Part shown: positions 1 to 64,000 of the stretch, one piece after another
Layout: each line of letters begins with the position of its first letter
Position numbering within the stretch: the stretch's first letter is position 1
Program-made: the position numbers and the translations under genes
Assembly (NCBI RefSeq): GCF_000959525.1
Contig: NZ_CP009830.1
Coordinates: 248,001 to 312,000 of the forward strand
Direction of reading: 5' to 3'
Source of the DNA: Burkholderia multivorans ATCC BAA-247
GTDB lineage: Bacteria; Pseudomonadota; Gammaproteobacteria; Burkholderiales; Burkholderiaceae
DNA length: 64,000 nucleotides
Notes under the pieces: generated by a model
Database searches by the model: none
Told to the model about the DNA's origin: nothing
Seen by the model: only the letters and a program-made list of their open reading frames with translations

Positions 1-328
1 GCATACGCGCAACGCGTGCGCAATATCGAAACGTGATTCTTCTCGCTCTCGCCCGCACACAGCACGCGCACACTTGCAATCCGCGCGGAACCACCGTCGG
101 CATGACGTCGCCCGTTCCCACCTTCCACGCCGCGCGACGACCTCCCGCCCACCCGCCGCAGCGTACCGCTGAACTTCCGCGCCTCTACCCGTTCTATTCG
201 CTCACATGCCGCCCCGCGTCGACGCACGCGCTCACGCATCGCAAAGACGCCAGCAGGCATACAACTTGCGCACAGCGCACGCTTTCCGCAACGCACGGAC
301 GCGCACCGCGATACGAACGAAACCGCTT
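1..328. other. Left-edge non-coding stretch
   Basis: I see no convincing gene in this stretch. The open frames here are arginine- and alanine-rich translations typical of the non-coding frames of GC-rich DNA. It probably carries the promoter and leader of the galM-like gene, but no clear -35/-10 pair was found. Confidence 0.4.
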
Positions 329-340
329 CGGAGGCTTGTG

Positions 341-1504
341 ATGAAACGACTCTGGCTGCAGCGCGCAATCGCTACGATCTTCCTGTACGCAACAGTCGGC
401 ACCGCGGCGAACGCGGCATCGCCGTCGGCGGACGTAGCGATCCACCGCAACGACTACGGCATCACGCGCACCGGTCGCGCGGTGAGCCAGTACACGCTGA
501 GCAACGCGCACGGCGTGACGCTGAAAGTCATCACGTACGGCGGCATCGTGACGGCGCTCGAAGTGCCGGACCGAACCGGCAAGGTCGCCGACATCGTGCT
601 GGGCTTCGATTCGCTGTCCGACTACGAAGCGCACAACGGCAACATTCATTTCGGCGCGCTGATCGGCCGCTACGCAAATCGCATCGCGCACGGACGTTTC
701 TCGCTCGACGGCAACACGTGGCAGTTGCCGCTCAACGACGGACGCAACACGCTGCACGGCGGGCCCGACAGTTTCGACGCGAAGGTGTGGACGGTCACCG
801 CCGCACGCAGCGACGGCCAGCGTGCGAGCGTCACGCTGCGCTACGTGAGCCCCGACGGCGAGAACGGCTTTCCCGGCACACTGACGACGGACGTGACCTA
901 CACGCTGACGAACGACGACGTGATCCGCATCGACTATCGCGCGACGACGGACAAGGACACCGTCGTCAACCTGACGAACCACAGCTATTTCAATCTCGCC
1001 GGGCACGACAGCGGCAGCGTCGAGCGGCAATTGATCGAGATCGACGCGTCGCGCTTCACGCCGACCGACGCGACGTCGATCCCGACCGGCGAACTCGCGA
1101 GCGTCGCCGGCACGCCGATGGATCTGCGCGCGCCTACGCCGATCGGTGCACGCTTGCGCAGCGCGCATCCGCAACTGGCAATGGCGCACGGCTACGATCA
1201 CAACTGGGTGCTCGATCACGGCGGCGAAGCGGCGCCCGCGTTTGCGGCGCGCGCCTACGATCCGGCGTCGGGCCGTTTTCTCGCGCTATACACGACGCAG
1301 CCGGGGCTCCAGTTCTACACGTCGAACGGCCTGAACGGCAGCGTCGTCGGCAAGGGCGGTACCGTTTATCGGCAAACGGATGCGTTCGCGCTCGAAGCCG
1401 AGCATTTCCCCGATTCACCGAATCATCCGGCGTTCCCGACGACCGTGCTGAAGCCCGGCCAGACGTTGCACGAAGTGACGTTGTGGAAGGTGGGCGCACG
1501 ATGA
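341..1504 (+). CDS. galM: Exported aldose 1-epimerase (mutarotase)
   Basis: Interconverts the alpha and beta anomers of aldoses such as glucose and galactose. The 387-residue product begins with a Sec signal peptide (KR at residues 2-3, hydrophobic core, likely cleavage after ANA near residue 25), so it should act in the periplasm, unlike the cytoplasmic Leloir-pathway enzyme. Family residues visible are His139 (NTLHGG), His214 (LTNHSYFNL) and Glu352 in the stretch before FPDSPNHP, matching the two histidines and the catalytic glutamate of GalM. The ATG at 341 is preferred because a GGAGG lies just upstream (330-334) and the signal peptide starts exactly there; the frame is open further upstream without sense. 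No sugar operon surrounds it. Confidence 0.9.
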   Translation: MKRLWLQRAIATIFLYATVGTAANAASPSADVAIHRNDYGITRTGRAVSQYTLSNAHGVTLKVITYGGIVTALEVPDRTGKVADIVLGFDSLSDYEAHNGNIHFGALIGRYANRIAHGRFSLDGNTWQLPLNDGRNTLHGGPDSFDAKVWTVTAARSDGQRASVTLRYVSPDGENGFPGTLTTDVTYTLTNDDVIRIDYRATTDKDTVVNLTNHSYFNLAGHDSGSVERQLIEIDASRFTPTDATSIPTGELASVAGTPMDLRAPTPIGARLRSAHPQLAMAHGYDHNWVLDHGGEAAPAFAARAYDPASGRFLALYTTQPGLQFYTSNGLNGSVVGKGGTVYRQTDAFALEAEHFPDSPNHPAFPTTVLKPGQTLHEVTLWKVGAR

Positions 1505-1598
1505 CGCGTGAGCGTCCTCTGACTCTCACGACAGCCGCCGCAGCACGCCCATCAAGTTCCGGTTGAACACGCGCGCCCCGACGCCTATACTTAGCCGC

Positions 1599-1961
1599 AT
1601 GGATAAGTATCAGTTGTCGATCGGCGACGTCTTCCACGCGTTGGCCGATCCGACGCGCGTGGCGATCGTCTGCGCGCTGGCGAGCGGTGCGCAGACGGTG
1701 TCGACGCTGGCCGCGCCGTTCGACATGGCGCTGCCTTCGTTCATGAAGCATCTGACGGTGCTCGAACGCAGCGGCTTGATCCTCACGTCCAAGTCCGGCC
1801 GCACGCGCACTTGCGAACTGCAGCCGCAGCGGCTGCAGCAAGCCGAGCGCTGGCTCGCCGAGCAGCGCGCGATGTGGGAAGCGCGATCCGATCGCATGGT
1901 CGAATTCGTCAAACGACTTCATCAACAGGAGCAAGCCGATGACTCGAAACGCCGCCGATAG
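1599..1961 (+). CDS. ArsR-family winged-helix regulator
   Basis: Small DNA-binding regulator of 120 residues. It begins with the dimer helix (DVFHALADPTRVAIVCAL), followed by a winged helix-turn-helix whose recognition helix lies around MALPSFMKHLTVLERSGLI. It lacks the metal-binding ELCVCDL box of arsenic sensors. The next gene encodes an SRPBCC protein and overlaps by 23 bp; this ArsR/SRPBCC pairing is common in proteobacteria, where the regulator controls its partner. The ATG at 1599 is chosen because the domain begins there; an upstream TTG at 1563 is possible. Ligand unknown. Confidence 0.8.
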   Translation: MDKYQLSIGDVFHALADPTRVAIVCALASGAQTVSTLAAPFDMALPSFMKHLTVLERSGLILTSKSGRTRTCELQPQRLQQAERWLAEQRAMWEARSDRMVEFVKRLHQQEQADDSKRRR

Positions 1962-2424
1962 CGCCGACTCGCGCGACCTCATGATCACGCGCGTGCTGCG
2001 CGCACCGCGCGCCGCGTTGTGGCGCGCATGGTCGGAACCCGATCTGCTGAAGCTGTGGTGGTGTCCGAAGCCGTGGACCACCGACGTGCTCGCGTTCGAT
2101 CTGAAACCGGGCGGCGCGTTTCATACGTTGATGAAAGGGCCGGACGGAGGCATCAGCGACAACCCCGGCTGCTTTCTCGAGATCGTGCCGCAGTCGCGTC
2201 TCGCGTTCACCTCGATGCTGACCGCGGGCTGGCGCCCGAATACGCCGTGGATGGGTTTCACCGCGATCATCACGATGACCGACGAGGGCGAGGGCACGCG
2301 CTACGTCGCGCACGTGATGCATCCGGACGACGCATCGCGCGAGCAGCACGAGAAGCTCGGCTTCTTCGACGGCTGGAACACGGTGATCACGCAGCTCGAC
2401 GAATTGGCCTGCACGCTGCGCTGA
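1939..2424 (+). CDS. SRPBCC (AHSA1/START-like) domain protein
   Basis: 161-residue single-domain protein of the SRPBCC ligand-binding fold, of the activator-of-Hsp90 homologue 1 subgroup. Typical marks are the start RVLRAPRAALWRAWSEPDLLKLWW, the strand containing DLKPGGAF, and the C-terminal helix beginning GWNTVITQLDELA. Members bind hydrophobic ligands or are stress-linked; no enzymatic residues can be assigned. Its ATG lies inside the preceding ArsR-type gene (23-bp overlap), with AGGAG at 1927-1931, so the pair is translationally coupled. Confidence 0.8.
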   Translation: MTRNAADSADSRDLMITRVLRAPRAALWRAWSEPDLLKLWWCPKPWTTDVLAFDLKPGGAFHTLMKGPDGGISDNPGCFLEIVPQSRLAFTSMLTAGWRPNTPWMGFTAIITMTDEGEGTRYVAHVMHPDDASREQHEKLGFFDGWNTVITQLDELACTLR

Positions 2425-2949
2425 TGCGCGCGTTCGCGCTCGACGTTCGACGAGCGCGCATCGCCGCACGCGGGGCGCGTTCGCATTTGCTTCGGGATCC
2501 GGACGATGGCATGAAGGGCCGCATCGCCGCACGCGCTCGCGCAGGGCGACGGAACCCGAAAATCGCAGAAAACGACGTCACAGCGCGAAATCGCTTGACA
2601 GTATCGTCGGTACCACGTATTGTCCGCCGTTGAGATCTTCAAGAAGCGCGATTGCTGCTCGTCATTGCCGCCTTGCCGCGGCATCTGTTGTCCTCTCCCT
2701 CCTTGACCCTTTTCCGATGCCCCGTCGGCGGCGTAGCGTAACTGCATGCATCTGCAATGCATTGCGACGCCACGTGACGGATATCGGCATCGTCGAACGG
2801 TTCAACGGCAACAACGGAACAGGCTCACGCGAGCCTGGTACACGTTCGTCCACGTGTTGCGGATTGCACTCGCTCGAATCGCCCGGTTCCCGAATTCATC
2901 GGGGTTGCCGGCGCGTTCTTGTCGCCAACACCGAGATATTTGAATCACC
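2425..2949. other. Intergenic region, no gene seen
   Basis: 525 bases without a credible gene. It holds a sigma70-like promoter (2595-2623) and a perfect 7-bp stem hairpin, CAGGCTC with GAGCCTG, at 2820-2837 without a T-run. It could be the long leader of the small gene at 2950 or contain a small RNA; neither can be shown from sequence alone. Confidence 0.4.
2595..2623 (+). promoter_or_regulatory. Putative sigma70 promoter
   Basis: TTGACA at 2595-2600 is a perfect -35 and is followed after 17 nt by TATTGT at 2618-2623 (4 of 6 matches to the -10). It points at the small gene at 2950, some 320 nt downstream, so the transcript would have a long leader. Confidence 0.4.
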
Positions 2950-3174
2950 ATGCAAGCAACGAATACCCAACATTACGGCGGCTATGCCGTCGCCCCTTCC
3001 GCTCATCGGCTTCCGGACGGAAGCTTCTCGTCGAACCTGACGCTGCGCCGCACCGGCTGCCGCGCCGAGCCGACGTGCTACGAGTTCTACTCGCTCGACT
3101 ACTTCAGCAGCGAGGAAGCCGCGTTGCGCCACTCGGCGCGCTGGGCACGCAACTGGATCGATACGCGCGGCTGA
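2950..3174 (+). CDS. Small hypothetical protein (74 aa)
   Basis: I do not recognise this family. The 74-residue product has ordinary amino-acid use with many aromatic and acidic residues in the second half (CYEFYSLDYFSSEEAALRH) and two cysteines (TGCRAEPTC), unlike the arginine-rich non-coding frames around it. No signal peptide or membrane segment. The Shine-Dalgarno is weak. It is the first of four consecutive small plus-strand genes ending with an S21 paralogue and may belong to a stress or growth-phase group. Moderately sure that it is real. Confidence 0.55.
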   Translation: MQATNTQHYGGYAVAPSAHRLPDGSFSSNLTLRRTGCRAEPTCYEFYSLDYFSSEEAALRHSARWARNWIDTRG

Positions 3175-3491
3175 GCGCCGCAGTCGGTCCGCGAACCGTC
3201 CGCGCTGCGAGCGCGTCGCATGCGGCGACGGCAGCCTCGCTGCGACGTCTTGCACGCGCCGCGCGACGCCGGAAATAACCCGCGCGCGCAGCGGCCGATG
3301 CGCGTATGATGAACTTCTCCGAGCCGCCGCTGCTGTTCGACCGCTCCCCCCTCCATCGGCTGTCTTTACCGCGTCGCGCCTCTGCCACGCGCATCGTCGT
3401 CCCGTTATCCCGTCCGCCGCGCCTGCATCGGCGCTACCGGCAGCACGCGCTCGTCCGCGCGATTCGTCGCCACGAGCCTCAGGAGTTCACC
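3175..3491. other. Intergenic region, no gene seen
   Basis: About 317 bases between two small genes. The open frame running into the next gene from 3306 is arginine-, proline- and histidine-rich and looks non-coding. No clear promoter or hairpin recognised. Confidence 0.35.
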
Positions 3492-3776
3492 ATGAGCATG
3501 CATCTCTATCGCGGATTCGAAATCTATCCGCTGATCTATCCGCACGTGCCGGCGCAGCTCGGCAGCGCGCACAACTACGACGCGGGCTTCGACGCCGCCG
3601 TGAAGATCTGCCAGCGCGGTGCCGGCGACATGCTGACGCGCAGCCAGACGTTTCGCCTTGCCGAGCTGTCGCCGTTCGATACGGCCGGCGATGCGCGCCG
3701 CGCGTCTCTGCGCTATGCGGAAACGATCATCGACGATAACCGCGACAAGCCGGGCTTCTTTGCCGACACGCTTTGA
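3492..3776 (+). CDS. Small hypothetical protein (94 aa)
   Basis: Unrecognised soluble protein of 94 residues. It starts MSMHLYRGFEIYPLIYPH and has a mixed, normal composition with a C-terminal DNRDKPGFFADTL. The ATG at 3492 is chosen because AGGAG lies at 3481-3485; the same frame extends upstream to 3306 but that extension is compositionally non-coding. The next small gene starts 37 bp downstream, so the two probably share a transcript. Function unknown. Confidence 0.6.
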   Translation: MSMHLYRGFEIYPLIYPHVPAQLGSAHNYDAGFDAAVKICQRGAGDMLTRSQTFRLAELSPFDTAGDARRASLRYAETIIDDNRDKPGFFADTL

Positions 3777-3813
3777 CGCGACCGGCAACACACCCTGGCC
3801 TTCGGAGGCATCC

Positions 3814-4023
3814 ATGATCATCGACGATCTTCTCGACCTGATCCGGCGCGGCGAAGTAAGCGGAACCGATACGGCGCTGCCGTCCGGCGTCGGCGACTCG
3901 GCGCTCGCGCATCAGCAGGAGTTCCGGATGTTCGCGGCGGTACGTGCGCTAACGATCGGCTCCGGCTATACGGAGTTCGAATCCGACGAAATTGCGAGCG
4001 CCGTGATGACGCGGCTCGGCTGA
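3814..4023 (+). CDS. Small hypothetical protein (69 aa)
   Basis: Unrecognised acidic protein of 69 residues, [15 protein letters not shown] at the start and [15 protein letters not shown] at the end, probably helical. A good Shine-Dalgarno, GGAGG at 3804-3808, fixes the ATG at 3814 although the frame is open from 3658. It lies 37 bp after the 94-residue gene and 37 bp before the S21 gene, suggesting one operon. No membrane segment, no metal motif. Confidence 0.6.
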
Positions 4024-4060
4024 CGTTTTTTCCCATCAACGCTTCAACACAGGATCATTC

Positions 4061-4273
4061 ATGACCAGCATCACGCTGAAAGCCAACGAGCCGATCGACG
4101 TCGCGCTCCGCCGGTTCCGCCGCGACATCGAGAAAACCGGGCTCATTCGCGAACTGCGCAGCCGCACGAGCTACGAGAAGCCGACGGCGATGCGCAAGCG
4201 CAAGAAGGCGAGCGCCGTCGTGCGCCAGCGTGCGCGCGTGCGGCGCGCGCTGCCGCCGCGAAAGCTGTACTGA
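4061..4273 (+). CDS. rpsU: 30S ribosomal protein S21 paralogue
   Basis: 70-residue basic protein with the S21 pattern: an N-terminal strand ([24 protein letters not shown]) followed by a long basic helix and a C-terminal arginine/lysine tail ([19 protein letters not shown]). S21 is a small-subunit protein near the mRNA exit channel that helps initiation. Burkholderia genomes usually carry several S21 copies; this one is not in the rpsU-dnaG-rpoD arrangement but follows small unknown genes, so it is probably an accessory paralogue used under particular conditions. That role is inference. Confidence 0.85.
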
Positions 4274-4345
4274 GCTCGGCGTCCGGCCGCCTATCGTGCG
4301 CGGCCGCGGCGCCGCGCACTCGAATGCGGCACGCAGGGCGGCTTT

Positions 4346-4387
4346 ATTTCAACACTACTTGAAATATAGAAATGAATGCGCTATCGT
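4346..4387 (+). promoter_or_regulatory. ArsR operator and promoter
   Basis: A perfect 7-bp inverted repeat, ATTTCAA (4346-4352) and TTGAAAT (4359-4365) with 6 nt between, is the form expected for an ArsR operator. Its right arm supplies a -35 (TTGAAA, 4359-4364), followed after 17 nt by TATCGT (4382-4387). Binding of ArsR would block the polymerase. The -10 ends only 7 nt before the arsR ATG. Confidence 0.7.
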
Positions 4388-4394
4388 GCCGCGC

Positions 4395-4736
4395 ATGGAT
4401 TCCAATCACGTCGTCCGCGCGCTGAGCGCGCTCGCGCACGAATCACGGCTCGCGATTTTCCGTGCGCTCGTGGTGGCCGGCCCGAACGGCCTCGCCGCCG
4501 GTGAGATCGCGCAACGGCTCGGGCTGTCGCCGTCGGGCCTGTCGTTTCATCTGAAGGATCTGTCGCATGCCGGCCTCGTGCAGTCGCGGCAGGAAGGGCG
4601 CTTCGTGTTCTATACGGCGCACTTCGACGCCATGAACGGCCTGATCGGTTTCCTGACGGAGAACTGCTGCGCGGGCGCCAGCTGCGCGGCGAGCGACGCG
4701 CGCGGCTGCTGCCCGCCCGCGGCGAATCCGTCGTGA
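4395..4736 (+). CDS. arsR: Arsenic-responsive ArsR repressor
   Basis: 113-residue winged-helix repressor (ALSALAHESRLAIFRALV, recognition helix around LGLSPSGLSFHLKDLSHAGLV). A C-terminal cysteine set, NCCAGASCAASDARGCCPP, is the likely As(III) site; this C-terminal CC pattern characterises ArsR proteins of the type that lack the classic ELCVCDL box. The ATG at 4395 directly follows the promoter and has no Shine-Dalgarno, consistent with a leaderless mRNA. It heads an arsR-arsC-acr3 operon and would release DNA on binding arsenite. Confidence 0.88.
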   Translation: MDSNHVVRALSALAHESRLAIFRALVVAGPNGLAAGEIAQRLGLSPSGLSFHLKDLSHAGLVQSRQEGRFVFYTAHFDAMNGLIGFLTENCCAGASCAASDARGCCPPAANPS

Positions 4737-4754
4737 TCTTCCGTGGAGCCGCGT

Positions 4755-5276
4755 GTGACCGACCGACCTTATTCGATTCTGATTCTCTGCACCGGCAACA
4801 CGTCGCGTAGCGTGATGGCCGAAGCGCTGTTCAACGTCTTGGGAAACGGCCGGTTTCGCGCGTATAGCGCGGGCAGCCGCCCGGCGGGTGTCGTCAATCC
4901 GTTCGCGATCGAGCAGTGCGCGGCGCTCGGCTACGATACGTCGCAACTGCGCAGCAAGAGTTGGGACGAGTTCGCGCGGCCCGGTGCGCCGCAGATGGAT
5001 TTCGTGCTGACGGTGTGCGATGCGGCGGCCGGCGAAGCGTGCCCGGTGTGGCCGGGTCGGCCGATCGCGGCGCACTGGGGGTTCGAAGATCCGGCCGCGT
5101 GCGCGGGCAGCGACGACGAGAAACGCAGCGTATTCGACAAGGTGCGCCGCCAGATCGCGCACCGCGTGAGCCGATTCCTTGCGCTGCCGCTGGACGCGCT
5201 CGATCGCGACGCGATTCGGCGCGCGATGCGCGCGATCGGCGAAGAGCCGGCGGAGGCGTGCGATGAGCGGCACTGA
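4755..5276 (+). CDS. arsC: Arsenate reductase, LMW-phosphatase type
   Basis: Reduces arsenate to arsenite in the cytoplasm. The CX5R loop of low-molecular-weight tyrosine phosphatases is at Cys12-Arg18 (LCTGNTSRS), followed by a glycine/serine loop (YSAGSRPAG) and further cysteines in TVCDAAAGEACPVWPG as expected for the redox relay. GTG at 4755 is preferred over GTG 4743 because GGAG sits 6 nt upstream (4745-4748). The C-terminus extends about 30 residues beyond the fold. Its end overlaps the acr3 start by 14 bp, implying coupled translation. Confidence 0.88.
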   Translation: MTDRPYSILILCTGNTSRSVMAEALFNVLGNGRFRAYSAGSRPAGVVNPFAIEQCAALGYDTSQLRSKSWDEFARPGAPQMDFVLTVCDAAAGEACPVWPGRPIAAHWGFEDPAACAGSDDEKRSVFDKVRRQIAHRVSRFLALPLDALDRDAIRRAMRAIGEEPAEACDERH

Positions 5277-6348
5277 TAGGACGCTCGGCGCCGCGCGTCC
5301 GGCCATCGGGTTTTTCGAGCGCTACCTGAGCGCGTGGGTCGCGCTCTGCATCGTCGCGGGTATCGTGCTCGGCCAGCTGTTGCCGGATGTGTTTCGCGCG
5401 CTCGGCCGGATGCAGGTCGCGCAGGTGAACCTGCCGGTCGGCGTGCTCGTCTGGGTGATGATCGTGCCGATGCTGGTCAAGATCGACCTGGCGGCGATGG
5501 TGCGCGTGCGCAGCCAATGGCGCGGCATCGGCGTCACGCTCTTCGTCAACTGGCTGATCAAGCCGTTCTCGATGGCGCTGCTCGGCTGGGTGTTCGTGCG
5601 TCATGTATTCGCACCGTGGCTGCCCGCCGCGCAGCTCGACAGCTACGTCGCGGGTCTGATTCTCCTCGCGGCCGCGCCGTGTACCGCGATGGTGTTCGTC
5701 TGGTCGCAGCTGTGCGACGGCGATCCGTATTTCACGCTGTCGCAGGTCGCGCTCAACGACGCGATCATGGTCGTCGCGTTCGCGCCGCTCGTCGCGCTGC
5801 TGCTCGGGCTATCGGCGATCACGGTGCCGTGGGACACGCTGATCATGTCGGTCGCGCTGTACATCGTGATTCCGGCGCTCGTCGCGCAATGGCTGCGCCG
5901 GCGCTGGCTCGCGCGCGGCGAGGCCTATTTCCGTCACGCCGTCGCGCGTCTTGGCCCGTATTCGATCGGCGCGCTGCTCGCCACGCTCGTGCTGCTGTTC
6001 GCGTTCCAGGGCGACGCGATCGTCGACGCGCCGCGCGTGATCGCGCTGCTCGCGGTGCCGATCCTGATCCAGGTCCTGTTCAATTCCGGCCTCGCGTATC
6101 TGCTGAATCGGCGGCTCGGCGTCGCGCACTGCGTCGCCGGTCCGTCGAGCCTGATCGGCGCGAGCAATTTCTTCGAACTCGCGGTCGCGACCGCCATCAG
6201 CCTGTTCGGTTTTCACTCGGGCGCGGCGCTCGCGACGGTTGTCGGTGTGCTGATCGAGGTGCCGGTGATGTTGTTCGTCGTCAGTGTCGTGAATCGATCG
6301 CGACGCTGGTACGACGCGGCGCCGCGGACGCACGACCTCGCACGATGA
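5263..6348 (+). CDS. acr3: ACR3-family arsenite efflux transporter
   Basis: 361-residue inner-membrane carrier with about ten hydrophobic segments that expels arsenite using the proton-motive force. Family marks include the N-terminal FERYLSAWVALCIVAGIVLGQ, the loop MIVPMLVKIDL, and the cysteine in AAAPCTAMVFVWSQL, which corresponds to the conserved thiol of ACR3 pumps. It is the last gene of the arsenic operon; arsenite made by ArsC is its substrate. An inverted repeat follows its stop. Confidence 0.92.
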   Translation: MSGTDRTLGAARPAIGFFERYLSAWVALCIVAGIVLGQLLPDVFRALGRMQVAQVNLPVGVLVWVMIVPMLVKIDLAAMVRVRSQWRGIGVTLFVNWLIKPFSMALLGWVFVRHVFAPWLPAAQLDSYVAGLILLAAAPCTAMVFVWSQLCDGDPYFTLSQVALNDAIMVVAFAPLVALLLGLSAITVPWDTLIMSVALYIVIPALVAQWLRRRWLARGEAYFRHAVARLGPYSIGALLATLVLLFAFQGDAIVDAPRVIALLAVPILIQVLFNSGLAYLLNRRLGVAHCVAGPSSLIGASNFFELAVATAISLFGFHSGAALATVVGVLIEVPVMLFVVSVVNRSRRWYDAAPRTHDLAR

Positions 6349-6351
6349 TCG

Positions 6352-6385
6352 CGACGCGGCGGTCGCGCGTCACGCCGCCGCGTCG
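6352..6385. terminator. Convergent GC-rich hairpin
   Basis: Perfect 11-bp inverted repeat CGACGCGGCGG (6352-6362) and CCGCCGCGTCG (6375-6385) with a 12-nt loop, placed between the convergent acr3 and minus-strand gene (it includes that gene's stop). No T-run, so it may act as a two-way attenuating hairpin rather than a classic terminator. Confidence 0.5.
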
Positions 6386-7755
6386 TCGATCGCCACCAGC
6401 AGATCGTCGATCCGCACCATCAGCTCGCGCACCTGACGCAGCGTCGAATACTGGTGCAGCACGGAGCGCCATTGCGGCACGCCGATCAGCGCTTCCCAGA
6501 TCACGCCGAGCATGCGCGGATCGGCGTCGCCGGTCCGCAGCAGCGTACTCGCATAGTCGAGGCTCGCCTGCGCGCACAGCAACTGCATGCGGCTGGCCGC
6601 GCCGAGCAGGCGCGGCGTCACCTCCGCGCGCTCGTCGCAGCAGTACATCACTTCGCGCGGCAGCGTCGCTTCGTCGGTCGTCAGCGCACCGAGCGACGCG
6701 CCCGTTACACGTACCGCGCCCTGTCGCGTGTCGAACGAATACACGGTGTCCCCATCGGCCTGGGCGAGCAGCCGCAACCCGCGCTGCAGTCTCGGCAGAT
6801 CGGTGGTCGCCGCATCCGCGGACGCCTTCGCTTCGACGAGAAAGCACACGTTCCAGACCGGCGCCTGCGCGTCGTCGTTCGCACGTTCGAGCAGTACGGC
6901 ATCCCATTCCGTCTTGGCGCGATCGTGCGGACCGGGTATCGCCGACGGCACGCGCATCGAGGTCACGACGCGATAGCGCGGCGTGCCGTCGTGCGCATCG
7001 AGCCGCTGCGCAACCGCGTCGAGCGCCTGCGCGGCCGCCGCTTCGACGGCCGCACCGCGTTGCCGCGACGTGACGCCTTGTGCCACCGCCAGCGCGCTGC
7101 CCGACTGCGGGCCGTGCCGCGCGAGTAGCGCGCGGTAGCGGCGCACGGACGGGTCGGATGCGAGCGCATCGATGCGTTGCAAGCGCGCGAGCGCCGGGCT
7201 GTCCGTCAGTTTCGCGAGTTCGCGGCTAAACACGGGATCGCTTGCGGTGTCCGGGTGCGCACGCCACCGTCGCACCGTCGCATCGAACGCGCTCCACGAT
7301 GCGGAAAACGCCGCGGTATGGAGCTCCGCGAGCGCGTCGCGTTGCCATGCATGGGCACAACGTTCACGCTTCGCCGGATGCGCGAGCGTGTTGACGGTCG
7401 AGCGCAGCGCGCGCCGGTCCTGGTCGGCATGCGCGGACAACGCCGCGTAGTCGCGCACGCTCGGCGCGTCGTGACGCAGCACCGCGGCCTGAAACGCCGG
7501 ATCGCCCATGTGTGGATCGACCGCATCGCGGATCATGCGCGCGAGCGCGGCGACGAAGCGGTCCTGCAGCGCGGCTTCGGGCGCCGTGTGCGCGGCGAGC
7601 GCGACGCGCGCCTCCTCGATCACGGTCGCGATCACGGTGGCCGCGTTCGTCGACGCGTCCAGCGACGACGAACGCGCGAGCGGCGGCAGCCGATAGCGGC
7701 GCAGGACGGTGCGCAGGATGCGATCGAGCAGCGCGGGTAGCGGAATCGGCGGCAT
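6370..7755 (-). CDS. Unrecognised protein with nuclease-like EAK motif
   Basis: 461 residues from the ATG at 7755 (the ATG at 7791 would add 12; neither has a Shine-Dalgarno). I do not recognise the family with certainty; proteins of this look have been labelled DAHP synthase in databases, but I see no DAHP synthase motif. It is mostly helical. In the second half there is TEWDAVLLE followed about 15 residues later by FLVEAKAS, which matches the acidic...(D/E)xK spacing of PD-(D/E)XK nucleases and related endonuclease folds. No helicase, methylase or DNA-binding partner lies nearby; the upstream gene is a hydratase 78 bp away on the same strand. Real gene, function open. Confidence 0.7.
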   Translation of the reverse strand: MPPIPLPALLDRILRTVLRRYRLPPLARSSSLDASTNAATVIATVIEEARVALAAHTAPEAALQDRFVAALARMIRDAVDPHMGDPAFQAAVLRHDAPSVRDYAALSAHADQDRRALRSTVNTLAHPAKRERCAHAWQRDALAELHTAAFSASWSAFDATVRRWRAHPDTASDPVFSRELAKLTDSPALARLQRIDALASDPSVRRYRALLARHGPQSGSALAVAQGVTSRQRGAAVEAAAAQALDAVAQRLDAHDGTPRYRVVTSMRVPSAIPGPHDRAKTEWDAVLLERANDDAQAPVWNVCFLVEAKASADAATTDLPRLQRGLRLLAQADGDTVYSFDTRQGAVRVTGASLGALTTDEATLPREVMYCCDERAEVTPRLLGAASRMQLLCAQASLDYASTLLRTGDADPRMLGVIWEALIGVPQWRSVLHQYSTLRQVRELMVRIDDLLVAIDDAAA

Positions 7756-7832
7756 GGCGAGGACGCGGAGCGGAAGGGGCACGCCGTCCATGATGCCGGA
7801 TTGCGTTGCCGGCGTGCGTGGACGGCGGTGCG

Positions 7833-8597
7833 TTATGCGGTGAGCGTGACCGCGAGGCTGCCGAGTTCGCCGAAGCGGACCGTCAGCGCGTCGCCGAGCG
7901 GCACCTCGATCGCGCCCGCATACGAACCGGTCGTCACGATCTGCCCGGCGCGCAGCGGCTCGCCGCGCGACGCGGCGAAGTTGGCGAGCCAGACGAGCGG
8001 CTTCAGCGGATCGCCGTCCGGATGGCCGCCGTCGATCGTGCGGTGCAGTTCGCCTTCGAACGCAATCTCGAACGCTTCGAGCGATGCGTGCAGCCCGTCG
8101 CGCACGACGGGCCCGACGCACAAGCCTTGATTGAACTGCGCATCGGCGAGCAATTCGAGCTTCGTCGCGCGTGCCGGTTCCGCATAGCGGCAGCCGAGCA
8201 CTTCGAGCACGAGCCGCACTTCGCGGATCGCGTCGCGCACGTCGGCGTCGCCGTACGGCTGCGCGCGCGCCGGCAGGTCGCGATCGAGCACGAAGGCGAT
8301 CTCCGGCTCGATCCGCACGCTCGGCGTGCTGGTGACGACGCGGTACGGCGCGCCGGCTTCGCGGATCGTCGACGCGAAAATCGGCGCGACGACGACGCGC
8401 TCGGGCGGCGGCAGCGCGCACTTCCATCCGCCGATCGCCTCGCCGAGCAGGTCCGCGACGCGGTGCTGGATCGCGAGCGCGGTGTCGACGTCTTCGGGAC
8501 GGAAAGCATCGGGCAGCAGCGGGCCGGGCGCGCCGGCATGGCGGGCGGCGACGAGATGCTGGGCGGCGCCGTCCACGCGTTCGATAGTCGTTGTCAT
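7833..8597 (-). CDS. 2-oxo-hepta-ene-dioate / 2-keto-4-pentenoate hydratase family
   Basis: 254-residue enzyme of the fumarylacetoacetate hydrolase fold, hydratase branch (HpaH/MhpD). These Mg2+ enzymes add water to 2-hydroxydienoates in aromatic meta-cleavage pathways. Visible features are GGWKCALPPP near residue 55, the acidic metal site region RIEPEIAFVLDRDLPA, and the C-terminal GQIVTTGSYAG. No other catabolic genes adjoin, so the physiological substrate is unclear. It is upstream of, and probably co-transcribed with, the unknown 461-residue gene. Confidence 0.82.
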   Translation of the reverse strand: MTTTIERVDGAAQHLVAARHAGAPGPLLPDAFRPEDVDTALAIQHRVADLLGEAIGGWKCALPPPERVVVAPIFASTIREAGAPYRVVTSTPSVRIEPEIAFVLDRDLPARAQPYGDADVRDAIREVRLVLEVLGCRYAEPARATKLELLADAQFNQGLCVGPVVRDGLHASLEAFEIAFEGELHRTIDGGHPDGDPLKPLVWLANFAASRGEPLRAGQIVTTGSYAGAIEVPLGDALTVRFGELGSLAVTLTA

Positions 8598-8853
8598 GTC
8601 GGTTGAGCGTAGTGAAAGGAAGCCGGCAAACGAGCCGGACGAAACGAATCATGCCGATGATAACGTTTTCGATGCGCGGGCTGCAGCGCGCGGCCGCGCC
8701 GGCCGCCGCGTGCGGGCGCGACCGGCGCGTCGCTTTGACGCACGCAGCGGCGCGAGCTCGATTGACCGCGCGCAACGTCGGGCGCCGCCGATCCGCGGAT
8801 GATGGTCGCATGGCCGCACGAACCTCCGTGCGGCGGCAACCGGAGAGATCCGC

Positions 8854-9342
8854 ATGTACAACACGATCATGGTCGCGTTCGACGGCAGTGCGTCGTCGAA
8901 ACACGCGCTCGACGAAGCGCTGAAGATTGCGAAAACGAATGGTGCGCAAGTGGCGGTCGTTTATGTCGTCGACAGATCCGCGCTGTTCGCGTACGCGGGC
9001 CGCTTCGATCCGCAGGCGCTCGTCGACGAACTGCGCCGCGGCGGGATCGACGCACTGCGCGAGGCCGAGCACGCGATCAGGCAAGCCTCGGTGAACGGCG
9101 ACACCGAACTCGTCGAAACCGACGGCCTCGGCGAGGATGTCGCCGCGCGGCTGCAACGCTATGCGAACGAGCACGACGTCGATCTCGCGGTGGTCGGCAC
9201 GCACGGGCGGCGCGGGATTCAGCGGATGCTGCTCGGCAGCGTCGCCGAGCGCTTCGTGCGCCGCGCATGCTGTCCGGTGCTGCTGATTCGCGGCGAGCGC
9301 ATACGTGCGTCGTCCGATGCGCGCAGCGGCGCGGAAGCATGA
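8854..9342 (+). CDS. Universal stress protein, UspA family
   Basis: 162-residue single Usp domain. N-terminal MYNTIMVAFDGSASSKHALDEAL and the C-terminal nucleotide-binding signature GTHGRRGIQRMLLGSVAERF...CPVLLI (G-x2-G-x9-GS) indicate an ATP-binding-type Usp. GGAGAG at 8840-8845 sits ahead of the ATG. The stop overlaps the start of a 64-residue membrane protein, and the nitrate reductase operon follows, which fits a role under low oxygen or stress; the specific role is not known. Confidence 0.92.
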   Translation: MYNTIMVAFDGSASSKHALDEALKIAKTNGAQVAVVYVVDRSALFAYAGRFDPQALVDELRRGGIDALREAEHAIRQASVNGDTELVETDGLGEDVAARLQRYANEHDVDLAVVGTHGRRGIQRMLLGSVAERFVRRACCPVLLIRGERIRASSDARSGAEA

Positions 9343-9533
9343 TGACCGGCCGCCCGTCGAAGATCGTCATCGCGACGCTCGCGGTGTTCGTGACGCTGCT
9401 CGGGATGATGGCCGTTGTCGTCGGACTGCTGTTCGACGAGCCGACCGCGCTGCACGGCGGCGCGATCGCGCTGATCGTCGGCGTGTGCGGATTCGTCGTG
9501 ATGCTGAACGTCGCCGACAAGCGCGACACATGA
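9339..9533 (+). CDS. Small membrane protein (64 aa)
   Basis: 64 residues with two hydrophobic segments (IVIATLAVFVTLLGMMAVVVGLL and GAIALIVGVCGFVVML) separated by FDEPTALHGG, so both ends lie on the same side of the inner membrane. The ATGATGA at 9339-9345 overlaps the usp stop, which implies translational coupling; either of the two consecutive ATGs may be used. Family not recognised. Placed between usp and narG, it may belong to the same stress response. Confidence 0.6.
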   Translation: MMTGRPSKIVIATLAVFVTLLGMMAVVVGLLFDEPTALHGGAIALIVGVCGFVVMLNVADKRDT

Positions 9534-9641
9534 TGCGACGGCAGCACTGTCGCCGACATGCTGCCAACGGCGTATGAATCGATCAGGACATCGACATGGT
9601 TCGGCTTCCGGCGAATCGCTCGAGTCAACAATGTCGCGATT

Positions 9642-9660
9642 CGTATCGAGAAGCGATACG
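9642..9660. promoter_or_regulatory. Inverted repeat upstream of narG
   Basis: CGTATCG (9642-9648) and CGATACG (9654-9660) form a perfect 7-bp inverted repeat with a 5-nt spacer, about 130 bp before narG. It could be an operator for a nitrate or oxygen regulator. Closer to the gene, ATCAAG at 9750-9755 is only half an FNR/Anr site, so no confident FNR box can be called. Confidence 0.35.
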
Positions 9661-9790
9661 CCCGACGTCGCCGCCATGACGATGAACCGTTACGCGCAGC
9701 ATGCGGCCGAAACGGTGTCCTTTACTTCGCCGTTGCGGCCTCCTTAAATGATCAAGGTCTGCCGAAAGACCGTAAAAGAACGAGATCCCC

Positions 9791-12700
9791 ATGAGCCATT
9801 TCCTGGATAGATTGCGTTACTTCACGACGGCGCGGCCGCGCTTCTCCGACGGCCACGGTGCCGTCACCGACGAGGATCGGCAGTGGGAGGACGGCTATCG
9901 GCTGCGCTGGCAGCACGACAAGGTCGTCCGCTCGACACACGGCGTCAACTGCACCGGCTCGTGCTCGTGGAAGGTCTATGTGAAAGGCGGGATCGTCACG
10001 TGGGAAACGCAGCAGACCGACTATCCGCGCACGCGCCCCGACATGCCGAATCACGAGCCGCGCGGCTGCTCGCGCGGCGCGTCGTACTCGTGGTACCTGT
10101 ACAGCGCGAACCGTCTCAAGCATCCGCTCGTGCGCAGCGCGCTCGTGAAGCTGTGGCGCGAGCGGCGCCGCACGATGGCGCCGGTCGAGGCTTGGCGCTC
10201 GATCGTCGACGACGACGAAGCGCGCCGCGCGTATCAGAGCCGGCGCGGGCTCGGCGGTTTCGTGCGCGCGAGCTGGGACGAGGTCAACGAGATCGTCGCG
10301 GCGGCCAATGTGCACACTGTGGGACGTCACGGCCCCGATCGCGTCGTCGGCTTCTCGCCGATCCCGGCGATGTCGATGGTGTCGTATGCGGCCGGCTCGC
10401 GCTATCTGTCGCTGATCGGCGGCGTGTGCCTGAGCTTCTACGACTGGTACTGCGACCTTCCGCCCGCATCGCCGCAAACCTGGGGCGAGCAGACCGACGT
10501 GCCCGAATCGGCGGACTGGTACAACTCGACGTTCATCATGATGTGGGGTTCCAACGTCCCGCAGACGCGCACGCCCGACGCGCACTTCCTTGTCGAGGCG
10601 CGCTATCGCGGCACCAAGGTCGTGTCGGTGTTCCCCGACTATTCGGAGGGCGCGAAATTCGGCGACCTGTGGCTGCATCCGAAGCAGGGCACCGACGCGG
10701 CACTCGCGCTTGCGATGGGCCATGTGATCCTGAAGGAGTTTCATCTCGCGGGCCCGGCGCGCAGCGACTACTTCGCCGACTACTGCAAGCGCTACACCGA
10801 CATGCCGTGCCTCGTGCGGCTCGTGCCGCACGGCGACGGCTACGTGCCGGAGCGGCTCGTGCGTGCGTCGGACTTCGACGATGCGCTCGACGAGGCCGCG
10901 TATCCGGAGTGGAAGGCCGTGACGATCGACGATGCGACGGGCGAGTTCGTCGTGCCGGTCGGCTCGGTCGGCTTCCGCTGGGCGCAGCGGGACGCCGCGG
11001 ACGCCGGCAAGTGGAACCTGCGCAGCGAGACGTCGGGCGGCGCGGCGCTGTCGCCGCGGCTGTCGTGCACGACCGAGCACGACGACGTGGTGGACGTACT
11101 GTTTCCGTACTTCGGCAATCAGCCGCATGCGCACTTCAACTCGACGCAGCATCGCGCGGAACTGTCGCGCCGGATCGGCGTGCGCCGCATCGCGACGCGC
11201 AACGGCGAGATGCTCGTCGCGACCGTGTACGACCTGTTCGTCGCGAACTACGGGCTCGATCAGGGGCTCGGCGGCCGCGACGTGGCCGCCAGCTACGACG
11301 ACGATCTGCCGTACACGCCCGCGTGGCAGGAAGCGATCACGGGCGTGAAGCGCGCCGACGTGATCGCGGTTGCGCGCCAGTTCGCGGAGAACGCGCACAA
11401 GACGCAGGGCAAGTCGATGGTGATCATCGGCGCGGGGATCAACCACTGGTTCCATATGGACATGTCGTACCGCGCGATCATCAACATGCTGATCATGTGC
11501 GGCTGCATCGGCAAGCCGGGCGGCGGCTGGTCGCATTACGTGGGCCAGGAGAAGCTGCGTCCGCAGACGGGCTGGACCGCGCTCGCGTTCGCGCTCGACT
11601 GGCACCGCCCGCCGCGTCACATGAACTCGACCTCGTTCTTCTACGCACACACGGACCAGTGGCGCTACGACCCGATGGACCCTGCCGCGCTGCTGTCGCC
11701 GCTCGCGGATCCGTCGCAGTTCCAGGGCGCGCCGATCGACTACAACGTGCGCGCGGAGCGGATGGGCTGGCTGCCGTCGGCGCCGCAGCTGGCGCGCAAT
11801 CCGCTGCAGGTCGGCGCGCAGCTTGCCGATCCGGCGCAGGCGGGTGCCGAAATCGCGCAGCAGCTGAAGTCGGGCACGCTGCGCATGGCCTGCGAAGACC
11901 CCGACGCGCCGGAAAACCATCCGCGCAACCTGTTCGTCTGGCGCTCGAACCTGCTCGGTTCGTCGGGCAAGGGTCACGAGTATTTCCTCAAGCATCTGCT
12001 CGGCACGACGCACGGCGTGCAGGGCGAAGACCTCGGCGCGACGGGCGGCCGGCGTCCCGACGAAGTGACGTGGCACGCGGACGCGCCACGCGGCAAGCTC
12101 GATCTGCTCGTGACGCTCGACTTCCGGATGTCGACGACCTGCATGTATTCGGACGTCGTGCTGCCGACCGCGACGTGGTACGAGAAGGACGACATGAACA
12201 CGTCCGACATGCATCCGTTCATCCATCCGCTGTCGGCGGCCGTCGATCCCGCGTGGGAAGCGAAGAGCGACTGGGAGATCTTCAAGGGCATCGCGAAGCG
12301 CTTCTCCGAACTCTGCGACGGCCATCTCGGCGTCGAGCGCGACGTCGTGCTGGCACCGATCGCGCACGACACGCCGGCCGAGCTCGCGCAGCCGTTCGAC
12401 GTGCGCGACTGGAAGCGCGGCGAATGCGAGCCGGTGCCGGGCCGCACGATGCCGTCGGTGGCCGTCGTCGAGCGCGACTATCCGAACACGTACGCGCGCT
12501 TCACGTCGCTCGGCCCGCTGATGGACACGCTCGGCAACGCGGGCAAGGGAATCGGCTGGGACACGAAGGACGAAGTCAAACTGCTCGGCGAGCTGAACTA
12601 TCGCGTCGAGGCGGGCGCGGCGCAGGGCCGCCCGCGCATCGACACCGCGCTCGACGCGGCCGAGGTGATTCTCGCGCTCGCGCCCGAGACGAACGGCGAA

Positions 12701-13567
12701 GTCGCGGTGAAGGCCTGGCGTGCGCTGTCGCGCACGACGGGCATCGATCATACGCATCTGGCCGCCGCGCGTGCGGACGAGAAGATCCGCTTCCGCGACA
12801 TCCAGGCGCAGCCGCGCAAGATCATCTCGTCGCCGACGTGGAGCGGGATCGAGTCGGAACACGTGTCGTACAACGCGGGCTACGTCAACGTGCACGAGCT
12901 CGTGCCGTGGCGCACGCTGACGGGCCGCCAGCAGCTCTATCAGGATCATCCGTGGATGCGCGCGTTCGGCGAGTCGCTCTGCGTGTACAAGCCGCCGATC
13001 GACACGGGCAGCTACGCGCACATGCTGGGCAAGCGCTCGAACGGCAACCCGGAACGCGTGCTCAACTTTCTGACGCCGCACCAGAAGTGGGGCATCCACA
13101 GCACCTACACGGACAACCTGCTGATGCTGACGCTGTCGCGCGGCGGGCCGATCGTCTGGATGTCGGAGGACGACGCGAAGGCGATCGGCGTGGCCGACAA
13201 CGACTGGATCGAGTGCTACAACGCGAACGGTGCGTTGTGCGCGCGCGCGGTGGTGAGCCAGCGAATTCCGGCCGGGATGGTGATGATGTATCACGCGCAG
13301 GAAAAGATCGTGAACACGCCGGGCTCCGAAATCACCGGCACGCGCGGCGGCATCCATAACTCGGTCACGCGCATCGCGCTGAAGCCGACGCACATGATCG
13401 GCGGCTATGCGCAGCTGTCGTACGGCTTCAACTACTACGGAACGGTCGGCTCGAACCGCGACGAGTTCCTGATCGTGCGCAAGATGAACAAGGTCGACTG
13501 GCTCGACGGAGAAGAACAGGTGGGCAACCCGACAACGCAGGCCGTACGCGAAGGAGAAGCATCATGA
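9791..13567 (+). CDS. narG: Respiratory nitrate reductase, alpha subunit
   Basis: Catalytic subunit of the membrane-bound nitrate reductase; reduces nitrate to nitrite at a bis-MGD molybdenum site on the cytoplasmic face. 1258 residues, the usual length. The FS0 iron-sulphur ligands are His50, Cys54, Cys58 (STHGVNCTGSCSW) and Cys93 (EPRGCSRG); the molybdenum ligand is the Asp at 222 in SFYDWYCDLP. No Tat signal is present, as is normal for NarG, whose export leader is vestigial. First gene of narGHJI-ppi-narK; overlaps narH by 4 bp. Needs molybdenum cofactor, whose genes lie 13 kb downstream. Confidence 0.97.
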   Translation: MSHFLDRLRYFTTARPRFSDGHGAVTDEDRQWEDGYRLRWQHDKVVRSTHGVNCTGSCSWKVYVKGGIVTWETQQTDYPRTRPDMPNHEPRGCSRGASYSWYLYSANRLKHPLVRSALVKLWRERRRTMAPVEAWRSIVDDDEARRAYQSRRGLGGFVRASWDEVNEIVAAANVHTVGRHGPDRVVGFSPIPAMSMVSYAAGSRYLSLIGGVCLSFYDWYCDLPPASPQTWGEQTDVPESADWYNSTFIMMWGSNVPQTRTPDAHFLVEARYRGTKVVSVFPDYSEGAKFGDLWLHPKQGTDAALALAMGHVILKEFHLAGPARSDYFADYCKRYTDMPCLVRLVPHGDGYVPERLVRASDFDDALDEAAYPEWKAVTIDDATGEFVVPVGSVGFRWAQRDAADAGKWNLRSETSGGAALSPRLSCTTEHDDVVDVLFPYFGNQPHAHFNSTQHRAELSRRIGVRRIATRNGEMLVATVYDLFVANYGLDQGLGGRDVAASYDDDLPYTPAWQEAITGVKRADVIAVARQFAENAHKTQGKSMVIIGAGINHWFHMDMSYRAIINMLIMCGCIGKPGGGWSHYVGQEKLRPQTGWTALAFALDWHRPPRHMNSTSFFYAHTDQWRYDPMDPAALLSPLADPSQFQGAPIDYNVRAERMGWLPSAPQLARNPLQVGAQLADPAQAGAEIAQQLKSGTLRMACEDPDAPENHPRNLFVWRSNLLGSSGKGHEYFLKHLLGTTHGVQGEDLGATGGRRPDEVTWHADAPRGKLDLLVTLDFRMSTTCMYSDVVLPTATWYEKDDMNTSDMHPFIHPLSAAVDPAWEAKSDWEIFKGIAKRFSELCDGHLGVERDVVLAPIAHDTPAELAQPFDVRDWKRGECEPVPGRTMPSVAVVERDYPNTYARFTSLGPLMDTLGNAGKGIGWDTKDEVKLLGELNYRVEAGAAQGRPRIDTALDAAEVILALAPETNGEVAVKAWRALSRTTGIDHTHLAAARADEKIRFRDIQAQPRKIISSPTWSGIESEHVSYNAGYVNVHELVPWRTLTGRQQLYQDHPWMRAFGESLCVYKPPIDTGSYAHMLGKRSNGNPERVLNFLTPHQKWGIHSTYTDNLLMLTLSRGGPIVWMSEDDAKAIGVADNDWIECYNANGALCARAVVSQRIPAGMVMMYHAQEKIVNTPGSEITGTRGGIHNSVTRIALKPTHMIGGYAQLSYGFNYYGTVGSNRDEFLIVRKMNKVDWLDGEEQVGNPTTQAVREGEAS

Positions 13568-15099
13568 AAGTACGCGCACAGATCGCGATGGTGCTGAACC
13601 TCGACAAATGTATCGGCTGCCACACGTGCTCGGTGACGTGCAAGAACGTCTGGACGAGCCGCGAAGGCATGGAATACGCGTGGTTCAACAATGTCGAGAC
13701 GAAGCCGGGCATCGGCTATCCGAAGGACTGGGAGAACCAGGACCGCTGGCGCGGCGGCTGGCAGCGCCGCGCCGACGGCAAGATCGAGCCGCGCCTGGGC
13801 AGCAAGTGGCGACTGCTCGCGCAGATTTTCGCAAACCCGCATCTGCCCGAGATCGACGACTACTACGAACCGTTCACGTTCGACTATGCGCATCTGCAGG
13901 AATCCGGCAACACGAACGCGATGCCCGTTGCACGGCCGCGTTCGCTCGTGAGCGGTCAGCGGCTCGAGAAGATCGAGTGGGGGCCGAACTGGGAGGAAAT
14001 CCTCGGCGGCGAGTTCGAGAAGCGCGCGCAGGATTACAACTTCGAGGACGTGCAAAAGGAGATCTACGGGCAGTTCGAGAACACGTTCATGATGTACCTG
14101 CCGCGCCTGTGCGAGCACTGCCTGAACCCGGCTTGCGTCGCGTCGTGCCCGTCGGGCTCGATCTACAAGCGCGAGGAGGATGGCATCGTGCTGATCGACC
14201 AGGACAAGTGCCGCGGCTGGCGCATGTGCGTGTCGGGATGCCCGTACAAGAAGATTTACTACAACTGGCAAAGCGGCAAGGCCGAGAAGTGCATCTTTTG
14301 CTATCCGCGCATCGAGGCCGGGCAGCCGACCGTCTGCTCGGAAACCTGCGTCGGCCGCATCCGCTATCTCGGTGTGCTGCTGTACGACGCGGACCGCATC
14401 GGCGAAGCGGCGAGCGTCGAGAACGACAAGGACCTGTACGACGCGCAGTTGTCGCTGTTCCTCGATCCGGACGATCCGGCCGTGATCGCGCAGGCCGGGC
14501 GCGACGGCGTGCCGGCCGCGTGGCTCGAGGCCGCGCGCCGCTCGCCGACCTACAAGATGGCGATCGACTGGAAGATCGCGTTCCCGCTGCATCCGGAATA
14601 CCGGACGCTGCCGATGGTCTGGTACGTGCCGCCGCTGTCGCCGATCAACGCGGCCGCGAACAGCGGCACGCTCGGGATGAACGGCTATCTGCCCGACGTC
14701 GAATCGCTGCGCATTCCGCTGCGTTATCTCGCGAACCTGCTGACCGCCGGCGACGAAGCGCCCGTGAAGCTCGCGCTCGAGCGGCTGCTCGCGATGCGCG
14801 CGTTCATGCGCGCGCGGCACGTGGACGGCATCGAGGCGCGCGGCGTGCTCGACCAGGTCGGCCTGTCGGTCGCGCAGGTCGACGAGATGTACCGCTACCT
14901 TGCCATCGCGAACTACGAGGATCGCTTCGTGATCCCGACCACGCATCGCGAGTATGCGGAGAACGCGTACGACCTGCGCGCATCGTGCGGCTTCTCGTTC
15001 GGCAACGGTTGTTCGGACGGCCGTTCGTCCGCGAGCCTGTTCAGCGCGAAGAAGGAGAAGGGCACGAAGACGATTCCGGTTCGCGAGGTGTCGCGATGA
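13564..15099 (+). CDS. narH: Respiratory nitrate reductase, beta subunit
   Basis: 511-residue electron-transfer subunit with four iron-sulphur clusters linking NarI to NarG. Ligand groups are visible: Cys16/19/22/26 (DKCIGCHTCSVTCKN), LCEHCLNPACVASCP, and CRGWRMCVSGCP, in which tryptophan replaces one cysteine so that a [3Fe-4S] cluster forms, as in E. coli NarH; a fourth set is KCIFCYPR with a later CSETCVGR. A GGAG lies about 9 nt before the ATG, which overlaps the end of narG. Confidence 0.97.
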   Translation: MKVRAQIAMVLNLDKCIGCHTCSVTCKNVWTSREGMEYAWFNNVETKPGIGYPKDWENQDRWRGGWQRRADGKIEPRLGSKWRLLAQIFANPHLPEIDDYYEPFTFDYAHLQESGNTNAMPVARPRSLVSGQRLEKIEWGPNWEEILGGEFEKRAQDYNFEDVQKEIYGQFENTFMMYLPRLCEHCLNPACVASCPSGSIYKREEDGIVLIDQDKCRGWRMCVSGCPYKKIYYNWQSGKAEKCIFCYPRIEAGQPTVCSETCVGRIRYLGVLLYDADRIGEAASVENDKDLYDAQLSLFLDPDDPAVIAQAGRDGVPAAWLEAARRSPTYKMAIDWKIAFPLHPEYRTLPMVWYVPPLSPINAAANSGTLGMNGYLPDVESLRIPLRYLANLLTAGDEAPVKLALERLLAMRAFMRARHVDGIEARGVLDQVGLSVAQVDEMYRYLAIANYEDRFVIPTTHREYAENAYDLRASCGFSFGNGCSDGRSSASLFSAKKEKGTKTIPVREVSR

Positions 15100-15788
15100 G
15101 CAGCGCACCCGATCCGACCTACGCGGCATTGGCGGCGCTGCTCGACTATCCGGACGACGCGCTCGTCGATGCGCTCGATTCGATCGAAGCGCATCTGCGC
15201 GACGGCACGCGCACGCGCTGGCCGAAAGCGGTGCGCACGGGCCTCGAGCGGTTCTTCGCGTATCTGCGCGAACGCGATTTGCTGACGCTGCAGGAGAACT
15301 ATGTCGCGCTGTTCGACCGCGGCCGCGCGACCTCGCTGCATCTGTTCGAGCACGTGCACGGCGAATCGCGCGATCGCGGCCAGGCGATGGTCGATCTGCT
15401 GCAGATGTACGAGCGGCACGGGCTGTATCTGAAGCCCGGCGAACTGCCGGACTATCTGCCGGTGTTCCTCGAATATCTGTCGCGGCTGCCGGCGCCCGAT
15501 GCGCGCAATCTGCTCGGCGAGACCGGCGACATCCTGCGCGCGCTCGCGGCGCAGCTCGCGCAGCGCCGCAGTCATTACAGCTTCGTCGTCGGCGCGCTGC
15601 TGCCGATGGCCGGGCTCGCACCGGCCGATGCGCCGACGTCGGCGGACGACGACGCGGCGGCCGAGCATCCCGACTATCGCGCGCTCGACGCCGCGTATGC
15701 AGACGAAGCCGTGCGTTTCGTCGGCGCGGCGACGCCGGCGGAGCAAACCGTGCAATTCCACGACCGGCGGCCCGCGCGTCGCGCGTGA
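15096..15788 (+). CDS. narJ: Nitrate reductase assembly chaperone NarJ
   Basis: 230-residue dedicated chaperone of the TorD/NarJ family that inserts the molybdenum cofactor into apo-NarGH and controls membrane attachment. Typical features are the all-helical start (YAALAALLDYPDDALVDALD), LYLKPGELPDYLPVFLEYLS in the centre, and the ENYVALFDRGRATSLHLFEHVHGESRDRG stretch split around residue 75. ATGA overlap with narH couples translation. Confidence 0.95.
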   Translation: MSSAPDPTYAALAALLDYPDDALVDALDSIEAHLRDGTRTRWPKAVRTGLERFFAYLRERDLLTLQENYVALFDRGRATSLHLFEHVHGESRDRGQAMVDLLQMYERHGLYLKPGELPDYLPVFLEYLSRLPAPDARNLLGETGDILRALAAQLAQRRSHYSFVVGALLPMAGLAPADAPTSADDDAAAEHPDYRALDAAYADEAVRFVGAATPAEQTVQFHDRRPARRA

Positions 15789-15813
15789 GTGCCGCGTCTT
15801 ACTGGGGAAAGCG

Positions 15814-16497
15814 ATGAACGATTACCTGCATACGTTCCTGTTCGGGATCTACCCGTATCTCTGTCTCGCGGTGCTGCTGCTCGGCAGCCTGATCCGTTTC
15901 GACCGCGAGCAGTACACGTGGAAAAGCGACTCGTCGCAGCTGCTGCGGCACGGCGCGCTGCGGCTCGGCAGCAACCTGTTTCACTGGGGCGTGCTCGTCG
16001 TCGTGATCGGGCACTTCGCGGGGTTTCTCGCGCCGCACTGGCTTGTGTCGCCGTTTCTGTCGGCGTCGGGCCACCAGCTCGTCGCGATGGTGGCGGGAGG
16101 CGCGGCCGGCCTCGTGTCGATCGTCGGGCTGACGATCCTGATCTGGCGGCGGCTCGGCGACGTGCGGATCCGTCGCAGCAGCCGGCAGTCCGACGTCGCG
16201 ATCGTGCTGATGCTGTGGCTGCAGCTCGCGCTTGGGCTCGGCACCGTCGTGCTGTCGACGCGCCACATGGACGGCGCGATGTTCGAGCAACTGACCGACT
16301 ACGTGAAAGGCGTCGTGACGTTTCGGCCGGACGTCGCGAGCCTCCTCGTCGGCGTGCCGCTCACGTACCGGCTGCATATCCTGCTCGGCTTTACGATCTT
16401 CCTCGTCTCGCCGTTCACGCGGATGGTCCATATCTGGAGCGGCATCGCGTCGGTCGCTTATCTGGTCCGCCCGTATCAGCTCGTGCGCAAGCGCTGA
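15814..16497 (+). CDS. narI: Respiratory nitrate reductase, gamma subunit
   Basis: 227-residue cytochrome b that oxidises quinol at the periplasmic side of the inner membrane. Five membrane segments. The four haem-b ligands are His57 and His67 (FHWGVLVVVIGHFAG) and His188 and His206 (YRLHILLGF, RMVHIWSG), in register with E. coli NarI. The ATG at 15814 follows GGGGAAAG. Completes the NarGHI complex. Confidence 0.96.
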   Translation: MNDYLHTFLFGIYPYLCLAVLLLGSLIRFDREQYTWKSDSSQLLRHGALRLGSNLFHWGVLVVVIGHFAGFLAPHWLVSPFLSASGHQLVAMVAGGAAGLVSIVGLTILIWRRLGDVRIRRSSRQSDVAIVLMLWLQLALGLGTVVLSTRHMDGAMFEQLTDYVKGVVTFRPDVASLLVGVPLTYRLHILLGFTIFLVSPFTRMVHIWSGIASVAYLVRPYQLVRKR

Positions 16498-16506
16498 GGA
16501 GATCGC

Positions 16507-17295
16507 ATGAACGACGTTCTCTCCGAAGCCGCGACGGCGCCGCTCGTCGTCAACGGTATCGCGATCGGCGACGACGCGATCGCGGCCGAAACCGAGCATC
16601 ACGGCGATGCGCGCGACGCGCTCGATGCGGCGCGGCATGCGCTCGCCGTGCGCGAATTGCTGCGCCAGCGTGCGGTGTCGCTCGCATTGCTCGACGAAGG
16701 CGCGCCGCTCGACGACGCGGCGCTCGACGCGCTGCTCGCGCGCGAGCTGACGCACGTGCCGGAACCCGACCGCGCCGATTGCGAGCGCTATTACGCGCAG
16801 CATCCGGCGCGCTTCCGGCGCAACGACATCGTCTATGCGAGTCACGTGCTATTCGCGGTGACCGACCGCGTGCCGCTCGCGCCGCTGCGGCAGCGCGCCG
16901 AGCGTGCGCTCGCCGACGTGGTGGCCGCGCCCGATACGTTCGATGCGGTGGCGCGTGCGTCGTCGAACTGTCCGTCGGCGCAGCTCGGCGGCAGCCTCGG
17001 TCAATTGCTGCGCGGCGATACCGTGCCCGAATTCGAAGCCGCGCTGTTCGATACCGACGGCCTCGGCGTGCTGCCGAAACTCGTCAACACGCGCTTCGGC
17101 TTTCATATCGTGCGGATCGACCACCGCGTACCGGGCGACACGGTGCCGTTCGACGCAGTCGCCGCGCAGATTGCCGCGCATTTGACCGCGCGCGTGCGCC
17201 AGCGCGCAATGCGGCAATACGTGGCGATTCTCGCGGGCGGCGCGCACATCGAAGGCGTGCGCTTCGACGGCGCGAACGGGCCGCTCGTCCAATGA
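16507..17295 (+). CDS. Parvulin-type peptidyl-prolyl isomerase
   Basis: 262-residue protein with a helical N-terminal part and a C-terminal rotamase domain of the NifM/PpiC type (residues about 115-210: ASHVLFAV, FDAVARASSNCPSAQLGGSLG, FGFHIVRIDHR). No signal peptide, so cytoplasmic. A nifM-like isomerase directly after narI is also known from Pseudomonas nar operons, suggesting help in maturation of the nitrate reductase. Its stop overlaps the possible narK start (ATGA). Confidence 0.88.
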   Translation: MNDVLSEAATAPLVVNGIAIGDDAIAAETEHHGDARDALDAARHALAVRELLRQRAVSLALLDEGAPLDDAALDALLARELTHVPEPDRADCERYYAQHPARFRRNDIVYASHVLFAVTDRVPLAPLRQRAERALADVVAAPDTFDAVARASSNCPSAQLGGSLGQLLRGDTVPEFEAALFDTDGLGVLPKLVNTRFGFHIVRIDHRVPGDTVPFDAVAAQIAAHLTARVRQRAMRQYVAILAGGAHIEGVRFDGANGPLVQ

Positions 17296-18581
17296 CACGG
17301 GATTTTTCTGATATGGCAATTCGACAACAACAGCGTCCGGTGCCGCCCGCGGGCGCGCCGGCGATTCCGCTGCGCGCATGGTCGGTGCTGGCCGGCAGCA
17401 CGCTCGCGTTCATCGTGTGTTTCGTCGTGTGGATGATGTTCGGCGTGCTCGGCGTGCAGCTGCGCACGGAGCTCGGGCTGAACAGCACGGAATTCGGCCT
17501 GCTGACCTCGACGCCGGTGCTGACCGGCGCGCTGATGCGGCTGCCGCTCGGCACGTGGACCGACCGCTTCGGCGGCCGGATCGTGATGACGGCGCTGCTC
17601 GTCGTGTGTGCGCTGCCGGTCTATCTCGTGAGCTACGCGAATGCGCTGTGGCAGTTTCTCGTGATCGGCTTGTTTCTCGGCTGCGTCGGCGCATCGTTCG
17701 CGGTCGGCACGCCGTATGTCGCGCGTTTCTTTCCGCCCGAGCGGCGCGGGCTCGCGATGGGCGTGTTCGGCGCAGGCACCTGCGGCGCGGCCGTGAACCT
17801 GTTCGTCACGCCGCTGCTGCTGTCCGCATACGGCTGGCGCACGGTGCCGCGCGTCTACGCGGTCGCGCTGCTCGTCACGGCCGCAATCTTCTGGCTGATG
17901 TCCGCGCGCGATCCGGGCGCGGGCAAGGCGGCCGGATCGTGGGTCGATTCGTTCAAGGTGCTGCGCGATCCGCGCGTGTGGCGGCTCTGCCAGTACTACT
18001 CGATCACGTTCGGCGGCTTTACCGCGCTGTCGCTGTGGATTCCGCAGTACCTGAAAGCCGAATACGGAATGTCGCTCGTGATGGCGTCCGCGTTCGCGGC
18101 CGGCTTCTCGCTGCCGGGCTCGGTGCTGCGCGCGCTCGGTGGCGCGCTCGCCGACCGCTTCGGCGCGCATGCCGTCACCTGGTGGGGGCTGTGGGTCGCG
18201 TGGATTTGCCTCTTCCTGCTGTCGTATCCGGCAACCGACTTCGTGATTCATACGATCGACGGCACGGCGGCGATCAACGTGTCGATGCCGGTCGCCGGCT
18301 TTGTCGCGCTGACGTTCGTGCTCGGCGCGGTGTTCGCGCTCGGGATGGCGTCGACCTTCAAGTACGTCGCCGACGACTTCCCGGACAACATGGGCGTCGT
18401 GACCGGCATCGTCGGCCTTGCGGGCGGGCTCGGCGGCTTCCTGCTGCCGATCCTGTTCGGGCTGCTGCTCGATCTGCTGCGCGTGCGCACGACCTGCTTC
18501 ATGTTGCTGTACGGCGTCGTGTGGGTGTCGCTGATCCTGATCTATCTGTCCGAAGTGCGGCGCACGCCCGTCACGGGCTGA
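17292..18581 (+). CDS. narK: Nitrate/nitrite transporter, MFS family
   Basis: About 429 residues with 12 hydrophobic segments. NarK signatures include GVQLRTELGLNSTEFGLLTS, the MFS loop GTWTDRFGGR, a glycine-rich motif GVFGAGTCGAAVN and a second one GIVGLAGGLGGFLLP, as in nitrate-nitrite porters. The start at 17292 overlaps the preceding stop; the ATG at 17313 is an alternative giving 422 residues. Imports nitrate or exchanges it for nitrite. Placed last in the operon, with two hairpins after the stop. Confidence 0.94.
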   Translation: MTRDFSDMAIRQQQRPVPPAGAPAIPLRAWSVLAGSTLAFIVCFVVWMMFGVLGVQLRTELGLNSTEFGLLTSTPVLTGALMRLPLGTWTDRFGGRIVMTALLVVCALPVYLVSYANALWQFLVIGLFLGCVGASFAVGTPYVARFFPPERRGLAMGVFGAGTCGAAVNLFVTPLLLSAYGWRTVPRVYAVALLVTAAIFWLMSARDPGAGKAAGSWVDSFKVLRDPRVWRLCQYYSITFGGFTALSLWIPQYLKAEYGMSLVMASAFAAGFSLPGSVLRALGGALADRFGAHAVTWWGLWVAWICLFLLSYPATDFVIHTIDGTAAINVSMPVAGFVALTFVLGAVFALGMASTFKYVADDFPDNMGVVTGIVGLAGGLGGFLLPILFGLLLDLLRVRTTCFMLLYGVVWVSLILIYLSEVRRTPVTG

Positions 18582-18585
18582 GGCG

Positions 18586-18619
18586 GTCGCCGCCTGCGGC
18601 GACGCGCTGCCGGCAGCGC
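18586..18619 (+). terminator. Tandem hairpins after narK
   Basis: GTCGCCGC (18586-18593) pairs with GCGGCGAC (18596-18603), and immediately after it GCGCTGCCGGCAGCGC (18604-18619) is a perfect 16-bp palindrome. They follow the narK stop by 5 nt. There is no T-run. Confidence 0.5.
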
Positions 18620-18689
18620 GCGCCGTATCGCGACGGGCGCCGCGCCGCATGCGTTTTCTGTCGCGCGCAGTTCTGTCAAACTGGCGCCC

Positions 18690-20417
18690 ATGAAACCGCG
18701 CGTCACGCTCCTGTCTTCCTCCGATCCCGTCCCTGCGCCCGCAGGCTTTCCCGATGCCGACGAACTCGCCGCGCTGCGCGCGTGGTATGCGGGGATGCCC
18801 GTGCGCGATGCGGTCGAGCGCTATCTGCCCGACCGCCTCGGCAACGGTCGCTCGGCGCGCGGCGTGATCGGCGGCATTCGCCGACGGCTCGTGCGGATCG
18901 CGCGCGAGGTCGGCCGCCCCGATCTCGCGACGTGTCTTGCGCATCCCGACGGTGAGCGTTTACGGGAAGCGAAGGCCGCAACCGACGCGATCGGCGTGCT
19001 GCGGCATGCGCGCGCGCCGGTGCCGCAGATCGGCGACGCGATCGATGCGTGGCTGCCCGCGCGCGCGGTCGCCGCGCTGCGCGCGCACGGGATCGCGACG
19101 CTTGCCGATCTGACCGTGCGGATTCCGCGCCGGCGTCAGTGGTGGAAGGCGATCGCGGGCCTCGGCCTTGCCGGTGCGCGGCGCATCGAGGCGTTCTTCG
19201 CCGCGCATCCGGCGCTGACCGAGCGTGCGCGCGCGCTGATTGCCGCGACGCCGCGCGGCACGATCGTCCCGTGGGAGCAGTTGAAGCTGCCGCACGAAGT
19301 CGACGGATCGGCCGGCACGTTCCGCGCACCGCGCGCGACCTGCACGCTCGACGCCGACAACGATTACGCGGCCGTGCATGCGTGGCTGTCGCTGCACGAG
19401 TCGGCCGCGACGCGGCGCGCATACCGGAAGGAAGCGGAGCGGCTGATCCTGTGGGCAATCGTCGAGCGCGGCCGTGCGCTGTCGTCGCTGACGACCGAAG
19501 ACGCGCTCGCGTATCGCACGTTCCTGCGGCGGCCGACGCCGCACGAGCGCTGGATCGGGCCCGTGCGGCCACGCGGCGCGCCGGACTGGCGGCCGTTTTC
19601 CGGCGCGCTGTCGGCGCGCTCGGCCGCGTATGCGCTCTCGGTGCTCGGCGCGATGTTCCGCTGGCTGATCGAGCAGCGCTACGTGCTCGCGAATCCGTTC
19701 GCCGGCGTGAAGGTGCGCGACACGCGCGGCGCGAGCGCGCTCGATACGTCGCACGCGTTTACCGAAGGCGAATGGCTGCTGGTGCGGACGATCGCCGACG
19801 GACTCGAGTTCCGCAAGACCGACGTGCCGGCCGCCGCATGGACGCCGGCGGCCGCGCAGCGGCTGCGCTTCATCCTTGATTTCGGCTATGCGACCGGGCT
19901 GCGCGCGAGCGAACTGGTCGGCGCGACGCTCGGCGACATCGACACCGATGCGCACGGCGACGCGTGGCTGAAAGTCGTCGGTAAAGGCAGCAAGGCGGCG
20001 CGCGTCGCGTTGCCGCCGCTCGCGCGGACGGCGCTCGATCGCTATCTGGTCGCACGCCGATTACCGGTCACGCCGGTTCGCTGGCGGCCCGACACGCCGC
20101 TAATTCCGCGGCTCACCGAGGACGGCGCGGCGCCGATCACGAGCGTGCGGCTGTGGAAGGTGATGCAGCGCTTCTTCGTGCAGACGGCCGATCTCATCGA
20201 AGCGGACAATCCGGCGCTCGCACAGAAGCTGCGGCAGGCGAGCCCGCACTGGATGCGCCACACGCATGCGACGCATGCGCTCGCGCGCGGCGCGGAACTG
20301 ACGACCGTGCGCGACAACCTGCGCCACGCGTCGATCTCGACGACGTCGATCTATCTGCACGGCGACGACGTAAAGCGTGCGCGGCAGATGGCCAGTGCGT
20401 TCGCGGCGGACAAGTGA
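18690..20417 (+). CDS. Tyrosine recombinase/integrase with N-terminal extension
   Basis: 575-residue DNA strand-exchange enzyme of the phage-integrase family. The C-terminal catalytic domain shows Arg in TGLRASELVGA, Lys in VVGKGSKAAR, HWMRHTHATH (H-x-x-R), the His of DNLRHASISTTS and Tyr in TSIYLHGDD. The SAM-like core-binding domain is around 235-345. The first about 200 residues are an additional domain (WYAGMPVRDAVERYLPDRLG) resembling the DUF3701 module seen on chromosomal integrases. No att repeats, tRNA or phage genes are adjacent, so it is an orphan chromosomal recombinase. Confidence 0.9.
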   Translation: MKPRVTLLSSSDPVPAPAGFPDADELAALRAWYAGMPVRDAVERYLPDRLGNGRSARGVIGGIRRRLVRIAREVGRPDLATCLAHPDGERLREAKAATDAIGVLRHARAPVPQIGDAIDAWLPARAVAALRAHGIATLADLTVRIPRRRQWWKAIAGLGLAGARRIEAFFAAHPALTERARALIAATPRGTIVPWEQLKLPHEVDGSAGTFRAPRATCTLDADNDYAAVHAWLSLHESAATRRAYRKEAERLILWAIVERGRALSSLTTEDALAYRTFLRRPTPHERWIGPVRPRGAPDWRPFSGALSARSAAYALSVLGAMFRWLIEQRYVLANPFAGVKVRDTRGASALDTSHAFTEGEWLLVRTIADGLEFRKTDVPAAAWTPAAAQRLRFILDFGYATGLRASELVGATLGDIDTDAHGDAWLKVVGKGSKAARVALPPLARTALDRYLVARRLPVTPVRWRPDTPLIPRLTEDGAAPITSVRLWKVMQRFFVQTADLIEADNPALAQKLRQASPHWMRHTHATHALARGAELTTVRDNLRHASISTTSIYLHGDDVKRARQMASAFAADK

Positions 20418-20778
20418 GCATCGGGCGCGCCCGTTTTTCGGGCGGCGGCGTGCAGCGCGGGGGACGCTCGATGGGGGCGGGCGACGGCGGCTCGTCGGCG
20501 CTCGGCCGATGCCGCGGTGAAACGCCGTCTCGACGATCCGGACCCGGTACATTGCCCATTTTATGGGCGCGCCGTGCAAACCCAGGCGGGACAAGGGAGA
20601 GCGCCGGTTTTCCACATGGTTGTCCAGTGAAACTGTGGATAGCACGACGGCGTGCGGCGCCCGCCCGATCGCCGATCCTTGCGTGCGATGAAACTCGGGC
20701 GGGCGCATCGCTGTCGATCCGGGCGTATGCTGTCCGTTTGATGCGCAGCCCTGTCGCGCAACCTGCTGGAGCACATGA
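20418..20778. other. Intergenic region with hairpin and paired DnaA-box-like sites
   Basis: 361 bases without a gene. GCCCAT/ATGGGC (20554-20568) is a 6-bp stem with a TTT loop. TTTTCCACA (20608-20616) and TGTGGATAG (20634-20642) are each 8 of 9 matches to the DnaA box in inverted orientation, 26 nt apart. The rest is nondescript. Confidence 0.4.
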
Positions 20779-21690
20779 ATGGAGCTATCCGAACGCCTGC
20801 GCCCGGTGCGGTTCGCCGGGCTTGCCGCGCGCGCGCTCGTCGCGCTCTGCTGTATCGCCTCGAGCGCCCTGTCGTTCGGCGCCGACGGCGCCGCCGCGCT
20901 GCTCGAGCGCTATCGCAGCCTCGGCGATCAACTGAAGAACAACCCGTTCCACCGCCCGCTGTACCTTGAATCCTCGGAAGCGGCATCGACGCTGAAGGGC
21001 GACATCTACGCGGTGGTCGACTATCCGTTCCAGGTGGTGAACGGCAAGCTCAACGATCCTGCGCAGGGCCCGGCGAACTGGTGCGCGGTGCTGATCCTGC
21101 ATCTGAACACGAAGTATTGCCATGCGTCGTCCGGCGGCAACGGCGCGGTGCTCGACGTGAATATCGGACGCAAGACCGAGCAGAAACTGTCGGACACGTA
21201 CCGGCTGCAGTTTCGCTATCGCGTCGCGGCCGCGACACCCGATTATTTCCAGGTCGACCTGACTGCCGACAGCGGGCCGATGAGCACGAAGGATTACCGG
21301 ATCGCGCTGGAAGCCGTGCCGCTCGGCGAGTCGCGTACGTTTTTGCATCTGACGTATTCGTACGGCTTCGGCACGGTCGGCCGGCTCGCGATGAAGACGT
21401 ACCTGTCGACGATCGGCAGCGACAAGGTCGGCTTCACGACCGTCGCCGATGCGTCGGGCGGCAAGCCGCACTATGTCGGCGGCGTGCGCGGGCTGCTCGA
21501 GCGCAACACGATGCGCTACTACCTCGCGATCGACGCGTATCTCGCGACGCTCGACAAGCCGCTCGACCAGCGTCTCGTGCGCTGGTTCGACGCGACCGAG
21601 CAGTATCCGCGGCAACTGCACGAGGTCGATCGCAGCGACTATCTGCAGATGAAGGCGCAGGAAGTGCAGCGGCAGCAGACGGCGCGGTAG
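20779..21690 (+). CDS. Conserved exported protein, function unknown
   Basis: 303 residues with an N-terminal signal peptide (AARALVALCCIASSALSFGADG, cleavage near residue 34), so probably periplasmic. The body is beta-rich (KGDIYAVVDYPF, YRLQFRYRV, YFQVDLTADSGP), reminiscent of lipid- or START-like binding folds, with a helical C-terminus (DRSDYLQMKAQEVQRQQ). I do not recognise a named family. GGAG at 20768-20771 supports the ATG at 20779. It is a single-gene unit convergent with hipA. Confidence 0.72.
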   Translation: MELSERLRPVRFAGLAARALVALCCIASSALSFGADGAAALLERYRSLGDQLKNNPFHRPLYLESSEAASTLKGDIYAVVDYPFQVVNGKLNDPAQGPANWCAVLILHLNTKYCHASSGGNGAVLDVNIGRKTEQKLSDTYRLQFRYRVAAATPDYFQVDLTADSGPMSTKDYRIALEAVPLGESRTFLHLTYSYGFGTVGRLAMKTYLSTIGSDKVGFTTVADASGGKPHYVGGVRGLLERNTMRYYLAIDAYLATLDKPLDQRLVRWFDATEQYPRQLHEVDRSDYLQMKAQEVQRQQTAR

Positions 21691-21779
21691 CGGGCAACCG
21701 CGCGCCGCGCCGCGCATGCCCTGCACGCGGGTTCGACGCACGACACGCAGCGCGCGGCGCCGCGAACGGCGCGCGACCG

Positions 21780-23102
21780 TCAGCGCGGCCGCAGCCGCTC
21801 GACCATCTCCTGTATCACGATGTGCCGGATCGCGCGCAGCAGATGCATCTCGCCGCCGAGCGTCGCGGTCAGCTCGGGGCGCGCATCGCGCATCGCATCG
21901 TTGTCGCGCGCGACCTCGGCGAGCAGCGCGTCCGCGTGCGCCGGTATCTGCGCGACGAGCGTGTCGAGATGGCGCTGCGCGGTCGCGCGCGTGAGGCCGA
22001 GCGCCGCGCCGGCCCGTTCGAGCACGTCGCGCGTGAAATCCGCATAGCGCTGCACGCCCGCGACCGGCCGTGTGAATTCCGTCAGATCGGGCCAGCGGCC
22101 GCGCGCACTGTACGCGGCGGTTTCGTAGACGCTGTCGCACAGCAGATCGTAGTGCGGTGCGAGTGTGAGCCCGCTGTCGCCGACGATGAAGCTGAGATTC
22201 TTCAGATGCGAATCGCCGTTGCCGACGATCACGCAGAACACGAGCCAGCGAAAGATCCGCAGCCGCACCGGCGCCGGCGCGCGGCACGCGTTCGCGAGTG
22301 CGGCCAGCGCGTCGAGCGACCAGCCCGTGTACTTCATCGTCGCGGGCAGGTTCAGCACCTGGCAGCCGTCGATCGCGTGGCGCCGTTCGACGCCCGCGTC
22401 GGTGTCGACGCGATCGAAACGACGGATCACGTAGACCGGCGCAGGCACGTAGCGGCGCTCGACGTCGGGCACGTCGAGGCCGACGCGGCGCGCGAGCGTC
22501 ATCACGAACCATTCGTTGACGACCGAATGCGGATAGTCGTGCGCGTGCGGATGATTGGGCTTCAGGATATGCGTCGAGACGGCCTGCCCGCTCGGCTCGA
22601 ACAGACGGCCGTCGCGCAGCACGACCGGCAGCTTGTGCTGCGCGCCGGCGAGCGACATCTTCTTCGGCGCGTCGTGCGTGAGCGGCACGGCAGGTAGCGC
22701 GCGGATGCGCGCGTCGAGCGCGGCCGCATCGAGCGGGCGCAGCGTCGTGTCGTCGTCCGCCGCGTCGTCGGGCAGGCGCAGCGTGACCGAGCCGGCCGAT
22801 TCGCGCCCGTAATGCTCGAGCAGTGCGAACGCATCGCCGATGTCGGGCAGCCCCGCGTCGCGCGCAAGCAGCGCACGCACGGCCTCCTCGGGCAGCAGAT
22901 TGTCGAAGTACCACTGAACGGGACGCGTCGTCGCGCCGTCGCGCAGCATGTCGGCCTGCAGCGGCAGGTGCGGACTCAGTGAGAAGCGCGCCGGATGCGC
23001 GAGCCACGACGGCGCGTATTCGAACGCCCACAGGTTGCGGTTTTCGTGCAGCGTGCCGATCGGCTCGGCGCCGATCGCCGCAATCAGCGCGCGTTCAGTC
23101 AT
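21780..23102 (-). CDS. hipA: HipA-type serine/threonine kinase toxin
   Basis: 440-residue kinase of type II toxin-antitoxin modules; E. coli HipA phosphorylates glutamyl-tRNA synthetase and causes persistence. Visible are the autophosphorylated-serine loop (KKMSLAGAQHKLPVV), the catalytic loop GNGDSHLKNLSF, the metal-binding APHYDLL, and the N-terminal DNLLPEEAVRALLA motif. Overlaps the antitoxin gene by 8 bp. Full length with no damaged motif, so it should be active. Confidence 0.93.
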   Translation of the reverse strand: MTERALIAAIGAEPIGTLHENRNLWAFEYAPSWLAHPARFSLSPHLPLQADMLRDGATTRPVQWYFDNLLPEEAVRALLARDAGLPDIGDAFALLEHYGRESAGSVTLRLPDDAADDDTTLRPLDAAALDARIRALPAVPLTHDAPKKMSLAGAQHKLPVVLRDGRLFEPSGQAVSTHILKPNHPHAHDYPHSVVNEWFVMTLARRVGLDVPDVERRYVPAPVYVIRRFDRVDTDAGVERRHAIDGCQVLNLPATMKYTGWSLDALAALANACRAPAPVRLRIFRWLVFCVIVGNGDSHLKNLSFIVGDSGLTLAPHYDLLCDSVYETAAYSARGRWPDLTEFTRPVAGVQRYADFTRDVLERAGAALGLTRATAQRHLDTLVAQIPAHADALLAEVARDNDAMRDARPELTATLGGEMHLLRAIRHIVIQEMVERLRPR

Positions 23103-23646
23103 GCGAGGCCTCGCCGTCGTTCGTGCGCGCGGCGGGCGGCGGCGCTTCGCCGGCCTCGGCGAGCACGCGGTGCGCGATGTCGAGCGCGCGCGACGCGCCG
23201 GCGTCGGCGCGCTTGCCCGAGCGTGCGCTGCGCGGCGCGGTGCCGGCCGCGAGCACGAGCCGCGCGGCCGCGAGCACGCGCGCATCCGTCGTGCGTTCGC
23301 CCGCACGCCGGTCGGACGCCGGCGCGGCCGCGTCGGCGCGCAGCAGCAGACGCTCGGCCGCGCGCCGCGCGCGGATCTCGGCGCGCTGCGCGGCGCGCGC
23401 GGACTGGCGTTCGAGCAGCTCACCGCTGACGTCCGGCAGGTCGACCACGACCTGCACGCCGAGCCCTTGCAGGATCTGGAAGACCTTGCCCCACTGGACG
23501 GTGTCCGCGCCGCGCTCGGCCTTCACCATGAACGACTCGCTGACGCCGACGCTGCCGGCCGCGTCGTCCTGGCGCAACTGCTGCGCCTTGCGTGCGGCGC
23601 GGATCACGCCGCCGATGTCGGACGCCTGTTCGATCGTGTAACGCAT
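23095..23646 (-). CDS. hipB: HipB-type antitoxin/autorepressor
   Basis: 183 residues. The first about 75 form an XRE helix-turn-helix domain (IGGVIRAARKAQQLRQDDAAGSVGVSESFMVKAERG) followed by the short strand GVQVVVDLP seen in HipB. Residues about 85-183 are an unusual Arg/Ala-rich extension with no counterpart in E. coli HipB (88 residues). Forms the hipBA operon with the toxin. Three 24-bp repeats in its promoter are the likely operators. Confidence 0.88.
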   Translation of the reverse strand: MRYTIEQASDIGGVIRAARKAQQLRQDDAAGSVGVSESFMVKAERGADTVQWGKVFQILQGLGVQVVVDLPDVSGELLERQSARAAQRAEIRARRAAERLLLRADAAAPASDRRAGERTTDARVLAAARLVLAAGTAPRSARSGKRADAGASRALDIAHRVLAEAGEAPPPAARTNDGEASHD

Positions 23647-23692
23647 GGAGCACTCCGGTGACGGCCGCGACACGCGCAGCCGTGGCGGACAA

Positions 23693-23815
23693 AAAACTGT
23701 ACGAACGAGCAGTATTGCACGTCGACGCCGAAATTCAAGTGAAAACCGTGCGATCGGCAAGTTTTCGACATTCATCGAGGGCTTCGGATGAAAAACCGTG
23801 CAATCGAACAGTTTT
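23693..23815 (-). repeat. Three HipB operator-like repeats
   Basis: Three 24-nt imperfect palindromes at 23693-23716, 23742-23765 and 23792-23815. Each has a left arm AAAACYGT and a right end GTTTT or GTATT; spacing is 49 and 50 bp. The second and third share AAAACCGTGC. The promoter-proximal copy overlaps the predicted hip -10. Confidence 0.7.
23711..23738 (-). promoter_or_regulatory. hipBA promoter
   Basis: Read on the minus strand: TTGAAT (23738-23733), 16 nt, AATACT (23716-23711). The -10 lies inside the first operator repeat, as expected for autorepression. The start codon of hipB is about 65 nt downstream. Confidence 0.5.
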
Positions 23816-23844
23816 ATCGCCTTGCACGCGCCGAATCCTAAGAT

Positions 23845-23883
23845 GTACAGTTCGGCGCCGATGCATGTCGCGCGAAACTGTAC
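23845..23883 (+). promoter_or_regulatory. Inverted repeat upstream of the MocR gene
   Basis: GTACAGTT (23845-23852) and AACTGTAC (23876-23883) are perfect inverted copies, 31 bp centre to centre. AACTGTAC also occurs in the hip operator at 23695-23702. CGCGAAACTGT (23871-23881) recurs upstream of the second MocR paralogue at 51696-51706. Confidence 0.45.
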
Positions 23884-24120
23884 TCTTGTCTGTGTGCCCG
23901 ATGTGTGTACGCGCGGCCGGCTGTTCTGCTTTTAAGCTTCCATCATCAAGTACACAGTGCCGCCGATCCTGCCGTCCCGGATCCACCGGCATCGATAGAC
24001 GGAGGTCAGGGTGATGGAAAAGGCAAAACCGGAGTGGTACGCCGCGCTTCGCGGCGGCGCCGCGCACCGCCGCCACGCGCGCGGCGGCGTGGCGGGCATG
24101 CGCGCGGCACGGAGCGCGCG

Positions 24121-25545
24121 ATGAAGCTCTACGAAAAGCTCGCGGACGACATCGAGCGCTTGATCCGCCAGGGCGTGTACCGGCACGGCGACCGCATACC
24201 GTCGGTGCGTCAGGCAAGCCAGCAGCATCGGATCAGCATCACGACCGTGCTGCATGCGTACCTGCTGCTCGAAAGCCGCGGCTTGCTCGAAAGTCGGCCG
24301 CAGTCGGGCTACTTCGTGAACCTGCGCCGCGACGACGCGCATGCGCCGGTGCGCGAACTGCGTGCGTCGAAGCCGATCGCGATCTCGTCGTCGGTCGACG
24401 TGAGCCGGCTCGTGCTGTCGACGCTGCGCTCGATCGGCACGGACGACGCGGTGCCGCTCGGCTCGCCGTATCCGGACCCGAGCCTGTTTCCGTTCGAGAA
24501 GCTGAACCGCTACGCGTATGCGGCCGGGCGCGACAAGTCGCTGTGGGGCGTGACCGACGGGCTGCCGCCCGGCCATCCGCGGCTGATCCGGCAGATCGCG
24601 CGGCGCTACCTCGAAAACGGCATGTCGGTCGATCCGAACGAGATCATCGTGACGGTGGGCGCGACGGAGGCGATCAACCTCTGTCTGCAGGCGGTCGCCA
24701 AACCGGGCGACACGATCGCGGTGGAGTCGCCGACGTTCTACGCGATGCTGCACGCGATCGAGCGAATGGGGATGAAGGCGATCGAGGTCGCGACGCATCC
24801 GGAATACGGGATCGACATCGCGGCGCTGGCGGCGATCGCGAAGTCGCAGCCGATCGCTGCGTGCATGGTGATGCCGAACTTCCAGAATCCGTTGGGCTTC
24901 CAGATGCCGGACGAGCGCAAGCGCGAGCTGGTCGAGTTCGCCACGCGCGCGAACATGCCGCTGATCGAGAACGGCGTGTACAACGAACTGTATTTCGGCG
25001 ACTCGCATCCGAGCACGCTGAAGTCCTACGAGCGCAGCGGCATCGTGCTGCACTGTTCGTCGTTCTCGAAGAGCCTGACGGCCGCGTACCGGATCGGCTG
25101 GGCGCTGCCGGGCCGCTATCGCGATCAGGTCGAGAAGCTGAAGTTTCTGAACACGCTCGCGACACCGTCGCTGCCGCAGCTCGCGATTGCGGAGTTTCTC
25201 GAACGCGACGGCTACGAGCATCACCTGCGGCGCTTGCGCAAGGCCTATGCGCAGCAGGCGAACCTGATGCGCGCGATGGTGTCGCGCTTCTTTCCGGAAG
25301 GCACGCGCATCTCGAGCCCGGCCGGCGGCTACGTGCTGTGGATCGAGCTGCCCGCGCAGGTCGACGCGATGCGGCTGTATCAGCTCGCGCTCGACGAAGG
25401 GATCACGATCGGGCCCGGCTACATGTTCTCGATCACCGACAACTATCGAAACTTCATCCGGCTGAACTACAGCAGCCCGTGGTCGCCGGAAATCGAGCAG
25501 GCCGTGATTACGGTCGGCAAGCTGGCCGCCGGTTGCGTGCGCTGA
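24121..25545 (+). CDS. MocR-type regulator (GntR-HTH + aminotransferase fold), copy 1
   Basis: 474 residues: a GntR winged helix at about 1-70 (DDIERLIRQGVYRHGDRIPSVRQ) joined to a fold-type I aminotransferase domain. The PLP lysine is Lys317 (SSFSKSLTA); NFQNPLG holds the ring-stacking asparagine. The aspartate that normally contacts the PLP ring nitrogen is Asn284 (IENGVY), so catalysis is doubtful and the domain is probably a sensor. The ATG at 24121 matches the domain start; the upstream open frame is noise. It is divergent from hipBA. A 97%-identical copy lies at 51916-53340. Confidence 0.9.
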   Translation: MKLYEKLADDIERLIRQGVYRHGDRIPSVRQASQQHRISITTVLHAYLLLESRGLLESRPQSGYFVNLRRDDAHAPVRELRASKPIAISSSVDVSRLVLSTLRSIGTDDAVPLGSPYPDPSLFPFEKLNRYAYAAGRDKSLWGVTDGLPPGHPRLIRQIARRYLENGMSVDPNEIIVTVGATEAINLCLQAVAKPGDTIAVESPTFYAMLHAIERMGMKAIEVATHPEYGIDIAALAAIAKSQPIAACMVMPNFQNPLGFQMPDERKRELVEFATRANMPLIENGVYNELYFGDSHPSTLKSYERSGIVLHCSSFSKSLTAAYRIGWALPGRYRDQVEKLKFLNTLATPSLPQLAIAEFLERDGYEHHLRRLRKAYAQQANLMRAMVSRFFPEGTRISSPAGGYVLWIELPAQVDAMRLYQLALDEGITIGPGYMFSITDNYRNFIRLNYSSPWSPEIEQAVITVGKLAAGCVR

Positions 25546-25566
25546 CCGACGCGCGGCGCGAGCCGC

Positions 25567-25647
25567 TCAGCGCAGCGACCACACGCCCCAGATCGCGATC
25601 AGCAGGCCGACGCCGAGGCCGCAGCCGAGCAGCAGGTAGGTTTCCAT
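25567..25647 (-). CDS. Possible 26-residue membrane peptide
   Basis: METYLLLGCGLGVGLLIAIW followed by GVWSLR: one hydrophobic helix, no other feature. Single-helix microproteins of this size exist as subunits of bd oxidases and other complexes, but this is not a CydX sequence. The Shine-Dalgarno is poor. It sits between the MocR gene and a TauE remnant and could itself be debris. Confidence 0.25.
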   Translation of the reverse strand: METYLLLGCGLGVGLLIAIWGVWSLR

Positions 25648-25822
25648 GTCGAATCTCTGAAGTGGCACGATGCCGGCGATGCGGCCGACCTGCGCATCGT
25701 ACGCTTGCGAGCTTTCAGAACCCATGCGCACGCGCCGCCGAATCGCGCTCGCGTGCGGCAGCGCCGTCGGCTGCCGTCCCCGGCGCGGTCGGTGTCGGCG
25801 TGTGCGGTCGCACGCCGGATTC

Positions 25823-25990
25823 TCAGATCGTCTGCAAGGCAGCGACGAGCACGACCAGCAGCACGGTGCGGCGAAACCGCGTCGGCGACATGCGGTCGCG
25901 CAGCGGCCGCACGGCCCACATGCCGGCGATCGCAGGCAGGCTCGCGGCGGCCGAGATCGCGAGGTCCGCGGCGCGCGCGCGCGGCGCCGC
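25823..25990 (-). pseudogene. C-terminal remnant of a TauE/SafE-family permease
   Basis: On the minus strand, reading to the TGA at 25825-25823, a frame gives DLAISAAASLPAIAGMW, then RPLRDRMSPTRFRRTVLLVV and ALQTI. This is the usual C-terminal end (final helices and linker) of TauE/SafE anion exporters. The other about 200 residues are missing: upstream the frame runs through a GC-repeat into the moaD stop. A decayed gene fragment. Confidence 0.45.
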
Positions 25991-26013
25991 TGATCGTCGC
26001 GATCGGCGTGACG

Positions 26014-26271
26014 TCAGCCGCCCGTCACGGGCGGAAAGAACGCGACCTCGCTGTCGTCGCGGACGACGAAGTCGCCCGTCACCATCTCGAGATTCACGGC
26101 GGCCCGCACGGGCCGGTCCATCCGCAGTGCGTCGGCGCTGCGTGCATCGCGCGCGGCGAGCGTGCCGCGCAGCGCGTCGACCGTGAGTTCGCTTGCATCG
26201 ATGTCGACGGTTTCCTCGTCGACCTGCAGCTGTTCGCGAATGCTCGCGAAGTACTTGATCGTCAGTTTCAT
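26014..26271 (-). CDS. moaD: Molybdopterin synthase small subunit
   Basis: 85-residue ubiquitin-like sulphur carrier. Its C-terminal Gly-Gly (FFPPVTGG) becomes the thiocarboxylate that delivers sulphur to precursor Z. The strand-helix start MKLTIKYFASIREQL is typical. It lies 5 bp after moaE, with which it forms the heterotetrameric synthase. Confidence 0.95.
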   Translation of the reverse strand: MKLTIKYFASIREQLQVDEETVDIDASELTVDALRGTLAARDARSADALRMDRPVRAAVNLEMVTGDFVVRDDSEVAFFPPVTGG

Positions 26272-26276
26272 GTCGT

Positions 26277-26840
26277 TCAGCCCCAGCGACGCATCGCCTG
26301 ATCGTCGAGCGCCTTCGCTTCGACCCAGCCCGACGCGCCGTCCTGACGCATCTCCTTCTTCCAGAACGGCGCGTGCGTCTTCAGGAAGTCCATCAGGAAT
26401 TCGCATGCGTCGAACGCGGCCGCGCGATGGGCGGCCGCGACGACGACGAGCACGACCGGATGGCCGAGCGGAATGCGTCCGACGCGATGCACGATCCTGA
26501 CCGTCTCGAGCTGCCAGCGAGCGGTCGCTTCTTCGACGATGCTCCAGAGCGCCTGCTCGGTCATCGTCGGATAGTGTTCGACTTCGAGCGCGACGACGTC
26601 GTCGATGTCGCCTTCGTTGCGCACGACGCCGAGAAAATTCACGACCGCACCGACGTGCGGATTGCGCACGATCGGCGCAAGCTCGACACCCGCATCGATC
26701 GGCTGATACTGCACGCGCACTTCGAAGCCGGCGGCGATCGCCGGCAGCGGCGCGCCGTGCGGCACGGCCGTTTCAGGTGGATGTTCGCCGCGCAGCGGAT
26801 CGTCGGGCGGTTCGGCGTGGGGTTCGGTGAAGGTCGTCAT
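26277..26840 (-). CDS. moaE: Molybdopterin synthase catalytic subunit
   Basis: 187 residues, against about 150 usually: the first about 37 form a proline- and glutamate-rich extension (TEPHAEPPDDPLRGEHPPE) before the MoaE domain. Recognisable parts are GAVVNFLGVVRN, LEVEHYPTM, RIVHRVGRIPLGHPVVLVVV and FWKKEMRQDG with the catalytic lysines. GGAGA precedes the ATG. Inserts two sulphurs into cyclic pyranopterin phosphate. Confidence 0.95.
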   Translation of the reverse strand: MTTFTEPHAEPPDDPLRGEHPPETAVPHGAPLPAIAAGFEVRVQYQPIDAGVELAPIVRNPHVGAVVNFLGVVRNEGDIDDVVALEVEHYPTMTEQALWSIVEEATARWQLETVRIVHRVGRIPLGHPVVLVVVAAAHRAAAFDACEFLMDFLKTHAPFWKKEMRQDGASGWVEAKALDDQAMRRWG

Positions 26841-26885
26841 GACGGTTCTCCAGGAGGCGATCGGCCGGCATCGCCCGGCGGCGTG

Positions 26886-28010
26886 TCAGCCGCCGACGAG
26901 CGACATGCGCACGGTCGGATAGGGATGGCGCGGCGTGCGGGCGGCACGCGCGGCGCGTTGCTCGGATGCGCGGTCGCCGCGCTGCGTCCAGCGCGCGCGA
27001 ACGGCGGCGACGAGGCCGTCGAGCGGCGTCGCATCGTCGAGCCACGGCCGCAGATCGGTGCCTTGCGTCGCGAACAGGCAGGTGTAGAGCGTGCCGTCGG
27101 CCGACACGCGCGCACGCGAACACGTGCCGCAAAACGGATGCGACACGCTCGCGATGAAGCCGACTTCGCCGCCGCCGTCGACATGACGGCAGCGGACCGC
27201 GGTTGCGTCGTGCGCGGGCCCGCCGACGGTGACGAGCGGATACTCGGCGTCGATCAGCTCGCGCATCCGCGCGGCCGTCACGACCTTGTCGTGCGACCAC
27301 CCATAGGCGCCGCCGACGTCCATGTATTCGATGAAGCGCACGCTCACGCCCGTATGACGGAAGTGGCGCACGAGCGGCAGAATCTGATCGTCGTTCGCGC
27401 CGCGCTCGATCACCGCATTGACCTTCACGGGCGCGAGGCCCGCGGCCTGCGCGGCTTCGATGCCGGCCAGCACGCGCGACACGGGTACGTCGGCATCGCT
27501 CATCCGGCGAAACACCGCGTCGTCGAGCGCGTCGAGGCTGACGGTCACGCGCGCGAGCCCGGCGTCGCGCAGCGTGCGCGCTTTCGCGGCGAGCAGCGCA
27601 CCGTTCGTCGTCAGCGCGAGCTCGACCGGACGGCCGTGGACGGTCGTCAATGCGGCGAGCCGTTCGATCAGCGTTTCGAGGTGGCGGCGCAGCAGCGGCT
27701 CGCCGCCGGTGATCCGAATCTTTTCGACGCCGAGCGACACGAACGCGCGCGCAATCCGTTCGAGCTGCGCGAACGACAGCCGGTCGGCCGGCGGCATGAA
27801 CGCATAGTCCGAGCCGAAGATCTCGCGCGGCATGCAGTAGCCGCAACGGAAGTTGCATCGATCGATGACGGACAGCCGCAGATCGCGCAACGGGCGGTCG
27901 AGCGTGTCGACCGTGCGGAGGAGGGCGTCGGACGCTGCGTCGCCGGACACGGCGGCGCCGGCCGGCGCGGCGGAAGCGATGGCGTTCACGATCGGTTCGT
28001 CGGCCTGCAT
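26886..28010 (-). CDS. moaA: GTP 3',8-cyclase (molybdenum cofactor step 1)
   Basis: 374-residue radical-SAM enzyme that with MoaC turns GTP into cyclic pyranopterin. N-terminal [4Fe-4S] cysteines are 52, 56 and 59 (DRCNFRCGYCMP); ITGGEPLLR follows; the C-terminal cluster is FCGTCSRARVSADG...YTC; the Gly-Gly tail VGG at the end is the usual one. About 35 extra N-terminal residues precede the core. moaE starts 45 bp downstream. moaC and moaB/mog are not in the window. Confidence 0.95.
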   Translation of the reverse strand: MQADEPIVNAIASAAPAGAAVSGDAASDALLRTVDTLDRPLRDLRLSVIDRCNFRCGYCMPREIFGSDYAFMPPADRLSFAQLERIARAFVSLGVEKIRITGGEPLLRRHLETLIERLAALTTVHGRPVELALTTNGALLAAKARTLRDAGLARVTVSLDALDDAVFRRMSDADVPVSRVLAGIEAAQAAGLAPVKVNAVIERGANDDQILPLVRHFRHTGVSVRFIEYMDVGGAYGWSHDKVVTAARMRELIDAEYPLVTVGGPAHDATAVRCRHVDGGGEVGFIASVSHPFCGTCSRARVSADGTLYTCLFATQGTDLRPWLDDATPLDGLVAAVRARWTQRGDRASEQRAARAARTPRHPYPTVRMSLVGG

Positions 28011-28170
28011 CGGGTAAGCGGGGCGGCGTCGCGGTGCGGTCGCGTGCGGATGCACGGGCCGCGGCGAGCCTCCTCGTGAGGATAGTGCGCGCGCGTGGGC
28101 CGGCAGAGGCACAATCGCACGCGAAATGCAGGGATACAGTTCGCGTCGGCGGACGCTGCGCGCAGCCTGG

Positions 28171-29385
28171 TCATGCGAGCCAGCGCGCGAAGTCGTAATA
28201 CGGTACGGCGTCGCCGCGCGCGATCCGTTCGCCGGCCGGCACGCGCGCGAGACCGCTCGCATGCGCGAGCGAGTTCAGCGTGCCCGCGCCCTGCTGCCGC
28301 AGCGCATCGAGCAGCGGCAGCCCGTTCGGCGCGACGTCGCAGCGCACGCGGATGAAGCGCTCGCGTTGCGGATCGGGTTCGACGTCGATGTCGAGCGGCA
28401 GCGACGGCACGACCGGCAGCCGCTCGGCACGCCCCTGCAGCCGACGGATCAGCGGCGCGACGAACAGCGCGAACGCGGTCGTCGCGGCGCCCGGATTGCC
28501 GGGCAGCAGCACGACCGGCCGCGCATCGAGTCGCGCGAGCGCGACCGGCTTGCCGGGCTTCATCCGCACGCCCGACACGACGAACGACGCGCCGAGCGCG
28601 TTCAGCGTGCCGCGCAGCAGATCCTTGTCGCCGACCGATGCACCGCCGACGCACACGACGAGCTCGCAGCGTGCATGCAGGTCGCGCAACGCGCGCTCGA
28701 CGGCGTCCGCGGTGTCCTGCGCATGCAGGTTCGCGACGACGGCCGCGCCGGTGCCCGCGACCAGCGCAGCGAGCATCGGCGCATTGCTGTTGTAGATCTG
28801 TTGCGGCGCACGCGGCGCGCCGCACGCGACGAGTTCGTCGCCCGTCGTCAGAATGCCGACCCGCAGCGGCGGCCGCACGCCGAGCGTCGACACGCCTTGC
28901 GCGGCCGCGACGCCGACGTGCATCGCGCCGAGCCGGACGCCGGCCGGAATCAGCAGATCGCCCGCGCGCAGTTCCTCGGCGCGCCGCCGGATATGCGTGC
29001 CGGCGCGCGGCGGGGCGTCGAACGTCACGCGGCCGTCGCGCTCGTGCGCGTGCTCCTGCATCACGACCGTGTCGGCGCCGGCCGGAATCGGCGCGCCCGT
29101 GAAGATCCGCGCGGCCGTGCGCGGCGCGAGCGGCGCAGGTGCATCGCCGGCATAGCAGCGCTGCGCGACGCGCAGCGGCTCGGCGCCGGCCAGATCGGCG
29201 GCGCGCACGGCGTAGCCGTCCATCGCGCTCTGGTCGACGTGCGGCTGATCGAGCGAGGCGAACAGCGGCGCGGCCAGGATGCGGCCGACCGCATCGGCGA
29301 GCGGCACGGTCACGGCCGCATCGAGCGGCGCGAACGCGGTCGCGAAATACTGCTGGGCGGTATGGAAATCGAGCAAGGGTTTCAT
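28171..29385 (-). CDS. moeA: Molybdopterin molybdenumtransferase
   Basis: 404 residues. Inserts molybdate into adenylylated molybdopterin. Conserved segments: QSAMDGYAV near residue 58, FTGAPIPAGADTVVMQE, GILTTGDELV, the substrate loop GGASVGDKD, and LPGNPGAATTAF. It overlaps fdhD by 4 bp and precedes moaA by 160 bp on the same strand, giving an fdhD-moeA-moaA-moaE-moaD order. Confidence 0.95.
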   Translation of the reverse strand: MKPLLDFHTAQQYFATAFAPLDAAVTVPLADAVGRILAAPLFASLDQPHVDQSAMDGYAVRAADLAGAEPLRVAQRCYAGDAPAPLAPRTAARIFTGAPIPAGADTVVMQEHAHERDGRVTFDAPPRAGTHIRRRAEELRAGDLLIPAGVRLGAMHVGVAAAQGVSTLGVRPPLRVGILTTGDELVACGAPRAPQQIYNSNAPMLAALVAGTGAAVVANLHAQDTADAVERALRDLHARCELVVCVGGASVGDKDLLRGTLNALGASFVVSGVRMKPGKPVALARLDARPVVLLPGNPGAATTAFALFVAPLIRRLQGRAERLPVVPSLPLDIDVEPDPQRERFIRVRCDVAPNGLPLLDALRQQGAGTLNSLAHASGLARVPAGERIARGDAVPYYDFARWLA

Positions 29386-30224
29386 CGCGACAGGGTGGAA
29401 AGGGTGGCGGCCGGCGACACGTATTCGACGAAGCCGTCGTTGCGGCAGAAGCCGAGGAGCCGGATGCCGGCTTCGCGCGCGACGTCGATCGCGAGCGAGG
29501 TCGGCGCGGAGATCGTCGCGAGCATCGGTATCCCGACGCGCGCGGCCTTGCGCACGAGCTCGTAGCTCGCACGGCTCGACAGGAACACGAAGCCTGCGCC
29601 GAAGTCCGCGCGGCGGCGTGCGAGACAGCCGATCAGCTTGTCGAGCGCGTTGTGACGGCCGACGTCCTCGAACACGTCGAGCACGTTGCCGTCGCGGTCG
29701 CACCACGCGGCCGCGTGGATGCCGCCCGTCTCATGCATCAACGTCTGCCGCGCCGGCAGCGTGCGCGCGGCGCGCGCGACGGCGTGCGCTGCGATGTCGG
29801 TCGCGCTGCCGGCGGCCGCGATGCGCGGCGGATGCAGATCGAGCTGCGCGATGCTTTCGATGCCGCACACGCCGCAGCCGGTGCGGCCGGCGAGGGCGCG
29901 GCGGTGTGCCTTCAGCGCCATGAATGCCTGCTGCGACACGGTCAGCTGCACTTCGGCGCTGCCGGTCCGGTACACGGTGTCGATGTCGAATACGTCCGAC
30001 GCGCGCTCGACGATGCCTTCGCTGAGCGCGAAGCCGACGCCGAACGCGTCGAGATCGATCGGCGTCGCCATCATCACGGTATGCGAGATGCCGTTGAACA
30101 CGAGTGCAACGGGGCATTCGTCGACGACGCGATCGACGACGCGCTGCGACGCGCCGGCACGGTGACGCGTCACGTGACAGCCGATGCTGCCGGCCGGCGC
30201 TTCGTCGCGAACGCAGGATTCCAT
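29382..30224 (-). CDS. fdhD: Formate dehydrogenase accessory sulphurtransferase
   Basis: 280 residues. FdhD carries sulphur from IscS to the molybdenum cofactor of formate dehydrogenases. The active-site loop is GCGVCGIES (CxxC), and VGRHNALDKLIG and SSRASYELVRKAA are family signatures. GGAGA at about 10 nt before the ATG at 30224. Likely client in the window: the YdeP/FdhF-type oxidoreductase at 41105-43384. Confidence 0.95.
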   Translation of the reverse strand: MESCVRDEAPAGSIGCHVTRHRAGASQRVVDRVVDECPVALVFNGISHTVMMATPIDLDAFGVGFALSEGIVERASDVFDIDTVYRTGSAEVQLTVSQQAFMALKAHRRALAGRTGCGVCGIESIAQLDLHPPRIAAAGSATDIAAHAVARAARTLPARQTLMHETGGIHAAAWCDRDGNVLDVFEDVGRHNALDKLIGCLARRRADFGAGFVFLSSRASYELVRKAARVGIPMLATISAPTSLAIDVAREAGIRLLGFCRNDGFVEYVSPAATLSTLSR

Positions 30225-30645
30225 ACGGGTTTCTCCAGTCGAATCGGCCGGCCTGCCGGCGGCGTCCCGCGCGCTGCGCCGGACGACGGCGACGGGCCTG
30301 CCGCGGCGCCGCGCCGCGTGGCGCAGCCGTGCCGAGCGGGCTTGGGAAACGATCTTAAGCGCGTTCGGCGCGGCCGCGTGTGCACAGCGCCGCGGCACGG
30401 AAAGCAGTACAGCTGGCGCCCGTTTGCACGCGCAACCGGTTTTCCGTGTACACATCTTCGGCGACGCGGCGAGCACAGTTTCGATGCGCGCGAGAGCGAT
30501 TGCGCGTATCGTTCGAAACGCGCTATCGTCATTCACGCTTCGATGCCGTGCGACGTGGTCCAGCTGCGCTCGTACATGCAATCGAGCCGTCGCGCGATTT
30601 CCTGTTTCGGGCGCACGTCCTCACAACCACGAGCACATTACGATC
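30225..30645. other. Divergent promoter region fdhD / cioA
   Basis: 421 bases with no gene. It must hold the promoters of both operons. The only structure noted is GCGCGT/ACGCGC (30502-30523), a 6-bp inverted repeat with a 10-nt spacer. No full FNR/Anr site (TTGAT-N4-ATCAA) was found. Confidence 0.4.
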
Positions 30646-32046
30646 ATGGAAATCTTCGATGCGTTCCATCTCGCGCGCTTGCAATTCGCGTTCACGGTGT
30701 CGTTCCACATCGTGTTCCCCGCGATCAGCATCGGCATGGCGAGCTTCCTCGCCGTGCTGGAATGGCGTTATCTCGTCACCGGCGACGCGGCCTACAAATC
30801 CATGTTCCAGTTCTGGTCGAAGATTTTCGCGATCGGCTTCGGGATGGGCGTCGTCTCCGGCGTCGTGATGGCCTACGAGTTCGGCACGAACTGGTCGGGC
30901 TTCTCGCGAATCGCGGGCAACATCACGGGGCCGCTGCTTACCTACGAGGTGCTGACGGCGTTCTTCCTCGAAGCGGGCTTTCTCGGCGTGATGCTGTTCG
31001 GCTGGCAGCGCGTGAGCCCGCGCGCGCATTTCTTCGCGACGCTGATGGTCGCGGTCGGCACGCTGATCTCGACGTTCTGGATTCTCGCGTCGAACAGCTT
31101 CATGCAGACGCCGCAGGGCTACCGGATCGAGAACGGCCTCGTCGTGCCGGTCGACTGGTTCAAGGTCGTGTTCAACCCGTCGTTCCCGTATCGCCTCGTG
31201 CACATGACGATCGCCGCGTTCATCGTCGCGGGTTTCATCGTCGCCGCATGCGGTGCATGGCATCTGCTGAAGGGGCGCCGCGACGAACCGGTCAAGCGCA
31301 GCTTCTCGATGGCGCTCTGGATGCTGCTGCTGCTCGCGCCGATCCAGATCGTCGTCGGCGACGCGCACGGCCTCAACACGCGCGAGTATCAGCCGGCGAA
31401 GATCGCGGCGATCGAAGGGCTGTGGGAGACCGAGAAGGGCGGTACCGCGCTGAACCTCGTCGGCCTGCCCGACATGCAGGCCGAGACGACGCGCTATGCG
31501 ATCCAGGTGCCGCACCTCGGCAGCCTGATCCTCACGCACAGTTGGGATGGCGAAATTCGCGGACTGAAGGAATTCGCGCCGCAGGATCGCCCGTACTCGC
31601 CTGTCGTGTTCTGGACCTTCCGGATCATGGCGGGCCTCGGGATGCTGATGCTGCTGACCGCGCTGCTCGGGCTGCTGCTGCGCAAGGGCGGGCGCCTCTA
31701 TGAAACGCGCTGGTTCCAGTGGTTCGTGCTCGGCATGGGGCCGTCGGGCATCGTCGCGCTGCTCGCGGGCTGGATCACGACCGAAGTCGGCCGGCAGCCG
31801 TGGACCGTCTACGGCGTGCTGCGCACGGTCGATTCGGTGTCGCCGCTTACGGCGCAGCAGGTCGGCGTATCGCTGCTGGTGTTCGTCGTCGTCTATTTCC
31901 TCGTATTCGGAACGGGCATCTATTACATGATGAAACTGATGAAGCACGGGCCGGCCGCGCAGGCCGGGTATATCGAGCTCCACCGGCATCCGGGCTTGCG
32001 CAATCGCGCCTTGTCGACGTCGCTGGATACGGCCGAAGCGGAGTAA
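30646..32046 (+). CDS. cioA: Cytochrome bd oxidase subunit I (CioA type)
   Basis: 466-residue quinol oxidase subunit with about nine membrane segments. Haem ligand His21 (TVSFHIVFP), a further His in YRLVHMTIAAF, and GWITTEVGRQPW are conserved. The Q-loop after DAHGLNTREYQPAKIAA is short, and the length (466 rather than about 520) fits the cyanide-insensitive CioA branch. Reduces O2 without pumping protons; useful at low oxygen or when NO, sulphide or cyanide block haem-copper oxidases. The subunit II gene follows after 3 bp. Confidence 0.93.
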   Translation: MEIFDAFHLARLQFAFTVSFHIVFPAISIGMASFLAVLEWRYLVTGDAAYKSMFQFWSKIFAIGFGMGVVSGVVMAYEFGTNWSGFSRIAGNITGPLLTYEVLTAFFLEAGFLGVMLFGWQRVSPRAHFFATLMVAVGTLISTFWILASNSFMQTPQGYRIENGLVVPVDWFKVVFNPSFPYRLVHMTIAAFIVAGFIVAACGAWHLLKGRRDEPVKRSFSMALWMLLLLAPIQIVVGDAHGLNTREYQPAKIAAIEGLWETEKGGTALNLVGLPDMQAETTRYAIQVPHLGSLILTHSWDGEIRGLKEFAPQDRPYSPVVFWTFRIMAGLGMLMLLTALLGLLLRKGGRLYETRWFQWFVLGMGPSGIVALLAGWITTEVGRQPWTVYGVLRTVDSVSPLTAQQVGVSLLVFVVVYFLVFGTGIYYMMKLMKHGPAAQAGYIELHRHPGLRNRALSTSLDTAEAE

Positions 32047-32049
32047 GCC

Positions 32050-33057
32050 ATGCAAATCGATCTTCCTGTCGTGTGGGCCGCGATCATCGGCCTCGGCGTG
32101 TTCCTGTACGTGATGCTCGACGGCTTCGATCTCGGCATCGGTCTGCTGTTTCCGTTCTTCGACGCGAAAGCCGAGCGGCAGGTGATGCTCGATACGGTCG
32201 CACCCGTGTGGGACGGCAACGAGACGTTCCTCGTGCTCGGCGGCGCAGGGTTGTACGGCGCGTTTCCCGTCGTGTATTCGACGCTGCTGCCGGCCAACTA
32301 CCTGCCGCTGATCCTGATGGTGGTCGGGCTGATCTTCCGCGGGGCGGCATTCGAGCTGCGCGCGAAGGCGAACCGCACGCAGCACATGTGGGATCTCGCG
32401 TTCATGGGCGGCTCCGCGCTTGCCGCGTTCTGCCAGGGCATCGTGCTCGGTTCGCTGCTGCAGGGCATCCGCATCGAGAACAACCATTTCGCGGGCGGGC
32501 CGTTCGACTGGCTCTCGCCGTTCAGCCTGTTCTGCGGGATCGGCGTGCTCGTCACGTATGCCACGCTCGGTTGCGGCTGGCTGATCCTCAAGGTCGACGG
32601 CGAGCTGCAGCGCAAGATGCGCGAGCTGATGAAGCCGCTGACGGCTGTGCTGCTCGGCGTGATGGCCGTCGTCAGCCTGTGGACGGTGATCGGCCTGCCG
32701 GCCGTCGCGCATCGCTGGTTCGGCAGCGGCAATCTCGGCTGGTTCCTGCCGGTGCCGGTGCTCGTCGTCACGTGCGTCTGGGGCATCTTCCACACGGTGA
32801 AGCACCGGCACGAGGCCACGCCGTTCCTCCTGACGCTCGCCATCGTGTTCCTCGGCTATACGGGGCTCGTGATCAGCATCTGGCCGAACATCGTGCCGCC
32901 GTCGCTGTCGATCTGGGATGCGTCGTCGAGCCGTTCGAGCCAGCTGTTCGCGCTCGTCGGCACGGTGATCGTGCTGCCGGTGATCCTCGTCTACAACGCG
33001 ATGCAGTATCGCGTGTTCCGCGGCAAGGTGCGCGAGGGCGACATCGGCTATCACTGA
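32050..33057 (+). CDS. cioB: Cytochrome bd oxidase subunit II (CioB type)
   Basis: 335 residues, eight to nine membrane segments. Recognised by the start VVWAAIIGLGVFLYVMLDGF, DLGIGLLFPF, PVWDGNETFLVLGGAGLY and the FRGAAFELRAK loop. Partner of CioA. No CydX-like small subunit gene follows. A strong hairpin lies 30 bp after the stop. Confidence 0.94.
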   Translation: MQIDLPVVWAAIIGLGVFLYVMLDGFDLGIGLLFPFFDAKAERQVMLDTVAPVWDGNETFLVLGGAGLYGAFPVVYSTLLPANYLPLILMVVGLIFRGAAFELRAKANRTQHMWDLAFMGGSALAAFCQGIVLGSLLQGIRIENNHFAGGPFDWLSPFSLFCGIGVLVTYATLGCGWLILKVDGELQRKMRELMKPLTAVLLGVMAVVSLWTVIGLPAVAHRWFGSGNLGWFLPVPVLVVTCVWGIFHTVKHRHEATPFLLTLAIVFLGYTGLVISIWPNIVPPSLSIWDASSSRSSQLFALVGTVIVLPVILVYNAMQYRVFRGKVREGDIGYH

Positions 33058-33086
33058 CCGGCGCAAGCCGGCACGGAACGGAACAG

Positions 33087-33107
33087 CGGCCCGCCCAGCG
33101 CGGGCCG
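33087..33107 (+). terminator. Hairpin after the bd oxidase operon
   Basis: CGGCCCGC (33087-33094) and GCGGGCCG (33100-33107), 8-bp perfect stem with a 5-nt loop; a smaller stem CCGGC/GCCGG lies at 33058-33071. No T-run. Confidence 0.45.
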
Positions 33108-33159
33108 TCGCGCATCGCAGGATGTCCGCGCGCACGCGCGGTCAGTGGGAATACTCACC

Positions 33160-34080
33160 ATGATCGTCAGACCAAGACAAAACTGGCTCAGGATGCTGTT
33201 CGTATGGAACGGCTCCGTGCTCCAATCGATCATTCCGCAACTCGGTTTCATGGCGATCGTCAGCACGCTGGCGGTCTTCACGAACGGGCGCATCTTCGGC
33301 GAGAAGATTCCGCTGAACACCGCGCCGTTCACGCTGTTCGGGCTCGCGCTCGCGATCTTCCTCGCGTTTCGCAACAACGCGAGCTTCGAGCGCTTCAAGG
33401 AGGCGCGGCTGCTGTGGGGCAATCTGCTGATCGCCGCACGCGCGCTGACGTCGCAGATGCGGCGCTACCTGCCCGACAGCGTCGACGACGCGCAGCGCAA
33501 CCGGCTCGCCGACTGGCTGATCGCGTTTGCCTATGCGCTGAAGCACGAGCTGCGGCACACCGATCCGCTGCCGGACCTCGAGCGCATCCTCGGCGCCGAG
33601 CGTGCGGGCCTGCTCGCGCGCAAAGCGTACCGGCCCGTCGCGATCCTCGACCTGTTGCGCGGCGAGCTCGTGCACGCGCTCGGCCGCACGCCGGGCAGCG
33701 AGACGATCTGCTGGATGTTCGACGCGCAGCTCGATGCGCTCGGCAAGACGGTCGGCGGCTGCGAACGAATCCTCTCGACGCCGATTCCGTTCTCGTACAG
33801 CGTGCTGCTGCATCGCACGGTGTATGCATATTGCGTGCTGCTGCCGTTCGGCCTCGTCGACTCGACCGAATTCTTCACGCCGCTGATCTGCGTGTTCATC
33901 TCGTACACGCTGATCGCGCTCGAGGCGATCGCGAACGAGGTGGCCGAGCCGTTCGGGCTCGCGCCGAATGCGCTCGCGCTCGACGCAATGACGCGCACGA
34001 TCGAGCGCTCGGTGCTCGAGCTGGGCGAACGCGACTTGCCGGAAGAGTATGTGCCGGCGTCGACGTATCAGATCACGTAA
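33160..34080 (+). CDS. Bestrophin-like channel (UPF0187 family)
   Basis: 306-residue membrane protein of the bacterial bestrophin family (YneE-like). Marks: IVRPRQNWLRMLFVWNGSVL at the start, FLAFRNNASFERFKEARLLWG after the first helix pair, and TPIPFSYSVLLHRTVYAYCVLLPFG before the last helices. Bacterial members form pentameric ion channels. The ATG at 33160 (GGGA upstream) is preferred to GTG 33145. It probably forms its own unit after the oxidase hairpin. Confidence 0.88.
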   Translation: MIVRPRQNWLRMLFVWNGSVLQSIIPQLGFMAIVSTLAVFTNGRIFGEKIPLNTAPFTLFGLALAIFLAFRNNASFERFKEARLLWGNLLIAARALTSQMRRYLPDSVDDAQRNRLADWLIAFAYALKHELRHTDPLPDLERILGAERAGLLARKAYRPVAILDLLRGELVHALGRTPGSETICWMFDAQLDALGKTVGGCERILSTPIPFSYSVLLHRTVYAYCVLLPFGLVDSTEFFTPLICVFISYTLIALEAIANEVAEPFGLAPNALALDAMTRTIERSVLELGERDLPEEYVPASTYQIT

Positions 34081-34133
34081 CGGCGTGCTCCCGCGCGCGC
34101 GTCGTGCGTCGCGCCGCGGTGCGATTCAGAGAT

Positions 34134-34289
34134 TCAACGCAGCGTCGACTCCATCGCGAGCCGCGCGATCTCGGCGGACGGCCACATCAGATAAAGCAGC
34201 GCCGCCATCGACAGCAGCGCGCATGCGCGCGCGACGAGTGTGCGGTCGAGTCGGTGCAGGGTGCGGAGGTACTGCATCAATTTCTTCAT
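34134..34289 (-). CDS. Small membrane protein (51 aa)
   Basis: 51 residues: a basic amphipathic start (MKKLMQYLRTLHRLDRTLVA), one hydrophobic helix (ACALLSMAALLYLMW) and a short tail. Composition differs from non-coding frames, but there is no Shine-Dalgarno and I do not recognise the family. It is convergent with the bestrophin-like gene. Confidence 0.4.
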   Translation of the reverse strand: MKKLMQYLRTLHRLDRTLVARACALLSMAALLYLMWPSAEIARLAMESTLR

Positions 34290-34702
34290 GTTGCTTGCGC
34301 GGGCGCGCGGTTCCGGCGGTTGCTGCAAAGGGGCCGGACCGGCGCGCGGCGGTGTGACGATCAGGGAAAACGACGCGCATCGTACCAGTTCCGCGCGGCG
34401 AAGACCGTCAACGATTGTCGGTCCGCATGCCGTTAATCGGGGACCGTTGCGCGGGCAACGGGCTGCACGACGTTTCGTCTGAGCATTGTGCGAGGCCGAC
34501 GAACGCGATCGCCCGAGACGGACGCGCGCACGGCCCGGCGCGCGCGGCCGCCTGTCAAGGCGCCGCGGCAGGGCCAGCTTTTTTCTCGCCAACGACGACA
34601 AAAAACCTCATTTCGCGCCGCGCGGCGCGTCAGCAGAATGTCTTCATTCGAACTCGCGCGACCGCCGGTGCCGCGCGGGCCGCACTTCAGAAGGAGACAG
34701 AC
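34290..34702. other. Intergenic region upstream of the monooxygenase gene
   Basis: 413 bases without a convincing gene; long open frames in both directions are Arg/Ala-rich. AAGGAG at 34691-34696 belongs to the next gene. No clear promoter or operator recognised. Confidence 0.35.
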
Positions 34703-36028
34703 GTGACAGTCGAAACAACCGCAATCGATACGCTGGTGGTGGGCGCCGGCCAGGCCGGCGTGGCCATGAGCGAGCACCTCGGCAAGCTCGGCGTGCCGCA
34801 TCTCGTGCTCGAGCGCGACCGCATCGCCGAGCGCTGGCGCACCGCGCGCTGGGATTCGCTGGTCGCGAACGGACCCGCGTGGCACGACCGCTTTCCGGGG
34901 CTCGAATTCGAGGGCCTCGATCCCGACGCGTTCGCATCGAAGGATCAGGTCGCGGACTACTTCGAAGCCTATGCGCGCAAGATCGGCGCACCGATCCGGA
35001 CCGGCGTCGAAGTGACGAGCGTCGTGCGCCAGGCGGGCAAGCCGGGCTTCGTCGTCGAGACCTCGGCCGGCCGTATCGACGCGATGCGCGTGGTGGTCGC
35101 GACCGGCCCGTTCCAGCGTCCGGTGATTCCGCCGATCGCGCCGCGCGACGCGCGCCTCACGCAGATCCACTCCGCCGACTACCGCAATCCCGCGCAACTG
35201 CCGGACGGCGGCGTGCTCGTGGTCGGCGCCGGCTCGTCCGGCGTGCAGATCGCCGATGAACTGCAGCGCGCGGGCCGCCGCGTCTATCTGTCGGTCGGCC
35301 CGCACGATCGCCCGCCGCGCGCGTATCGCGGCCGCGACTTCTGCTGGTGGCTCGGCGTGCTCGGCGAATGGGACAAGGAAGTCGCGACGCCCGGCCGCGA
35401 ACACGTGACGATCGCGGTCAGCGGCGCGCGCGGCGGCCACACGGTCGATTTCCGCGCGCTCGCGAAACAGGGCGTGACGCTGGTCGGGATGACGCGCGCG
35501 TTCGACGGCGGCGTCGTCACGTTCGAAGCGGATCTCGCGGCGAATCTCGCGCGCGGCGACGCCAACTATCTCGCGCTGCTCGACGCGGCCGACGCGTACG
35601 CGGCACGCAACGGCCTCGATCTGCCCGACGAGCCCGAAGCGCGCCGCATTCTGCCCGATCCGGACTGCGTGACGCATCCGCTTGCGACGCTCGATCTCGC
35701 GGCGGCCGGCGTCACGTCGATCGTCTGGGCGACCGGCTATGCGGTCGACTACGGCTGGCTGAAGGTCGACGCGTTCGCGGAGAACGGCAAGCCGCAGCAT
35801 CAGCGCGGCGTGTCGAAGGAGCCCGGCATTTATTTCGTCGGATTGCCGTGGCTGTCGCGACGCGGATCGAGCTTCATCTGGGGCGTGTGGCACGACGCCA
35901 GGCACATCGCCGATCACATCGCGACGCAGCGCAAATATCTCGACTACCACACGGGCGCGCAGCGTCGTGCGGCGCAGGACGCCGGCAGCGCGCCGGCCGC
36001 GTGCCCGCTCGCGGACGCGCTGAGCTGA
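34703..36028 (+). CDS. FAD-dependent monooxygenase (CzcO/FMO type)
   Basis: 441 residues, class B flavin monooxygenase architecture: FAD Rossmann motif GAGQAGVAMS at about 14-23, NADPH motif GAGSSGVQIA in the middle, and the linker ATGPFQRP. Start GTG 34703 with AAGGAG 6 nt upstream. First gene of a plus-strand group with RidA, DUF1028 and an M20 deacetylase; N-oxygenation or oxidation of an amine or N-acyl substrate would give imines suited to RidA. The exact substrate is unknown. Confidence 0.85.
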   Translation: MTVETTAIDTLVVGAGQAGVAMSEHLGKLGVPHLVLERDRIAERWRTARWDSLVANGPAWHDRFPGLEFEGLDPDAFASKDQVADYFEAYARKIGAPIRTGVEVTSVVRQAGKPGFVVETSAGRIDAMRVVVATGPFQRPVIPPIAPRDARLTQIHSADYRNPAQLPDGGVLVVGAGSSGVQIADELQRAGRRVYLSVGPHDRPPRAYRGRDFCWWLGVLGEWDKEVATPGREHVTIAVSGARGGHTVDFRALAKQGVTLVGMTRAFDGGVVTFEADLAANLARGDANYLALLDAADAYAARNGLDLPDEPEARRILPDPDCVTHPLATLDLAAAGVTSIVWATGYAVDYGWLKVDAFAENGKPQHQRGVSKEPGIYFVGLPWLSRRGSSFIWGVWHDARHIADHIATQRKYLDYHTGAQRRAAQDAGSAPAACPLADALS

Positions 36029-36131
36029 ACTTGACTCAGCGTCGCCGCCCGATTTCACGCGCCCGCCGCACGAATGCGCATCGCGCACGGTGGGCGTTTC
36101 ATCCGACACGAGACCCGAACGAAGGACACCG

Positions 36132-36581
36132 ATGAGCGAACCGACCCATACCCGCATCCGCATGTTTAACACGCGCGACACCTATCCGAACCAGTCGCTC
36201 GACAACGATCTGTGCCAGGCCGTGCGTGCCGGCAATACCGTCTACGTACGCGGCCAGGTCGGCACCGATTTCGACGGCAATCTGATCGGTCTCGGCGATC
36301 CGCGCGCGCAGGCCGAGCAGGCGATGAAGAACGTCAAGCAGCTGCTCGAGGAAGCGGGCAGCGACCTCACGCATATCGTGAAGACGACGACGTACCTGAT
36401 CGACCCGCGCTACCGCGAGCCGGTGTATCGCGAAGTCGGCAAGTGGCTGAAGGGCGTCTATCCGATCTCGACGGGCCTCGTCGTATCGGCGCTCGGCCAG
36501 CCGCAATGGCTGATGGAAATCGACGTAATCGCGGTGATTCCCGACAACTGGCAGCCGAACCGCACGCAGGAGGCGGCATGA
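36132..36581 (+). CDS. RidA-family imine/enamine deaminase
   Basis: 149-residue member of the YjgF/YER057c/UK114 family: RAGNTVYVRGQVGTDFDGN, the ARA helix region QAEQAMKNVKQLLEEAGSDL, and a TYLIDPRYREPVYREVG segment with an arginine able to hold a carboxylate. Such trimers hydrolyse reactive imines to carbonyls and ammonia. ATGA overlap with the next gene. Subgroup likely one of the catabolic Rid groups rather than archetypal RidA, given the operon. Confidence 0.88.
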   Translation: MSEPTHTRIRMFNTRDTYPNQSLDNDLCQAVRAGNTVYVRGQVGTDFDGNLIGLGDPRAQAEQAMKNVKQLLEEAGSDLTHIVKTTTYLIDPRYREPVYREVGKWLKGVYPISTGLVVSALGQPQWLMEIDVIAVIPDNWQPNRTQEAA

Positions 36582-37255
36582 CGTTCTCGATCGTCGGGCG
36601 CTGCCCGGAGACGGGGCAGCTCGGGATCGCGATCAGCTCGTCGAGCATCGCGGTCGGCGCGCGCTGTCCGTGGGTGCGTGCGGGCGTCGGCGCGGTCGCG
36701 ACGCAGAACGTCACGCTGCCGGCGCTCGGCCCGCAGATCCTCGACCGGATCGAGCGCGAGCAGTGCGCGCCGCGCACGGCGCTCGACCGCGCGTTGAGCG
36801 CGAACGGCTGGAGCCAGTATCGGCAGGTCACGGTGATCGACGGGCAGGGGCGCACCGCGTGCTTCACGGGCAGCGAGGCGCTCGGCACGCACCACGCGGC
36901 GACCGGCGAGCAATGCGTCGCGGCCGGCAATCTGCTCGCGTCGACCGGCGTGATCGATGCGATGGTCGAGGCCTTCGAGCGCGCACACGGGCTGCTCGCC
37001 GATCGGCTGCTTGCCGCGATGCACGCGGCGGTCGCAGCCGGCGGCGAGGCGGGGCCCGTGCATTCGGCCGCGCTGCAGGTCGCGGGCGATCTGACCTGGC
37101 CGATCGTCGATCTGCGCGTCGACTGGGTCGACGCGGCGCCGATCGCGCAGCTCGATGCGCTGTGGCGCGCGTACCGTCCGCAGATGCACGACTACCAGAC
37201 ACGCGCGCTGGACCCGACCGCCGCGCCGAGCTACGGAGTGCCCGGCGATGAATGA
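36578..37255 (+). CDS. DUF1028 family protein (putative Ntn-type hydrolase)
   Basis: 225 residues. DUF1028 members start MTFSIVGRCPETGQLGIAIS and include SSIAVGARCPWVRAGVGAVATQ, both present, plus ALGTHHAATGEQCVAAGNLL. The fold is thought to resemble N-terminal nucleophile hydrolases; the activity is not established. Overlaps its neighbours on both sides (4 bp and 8 bp), so it is part of a tight catabolic operon. Confidence 0.88.
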   Translation: MTFSIVGRCPETGQLGIAISSSSIAVGARCPWVRAGVGAVATQNVTLPALGPQILDRIEREQCAPRTALDRALSANGWSQYRQVTVIDGQGRTACFTGSEALGTHHAATGEQCVAAGNLLASTGVIDAMVEAFERAHGLLADRLLAAMHAAVAAGGEAGPVHSAALQVAGDLTWPIVDLRVDWVDAAPIAQLDALWRAYRPQMHDYQTRALDPTAAPSYGVPGDE

Positions 37256-38411
37256 CGGAGCGAGCCGCGCGCTGCTCGAACGGCTGATCGGCTTCGCGAC
37301 GGTCAGCCGCGATTCGAATCTGGCGATGATCGATTTCATCCGCGACTATCTGCGCGGCTTCGGGATCGAGAGCGAACTGTTCTACAACGCGGAACGCACG
37401 AAGGCGAGCCTCTACGCGACGATCGGCCCGCGCGGCGGCGGGGGGATCGCACTGTCCGGCCATACCGACGTCGTGCCGGTCGACGGACAGACCTGGACCG
37501 TCGATCCGTTCCGGCTCACGGAACGCGACGGTCGCCTGTACGGACGCGGGACCGCAGACATGAAGGGCTTCATCGCGTCGGTGCTGGCCGCGGTGCCTGC
37601 ATTCGTCGCGCAGCCGCTGCGCGAGCCCGTGCATCTCGCGTTTTCGTACGACGAGGAGATCGGCTGCGTCGGCGTGCGGCCGATGCTCGAGGCGCTCGCG
37701 CAGCGCGCGGATCGTCCGCGCCTCTGCGTGATCGGCGAGCCGACCGAGCTGAAGCCGGTGCTCGGCCACAAGGGCAAGCTTGCGATGCGCTGTCACGTGA
37801 AGGGCGCCGCCTGTCATTCGGCGTACGCGCCGTCGGGCGTGAACGCGATCCACTATGCGGCGAAGCTGATCGGCCGGCTCGGCGAGATCGGCGACGCGCT
37901 TGCGCGTCCCGAGCACCGCGACGGCCGCTTCGATCCGCCGTTCTCGACCGTGCAGGCCGGGCTGATCGACGGCGGCCGCGCCTTGAACATCGTGCCGGCC
38001 GAATGCACGTTCGACTTCGAAGTGCGTGCGCTGCCGGGCTTCGACGCAGAGAACGTGCCGCGCGCGCTGCAGGATTATGCGGAAACGGAACTGCTGCCCG
38101 CCATGCGCGCGGTGCAGCCCGATACCGACATCCGGCTGCAGCCGCTCGGCGCCTATCCGGGCCTCGCGACCGCGCGTGACACCGATGCGGCGCGGCTGCT
38201 CGCGATGCTGACCGGCTCCGACGCGTTCGGCACCGTCGCGTTCGGCACCGAGGGTGGGCTGTTCGGCGCGGCCGGCATTCCGGCCGTCGTCTGCGGGCCG
38301 GGCAGCATGGATCAGGGGCACAAGCCCGACGAATTCGTGACGCTCGCGCAGCTGCACGGCTGCGACGCGATGCTCGCGCGGCTGGCCGCGCATCTCGCGC
38401 AACGCGCTTGA
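37248..38411 (+). CDS. argE: M20-family deacetylase, ArgE-like
   Basis: 387-residue metallohydrolase annotated by resemblance to acetylornithine deacetylase. Metal ligands: His and Asp in LSGHTDVVPVD, Asp in GTADMKGF, Glu pair in FSYDEEIGCVG, Glu in CVIGEPTELKPV, and a C-terminal His (MDQGHKPDEF). The dimerisation domain spans about 180-290. Neighbours suggest it removes an acyl group from an amine or amino-acid intermediate rather than serving arginine synthesis. Confidence 0.86.
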   Translation: MNDGASRALLERLIGFATVSRDSNLAMIDFIRDYLRGFGIESELFYNAERTKASLYATIGPRGGGGIALSGHTDVVPVDGQTWTVDPFRLTERDGRLYGRGTADMKGFIASVLAAVPAFVAQPLREPVHLAFSYDEEIGCVGVRPMLEALAQRADRPRLCVIGEPTELKPVLGHKGKLAMRCHVKGAACHSAYAPSGVNAIHYAAKLIGRLGEIGDALARPEHRDGRFDPPFSTVQAGLIDGGRALNIVPAECTFDFEVRALPGFDAENVPRALQDYAETELLPAMRAVQPDTDIRLQPLGAYPGLATARDTDAARLLAMLTGSDAFGTVAFGTEGGLFGAAGIPAVVCGPGSMDQGHKPDEFVTLAQLHGCDAMLARLAAHLAQRA

Positions 38412-38464
38412 TGCACCGACGTTCGACGCGCCGACATGCCGGCGCTCGAACGCGGCGCCGTGCG

Positions 38465-39388
38465 CTAGCGAGGCGGCGCCGCGTGGATCTGTGCGAGCCG
38501 TTCGCGGCTGAACTCGACGAACGCCTGCGCCTGCTTGGTCAGCTGCCCGCGCTTGAGCCGCGCGCTGACGAGCCCGGACGGGCTGACCGTTTCGCTGATG
38601 CCGATCGTCACGACGCGGCGGCCGTCGTACGTGTATTCCGAATGCGGGCGCGTGACGAGCAGCGAGAACCCGAAGCCCTGGCCGACCATCCCGCGCACCA
38701 TCTCGATCGACGGCGACGCGAACACGATGTTCGGCGTGAGCCCCAGTTCGTGAAACAGGCTGACGAAGTAGGTGCGGCTCGGCTGCACGTCGAGCAGGAT
38801 CATCGGCTCGACGCTCAGGTCGTGCAGCGACACCTGCGCCTGGCTCGCGAAGCGGTGGTGTTCCGGCAGCAGCACGTACGGCTGCTGCGGCGGCATCAGC
38901 GGCTCGGTCTCGATCGTCGCGTCGAGATCGTGATCGTAGAGAAACGCGAGATCGAAGCTGCCGGCCGTGAGCCCCTGCACGAGTTCCTGCTGATCGCCGT
39001 CGCGCAGCCGGATGTCGACGCCCGGATAGCGCTCGCGAAAACCGGCGATCAACTGCGGCAGATACAGCGGCGCGACCGTCTCGAAACAGCCGATGTCGAT
39101 CTGGCCGGACACGACGTCGTTGTCCGCGAGCGCGTTCTGTTCGAATTCGCGCGCGATGCGCAGCAGTTCCTGCGCCTTCCGGTAGAAGCGCGTGCCGCTC
39201 GGCGTCAGCGACACGCCCTGCGCGTGATGGCGGATGAACAGCATCACGCCGAAGCTTTCCTCCAGACCCTTGATCGCGCTGGAAATCGACGGCTGCGCGA
39301 TGAACAGCTGGCGCGACGCCTCGGCGACGCTGCCGGCCTCGACCGTCGTCACGAAGTATTTCAACTGCCGCAAAGTGTAGTGAGCCAC
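38465..39388 (-). CDS. LysR-family transcriptional regulator
   Basis: 307 residues: HTH at about 5-65 (LRQLKYFVTTVEAGSVAEASRQLFIAQPSISSAIKGLEE) and a type 2 periplasmic-binding-like effector domain. Divergent from the permease gene, with the catabolic operon ending head-on 54 bp from its stop; it probably regulates both. Resembles LysR proteins of pyrimidine or aromatic catabolism in general only. Confidence 0.92.
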   Translation of the reverse strand: MAHYTLRQLKYFVTTVEAGSVAEASRQLFIAQPSISSAIKGLEESFGVMLFIRHHAQGVSLTPSGTRFYRKAQELLRIAREFEQNALADNDVVSGQIDIGCFETVAPLYLPQLIAGFRERYPGVDIRLRDGDQQELVQGLTAGSFDLAFLYDHDLDATIETEPLMPPQQPYVLLPEHHRFASQAQVSLHDLSVEPMILLDVQPSRTYFVSLFHELGLTPNIVFASPSIEMVRGMVGQGFGFSLLVTRPHSEYTYDGRRVVTIGISETVSPSGLVSARLKRGQLTKQAQAFVEFSRERLAQIHAAPPR

Positions 39389-39510
39389 GAAGCACCTCTA
39401 TCGCTCGGCCTGGCGCCGCGCGGGGGCGGCGGTTCCAGGATGTCGGGGTAGCACCATACCCGAACAATTCCGCGGCCGCGATCGTCGCTGCAGAGCTTTT
39501 TCATATGGCT

Positions 39511-39534
39511 CGGAAATATTTTTAGTATTTTCCG
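39511..39534. promoter_or_regulatory. AT-rich inverted repeat between lysR and permease
   Basis: CGGAAA (39511-39516) and TTTCCG (39529-39534) flank a 12-nt AT-rich core in an otherwise GC-rich 224-bp divergent promoter region. A plausible LysR operator. Confidence 0.45.
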
Positions 39535-39612
39535 GTCGCCCCGCGCGTGGCGCACCATCGTCTCCGACATCGACCGCGCCGGCACCCGCCGCGCTGCACA
39601 GGAGACATCATC

Positions 39613-41034
39613 ATGACGACCGCGGACCGCAACGCGTCCCCAATGATAGAGAAGCATACGATCGGCTACGTGCCGCCCGCAGACCGGCACGGCAAGGTGC
39701 GCGATCTGTTTACGCTCTGGTTCGGCGGCAATATCGCGCCGCTGCCGATCGTGACGGGCGCGCTCGGCGTGCAGATCTTTCATCTGAACCTGATGTGGGC
39801 GATCGTCGCGATCGTCGTCGGCCAGGCGGTCGGCGGCGTGCTGATGGCGCTGCATTCCGCGCAGGGGCCGCAGATGGGCATCCCGCAGATGATCCAGAGC
39901 CGCGCGCAGTTCGGCTCGTGGGGCGCGCTGCTCGTGACGGTCATCGCGGCCGTCATGTACGTCGGCTTCTTCGCGTCGAACATCGTGCTCGCCGGCAAGT
40001 CGGTGCACGGAATTGCGCCGGCCGTGCCGGTGCCGGTCGGCATCGTGATCGGCGCGGTTGGCTCCGGGTTGATCGGCATCGTCGGCTACCGGTTCATCCA
40101 TATCCTGAACCGGATCGGCACGTGGGTGCTCGGAATCGGCATCGCCGTCGGCTTCTGGATGATCCTGTCGCACGTGAGCACCGACGATTTCCTCACGCGC
40201 GGCGGCTTCAACTTCGCGGGCTGGCTCGCGACGGTATCGTTGTCCGCGCTCTGGCAGATCGCGTTCGCGCCGTACGTGTCGGACTATTCGCGCTATCTGC
40301 CGGAGAACGTCGGCGTCGCGTCGACGTTCTGGGCGACCTATCTCGGCTGCGCGATCGGCTCGACGCTCGCGTTCATCTTCGGCGCAGTCGCGGTGCTCGC
40401 GGTGCCGGCCGGCGCCGACACGATGGACGCGGTCAAGCAGGCGACGGGCGCGCTCGGCCCGCTGATGCTCGTGCTGTTCCTGCTCAGCGTGATCAGCCAC
40501 AACGCGCTGAACCTGTACGGCGCGGTGCTCGCGGTCATCACGTCGGTGCAGACGTTCGCGTACCGGTGGATTCCGACCGCGAAGGCGCGCGCGGTGCTGT
40601 CGGTCGTGATTTTCGTGGCGTGCTGCTACGCGGCGATCGGCGCGTCGACGAACTTCATCGGCCACCTCGTCGATCTCGTGCTCGCGCTGCTCGTCGTGCT
40701 GGTGCCGTGGACCGCAATCAACCTGATCGACTTCTACGTGATCCACAAGGGGAAGTACGACATCAAGTCGATCTTCCTCGTCGACGGCGGCATCTACGGA
40801 CGCTTCAATCCGCAGGCGCTGCTCGCCTATGCGGTCGGGATCGTCGTGCAGATTCCGTTCATGAACACGCCGATGTATGCAGGCCCGATTCCCGCGCATC
40901 TCGGCGGTGCGGATCTGTCGTGGCTGGTCGGCCTCGTGCTGACCTCGCCGCTGTACTACTGGCTCGCGACGCGCGACAGCGCGTATCGCCGCAAGCAGAC
41001 GGCCGCGTCGCTGCCGTCGAGCGCCGCGCGCTGA
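39613..41034 (+). CDS. Purine-cytosine permease-like NCS1 transporter
   Basis: 473 residues, about 12 hydrophobic segments. NCS1 signatures include LFTLWFGGNIAPLPIVTGAL, PQMGIPQMIQSRAQFG, and PYVSDYSRYLPENVG. Substrates of the family are nucleobases, hydantoins and related ring amides or vitamins. GGAG at 39601-39604 precedes the ATG by 8 nt. Likely imports the substrate of the adjacent monooxygenase/RidA/M20 operon. Confidence 0.9.
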   Translation: MTTADRNASPMIEKHTIGYVPPADRHGKVRDLFTLWFGGNIAPLPIVTGALGVQIFHLNLMWAIVAIVVGQAVGGVLMALHSAQGPQMGIPQMIQSRAQFGSWGALLVTVIAAVMYVGFFASNIVLAGKSVHGIAPAVPVPVGIVIGAVGSGLIGIVGYRFIHILNRIGTWVLGIGIAVGFWMILSHVSTDDFLTRGGFNFAGWLATVSLSALWQIAFAPYVSDYSRYLPENVGVASTFWATYLGCAIGSTLAFIFGAVAVLAVPAGADTMDAVKQATGALGPLMLVLFLLSVISHNALNLYGAVLAVITSVQTFAYRWIPTAKARAVLSVVIFVACCYAAIGASTNFIGHLVDLVLALLVVLVPWTAINLIDFYVIHKGKYDIKSIFLVDGGIYGRFNPQALLAYAVGIVVQIPFMNTPMYAGPIPAHLGGADLSWLVGLVLTSPLYYWLATRDSAYRRKQTAASLPSSAAR

Positions 41035-41068
41035 GCCGGGCGCGCGACGCGGGCGGCAAGCGCTGCGC

Positions 41069-41098
41069 GGCCGGCGCACGGCATGCCGCGCGCCGGCC
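41069..41098. terminator. Convergent terminator hairpin
   Basis: GGCCGGCGC (41069-41077) pairs with GCGCCGGCC (41090-41098), and the loop itself contains CGGCATGCCG. It separates the convergent permease and molybdopterin oxidoreductase genes and could stop transcription from both sides. Confidence 0.55.
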
Positions 41099-41104
41099 CG
41101 CCGC

Positions 41105-43384
41105 TCAGACGGTCGCCGAGCGCACGACGCGCACCGGCACCGACTTGTACGACGGCGTGCCGCTTTCCTTGTCGATATAGTCGAGCGGCACGAGCACGTT
41201 CGCTTCCGGGTAGTACGCACCGACCGAGCCGGGCGCGATGTCGTACTCGATCGCGGTGATCTTCTCGAGACGCAGCGTGCGGCCGGACGCGCTGATCGTC
41301 TCGATGTCGACGAGATCGCCGTGCTCGAGACCGTACTTCTCGAGATCCGCCGGATTCATGAACAGCACGTCGCGCCGCCCGAACACGCCGCGATAGCGAT
41401 CGTCGAGCCCGTAGATCGTCGTGTTGTACTGGTCGTGACTGCGCAGCGTGATGAGCCGCAGCACCTGCTCGCCGCCGAGCACTTCCGCGTCTTCCGCGAC
41501 GCCCTTGTACACCGAGAACATCGCCTTGCCGGTCGGCGTCGGCCACACGCGTTCGGTCGGCGGCAGCGGCAGCCGGAAGCCGCCCGGCGTGCGGATCCGT
41601 TCGTTGAACGCTTCGAAGCCGGGAATCGTGCGGTCGATCAGATCGCGGATCCGGTCGTAGTCGGCGATCAGGTCGAGCCATGCGACCTTGCTGTTCGGCA
41701 GCGTCGCATGCGCGATGCCGGCGACGATCGCGGGCTCCGAGCGCAGATGCTCGGAGGCCGGCTTCAGCTTGCCGGCCGACGCATGGACCATCGACATCGA
41801 ATCCTCGACCGTCACCGACTGCGGGCCGCCGGCCTGCACGTCGAGCTCGGTGCGCCCGAGCACCGGCAGGATGTAGGTCTCCTTCGCGACGAGCAGATGC
41901 GAGCGGTTCAGCTTCGTGCCGAGATGCACGCTCAGATCGAGCTTCGACATCGCGGGGAACGACTGCTCGGGATCGGGCAGCGCGACCGCGAAATTGCCGC
42001 CGAGACAGAGCAGCGCCTTCGCGGTGCCGTCGATCATCGCCTGCATGGCCTGCACCGCGTCGTGACCGTGATGCGACGGCGGCGTGAAGCCGAACACGTC
42101 CTCGAGCTTCTTCAGGAACTCGGCGGACGGCTTTTCGGTGATGCCGACCGTGCGGTTGCCCTGCACGTTCGAATGGCCGCGCAGCGGACAGATACCGGCG
42201 CCCGGCTTGCCGATGTTGCCGCGCAGCAGCAGCAGATCGGCGATCAGCCGCACGTTCGCGGTGCCCTTGTTGTGCTGCGTGACGCCCATCCCGTACGTGA
42301 CGATCGTCGCGTTCGACTTCGCATAGGCGAGCGCGACCTGTTCGAGCTGTGCCTGGCTGAGCCCGCTCGCATGCTCGATGTCGTCCCACGACGTCGCTTC
42401 GAGATCGGCCGCGAATGCGTCGAAGCCTTCGGTGTGCTGCGCGATGAACGCGCGATCGAGCACGTCGCCGCGCTCGGCCTCGAGCTGCAGCAGCGCCTTC
42501 ATGATGCCCTTCAGCGCGGCCGCGTCGCCGCCCGCATCGACCTGATAGTACGTCGATGCGATCCGCGTCGAACCGAACGACGCCATCTCGATCATGTCCT
42601 GCGGATCGGCGAAGCGTTCGAGCGCGCGCTCGCGCAGCGGATTGAACACGATGATCGGCACGTGGCGGCGCGCGCATTCGTGCAGCGTGCCCATCATCCG
42701 CGGATGGTTCGTGCCGGGATTGTGGCCGATCGAGATGATCAGCTCGCACCGGTCGAAATCCTCGAGCGACACGGTGCCCTTGCCGATGCCGATCGACTGC
42801 GGCAGCCCGACGCTCGTCGGCTCGTGGCACATGTTCGAGCAGTCGGGGAAGTTGTTCGTGCCGAGTTCGCGCGCGAACAGCTGATACAGGTACGCGGCCT
42901 CGTTCGAGGCACGGCCCGACGTATAGAACTCGATCTGCTCGGGCGGCAGCGCGCGCAGCACTTCGCCGATGCGCGCGAACGCGTCGTCCCATTCGACCGC
43001 GCGGAACGTGTCGGTCGCGCGATCGTAGACGAGCGGATGCGTGAGCCGACCCATGTTCTCGAGCTCGTAGTCCGACATGCGCAGCAGCGAGGAAACCGTA
43101 TTCGCCGCGAAGAACTCGGGCGTCACGCGCTTGGTCGTCGCTTCCCACGTGACGGCTTTCGCGCCGTTCTCGCAGAACTGGAACGTCGACTTGTGCTCCT
43201 TGTCCGGCCACGCGCAGCCGGGACAGTCGAAGCCGTCCGGCTGGTTGGTGCGCATCAGCGTGATCGGTGCCTCGATGGTCTCCATCTGCGTGCGGACGGC
43301 CTCGGCTGTCGCGCGAAGCGCGCCCCAACCGCCGGCGGGCCCGTCGTACTTCCTGATGCCTGGCACTTCGCGTCGATTTGTCAT
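41105..43384 (-). CDS. FdhF/YdeP-family molybdopterin oxidoreductase
   Basis: 759 residues, the same length as E. coli YdeP. MGD-binding regions include SIGHNPGTNHPRMMGTLHEC, GNIGKPGAGICPLRGHSN and the C-terminal LRSHDQYNTTIYG. The candidate Mo ligand is the Cys in FPDCSNMCHEPTSVG, aligning with the Sec/Cys of formate dehydrogenase H. N-terminal CPGCAWPD has cysteines but no full [4Fe-4S] pattern is obvious. The ATG at 43384 has GGAG 6 nt upstream. In E. coli the family is linked to acid resistance; activity uncertain. FdhD and MoeA in the window could mature it. Confidence 0.88.
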   Translation of the reverse strand: MTNRREVPGIRKYDGPAGGWGALRATAEAVRTQMETIEAPITLMRTNQPDGFDCPGCAWPDKEHKSTFQFCENGAKAVTWEATTKRVTPEFFAANTVSSLLRMSDYELENMGRLTHPLVYDRATDTFRAVEWDDAFARIGEVLRALPPEQIEFYTSGRASNEAAYLYQLFARELGTNNFPDCSNMCHEPTSVGLPQSIGIGKGTVSLEDFDRCELIISIGHNPGTNHPRMMGTLHECARRHVPIIVFNPLRERALERFADPQDMIEMASFGSTRIASTYYQVDAGGDAAALKGIMKALLQLEAERGDVLDRAFIAQHTEGFDAFAADLEATSWDDIEHASGLSQAQLEQVALAYAKSNATIVTYGMGVTQHNKGTANVRLIADLLLLRGNIGKPGAGICPLRGHSNVQGNRTVGITEKPSAEFLKKLEDVFGFTPPSHHGHDAVQAMQAMIDGTAKALLCLGGNFAVALPDPEQSFPAMSKLDLSVHLGTKLNRSHLLVAKETYILPVLGRTELDVQAGGPQSVTVEDSMSMVHASAGKLKPASEHLRSEPAIVAGIAHATLPNSKVAWLDLIADYDRIRDLIDRTIPGFEAFNERIRTPGGFRLPLPPTERVWPTPTGKAMFSVYKGVAEDAEVLGGEQVLRLITLRSHDQYNTTIYGLDDRYRGVFGRRDVLFMNPADLEKYGLEHGDLVDIETISASGRTLRLEKITAIEYDIAPGSVGAYYPEANVLVPLDYIDKESGTPSYKSVPVRVVRSATV

Positions 43385-43558
43385 GTGATTCTCCATCAGC
43401 TGCGCCGCCGTGCGGGCAGCCCGGGTTGCGCCGTGCGACGGCGGGGACGTCTGCGCCCGGCGGACGCAGACGCTCATGCGCGCCCCGATGTCGGGCCGCG
43501 CGGGTTCATCGGCGGCCGGCGCGCGCGGCGACGTGCCGCCGCGCAACCGGCCGGGGCC

Positions 43559-46411
<2,853 letters not shown>

Positions 46412-47037
46412 GGTGGTCTGGCTCCTGTCAATGAAAGTGGATCGAAGGGCGACGTCCCGATGCGTGGCGGCAACGGAACGTGCTGACCGCGACACGCGGC
46501 GCGGCGCGGCGGCGCGCGCTCGGCGCCCGTACCGTCGCGCAGCGCGCGACGCGGCAGCCGGCGACGGCGTTCGGCACCGCGTACGCGCGCGCTTCGTGGA
46601 GCCCGCGGCTCGACTTCGACTGCGTTCAAAATAGCGAATCGCCGCAAGCCATCCAAGACACAGTTCCGTGTCGGTCCGTCGGCAAATTGCACCCTCGCAT
46701 GCGCGCGAACGCGGGCCGCGAGGAGTACAGACGCGCGTGCGCAGCTCCGCACGGGCGGGCGCGGCGCAGGACGAGGGGAAAGGCGGCGCCAGGCGGCGCG
46801 TGCGGCGCGTGCCGCGACCTCGGCGCGCAACGCGCCGGGCGGCGGTGCGGGGCGGACGATGCGCGCGGGAAACCGCAGCGCGAGCGCGAGCGCGCGACGG
46901 CGCGCGGCGGCTGCGGTGGCCGGTGTGTCAGGGGCGGGCGCGCGGGCGGCGCAACCGCTGTGCGCCGCGCAAGCGGCGACGAAGAGGGCGGCTTGCATGG
47001 CGCGAGCCGGCCGGCGCTCGCGCGCGACGCGGCGGCG
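46412..47037. other. Intergenic region upstream of clpK
   Basis: 626 bases with no credible gene; open frames are Arg/Ala-rich. On the minus strand TTGGAT (46656-46651), 17 nt, TATTTT (46633-46628) is a weak sigma70-like promoter for clpK, giving a leader of about 210 nt. No clear sigma32 site seen. Confidence 0.35.
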
Positions 47038-47307
47038 TCACGCGTCGAACGTCATCGCGAGCCGCTGTCGCGCGATCTGCTTGACGCTCGCGGACAACGC
47101 GGCGTCCGACAGACCGTCGGCCCATACGGAAAAGGAATCTTCGATCAGATTGCGCGTGTCGGGCGGCAGTTCGGCCAGCATCAGCGACACGACGGTGAAC
47201 AGCACGGCGACCTCGGCGGCCCGGCTGCCGGCGTTGGCGTCGACGGTTTGCTTCAGCCCGTCGACGGCGGCTTGCAGCTTCTGCATTGCATCATTCGTAT
47301 CGCTCAT
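47038..47307 (-). CDS. Small unknown protein downstream of encapsulin (89 aa)
   Basis: 89 residues, mainly helical: a heptad-like N-terminus (DAMQKLQAAVDGLKQTVDANAG), a hydrophobic helix (AEVAVLFTVVSLMLAELPPD) and a basic C-terminal helix ending QIARQRLAMTFDA. GGAGGG at 47317-47312 sets the ATG at 47307. It follows the encapsulin gene by 102 bp in the same direction and may be the third gene of that operon. It lacks the SLxIGSLK-type cargo tag. Family not recognised. Confidence 0.65.
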   Translation of the reverse strand: MSDTNDAMQKLQAAVDGLKQTVDANAGSRAAEVAVLFTVVSLMLAELPPDTRNLIEDSFSVWADGLSDAALSASVKQIARQRLAMTFDA

Positions 47308-47409
47308 GATTCCCTCCATGCGGGATGGGTTCGATCGGCGACGAACGGGCGGCCGCGGTGCGGCCGCAAAGCGCGCGACGCCGGGCCGGCATCGCGCGCG
47401 GGCGGCGCA

Positions 47410-48225
47410 TCAGGCGGCCGTGCCGGCAGCCGGCGCGACCGCGACCGACGCTTCGCTCGTCAGCATCAGGAACGTCAAGGTTTCGCGCAGATACAGGCGA
47501 ACGACCTTGTCGGTGTGGCTCGCATAGCCGATCGACACGTCTTCGCCGAGATGAAGCTCGTAATCGCCGCCGCGCGTCGACAGCACGCAGCCGCCGCTGA
47601 TCGCCGGCGCCCAGACGATCTCGCCGCTGACGATCCGCTTGATGTGCTCGATGACCGGATAGCCCTGATCGCGCGCCTCGCTGAGCGCGGTATAGGCGTC
47701 GGCGCCGAGCAGCACCGAGTACGGGCCGTCGACGCCCGCGAGGCGCAGCGCCTCGAGCGCATCGCTGATGGCGTCCGGATAGGCGCCGACGTCGCTCGGC
47801 AGCGTGAGCTTGCGGTTCGACGTGCCTTCGCGGATCCCGACGATGCCGGCGGCCGGATAGCCGTCGAAGATCGCGCTGTCTTCCGCGAACGCGAGTCGCT
47901 GCGCGGCTTCCTTGGCCGCCTGCCAGTCGGCGTCGCGTGCACCGCGCTCGACGCTGTCGATCGCGGCGCGGTCGAGTTCGAACGGCACCGTCAGCTCGAC
48001 GATCGTGCGCACCTCGCGCAGCCGCGCATCGACGTGCTCGCGCGGCGCCGCGACGTCGCGCAGGTGCCCGGTGCCGACGGCCGAGAGTTCGGGCCCCTTC
48101 GGGCCTTCGACGTCGACCACGCGGCGGCCGGCCACCGAACGCTTGAAGGTGCGCGCGACTTCTTCCTCGATTTGCTCCCAGGCGGCGCTGGAGATCGGCG
48201 CGAGTTCGCGGTGCAGATTGTTCAT
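47410..48225 (-). CDS. Family 1 encapsulin shell protein
   Basis: 271-residue HK97-fold capsid-like protein that self-assembles into a nanocompartment. Clear matches to family 1: ELAPISSAAWEQIEEEVART, GRRVVDVEGPKG, REVRTIVELTVPFELDRAAID, FDGYPAAGIVGI, GPYSVLLGADAY, STRGGDYELHLGEDVSIGY and LRETLTFLML. The start overlaps the DyP stop (ATGA), so shell and cargo are made from one mRNA in coupled fashion. Confidence 0.95.
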   Translation of the reverse strand: MNNLHRELAPISSAAWEQIEEEVARTFKRSVAGRRVVDVEGPKGPELSAVGTGHLRDVAAPREHVDARLREVRTIVELTVPFELDRAAIDSVERGARDADWQAAKEAAQRLAFAEDSAIFDGYPAAGIVGIREGTSNRKLTLPSDVGAYPDAISDALEALRLAGVDGPYSVLLGADAYTALSEARDQGYPVIEHIKRIVSGEIVWAPAISGGCVLSTRGGDYELHLGEDVSIGYASHTDKVVRLYLRETLTFLMLTSEASVAVAPAAGTAA

Positions 48226-49283
48226 ACGCTTTTGACTCCTTTGAGCGATCCGATTTTCAGCGAGCCGTCGCGGTGCGGCTCGTTCGATGACGGGGCGGCC
48301 TCCGCGGCCTCGACGGGTGCGGCGCGGTCGGGCAGCGCGTCGAGCAGGTCGGCCGACGGCACGAAGAACAGCGAGCCGGTAACCGCGCGGCTGAAATCGA
48401 GCAGCCGGTCGTAGTTGCCCGGCGGGCGGCCGACGAACATATTCTCGAGCATCTGCTCGATCGGTGCCGGCGAGCGCGCATAGCCGATGAAATAAGTGCC
48501 GAATTCTCCGGCGCCCGGCCGGCCGAACGGCATGTTGTCGCGCAGGATCTTCACTTCCTTGCCGTTCTCGTCGAGCGTCGTCAGCGAGCTGTGCGACGAC
48601 GACGGCTTCACGTCCGGCGCCAGCTCGATGTCGGACAGCTTCGTGCGGCCGATGATGCGCTCCTGCGTCTCGACCGGCAGCGCGTTCCAGCCGGCCATGT
48701 CGTGCAGGTACTTCTGCACGATGACGTAGCTGCCGCCGGCGAACGGCGCATCCTCGTCGCCGATCACCGTGAAGTCGACCGCATCGCGGCCTTCCGGATT
48801 CTCGGTGCCGTCGACGAAGCCGATCATCGCGCGCTGGTCGAAGTTGCGAAAGCCGTGCACTTCGTCGACGACGGTCACCGCATCGCCGAGCGCGGCGAGC
48901 AGTTGCGTCGCGAGCTCGAAGCAGAGGTCCATCGCATCGGCGCGAATGTGCAGCAGGATGTCGCCGGGCGTCGCGATCGCGACGCGCTGGCCGGCGCCGA
49001 ATTCGCGGAACGGATGCAATGCCGCGGGACGCGGTGCGCCGAACAGCGCGTCCCATGCGTCCGAGCCGAAGCCGCAGACGCACGACAGGTTGCCGCCCGG
49101 CACGCGCTTGCCGACCGAGCGCACAAGCGCGGCGATGTCGCCGCACCACGAGCGGATCGTGTCGGCATGCGCGTCGCCGGGATTGATCGTCGCGACGAGA
49201 AAGATCGCGCTGCGCGTGATCGGACTGTGGACGGCCTGGGAGAGCGGGGGACGTGTTTCCATCGCGGCCTGCCGGTCAGTCAT
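48222..49283 (-). CDS. DyP-type peroxidase with encapsulin-targeting tail
   Basis: 353-residue haem peroxidase. The GxxDG motif is GFVDG 155-159 (catalytic Asp158), proximal His231 (SSSHSSLTTL), distal Arg248 (KILRDNMPFG). After a 30-residue Ala/Pro linker the C-terminus DGSLKIGSLKGV is a canonical encapsulin cargo-loading peptide, so the enzyme should be packed inside the shell encoded next. Start ATG 49283 lacks a Shine-Dalgarno; ATG 49262 is possible. Confidence 0.95.
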   Translation of the reverse strand: MTDRQAAMETRPPLSQAVHSPITRSAIFLVATINPGDAHADTIRSWCGDIAALVRSVGKRVPGGNLSCVCGFGSDAWDALFGAPRPAALHPFREFGAGQRVAIATPGDILLHIRADAMDLCFELATQLLAALGDAVTVVDEVHGFRNFDQRAMIGFVDGTENPEGRDAVDFTVIGDEDAPFAGGSYVIVQKYLHDMAGWNALPVETQERIIGRTKLSDIELAPDVKPSSSHSSLTTLDENGKEVKILRDNMPFGRPGAGEFGTYFIGYARSPAPIEQMLENMFVGRPPGNYDRLLDFSRAVTGSLFFVPSADLLDALPDRAAPVEAAEAAPSSNEPHRDGSLKIGSLKGVKSV

Positions 49284-49691
49284 GTCGGGAAGGACGGCGC
49301 GCGGCTGCCGCGGCGCGCGAACGGAAACGGATGAACTCGGTCATGCGACTGTTCTCTTGTATGACATGCGGATGAAACGCGCTGCGTACGGTCGCAACGC
49401 GCAATGCGGCGCAATCGCCGCGCATGCGGAAAAGCGATGCACGCGGGCGCGGCGCATGCGCCCGGTGCGCGACGTTCGCTTCGCATCGCGCGGTCGAGCC
49501 TGCAATCTAGCAGCTTCGGCGAGTCTTTGGAACACGTATCGCCGATCTGTCCTGCGAATGCGCAAACCATGCACCGAATCCATCGTGCCGATGCGCGGCT
49601 GTACTCCTGCCGCACGCGCGGCTGTGCTCTTGTTTGTGCAGGTGGCGTGCAGTAGATTGGGTTCGCTCGGCCGCCGACGAGGAGCACGACG
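49284..49691. other. Divergent promoter region of the encapsulin operon
   Basis: 408 bases between the DyP gene and an HTH-only LysR gene. It contains GCGGCG/CGCCGC (49406-49421), a 6-bp stem with loop CAAT. It must hold both promoters but none is obvious. No OxyR-like site recognised. Confidence 0.4.
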
Positions 49692-50021
49692 ATGAATCTG
49701 CTTGAAGCGATGCGCATCTATGTTGCGGTGGTCGAGCACGGCGGACTGCCCGGTGCGGCGTCCGAACTGAAGCTCGCCGCCGCGCACGTGAGCGACCGGA
49801 TCGACGGCCTCGAACGCTATCTCGGCTGCCGTCTGCTGTTGCGCTGCGCCGATGACGGCATCGCATGCACCGATGCCGGCATCGCGTTTCATCAGTGTTG
49901 CGTTCGCACGCTGTCGGCCGTCGACGATGCGACGGCCGATGCCGGCATCCGGCCGCCCGACGCACACGTCGCCGAGGCGCGCCGCGCTGCGCCGCACGCG
50001 CTGCATGCGGCGCGTCGCTGA
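49692..50021 (+). CDS. HTH-only LysR-type protein (truncated?)
   Basis: 109 residues. The first about 62 are a LysR winged-helix domain (MRIYVAVVEHGGLPGAASEL, HVSDRIDGLERYLGCRLLLR). The expected about 200-residue effector domain is absent; the rest is Ala/Arg-rich (AEARRAAPHALHAARR). GGAG at 49681-49684 precedes the ATG. Either a pseudogene fragment or a mini-regulator divergent from the encapsulin operon. LAAAHVSDRI in place of the usual SQPAVSxxI is an atypical recognition helix. Confidence 0.6.
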   Translation: MNLLEAMRIYVAVVEHGGLPGAASELKLAAAHVSDRIDGLERYLGCRLLLRCADDGIACTDAGIAFHQCCVRTLSAVDDATADAGIRPPDAHVAEARRAAPHALHAARR

Positions 50022-50052
50022 GCTGCGCGCGTTTTCCATCGAATCACGAAAC

Positions 50053-50505
50053 ATGCTGAATACGTCCACCGTCGCCTGTTCGCCCGCCGAGCGCATTCGC
50101 CGCCGCTTCGGCCATTTTCTCCATGCGGCCGAACTCGCGGGGCTGATCGTGATCGGCCTCGCGACGGCGTTCGCGATGGCGCAGGAGGCGTGGAAGGTCG
50201 TGCTCGCGGGCGAGGTGTCGCTGACCGACCTGCTGCTGATGTTCCTGTATCTCGAAGTGCTCGCGATGGACGTGCGCTATCTGCGGCTCGGCCGCCTACC
50301 GGTGCGCTTTCCGCTGTTCATCGCGATGACGTCGCTCGCGCGCGACCTGATCCTGCGCGGCGCGACCGACAGCCCCGCGCGGATGCTGATGACGACGTTC
50401 GGCATCGTGCTGCTCGCGCTCGGCGTGCTGATCCTCAGTTTCGGCCAGCACCGGTATCCGGCCGAAGTCGGCGACGTCGAGGACGATGTGCGTGCGAGCC
50501 GGTGA
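50053..50505 (+). CDS. PsiE-family inner-membrane protein
   Basis: 150 residues, four hydrophobic segments with the phosphate-starvation-inducible PsiE pattern: AELAGLIVIGLATAFAM, LLLMFLYLEVLAMDVRYLR and FPLFIAMTSLARDLIL. Function unknown in any organism. Weak Shine-Dalgarno; the ATG at 50053 begins just before the conserved region. Starts a run of small stress-type genes. Confidence 0.82.
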   Translation: MLNTSTVACSPAERIRRRFGHFLHAAELAGLIVIGLATAFAMAQEAWKVVLAGEVSLTDLLLMFLYLEVLAMDVRYLRLGRLPVRFPLFIAMTSLARDLILRGATDSPARMLMTTFGIVLLALGVLILSFGQHRYPAEVGDVEDDVRASR

Positions 50506-50579
50506 TCGACGCACGCGCAAGCTTTCGGTTGGCAAACGGCACGGCGTCGCGGCGCGACGCGCACGACGGAGGCTCACGC

Positions 50580-50771
50580 ATGACGACGAACGCGAACGAC
50601 TTCGCGCGCGCGATCGACTTGCAGCACGCGGCCGAGCAGGCGTACCGGCAGGCGCGCGCTGCGCACGACGCGGCCGGCGCGCAGCCTGAACCGGCTGCGG
50701 CGATGCAGGCCGCGGCCGCACGTGCGTATGTCGATGCCGCACGCGCCCGCGAACGCGCAACCGGCATCTGA
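50580..50771 (+). CDS. Small helical protein (63 aa)
   Basis: 63 residues, almost entirely helical and alanine-rich (FARAIDLQHAAEQAYRQARA, AAAARAYVDAARARERATGI). GGAGG at 50568-50572 with 7-nt spacing supports translation. Not recognised. Lies between psiE-like and DUF1269 genes. Confidence 0.55.
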   Translation: MTTNANDFARAIDLQHAAEQAYRQARAAHDAAGAQPEPAAAMQAAAARAYVDAARARERATGI

Positions 50772-50870
50772 ACGCACGCCGGCCGCGCGGCTGCTTCGCG
50801 CCGGCCGGCAAGCGCCCGCGCCGAACCGTCGCGCCGCGGCGGGGCGCGCCTTGCAAACGAGGGGGATCGG

Positions 50871-51326
50871 ATGAGCAAGCAACTGATCGTTGCCGTATTC
50901 GGCAGCGCGGACCTGGCCCGACGCGCGGCGAACGATTTCGACGCGTTGTCGGAGAAGAACGAAGGATTCACGATCGACAACGGTGTCGTCGTCGAACGCG
51001 ATGCGGCCGGCAAGCTCGCGGTGCTCGACGCCCAGGCGCGGCCGTTTCGCGGCGGCGCGATCGGCGCGATCGCCGGCGCGCTGCTCGGCCTGCTCGCGGG
51101 CCCGCTGGGCGTCGTGACAGGCTTCGCCGCCGGTGCGGGCGCGGGCGTGCTCGCCGATGCGGCGGGCAGCGCGCTGCTCGACGGCCGCTTCGTCGAATCG
51201 GTCGCGGCGACGCTCGCACCCGCCAGCGCCGCCGTGATTCTCGAGGCGAAGGAGGCGACGCCGTTCTCGGTCGACAACGTCGTGACGGGATTCGGCGGCA
51301 AGGTGATGCGCCACGCGCTCGGCTGA
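50871..51326 (+). CDS. DUF1269 family membrane-associated protein
   Basis: 151 residues: an N-terminal ferredoxin-like half (MSKQLIVAVFGSADLARRAA...EKNEGFTIDNGVVVERDA), a glycine-rich hydrophobic hairpin (GGAIGAIAGALLGLLAGPLG, VVTGFAAGAGAGVLAD) and a C-terminal half (PASAAVILEAKEATPF). This is the DUF1269 pattern. GAGGGGG precedes the ATG. Function unknown, often near stress genes. Confidence 0.82.
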   Translation: MSKQLIVAVFGSADLARRAANDFDALSEKNEGFTIDNGVVVERDAAGKLAVLDAQARPFRGGAIGAIAGALLGLLAGPLGVVTGFAAGAGAGVLADAAGSALLDGRFVESVAATLAPASAAVILEAKEATPFSVDNVVTGFGGKVMRHALG

Positions 51327-51361
51327 GCACGGCGTCGATGCATGCCGATCGCGAGGAAGCG

Positions 51362-51610
51362 ATGCAGATCGAACAGACATACCGGCGCTTGGACATCTCG
51401 GCGCCGCTGTCGCCGCTGCCGGCCAACCGCGCGATCGCGGCCGTCGACGTGAGCACCGACGATGCCGAACGCGTCGCCGATCCCGGCACCGGCCGGTGCC
51501 TGCAGATTCGCCGATGGGTCGAAGCGCTCGACGCGGCGCAGCTGACGGTCGTCGTCGGCGCATGCAAGGTCGCGATCGACCACGACGCGCACGACGTCGA
51601 CGACGCGTGA
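51362..51610 (+). CDS. Small hypothetical protein (82 aa)
   Basis: 82 residues from ATG 51362, supported by GAGGA at 51352-51356; ATG 51338 would add 8. Acidic C-terminus (AIDHDAHDVDDA). No motif recognised. It is 35 bp after the DUF1269 gene and probably co-transcribed. Confidence 0.5.
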   Translation: MQIEQTYRRLDISAPLSPLPANRAIAAVDVSTDDAERVADPGTGRCLQIRRWVEALDAAQLTVVVGACKVAIDHDAHDVDDA

Positions 51611-51915
51611 GCGCACGCGTGCGCATCGCGCGGCAACGAAGGCGTCGCGCGGTGCGCCGATCTGTTCATTACACCCGATGAAATTCGCGTCGGCCCGCGA
51701 AACTGTCACTTACATTCGCCGAATTGACGCAGTAGGATGCCGATCCTTGTCACGATGGAATCCGCATTGCTACCCGCCTTCACTTACGGTACTGGACGAT
51801 GCCCGAGCCCGCATGCCGCGGGCCGTGCGCGGCTTTCCGGCCTCGTGCGACGATGCAGGCGCGCGCCGCGCGCCGACGCGGGGCCCGTCCGATCATCGCC
51901 GACGAGGCGAGGCGG
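51611..51915. other. Upstream region of MocR copy 2
   Basis: 305 bases. It holds CGCGAAACTGT (51696-51706), identical to a stretch upstream of MocR copy 1, and two direct copies of TCACTTAC (51706-51713, 51780-51787). TTGACG at 51724-51729 is a possible -35. No gene. Confidence 0.4.
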
Positions 51916-53340
51916 ATGAAGCTCTACGAGAAGTTTGCGAACGACATCGAGAGACTCATTCGGCAAGGCGTGTACCGGCACGGCGATCGTGTGCCGTCGG
52001 TGCGGCAGGCAAGCCAGCAGCATCGGATCAGCATCACGACCGTGCTGCATGCGTACCTGCTGCTCGAAAGCCGCGGGTTGCTCGAAAGTCGGCCGCAGTC
52101 GGGCTACTTCGTGAACCTGCGCCGCGACGACGCGCATGCGCCGGTACGCGAACTGCGTCCGTCGAAGCCGATCGCGATTTCGTCGTCGGTCGACGTGAGC
52201 CGGCTCGTGCTGTCGACGCTGCGCTCGATCGGCACGGACGACGCGGTGCCGCTCGGCTCGCCGTATCCGGACCCGAGCCTGTTTCCGTTCGAGAAGCTGA
52301 ACCGCTACGCGTATGCGGCCGGGCGCGACAAGTCGCTGTGGGGCGTGACCGACGGGCTGCCGCCCGGCCATCCGCGGCTGATCCGGCAGATCGCACGGCG
52401 CTACCTCGAAAACGGCATGTCGGTCGATCCGAACGAGATCATCGTGACGGTGGGCGCGACGGAGGCGATCAATCTCTGTCTGCAGGCGGTCGCGAAACCG
52501 GGCGACACGATTGCCGTGGAGTCGCCGACGTTCTACGCGATGCTGCATGCGATCGAGCGACTGGGGATGAAGGCGATCGAGGTTGCGACGCATCCGGAAT
52601 ACGGCATCGACATCGCGGCGCTGGCGGCGATCGCGAAATCGCAGCCGATCGCCGCGTGCATGGTGATGCCGAACTTCCAGAACCCGTTGGGCTTTCAGAT
52701 GCCGGACGAGCGCAAGCGCGAGCTGGTCGAATTCGCGACGCGCGTGAACATGCCGCTGATCGAAAACGGCGTGTACAACGAACTGTATTTCGGCAATGCG
52801 CATCCGAGCGCGCTCAAATCGTTCGACCGGGAAGGCATCGTCTTGCATTGCTCGTCGTTCTCGAAGAGCCTGACGGCCGCGTACCGGATCGGATGGGCGC
52901 TGCCGGGGCGCTATCGTGAACAGGTCGAGAAACTCAAATTCCTGAACACGCTCGCAACACCGTCGCTGCCGCAACTCGCGATTGCCGAGTTTCTCGAACG
53001 CGACGGCTACGAGCATCACCTGCGGCGCTTGCGCAAGGCCTATGCGCAGCAGGCGAACCTGATGCGCGCGATGGTGTCGCGTTTCTTTCCGGAAGGCACG
53101 CGCATCTCGAGCCCGGCGGGCGGCTACGTGTTGTGGATCGAGTTGCCCGCGCAAGTCGACGCGATGCGGCTGTATCAGCTCGCGCTCGACGAAGGCATCA
53201 CGATCGGGCCCGGCTACATGTTCTCGATCACCGACAACTATCGAAACTTCATCCGGCTGAACTACAGCAGCCCGTGGTCGCCGGAAATCGAGCAAGCCGT
53301 GATTACGGTCGGCAAGCTCGCGGCCGCGCGCGTCGGCTGA
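51916..53340 (+). CDS. MocR-type regulator (GntR-HTH + aminotransferase fold), copy 2
   Basis: 474 residues, same length as the gene at 24121-25545 and differing by about 16 residues by eye, mostly at the N-terminus, around 294-306 and at the last residues. It keeps the PLP lysine (SSFSKSLTA) and the same asparagine (IENGVY) in place of the usual aspartate. The two homologous ORFs are in the same orientation 27.8 kb apart. It is convergent with the formate dehydrogenase gene. Target unknown; differing upstream regions suggest separate regulation. Confidence 0.9.
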   Translation: MKLYEKFANDIERLIRQGVYRHGDRVPSVRQASQQHRISITTVLHAYLLLESRGLLESRPQSGYFVNLRRDDAHAPVRELRPSKPIAISSSVDVSRLVLSTLRSIGTDDAVPLGSPYPDPSLFPFEKLNRYAYAAGRDKSLWGVTDGLPPGHPRLIRQIARRYLENGMSVDPNEIIVTVGATEAINLCLQAVAKPGDTIAVESPTFYAMLHAIERLGMKAIEVATHPEYGIDIAALAAIAKSQPIAACMVMPNFQNPLGFQMPDERKRELVEFATRVNMPLIENGVYNELYFGNAHPSALKSFDREGIVLHCSSFSKSLTAAYRIGWALPGRYREQVEKLKFLNTLATPSLPQLAIAEFLERDGYEHHLRRLRKAYAQQANLMRAMVSRFFPEGTRISSPAGGYVLWIELPAQVDAMRLYQLALDEGITIGPGYMFSITDNYRNFIRLNYSSPWSPEIEQAVITVGKLAAARVG

Positions 53341-53352
53341 GCGCGCCGCGCG

Positions 53353-54513
53353 TCACGTGAGCCGGTACGACTGCTCGCCGGTGCCCGCGAGCGTGCCGCC
53401 GTCGACGATTAGGTAGGCCTCGCGAATCGGCCGGCGCTCGAACCAGCACTGCAGAATTTCGAGCGTACCGGCCGCGTAGCGCGCCTGCGCGGATAGCGAC
53501 GTGCCCGAGATATGCGGCGTCATCCCGTTGAACGGCATCGCGCGCCACGGATGATCGGCCGGTGCGGGCTCGGGAAACCACACGTCGCCGCCGTAGCCGG
53601 CAAGATGGCCCGAGGCGACCGCACGCACGATCGCGTCGCGATCGACGAGTTTCGCGCGCGCGGTGTTGATCAGATACGCGCCGCGCTTCATGCGCGCGAT
53701 CATTGCGGCATCGAACAGATGCTCGGTCGACGGATAGAGCGGAATCTGCAGATTCACGATGTCGACCGCGCTCGCGAGCGACGCGACGTCCGCGTGATAG
53801 GTCAGCGCGAGTTCGTGTTCGATCGCCGGATCGAGCCGATGCCGCTGCGTATAGTGCAGCGCCAGCCCGAACGGCTTCAGCCGCCGCAGCACCGCGAGCC
53901 CGATGCGGCCGGCGCCGACCGTGCCGAAATGCATGCCTTCGATGTCGTAGCTGCGCGATACGCAGTCGGCGATGTTCCAGCCGCCTTGCTGCGCGATCGC
54001 GTGCGACGGCAGATAGTTGCGCACGAGCGCAAGCGTCGTCATCACGACATGCTCGGCGACGCTGACGCTGTTCGATCCGGTGACTTCCGCGACGGTGATG
54101 CCCGCGCGGGCGGCCGCCGCGAGATCGACGTGATCGGAGCCGATGCCCGCAGTCAGCGCGAGCCGCAGCTTCGGCGCGCGCGCGATCCGCTCGGCGGTCA
54201 GATACGCGGGCCAGAACGGCTGCGAAATCACGACGTCCGCTTCCGGCAGCCGGCGCTCGAATTCGGAGTCGGGGCCGTCCTTGTCGCTCGTCACGATCAG
54301 CGTATGACCGTGCGCCGCCAGATAGTCGCGCAAGCCGAGCGCGCCCGATACCGAGCCGACGAGTTCGCCCGGCCGAAAACCGGGCGGCCCGGACGGCGTC
54401 GGCGCGAGCTGGCCGTCCGCGTAGTGCGTGATGACGGGAATCGTGTCGCGCACGTAGCGCGGCGGATAGCCGTCGACGGGGTCGGGGTACAGCACGCAGA
54501 GGACGGTCGCCAT
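53353..54513 (-). CDS. fdh: Formate dehydrogenase, NADP-preferring type
   Basis: 386-residue metal-free D-2-hydroxyacid-dehydrogenase-fold enzyme oxidising formate to CO2. Landmarks: VLCVLYPDPVDGYP, substrate loop QPFWPAYLT at 98-106, TGSNSVSVAEH, dinucleotide motif GTVGAGRIG, and PHISGTSLSAQARYA. At the coenzyme-specificity position the usual Asp is Gln223 (HYTQRHRL), as in the NADP-dependent B. stabilis enzyme, so NADP is the likely acceptor. The second ATG (54513) is chosen: GGAG lies 6 nt upstream. It is cytoplasmic and needs no molybdenum cofactor. Confidence 0.93.
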   Translation of the reverse strand: MATVLCVLYPDPVDGYPPRYVRDTIPVITHYADGQLAPTPSGPPGFRPGELVGSVSGALGLRDYLAAHGHTLIVTSDKDGPDSEFERRLPEADVVISQPFWPAYLTAERIARAPKLRLALTAGIGSDHVDLAAAARAGITVAEVTGSNSVSVAEHVVMTTLALVRNYLPSHAIAQQGGWNIADCVSRSYDIEGMHFGTVGAGRIGLAVLRRLKPFGLALHYTQRHRLDPAIEHELALTYHADVASLASAVDIVNLQIPLYPSTEHLFDAAMIARMKRGAYLINTARAKLVDRDAIVRAVASGHLAGYGGDVWFPEPAPADHPWRAMPFNGMTPHISGTSLSAQARYAAGTLEILQCWFERRPIREAYLIVDGGTLAGTGEQSYRLT

Positions 54514-54725
54514 CATGCACTCCGGACGCGGGTCGGGACAGCGGCGCGGCAGGCGCGCCGCCGATGCGGCGTGCTGCGCCGCAACGGTGCTGACGTTCTA
54601 CGCCGGCCGCGCATCGCGCACAAGCTACAGTCGCGTTTGCGTGCGCTGCGGCGCGCGCTGTACCTGTTCTTTTCGTGAAGGACGCCGATAATGGGAGCGT
54701 TGACGAACCGTGCGGGAGCGATCCC

Positions 54726-56252
54726 ATGTCTGGAAACGCCTCCTCGGCGCCGCGTTCCGATCTCGCGCAAGGCATCGCGCTCGACGACATCGCGGACGGC
54801 GCCATGATCGAAGGCCGCGTCGGCGACGAAGCCGTGCTGCTCGTGCGGCGCGGCGATGCGCTGTTCGCGGTCGGCGCGCAGTGCCCGCATTACGGCGCAC
54901 CGCTTGCGCAAGGGCTGCTGGTCGGCGACACGCTGCGCTGCCCGTGGCATCACGCGGCCTTCTGTTTGCGTAGCGGCGCACGCTTGCGCGCGCCCGCGCT
55001 CGACGGACTCAAATGCTGGCGCGTCGAACGTCGCGACGGCCGCGCGGTCGTCGTCGATGCGCGCGCGTCGGCACCGTCGCCCGCGCCGATCGAGGCGCCC
55101 GAGTCGATCGTCATCGTCGGCGGCGGGGCGGCCGCGATCTCGGCCGCGGTCACGCTGCGCGACGAAGGCTACACGCGCGCGATCACGCTGCTCAGCGCCG
55201 ACGACGAACCGCCGTACGATCGCCCGAACCTGTCGAAGGACTATCTGGCCGGCACGGCCGAGGCCGACTGGCTGCCGCTGCGCGCGCCGTCGTTCTACAC
55301 GGACAGGAAGATCGACCTGCGCTGCGGCACGCGCGTCGCACGCATCGATGCCGCGCAGCGTGCGGTCGAGCTCGCGGACGGCAGCCGGCTCGGCTACGGT
55401 GCGCTGCTGCTCGCGACGGGCGCCGTACCGAACCGGCTGACGGTGCCGGGCGCCGATTTGCCGCACGTGTGCGTGCTGCGTTCGCGCGCGGACTGCGATG
55501 CGCTGATCGCGCGGCTTGCGACCGCGCGCCGCTGCGTGGTCGTCGGCGCAAGCTTCATCGGGCTCGAGGCGGCCGCCGCGCTGCGCACGCGCAAGCTCGA
55601 CGTGCACGTCGTCGCGCCCGGTTCGCATCCGATGGCGCACGTGCTCGGCGACGCGCTCGGCGATGCGGTGCGCGCGCTGCACGAGTCGCACGGCGTCGTG
55701 TTTCATCTCGGCGCGACGCTCGCGCGGATCGAGCACGATCGCGTGACGCTGTCGACCGGCGACGTGCTGCCTTCCGATCTCGTCGTGGTCGGCATCGGCG
55801 TTCAGCCGGACGTCGCGCTTGCGCAGGACGCGGGCCTCGAGGTCGACCGCGGCGTCAGCGTCGACCGCTATCTGCAGACGAGCGCGCCCGGCATCTATGC
55901 GGCCGGCGATATCGCGCGCTGGCCCGATCCGCTGACGGGCGAGCGCATTCGCGTCGAGCACTGGGTCGTCGCGCAACGGCAGGGCAGCACGGCCGCGCAC
56001 AACATGCTCGGCCGGCAACGGCCGTTCGATGCGGTGCCGTTCTTCTGGACGCAGCACTACGACATGACGATTCGCTATGTCGGCCATGCGGAGCACTGGG
56101 ATCGCGTCGAAATCGAAGGCGACCTGCGCGCGCACGACGGCTCGGTCAGCTACTGGCGCGGCGATGTGCGGCTCGCGGTCGCGACGATCGGCCGCGATCT
56201 CGATTGTCTGCGTGCGGAGGCGGCGCTCGAAACGCAGATCGCCGGCGGATGA
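54726..56252 (+). CDS. Rieske-FAD ferredoxin reductase-like protein
   Basis: 508 residues fusing an N-terminal Rieske [2Fe-2S] domain (CPHYGAPLAQG and CPWHHAAF, the C-x-H/C-x2-H ligands) to a class I NAD(P)H:FAD reductase of the BphA4/AIFM3 type (GGGAAAISAA for FAD, VVGASFIGLEAAAAL for NAD(P)H, YAAGDIARW near the C-terminus). ATG 54726 with GGGAG upstream is preferred over GTG 54675. Divergent from fdh. Electron acceptor unknown. Confidence 0.9.
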   Translation: MSGNASSAPRSDLAQGIALDDIADGAMIEGRVGDEAVLLVRRGDALFAVGAQCPHYGAPLAQGLLVGDTLRCPWHHAAFCLRSGARLRAPALDGLKCWRVERRDGRAVVVDARASAPSPAPIEAPESIVIVGGGAAAISAAVTLRDEGYTRAITLLSADDEPPYDRPNLSKDYLAGTAEADWLPLRAPSFYTDRKIDLRCGTRVARIDAAQRAVELADGSRLGYGALLLATGAVPNRLTVPGADLPHVCVLRSRADCDALIARLATARRCVVVGASFIGLEAAAALRTRKLDVHVVAPGSHPMAHVLGDALGDAVRALHESHGVVFHLGATLARIEHDRVTLSTGDVLPSDLVVVGIGVQPDVALAQDAGLEVDRGVSVDRYLQTSAPGIYAAGDIARWPDPLTGERIRVEHWVVAQRQGSTAAHNMLGRQRPFDAVPFFWTQHYDMTIRYVGHAEHWDRVEIEGDLRAHDGSVSYWRGDVRLAVATIGRDLDCLRAEAALETQIAGG

Positions 56253-56371
56253 CGGCGAAGGCCGTGCGCAGGCGGCGCCATCGCGCGCGTCCGGCACGGC
56301 ATCGGTCTTGACGCAAACGGCTTCGGCAACGTTGCGTACGCAACGAATGCGCGAGCCTGACGGGAAACGGA

Positions 56372-56566
56372 ATGGACAAGTATCTGGTCGACGCACTGCT
56401 CAACGCGATCGCCGAGCGCAACATCGGTCATCGGATCGTCGATCGCGACACTGCGGGCTCGACGTCGGTCGAGCTGACGCTGGACGACGTATCGCGGCTG
56501 ATGCGCGACGCGTTCGATGCGGGCCGCTGCGTGCGTGCGCCCGCGCGGCCCGGCGGCGAACGATGA
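56372..56566 (+). CDS. Small hypothetical protein (64 aa)
   Basis: 64 residues, MDKYLVDALLNAIAERNIGH at the start, then VELTLDDVSRLMRDAFDAGR. Normal composition and a purine-rich GGGAAACGGA just before the ATG. Not recognised; soluble and helical. Confidence 0.55.
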   Translation: MDKYLVDALLNAIAERNIGHRIVDRDTAGSTSVELTLDDVSRLMRDAFDAGRCVRAPARPGGER

Positions 56567-56577
56567 GCGCGTCGCGC

Positions 56578-56796
56578 TCAGCGGTCGTGCGTCTTCAGCA
56601 TGATGCGCCCCTGGTCGAGGCCGCCGCGCAGCGCCTCGTCGCAGGTGAGCCATTCGGGCGTGACGAGCTCGGGCGCCGGCAGGTCGACCGGTGCGCCGTC
56701 GCGGAAGATCCGCACGTGCGCGACCCACGCGCCGCGTTCGTTGCGCGTCGCCTCGACGCGAATCTCGTGACCCATGAACATTTCGCTGGCGTGCAT
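56578..56796 (-). CDS. Small hypothetical protein (72 aa), DUF6566-like
   Basis: 72 residues: GHEIRVEATRNERGAWVAHV then IFRDGAPVDLPAPELVTPEW and a C-terminal DEALRGGLDQGRIML, a small beta-beta-alpha-type domain I associate loosely with DUF6566 proteins common in Burkholderia. GGAGGG lies 10 nt before the ATG at 56796. Function unknown. Confidence 0.6.
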   Translation of the reverse strand: MHASEMFMGHEIRVEATRNERGAWVAHVRIFRDGAPVDLPAPELVTPEWLTCDEALRGGLDQGRIMLKTHDR

Positions 56797-56992
56797 CGTT
56801 CGAAACCCTCCATCGATCGTGATCGTCGCTTCGGTGCGACGATCGTACCAGCGCCGCGCGCACGTTGCATCCGAAGCCGATGACGACCATCCTCCGATGG
56901 GCGAGGCGGACCGCCGTTGCGGCGGTCGCGATGCAGGCGTGCCCCGCCGGCCTGCCGCCTGCGGCGCGACGCACCTCCAGCCGGAGTTGCCG

Positions 56993-57457
56993 ATGAATAC
57001 GCTGATTGCATTGTCCTACCCCGATCTCGACACGGCGCATCGCGCGCTCGCGGCGCTCGCCGCGCTGCGCGACGCGCAGACGGTCGCGCTGTCGGGCGTC
57101 GTGATCGTCGAATGTGCGCGCGACGGTAGCCGGACCGCGCACGCGGCCGATCCTGCACGCGTGTCGCACGGTTCGCTGCTCGCCGACGCGTTCGCGCGCA
57201 TCGACGCATCGCTCGATGCGCTGCGCGATCGGCCGGTCGACGATGCGCTGATCGGGCGCGTCGCGCGCAAGGTGCGCGCGGGCACCGTGACGCTCGCCTT
57301 CGCGGTCACGCAACTGGACGTCGTCCGGCTCGGCGCCGCACTCGCGCCCTTCGGCGGTGACGTGCTCGACACGACGCTGTCGCTCGACGACGAGCTGAAG
57401 CTCGTCGAGGCGATCTCGAAGGCGCGCGACGGCGCGGCCGACGCCGAGCCCGATTGA
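56993..57457 (+). CDS. DUF1269-like protein without membrane hairpin
   Basis: 154 residues. The N-terminal strand-helix (LIALSYPDLDTAHRALAALA) and the C-terminal part (DVLDTTLSLDDELKLVEAI) resemble DUF1269 proteins, but the glycine-rich hydrophobic hairpin seen in the 50871 gene is replaced by a helical polar stretch (FARIDASLDALRDRPVDDAL). GGAG at 56983-56986 supports the ATG. Function unknown. Confidence 0.6.
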   Translation: MNTLIALSYPDLDTAHRALAALAALRDAQTVALSGVVIVECARDGSRTAHAADPARVSHGSLLADAFARIDASLDALRDRPVDDALIGRVARKVRAGTVTLAFAVTQLDVVRLGAALAPFGGDVLDTTLSLDDELKLVEAISKARDGAADAEPD

Positions 57458-57543
57458 CGGCCGGCGTCCGCCGCCGCAGCGGGACGGCCGAACGTCCCAG
57501 CCAGCGACCGCGCCCACCGTCGCTACCAAAGTGGCCTTATAAC

Positions 57544-57575
57544 TTGACGACAAGTGGCTATTCGCCATAAAGCCA
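57544..57575 (+). promoter_or_regulatory. Promoter with MocR-type palindrome
   Basis: TGGCTATT (57555-57562), 5 nt, TAAAGCCA (57568-57575): a 21-nt near-palindrome matching the one upstream of the MocR gene at 61615-61635. TTGACG (57544-57549) and CATAAA (57566-57571) could be -35 and -10 with 16-nt spacing, overlapping the site. GTGGCCTTAT at 57531-57540 is a further half-site-like copy. Confidence 0.6.
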
Positions 57576-57687
57576 GTGTGCTCTAGAGTTCGCTCGACAT
57601 CCATACGACGAGCGAGGGCGAACATGACGCGCGTGAAGGTCGATTCATCGAGCGGCGGGGGCGCATGCCGGCCGGCAGGAGGCGACG

Positions 57688-58776
57688 ATGCATGATGCCG
57701 CCGCCGGCCCGCTCAGGCACGACACGCTGTTTTCCGTCGCATCGCCGCGCATCGGCATCGACGAAGCGGAGGCGCTGGCGGCCGACGCGTTCGGGATCGT
57801 CGGCACGGCAAGCGCGCTGGCGAGCGAACGCGACCAGAATTTCCGCATCGACGCGGCGGACGGCGCGTCGTACGTGCTGAAGCTCACGCATCCGGCCGAG
57901 CAGGCGGGCGTGACGGAGTTCCAGACGTTCGCGCAGCTGCAGGTGATCGAGGCCGACGCGGCGCTGCCGGTGCCGCGGCTGATGCGCGACCGGTCGGGCC
58001 GTTACATTCACTGGCGCGACGTCGCGGGCGAGCACGCGCGCCAGGCAGTGCGGATGATCACGTTCGCGCCCGGCATCCCGCTGCATCGCGTCGAGCGCTC
58101 GCGACGGCAGCGCCGCGCGCTCGGTACCGCGCTCGGCCGCTTCGACCGCGCGCTGCGCGGCTTTACGCACGCGCATGCGGGGCACCGGCTGCTGTGGGAC
58201 ATCCAGCATCTGTCGCAGCTGCGCCCGCTGCTCGACTACGTCGACGGCGGCGAGCCGCGCGCGCTCGCGCGCCATCTGCTCGACCGCCACGACGCACACA
58301 CCGCGCGCCGCATGACGACACTGCGGCGTCAGGTGATTCACAACGATCTGAACCCGTACAACGTGCTCGTCGACGAGACCGACACCGACCGCATCACCGC
58401 GATCCTCGATTTCGGCGACATGGTGCACGCGCCGCTCGTCAACGAGCTCGCGGTCGCGTCGTCGTATCAGCTTGCCGATACGACGAATCCGCTCGAGACG
58501 GCCGTCGACTGCATCTGCGCGTACCACCGCGCGAACCCGCTGAGCGGCGACGAACTGGCGGTGCTGCCGGAGCTGATCGTCGCGCGGCTGCTGATGACGG
58601 TACTGATCACGGGCTGGCGCGCGCGCGAGCATCCCGAGAACAGCGCCTACATCCTGCGCAACAATGCGCTGTCGTGGACGGGCCTGCACCGGCTCGCCGC
58701 ACTGCCCGACGGCGACGCGGCGCGCATCATCGGCGACGCGATCCGCCGCGAACAGGAGAATCTTCATGCGCAGTGA
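57688..58776 (+). CDS. Hydroxylysine-kinase-like phosphotransferase
   Basis: 362 residues of the aminoglycoside-phosphotransferase/choline-kinase fold. Kinase motifs: SYVLKLTHPAEQ (ATP lysine), HNDLNPYNVLVD (catalytic Asp, Asn) and ILDFGDMVHAPL (metal Asp). Closest in look to the AGPHD1 hydroxylysine kinase group, and the next gene is a class III aminotransferase-like phospholyase, the same pair that degrades 5-hydroxylysine in animals. AGGAGG at 57677-57682 sets the ATG. Overlaps the next gene by 11 bp. Confidence 0.82.
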   Translation: MHDAAAGPLRHDTLFSVASPRIGIDEAEALAADAFGIVGTASALASERDQNFRIDAADGASYVLKLTHPAEQAGVTEFQTFAQLQVIEADAALPVPRLMRDRSGRYIHWRDVAGEHARQAVRMITFAPGIPLHRVERSRRQRRALGTALGRFDRALRGFTHAHAGHRLLWDIQHLSQLRPLLDYVDGGEPRALARHLLDRHDAHTARRMTTLRRQVIHNDLNPYNVLVDETDTDRITAILDFGDMVHAPLVNELAVASSYQLADTTNPLETAVDCICAYHRANPLSGDELAVLPELIVARLLMTVLITGWRAREHPENSAYILRNNALSWTGLHRLAALPDGDAARIIGDAIRREQENLHAQ

Positions 58777-60094
58777 TCCGGCGATGCTCAACGCGTTCGA
58801 CCCGCAGCGCGCATCGGCACTCGACGCGCAGGCGCGTGCGCTCGTCGAGCGGCGTGCGCGCGTGCTCGGGCCCGCGTACCGGCTGTTCTACGAAACGCCG
58901 CTGCACATCGTGCGCGGCGAAGGCGTGTGGCTCTACGACAGCGCGGGCCGCGCATATCTCGACGCGTACAACAACGTGGCGTCGATCGGCCATTGCCGGC
59001 CCGAAGTCGTCGAGGCGATCGCGAAGCAGGCGAGCACGCTGAACACCCATACGCGCTATCTGCACGACGGCATACTGGATTACGCGGAACGGCTGCTGCG
59101 CACGATGCCCGACGCGCTGTCGCAGGCGATGTTCACCTGCACGGGCAGCGAGGCGAACGATCTCGCGCTGCGCATCGCGAAGCAGTACACGGGCGGCACC
59201 GGCGTGATCGTCACGCAGCTCGCCTATCACGGCGTGACGGCCGCGATCGCCGAGATCTCGCCGTCGCTAGGCCGGCACGTGCCGCTCGGCCTGCACGTGC
59301 GCGCGGTCGCGCCGCCCGACACGTATCGCGGCGACGACGCCGACGTCGGTGCGCGGTTCGCACGCGACGTGCAGCGCGCGATCGACGACCTCGTGCGGCA
59401 CGGCGTGCGGCCCGCCGCGCTGATCGTCGACACGCTGTTCACGAGCGACGGCGTGTTCGCCGATCCGCGCGGTTTTCTGCAGGGTGCGGTCGCGGCGATC
59501 CGGCAGGCCGGCGGCGTCTTCATCGCGGACGAAGTGCAGGCCGGCTTCGCGCGTACCGGCTCGAAGATGTGGGGCTTCGAGCGGCACGACGTGGTTCCGG
59601 ATCTGGTGACGATGGGCAAGCCGATGGGCAACGGTCATCCGATCGCCGGTCTCGCCGCACGCGCCGAGGTGCTCGAGCGGTTCGGCAAGGACACGCGCTA
59701 TTTCAATACGTTCGGCGGCAATCCGGTGTCGTGCGCGGCGGCGGCCGCGACGCTCGACGTGATCGTCAACGACGGTCTGCAGGCGAACGCGAGCCGGATC
59801 GGCGCGTATCTGCGCGAAGGGTTCCGCACGCTCGCGCGCAAGCACGGCCTGATCGGCGACGTGCGCGGCGACGGGTTGTTCCTCGGCGTCGAGCTCGTGC
59901 GCGACCGCCACGCGAAGACGCCGGCCGAAGACGAGACGCAGCGCGTCGTCAATCTGATGCGCGAGCGCGGCGTGCTGATCAGCGCGACCGGCGTGCGCGG
60001 CAACGTGCTGAAGATCCGTCCGCTGCTGCCGTTTACGCAGGAACACGCGGATCTGCTGCTCGCGGCCGCCGACGGCGCGCTCGCCGCCCTGTGA
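58766..60094 (+). CDS. Class III PLP enzyme, aminotransferase / phospholyase type
   Basis: 442 residues. PLP lysine at about 285 (VTMGKPMGNGHP), ring-nitrogen Asp255 (IADEVQAGFAR), TGSEANDLALR for phosphate binding. Length and motifs fit the AGXT2L group, which includes ethanolamine-phosphate and 5-phosphohydroxylysine phospholyases. With the kinase gene upstream the pair could phosphorylate an amino alcohol or hydroxy-amino acid and eliminate phosphate and ammonia. GGAG at 58755-58758. Confidence 0.85.
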   Translation: MRSDPAMLNAFDPQRASALDAQARALVERRARVLGPAYRLFYETPLHIVRGEGVWLYDSAGRAYLDAYNNVASIGHCRPEVVEAIAKQASTLNTHTRYLHDGILDYAERLLRTMPDALSQAMFTCTGSEANDLALRIAKQYTGGTGVIVTQLAYHGVTAAIAEISPSLGRHVPLGLHVRAVAPPDTYRGDDADVGARFARDVQRAIDDLVRHGVRPAALIVDTLFTSDGVFADPRGFLQGAVAAIRQAGGVFIADEVQAGFARTGSKMWGFERHDVVPDLVTMGKPMGNGHPIAGLAARAEVLERFGKDTRYFNTFGGNPVSCAAAAATLDVIVNDGLQANASRIGAYLREGFRTLARKHGLIGDVRGDGLFLGVELVRDRHAKTPAEDETQRVVNLMRERGVLISATGVRGNVLKIRPLLPFTQEHADLLLAAADGALAAL

Positions 60095-60114
60095 CGGTTC
60101 GCGCGCAGCCGCGG

Positions 60115-61587
60115 CTACGTCGCCTCGAGCGTGCGCGCATACGCGCGCCCGAGCCGCTTCACGCCATCGCCGATCGCGCTTTGCGCGACGCCGCCGTAGC
60201 CGAGCACGATGCTGCGATCGGCGAGCGCGTGCGGCGCGACGAAATGCGGCCGGCCGAGAATCAGGCCGTCCGCGCGCGCGACGTCGGTCAGCGCACGCGT
60301 CGACACGTCCGCATCGAAGCTCGCGAACAGATGCAGTCCCGCGCGCGCGTCCGACAGCCGGATCGTGCTGCCGAATTCCGCATGCAGCGCGTCGCGCAGC
60401 AACTGCTGACGCTGCGCGTATTCGATCCGCATCCGCCGCACGTGCTGCGCGAAGTGGCCGTCGTCGATGAAGTCGGCGAGCGCGGCCTGGATGTGCAGCT
60501 GGCCGGGGCGGTACAGCTTCGCGCAGGCCTTCGCGAACGTGTCGGCCAGATGCGCGGGCACGACCAGATAGGCGATGCGCACGCCCGGATACATCGCCTT
60601 GCTGAACGTGCCGCCGTAAATCACGCGCGCGTCGCTGTCGAGTCCTTGAAGCGACGGCAGCGGCATGCCGTCGTAGCGGAATTCGCTGTCGTAGTCGTCT
60701 TCCATCACCCACAGGTTCCGGGTGCGTGCGCTCTGCAGCAGTTCGAGCCGGCGCGACAGCGGCATCACGGCGCCGGTCGGATACTGGTGCGACGGGCTCG
60801 TCACGACCAGCCGCGCGCGCGCCGGCGTATCGATGTCGTTCAGCGACAGGCCGGCCGCATCGATCGCGCTCGCGACGAGTTCGAGGCCGGCGGCCGACAG
60901 CACGGTCGGGAACGCCCAGTGACACGGGTTCTCGACGATCGCGACGTCGCCCGGATCGGCGAGCAGCCGCGCACAGAGATCGATCGACTGGTGCGTACCG
61001 GACGTGATGATGACCTGCTCGGGCTCGCAGACGACCGAGCGCGAGATCTTCAGGTAGCGCGCGACCGCGGCGCGCAGCGGCGCGTAGCCGCCGTCGAGCG
61101 CATAGCCGGACAGCGACAGGTCGCCCTTGCCGATATGCCGCGCGATCAGCCGGCGCCATACGTGAAACGGGAACATCGGCGTGTCGGCGACGCCGGGCAC
61201 GAACGGGCCGTAGCTTTGCGTGACGCCGCCCGGCAGCCGGTCGAGCATCGCGCCGCGCTGCGACAGCGTCATCGAATGGCGCGTATGCACGATTTCGCCG
61301 GGGCCGCTCAGCGGCCGCGGGCTCGTCGGCGCGACGAACGTGCCGCTGCCGGTGCGCGCGACGAGATAGTTCTCGGCGATCAGTCGATCGTAGGCGAGCG
61401 AGACGGTGATCCGGGAAATGCCGAGTTCCTGCGCGAGCGTGCGCGACGACGGCAGTTTCTGCCCCGCGGCGAGCGTATGATCCAGCACACCGCGCCGCAC
61501 GACGTCGTAGATCCGGTGCTGCAGCGTATCGCTGCCGCCATCGGACAATGCGCGCGCCAACAGGTCGGTCAACAGGACGGCTCGCAT
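60115..61587 (-). CDS. MocR-type PLP-binding regulator
   Basis: 490 residues: GntR HTH at about 20-90 (QHRIYDVVRRGVLDHTLAAG, LPSSRTLAQELGISRITVSL) and a fold-type I aminotransferase domain with a canonical VMEDDYDSEFRY and the PLP lysine in GGTFSKAMYPGVRIAY. Unlike the paralogue pair elsewhere in the window, it keeps the aspartate. It lies between the kinase/phospholyase operon and the ABC importer, divergent from the latter, and the palindrome in its promoter recurs upstream of the kinase gene. Confidence 0.92.
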   Translation of the reverse strand: MRAVLLTDLLARALSDGGSDTLQHRIYDVVRRGVLDHTLAAGQKLPSSRTLAQELGISRITVSLAYDRLIAENYLVARTGSGTFVAPTSPRPLSGPGEIVHTRHSMTLSQRGAMLDRLPGGVTQSYGPFVPGVADTPMFPFHVWRRLIARHIGKGDLSLSGYALDGGYAPLRAAVARYLKISRSVVCEPEQVIITSGTHQSIDLCARLLADPGDVAIVENPCHWAFPTVLSAAGLELVASAIDAAGLSLNDIDTPARARLVVTSPSHQYPTGAVMPLSRRLELLQSARTRNLWVMEDDYDSEFRYDGMPLPSLQGLDSDARVIYGGTFSKAMYPGVRIAYLVVPAHLADTFAKACAKLYRPGQLHIQAALADFIDDGHFAQHVRRMRIEYAQRQQLLRDALHAEFGSTIRLSDARAGLHLFASFDADVSTRALTDVARADGLILGRPHFVAPHALADRSIVLGYGGVAQSAIGDGVKRLGRAYARTLEAT

Positions 61588-61614
61588 GAAATGGCATTAT
61601 CATCGAGTGCGATT

Positions 61615-61635
61615 TGGCTATACAGGCTATAGCCA
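61615..61635. promoter_or_regulatory. MocR operator palindrome
   Basis: TGGCTATA (61615-61622), CAGGC, TATAGCCA (61628-61635): perfect 8-bp arms. GGCTATAGCC (61625-61634) is a nested palindrome, and GCTATAG recurs at 61642-61648. It lies 28 nt from the regulator's ATG and 120 nt from the ABC ATPase ATG, so it could control both directions. Confidence 0.65.
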
Positions 61636-61754
61636 TTGATTGCTATAGTCAATTCACGCGCGCGGGGTAACCGGCGGCCGCCGAATACGTAGAACGAGAA
61701 CGGCGCCGGCATGCGCGCGATGCATCGGACACGGCTTCGCAGGAGACCAACAGA

Positions 61755-62861
61755 ATGAAGGCCGATGATGTGATCGTCAGTTTTCGCGGCGTGCGAAAGA
61801 CCTACGACGGCGAGACGCTCGTCGTCAAATCGCTGGATCTCGACATTCGCCGCGGCGAATTCCTGACGCTGCTCGGGCCGTCCGGCTCGGGCAAGACCAC
61901 GTGCCTGATGATGCTGGCGGGCTTCGAATTCCCGACCGGCGGCGAAATCCGCCTCGACGGCGAGCTGCTCAATCACGTGCCGCCGCACAAGCGCAACATC
62001 GGCATGGTGTTCCAGAACTACGCGCTGTTTCCGCATCTGACGGTGGAGCAGAACGTCGCCTATCCGCTGACGGTGCGCAAGCTGCCGGCGGGCGAGCGCG
62101 CCGAGCGCGTCGCACATGCGCTGAAGATGGTGCAGATGGAGCGCTTCGCGAAGCGCTATCCGGCGCAGCTGTCCGGCGGCCAGCAGCAGCGCATTGCGCT
62201 CGCGCGTGCGCTGGTGTTCGAGCCGAAGCTCGTGCTGATGGACGAACCGCTCGGCGCGCTCGACAAGCAGCTGCGCGAGCACATGCAGTACGAGCTGAAG
62301 GCGCTGCACGAGAAGCTCGGCGTGACATTCGTCTACGTGACGCACGATCAGGGCGAGGCGCTGACGATGTCGGACCGCGTGGCGGTATTCGACAAGGGCA
62401 TCGTGCAGCAGCTCGACACGGTGGACCGGCTCTACGAATCGCCGTGCAACGAATTCGTCGCGAACTTCATCGGCGACAGCAACCGGCTGCGCGGCACGAT
62501 CGCGCGCGTCGACGGCGAGTTCTGCGAGCTGCGGCTCGGCGACGGCACGCGCCTCGTCGGGCGCAACGTCGCGAATGCCGCGCCCGGCGCAGCCGCAATC
62601 GCGTGCATCCGTCCGGAACGCATGCGTCTTTCCCGCGAGCCGGAACCGCCGGCCCCGCACGACGTCGCCGCGAATCGCGTCGCGGGCGAAGCGCTCGGGC
62701 TGATTTATTTCGGCGATCATGTGCGCATGCGTTGCGCCGTGCCCGGACAAGGCGAGTGCTTCGTCAAGGTGCCGCTCGGCACCGAAGCGCTCGACAACTT
62801 TTTCCCCGGCGCGCCGGTTTCGCTGTCGTTCGCGCCCGCGCATCTGCGCGTGTTCGCGTAA
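61755..62861 (+). CDS. potA: Polyamine-type ABC transporter ATP-binding protein
   Basis: 368 residues. Walker A GPSGSGKTT, signature LSGGQQQRIALARAL, Walker B LVLMDEP, switch VTHDQGEAL, plus a C-terminal TOBE domain (GEALGLIYFGDHVRMR) as in PotA and related importers for spermidine, putrescine or similar cations. GGAG at 61741-61744. The binding-protein gene follows; the permease genes should lie beyond the right edge. Confidence 0.9.
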   Translation: MKADDVIVSFRGVRKTYDGETLVVKSLDLDIRRGEFLTLLGPSGSGKTTCLMMLAGFEFPTGGEIRLDGELLNHVPPHKRNIGMVFQNYALFPHLTVEQNVAYPLTVRKLPAGERAERVAHALKMVQMERFAKRYPAQLSGGQQQRIALARALVFEPKLVLMDEPLGALDKQLREHMQYELKALHEKLGVTFVYVTHDQGEALTMSDRVAVFDKGIVQQLDTVDRLYESPCNEFVANFIGDSNRLRGTIARVDGEFCELRLGDGTRLVGRNVANAAPGAAAIACIRPERMRLSREPEPPAPHDVAANRVAGEALGLIYFGDHVRMRCAVPGQGECFVKVPLGTEALDNFFPGAPVSLSFAPAHLRVFA

Positions 62862-62952
62862 CGCCGGCGCGGCCGCCGGTTTCCCCGCAGTCTGTCAGTT
62901 GTCGTCGATCACCGCCACTACGCATTTTCACCGCGACCGGAGAGGAACCACC

Positions 62953-63999
62953 ATGAATCGAACCCGCTTTACCGCACGCCGCATTGCCGTTGCGCTGACG
63001 TTGGCCGCATTCGGCGCGTCGGCATCCGCTGCCGAACTGACGGTCGTCAACTTCGGCGGCGCGAACGGCGATGCGCAGAAGGCCGCTTTCAACCAGCCGT
63101 TCGAGAAGGCGACCGGCAACAAGGTCACCGCCGTCGAATACAACGGCGAGCAGGCGAAGGTGAAGGCGATGGTCGAGGCGAAGCACGTGAGTTGGGACGT
63201 CGTCGACGTCGAGTCCGGCGACGTCGGCCGCGGCTGCGACGAAGGCCTTTACGAGAAGCTCGACTGGTCGAAGATCGCGAAGAAGACCGATCTGATTCCC
63301 GAGGCGTACCAGACCTGCGGCGCGGGCATTTTCGTCTGGTCGACGGTGCTGTCGTACAACGCCGACAAGCTGAAGACCGCACCGGCGAGCTGGGCCGATT
63401 TCTGGGACGTGAAGAAATTCCCCGGCAAGCGTGCGATGCGCAAGGGTGCACGCTACAACCTCGAGTTCGCGCTGATGGCCGACGGCGTCGCGCCGAAGGA
63501 CGTCTACAAGGTGCTGAACACGAAGGCCGGCCAGGATCGTGCGTTCAAGAAGCTCGACGAGCTGAAGCCGAACATTCAGTGGTGGGAAGCGGGCGCACAG
63601 CCGCCGCAGTTCCTCGTTGCCGGCGACGTCGTGATGTCGACCGCGTTCAGCGGCCGCATCGACGCGGCGCGCAAGGAAGGCAAGAACCTGAAGATCGTGT
63701 GGAACGGCAGCATCTACGATCTCGACTACTGGGCGATTCCGAAGGGTTCGCCGAACAAGGCGCTCGCCGAGCAGTTCATCGCCTACACGCTGACGCCGAA
63801 GCCGCAGCAGGCATATGCACAGCACATCGCGTACGGCCCGGTGAACCTCGCCGCGATCAAGTCGCTCGACGCGAAGACGCTCGCGAATCTGCCGAATTCG
63901 CCGGCCAACGGCAAGAACGCCGTGCTGCAGGACATCGGCTTCTGGACCGACCACGGCGACGAGCTCGAGCAGCGCTTCGCCGCGTGGGCGTCGAAGTGA
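62953..63999 (+). CDS. Polyamine-type ABC substrate-binding protein
   Basis: 348 residues with a Sec signal peptide (RIAVALTLAAFGASASA, cleavage before AELTVVN). PotD-like features: VVNFGGANGDAQKAAF, WDVVDVESGDVGRGC, WSTVLSYNADKL, and a C-terminal WWEAGAQPPQFLVAGDVVM. Periplasmic; delivers its ligand to the PotA-type ATPase complex. The ORF ends at the last base of the window. Ligand probably a polyamine or an amino compound handled by the adjacent kinase/phospholyase pair (inference). Confidence 0.9.
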   Translation: MNRTRFTARRIAVALTLAAFGASASAAELTVVNFGGANGDAQKAAFNQPFEKATGNKVTAVEYNGEQAKVKAMVEAKHVSWDVVDVESGDVGRGCDEGLYEKLDWSKIAKKTDLIPEAYQTCGAGIFVWSTVLSYNADKLKTAPASWADFWDVKKFPGKRAMRKGARYNLEFALMADGVAPKDVYKVLNTKAGQDRAFKKLDELKPNIQWWEAGAQPPQFLVAGDVVMSTAFSGRIDAARKEGKNLKIVWNGSIYDLDYWAIPKGSPNKALAEQFIAYTLTPKPQQAYAQHIAYGPVNLAAIKSLDAKTLANLPNSPANGKNAVLQDIGFWTDHGDELEQRFAAWASK

Positions 64000-64000
64000 G

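Follow-up and report, generated by a model that had tools for sequence, protein, structure and literature searches.

The locus lies on the smallest replicon of Burkholderia multivorans, a bacterium of soil and lung, within a 64,000-nucleotide stretch that is here called the window. On the reverse strand, a gene for a DyP-type peroxidase, the gene for a family 1 encapsulin shell protein and a small third gene stand in this order, with genes for a ClpK-like disaggregase and an FdhF/YdeP family oxidoreductase beyond them (Table 1). The peroxidase scored 290.7 bits against TIGR01413 (cut-off 100.5) and also exceeded the cut-offs of the Pfam DyP domains, while the shell protein scored 347 bits against NF041155 (encap_f1, cut-off 100) and 326 bits against PF04454. 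As the initial annotation had claimed from the letters alone, the peroxidase carries a C-terminal cargo tag (DGSLKIGSLKG, the protein ending in ...RDGSLKIGSLKGVKSV) and its stop codon overlaps the encapsulin start, in this case by 4 bp. The end of the peroxidase, DGSLKIGSLKGV, agrees with the targeting-peptide consensus GSLxIGSLK published in a passage of PMC10960027, and GSL[KN]IGSLKG stands near the DyP C-terminus in 52 of the genus's 53 encapsulin loci; in the remaining one, G023, the stretch read contained no DyP. With shell protein, DyP cargo, tag, and adjacent cargo and shell genes all present in the window, the two-gene core is a family 1 DyP encapsulin of an already known kind; what is new relative to this core is that the Burkholderia cepacia complex version of the operon comes with a third protein-coding gene.

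Table 1 Features of the locus, listed from high to low window positions, with examples from other genomes in the last row
Feature	Position	Strand	Basis or remark
NAD-dependent formate dehydrogenase, ~4 kb upstream	53353..54513	-	Annotation of syntenic record
PsiE family protein, divergent	50053..50505	+	Annotation of syntenic record
DyP-type peroxidase (cargo), 353 aa	48222..49283	-	PF04261, PF20628, TIGR01413
C-terminal encapsulin targeting peptide DGSLKIGSLKGVKSV	48225..48269	-	Sequence; consensus GSLxIGSLK (passage of PMC10960027)
Family 1 encapsulin shell protein, 271 aa	47410..48225	-	NF041155, PF04454
GC-rich hairpin after encapsulin stop, 13-bp stem	47371..47399	-	Kept stem, re-pairing of changed arms
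Ribosome binding site of small gene, GGAGGG	47312..47317	-	Sequence; 4 nt before ATG
Small third gene, 89-aa acidic (pI 4.3), predicted helical orphan, no cargo tag	47038..47307	-	Conservation, selection, model
ClpK-like AAA+ disaggregase	43559..46411 (open frame to 46495)	-	Clp_N, AAA_2 and ClpB_D2-small domains
FdhF/YdeP family oxidoreductase	41105..43384	-	Annotation of syntenic record
Examples of inserts upstream of encapsulin	L066, L069, L074, L075; G023:C3:905486-909698		

Products of this core may already have been met in other contexts. A Dyp-type peroxidase of B. multivorans recognised by patient sera may be the window DyP, given its 37.2 kDa and pI 4.8 (stated in a passage of PMC3829912) against the computed 37.8 kDa and pI 5.0. 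Among the B. cenocepacia K56-2 mutants most depleted under hydrogen peroxide was one in a DyP, the passage of PMC10846046 that reports it not stating which DyP; the genome of the window itself encodes a second, distant DyP elsewhere (31% identity). Burkholderia linocin (Pfam Linocin_M18) is probably the same shell protein; the passages of PMC4931627 that describe Linocin as a protective Bcc antigen treat it as an antigen and make no mention of a downstream gene.

The small third gene and its product

The third gene had been described as a well-initiated 89-residue frame lying 102 bp past the encapsulin gene on the same strand, and both points held on inspection: GGAGGG stands 4 nt 5′ of the ATG, RefSeq uses the same start in a syntenic B. 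multivorans record (hypothetical protein WP_006407382.1), and the gap spans 47308-47409. An alternative in-frame ATG upstream would yield 93 residues; the 89-residue start is the one kept in relatives, where GGAG occurs at most 24 nt upstream in 42 of 42 copies and the start codon is ATG in 41 and GTG in one. All copies except that of G012, which is split into two frames, are intact at exactly 89 residues (41/42), and the window protein is 72-97% identical to the 40 other intact ones. At codon positions 1, 2 and 3, respectively, 49, 29 and 71 of the 89 columns vary, and the 820 pairs among the 41 intact copies gave medians of 0.075 for dN, 0.319 for dS and 0.23 for dN/dS (highest single pair, 0.75). 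Taken together, the intact copies, the dN/dS, the codon-position pattern and the kept GGAG argue from sequence that this is a protein-coding gene under purifying selection, one that changes faster than the encapsulin gene of the same genomes (dN/dS 0.23 versus 0.10). That the frame is a hitchhiking or decaying orphan without selected function is quite improbable in view of its intactness, its dN/dS and the 39 of 89 protein columns that are invariant in a 16-sequence alignment, even though it is found in one genus only, is missing from 11 of the 53 encapsulin loci and is broken in G012. A match of the Rfam sRNA BTH_s1 antisense to the small gene (47183-47284, forward strand) was rejected at 19.4 bits against a gathering score of 74.

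The encoded protein (9.4 kDa, pI 4.3) has no cysteine in any of 42 sequences. Its helical character, also asserted in the initial annotation, stands only as a predicted secondary structure: AlphaFold2 placed four helices with low confidence, at a mean pLDDT of 61 with 16 sequences and 64 with 26. With the first of these models (pLDDT 61), Foldseek gave no match at E 0.001 and no usable PDB fold match; the best PDB sequence match had an E of 0.23, NCBIfam and PHROGs held nothing at E 1, and the FliS flagellar chaperone was discarded as a family assignment (Pfam, 13 bits versus a cut-off of 26.7, E 0.13). Maxima of 19-residue hydropathy ranged over 1.31-1.78 in 41 small proteins, the window copy being the highest at 1.78, so that contact with a membrane is conceivable. 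The reported lack of a cargo tag was confirmed across the family, in that no GSL motif, and hence no targeting peptide of the kind that marks encapsulin cargo, occurs in any of the 42 sequences (G012 entered by its first piece). Together with the variable C-terminal residues, this makes it the least probable of the readings considered here that the protein is a further cargo, loaded through some unrecognised signal, although its small size and its linkage to the shell gene instead of the DyP gene would suit one.

Relatives were sought with a profile of 16 sequences in searches that, for most genomes, scored the 13-17 highest-ranking first-look candidates, so that a diverged relative could escape. 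Among 398 Burkholderiaceae genomes, 41 matched, all of them Burkholderia, and other genera gave none; one of the 41, in G084 (20.6 bits, in an 1828-aa frame), was judged chance. Encapsulin was found in 140 of 398 Burkholderiaceae genomes (the same sample, judging by the handles), 91 of these in other genera, and 20 encapsulin loci picked from the 91, covering four genera, contained no relative of the small gene. In two loci of other genera (L151, L152), the encapsulin is only ~60% identical and lies upstream of DyP, the usual order being DyP-encapsulin. Searches of 398 genomes from the phylum and 300 from the order recovered the two Burkholderia genomes that the samples contained and three matches at E 0.006-0.008. 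The match in G844 is a short, hydrophobic peptide, and no encapsulin appeared among the frames listed; those in G776 and G1032 were put down to chance on the strength of score and frame length alone. IMG/VR yielded no confirmed relative, and the literature passages found on these systems do not mention the gene. As far as the collections searched show, the family thus appears restricted to Burkholderia; its recognised named carriers we take to be members of the B. cepacia complex.

Linkage of the small gene to the shell gene

Across 65 Burkholderia genomes, encapsulin (PF04454) was found in 53 and the small gene in 42, all of which have encapsulin; the small gene starts 92-113 bp past the encapsulin stop in 42 of 42 cases and occurs in none of the 12 encapsulin-less genomes. 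In a plasmid collection, the small protein matched five records, again all Burkholderia and all with the gene directly behind encapsulin (called by sequence in H1, H3 and H5, by annotation in H2 and by the positions of both matches in H4). The initial annotation had held that small genes widespread without encapsulin neighbours would speak against its proposal; such genes were looked for, and the neighbour was there in 42 of 42 genus loci and 5 of 5 plasmid records. These occurrences right behind encapsulin point to a functional link, and to this extent the earlier suggestion of a new component gains ground, but its structural side does not, with no structure match found and the gene absent from 11 of the 53 loci.

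The strength of the co-occurrence (Fisher p 3e-7, not corrected for descent) is inflated by shared descent and synteny, as 9 of the 12 encapsulin-less genomes lie outside the carriers' clade. On a gyrB tree of 64 genomes (all but G014, which gave no match at the chosen limit), which represents one marker and has several weak nodes, these nine fall into a separate clade of ten without carriers, and encapsulin-less G080 sits beside the non-carrier G009. The remaining two, G001 and G003, are nested among carriers and lack both genes; they could be joint losses of encapsulin and small gene and would then speak, weakly, for linkage, but G001, an assembly of two contigs only, may lack the whole replicon. 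The shell evidently does not need the small gene, because 11 encapsulin loci are without it and one of these non-carriers, G022, is nested among carriers on an encapsulin tree that covers 53 of 53 loci. Shell residues that split carriers from non-carriers (e.g. E17) were set aside as confounded by descent. One genome, G025, groups among carriers on the gyrB tree and with non-carriers on the encapsulin tree, as if the operon had been transferred.

The spacing of the genes ties the small gene to the shell more closely than to the cargo. The overlap between the DyP and encapsulin genes is kept in 42 of the 53 loci (4 bp in three, 8 bp in 39), and the two genes are separated by 443-1034 bp in ten others and by 4.2 kb in G023. 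All 11 genomes with such inserts keep the small gene, at a distance of 102-104 bp from encapsulin, so it follows the shell and not the DyP set apart from it. The insert frames listed for five of the 11 (G069, G076, G013, G026 and G023) shared no cargo-like frame by eye, and no extra cargo gene is therefore claimed. In G023, DyP matches at full length 4.2 kb upstream of encapsulin and persists beside it as a C-terminal fragment.

Within the gap itself, a hairpin follows the encapsulin stop (Table 1). In 36 of the 42 carriers, the gap contains a stem of 10-17 bp within its first 55 nt. Over this region of all 42 gaps, the longest predicted stem had a median length of 13 bp, with a median z of -3.2 when each was compared with 60 dinucleotide-shuffled versions; the stem is only 7-9 bp long in G079, G027, G077, G072, G063 and G015, in some of which it is a different stem. 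Each arm takes 31 distinct forms, different lengths being counted as different, and several of the changes are compensatory by eye (e.g. G061, G064, G004). Strong hairpins also stand past encapsulin in several non-carriers, so the structure goes with the end of the encapsulin gene. A long T-run is lacking, and none of the six terminator-like sites returned by our scan corresponds to this hairpin, which may stabilise the message or end part of it; its place between shell and small gene weakens a simple three-gene operon without refuting it. A scan for consensus sigma-70 promoters found none in 46400-49700. Between the small gene and the ClpK-like gene, 46412-47037 contains blocks conserved in 40 genomes that could be a separate ClpK promoter.

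The wider cluster and related loci

The original three-gene picture proved too narrow: past the small gene, the same strand usually also carries genes for a ClpK-like ATPase (43559..46411 in the window) and an FdhF/YdeP oxidoreductase. A scan of named species genomes with two short peptide patterns located 25 small-gene loci, all in Burkholderia, many of them from the same assemblies as the genus genomes and two (L079 and L103) ending too early. In the 23 with enough sequence, the ClpK-like gene follows the small gene directly in 21 and FdhF/YdeP lies downstream in all; the small gene is retained even in L089 (B. dolosa), which has no ClpK, and in L094, which has a ClpK remnant only. A genome-wide search (13 genomes searched) covered the genomes that correspond to these two loci, G064 and G015, and found no close ClpK there, only paralogues at ~50% identity and the G015 remnant. 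The ~3.7 kb downstream of encapsulin in the 11 non-carrier loci hold ClpK in four (84-89% identity over >900 aa), a ClpK remnant in one, FdhF/YdeP in six and neither in five.

The 21 loci in which the small gene directly precedes the ClpK-like gene would fit an adaptor or partner of the downstream disaggregase. This assignment is highly improbable, because the small gene persists in two genomes without a close ClpK, encapsulin and ClpK occur without it in L057, L059, L061 and L063, and ~630 bp with conserved blocks precede the annotated ClpK start. A less specific alternative carries far more weight: the small protein may be one more gene product of a stress-tolerance cluster (NAD-dependent formate dehydrogenase, PsiE, DyP-encapsulin, ClpK-like, FdhF/YdeP), co-expressed and never touching the shell. 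In B. pyrrocinia LWK2, G022 and G031, a cytosine permease gene 93-94% identical to that of the window stands directly after encapsulin, whereas in B. multivorans it comes after FdhF/YdeP, so that these genomes are without all three of the small gene, ClpK and FdhF/YdeP. This common absence and the conserved stress-type neighbours both favour an unattached, co-regulated stress protein, which we consider nearly as likely as the non-cargo accessory discussed below; it is countered by the retention of the small gene with encapsulin and without ClpK in G064 and G015, and by the failure to find the gene in any sampled genome that lacks encapsulin.

Parts of this cluster recur around DyP encapsulins of other bacteria. 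The enterobacterial family 1 DyP encapsulins treated in passages of PMC10960027 and PMC12140327 share the two-gene core and the GSLxIGSLK tag with the window, their shell and DyP being ~57-58% identical to those analysed here. On five enterobacterial plasmids inspected, chosen among 30 listed of 63 records, a formate dehydrogenase homologue lies just upstream of DyP in all five (74-77% over 123-297 aa), as in the window, and on three a ClpK-like ATPase follows 2.4 kb past encapsulin (79% over 890 aa; L154 10178-12847, L162 10167-12836 and L163 10178-12847). On the other two, the 7 kb read contained no ClpK-like match, and one Sphingobium plasmid gave none either. The higher identity of the ClpK-like proteins across genera (79% against 57-58% for the shells) suggests separate transfer or stronger constraint. 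Clp-type, AAA, disaggregase and mechanosensitive terms are absent from the main texts of PMC10960027 and PMC12140327. Unlike the window, the enterobacterial loci have, according to passages of the same two papers, an RpoH-like sigma factor downstream in the place of the small gene, which itself had no match on the five plasmids. Actinobacterial DyP encapsulin operons resemble the window in having extra genes of unknown function; those named for Mycobacteria and Streptomyces in a passage of PMC8346489 (short-chain oxidoreductases, cupins, DUF1345, DUF5709 and decarboxylase-type enzymes) differ from the small family-less orphan, and that passage names none like it.

A candidate accessory of the shell system

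We consider it most likely, as a tentative candidate only, that the small protein serves the shell system of this lineage as an accessory other than cargo, a reading that the genomes keeping small gene and encapsulin without a close ClpK (G064 and G015) were counted to favour. Several observations temper it. Common ancestry and synteny swell the co-occurrence, the hydropathy of the window copy would permit contact with a membrane, ClpK-like and FdhF/YdeP are nearly as faithful neighbours, the hairpin could be a partial terminator between shell and small gene, 11 of the 53 encapsulin loci do without the gene, it evolves faster than the shell, and its structure model is weak. A more specific proposal has the protein, confined to Burkholderia, serve the family 1 encapsulin exclusively, either as a non-cargo subunit or in its maturation, and be encoded between the shell gene and the ClpK-like disaggregase in a module against peroxide and proteotoxic stress; this we regard as rather unlikely.

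Under the accessory reading, DyP would be loaded into the shell by its tag and, once loaded, would consume hydrogen peroxide. The small protein would be made from the same message as the shell, past the conserved hairpin, which may keep its level lower than that of the shell. As an acidic protein without a tag, it would probably act outside the lumen, assisting either the shell or DyP that is still to be loaded, for example as an assembly helper, a decorator or a handover factor.

Encapsulins are usually described as a shell with its cargo. The small gene, so far found only behind the shell gene and staying there where DyP is set apart, is a candidate for a non-cargo accessory of such a system, and the recurring ClpK-like neighbour, in Burkholderia and at some enterobacterial DyP encapsulin loci, suggests that these nanocompartments may belong to a wider protein-damage module.
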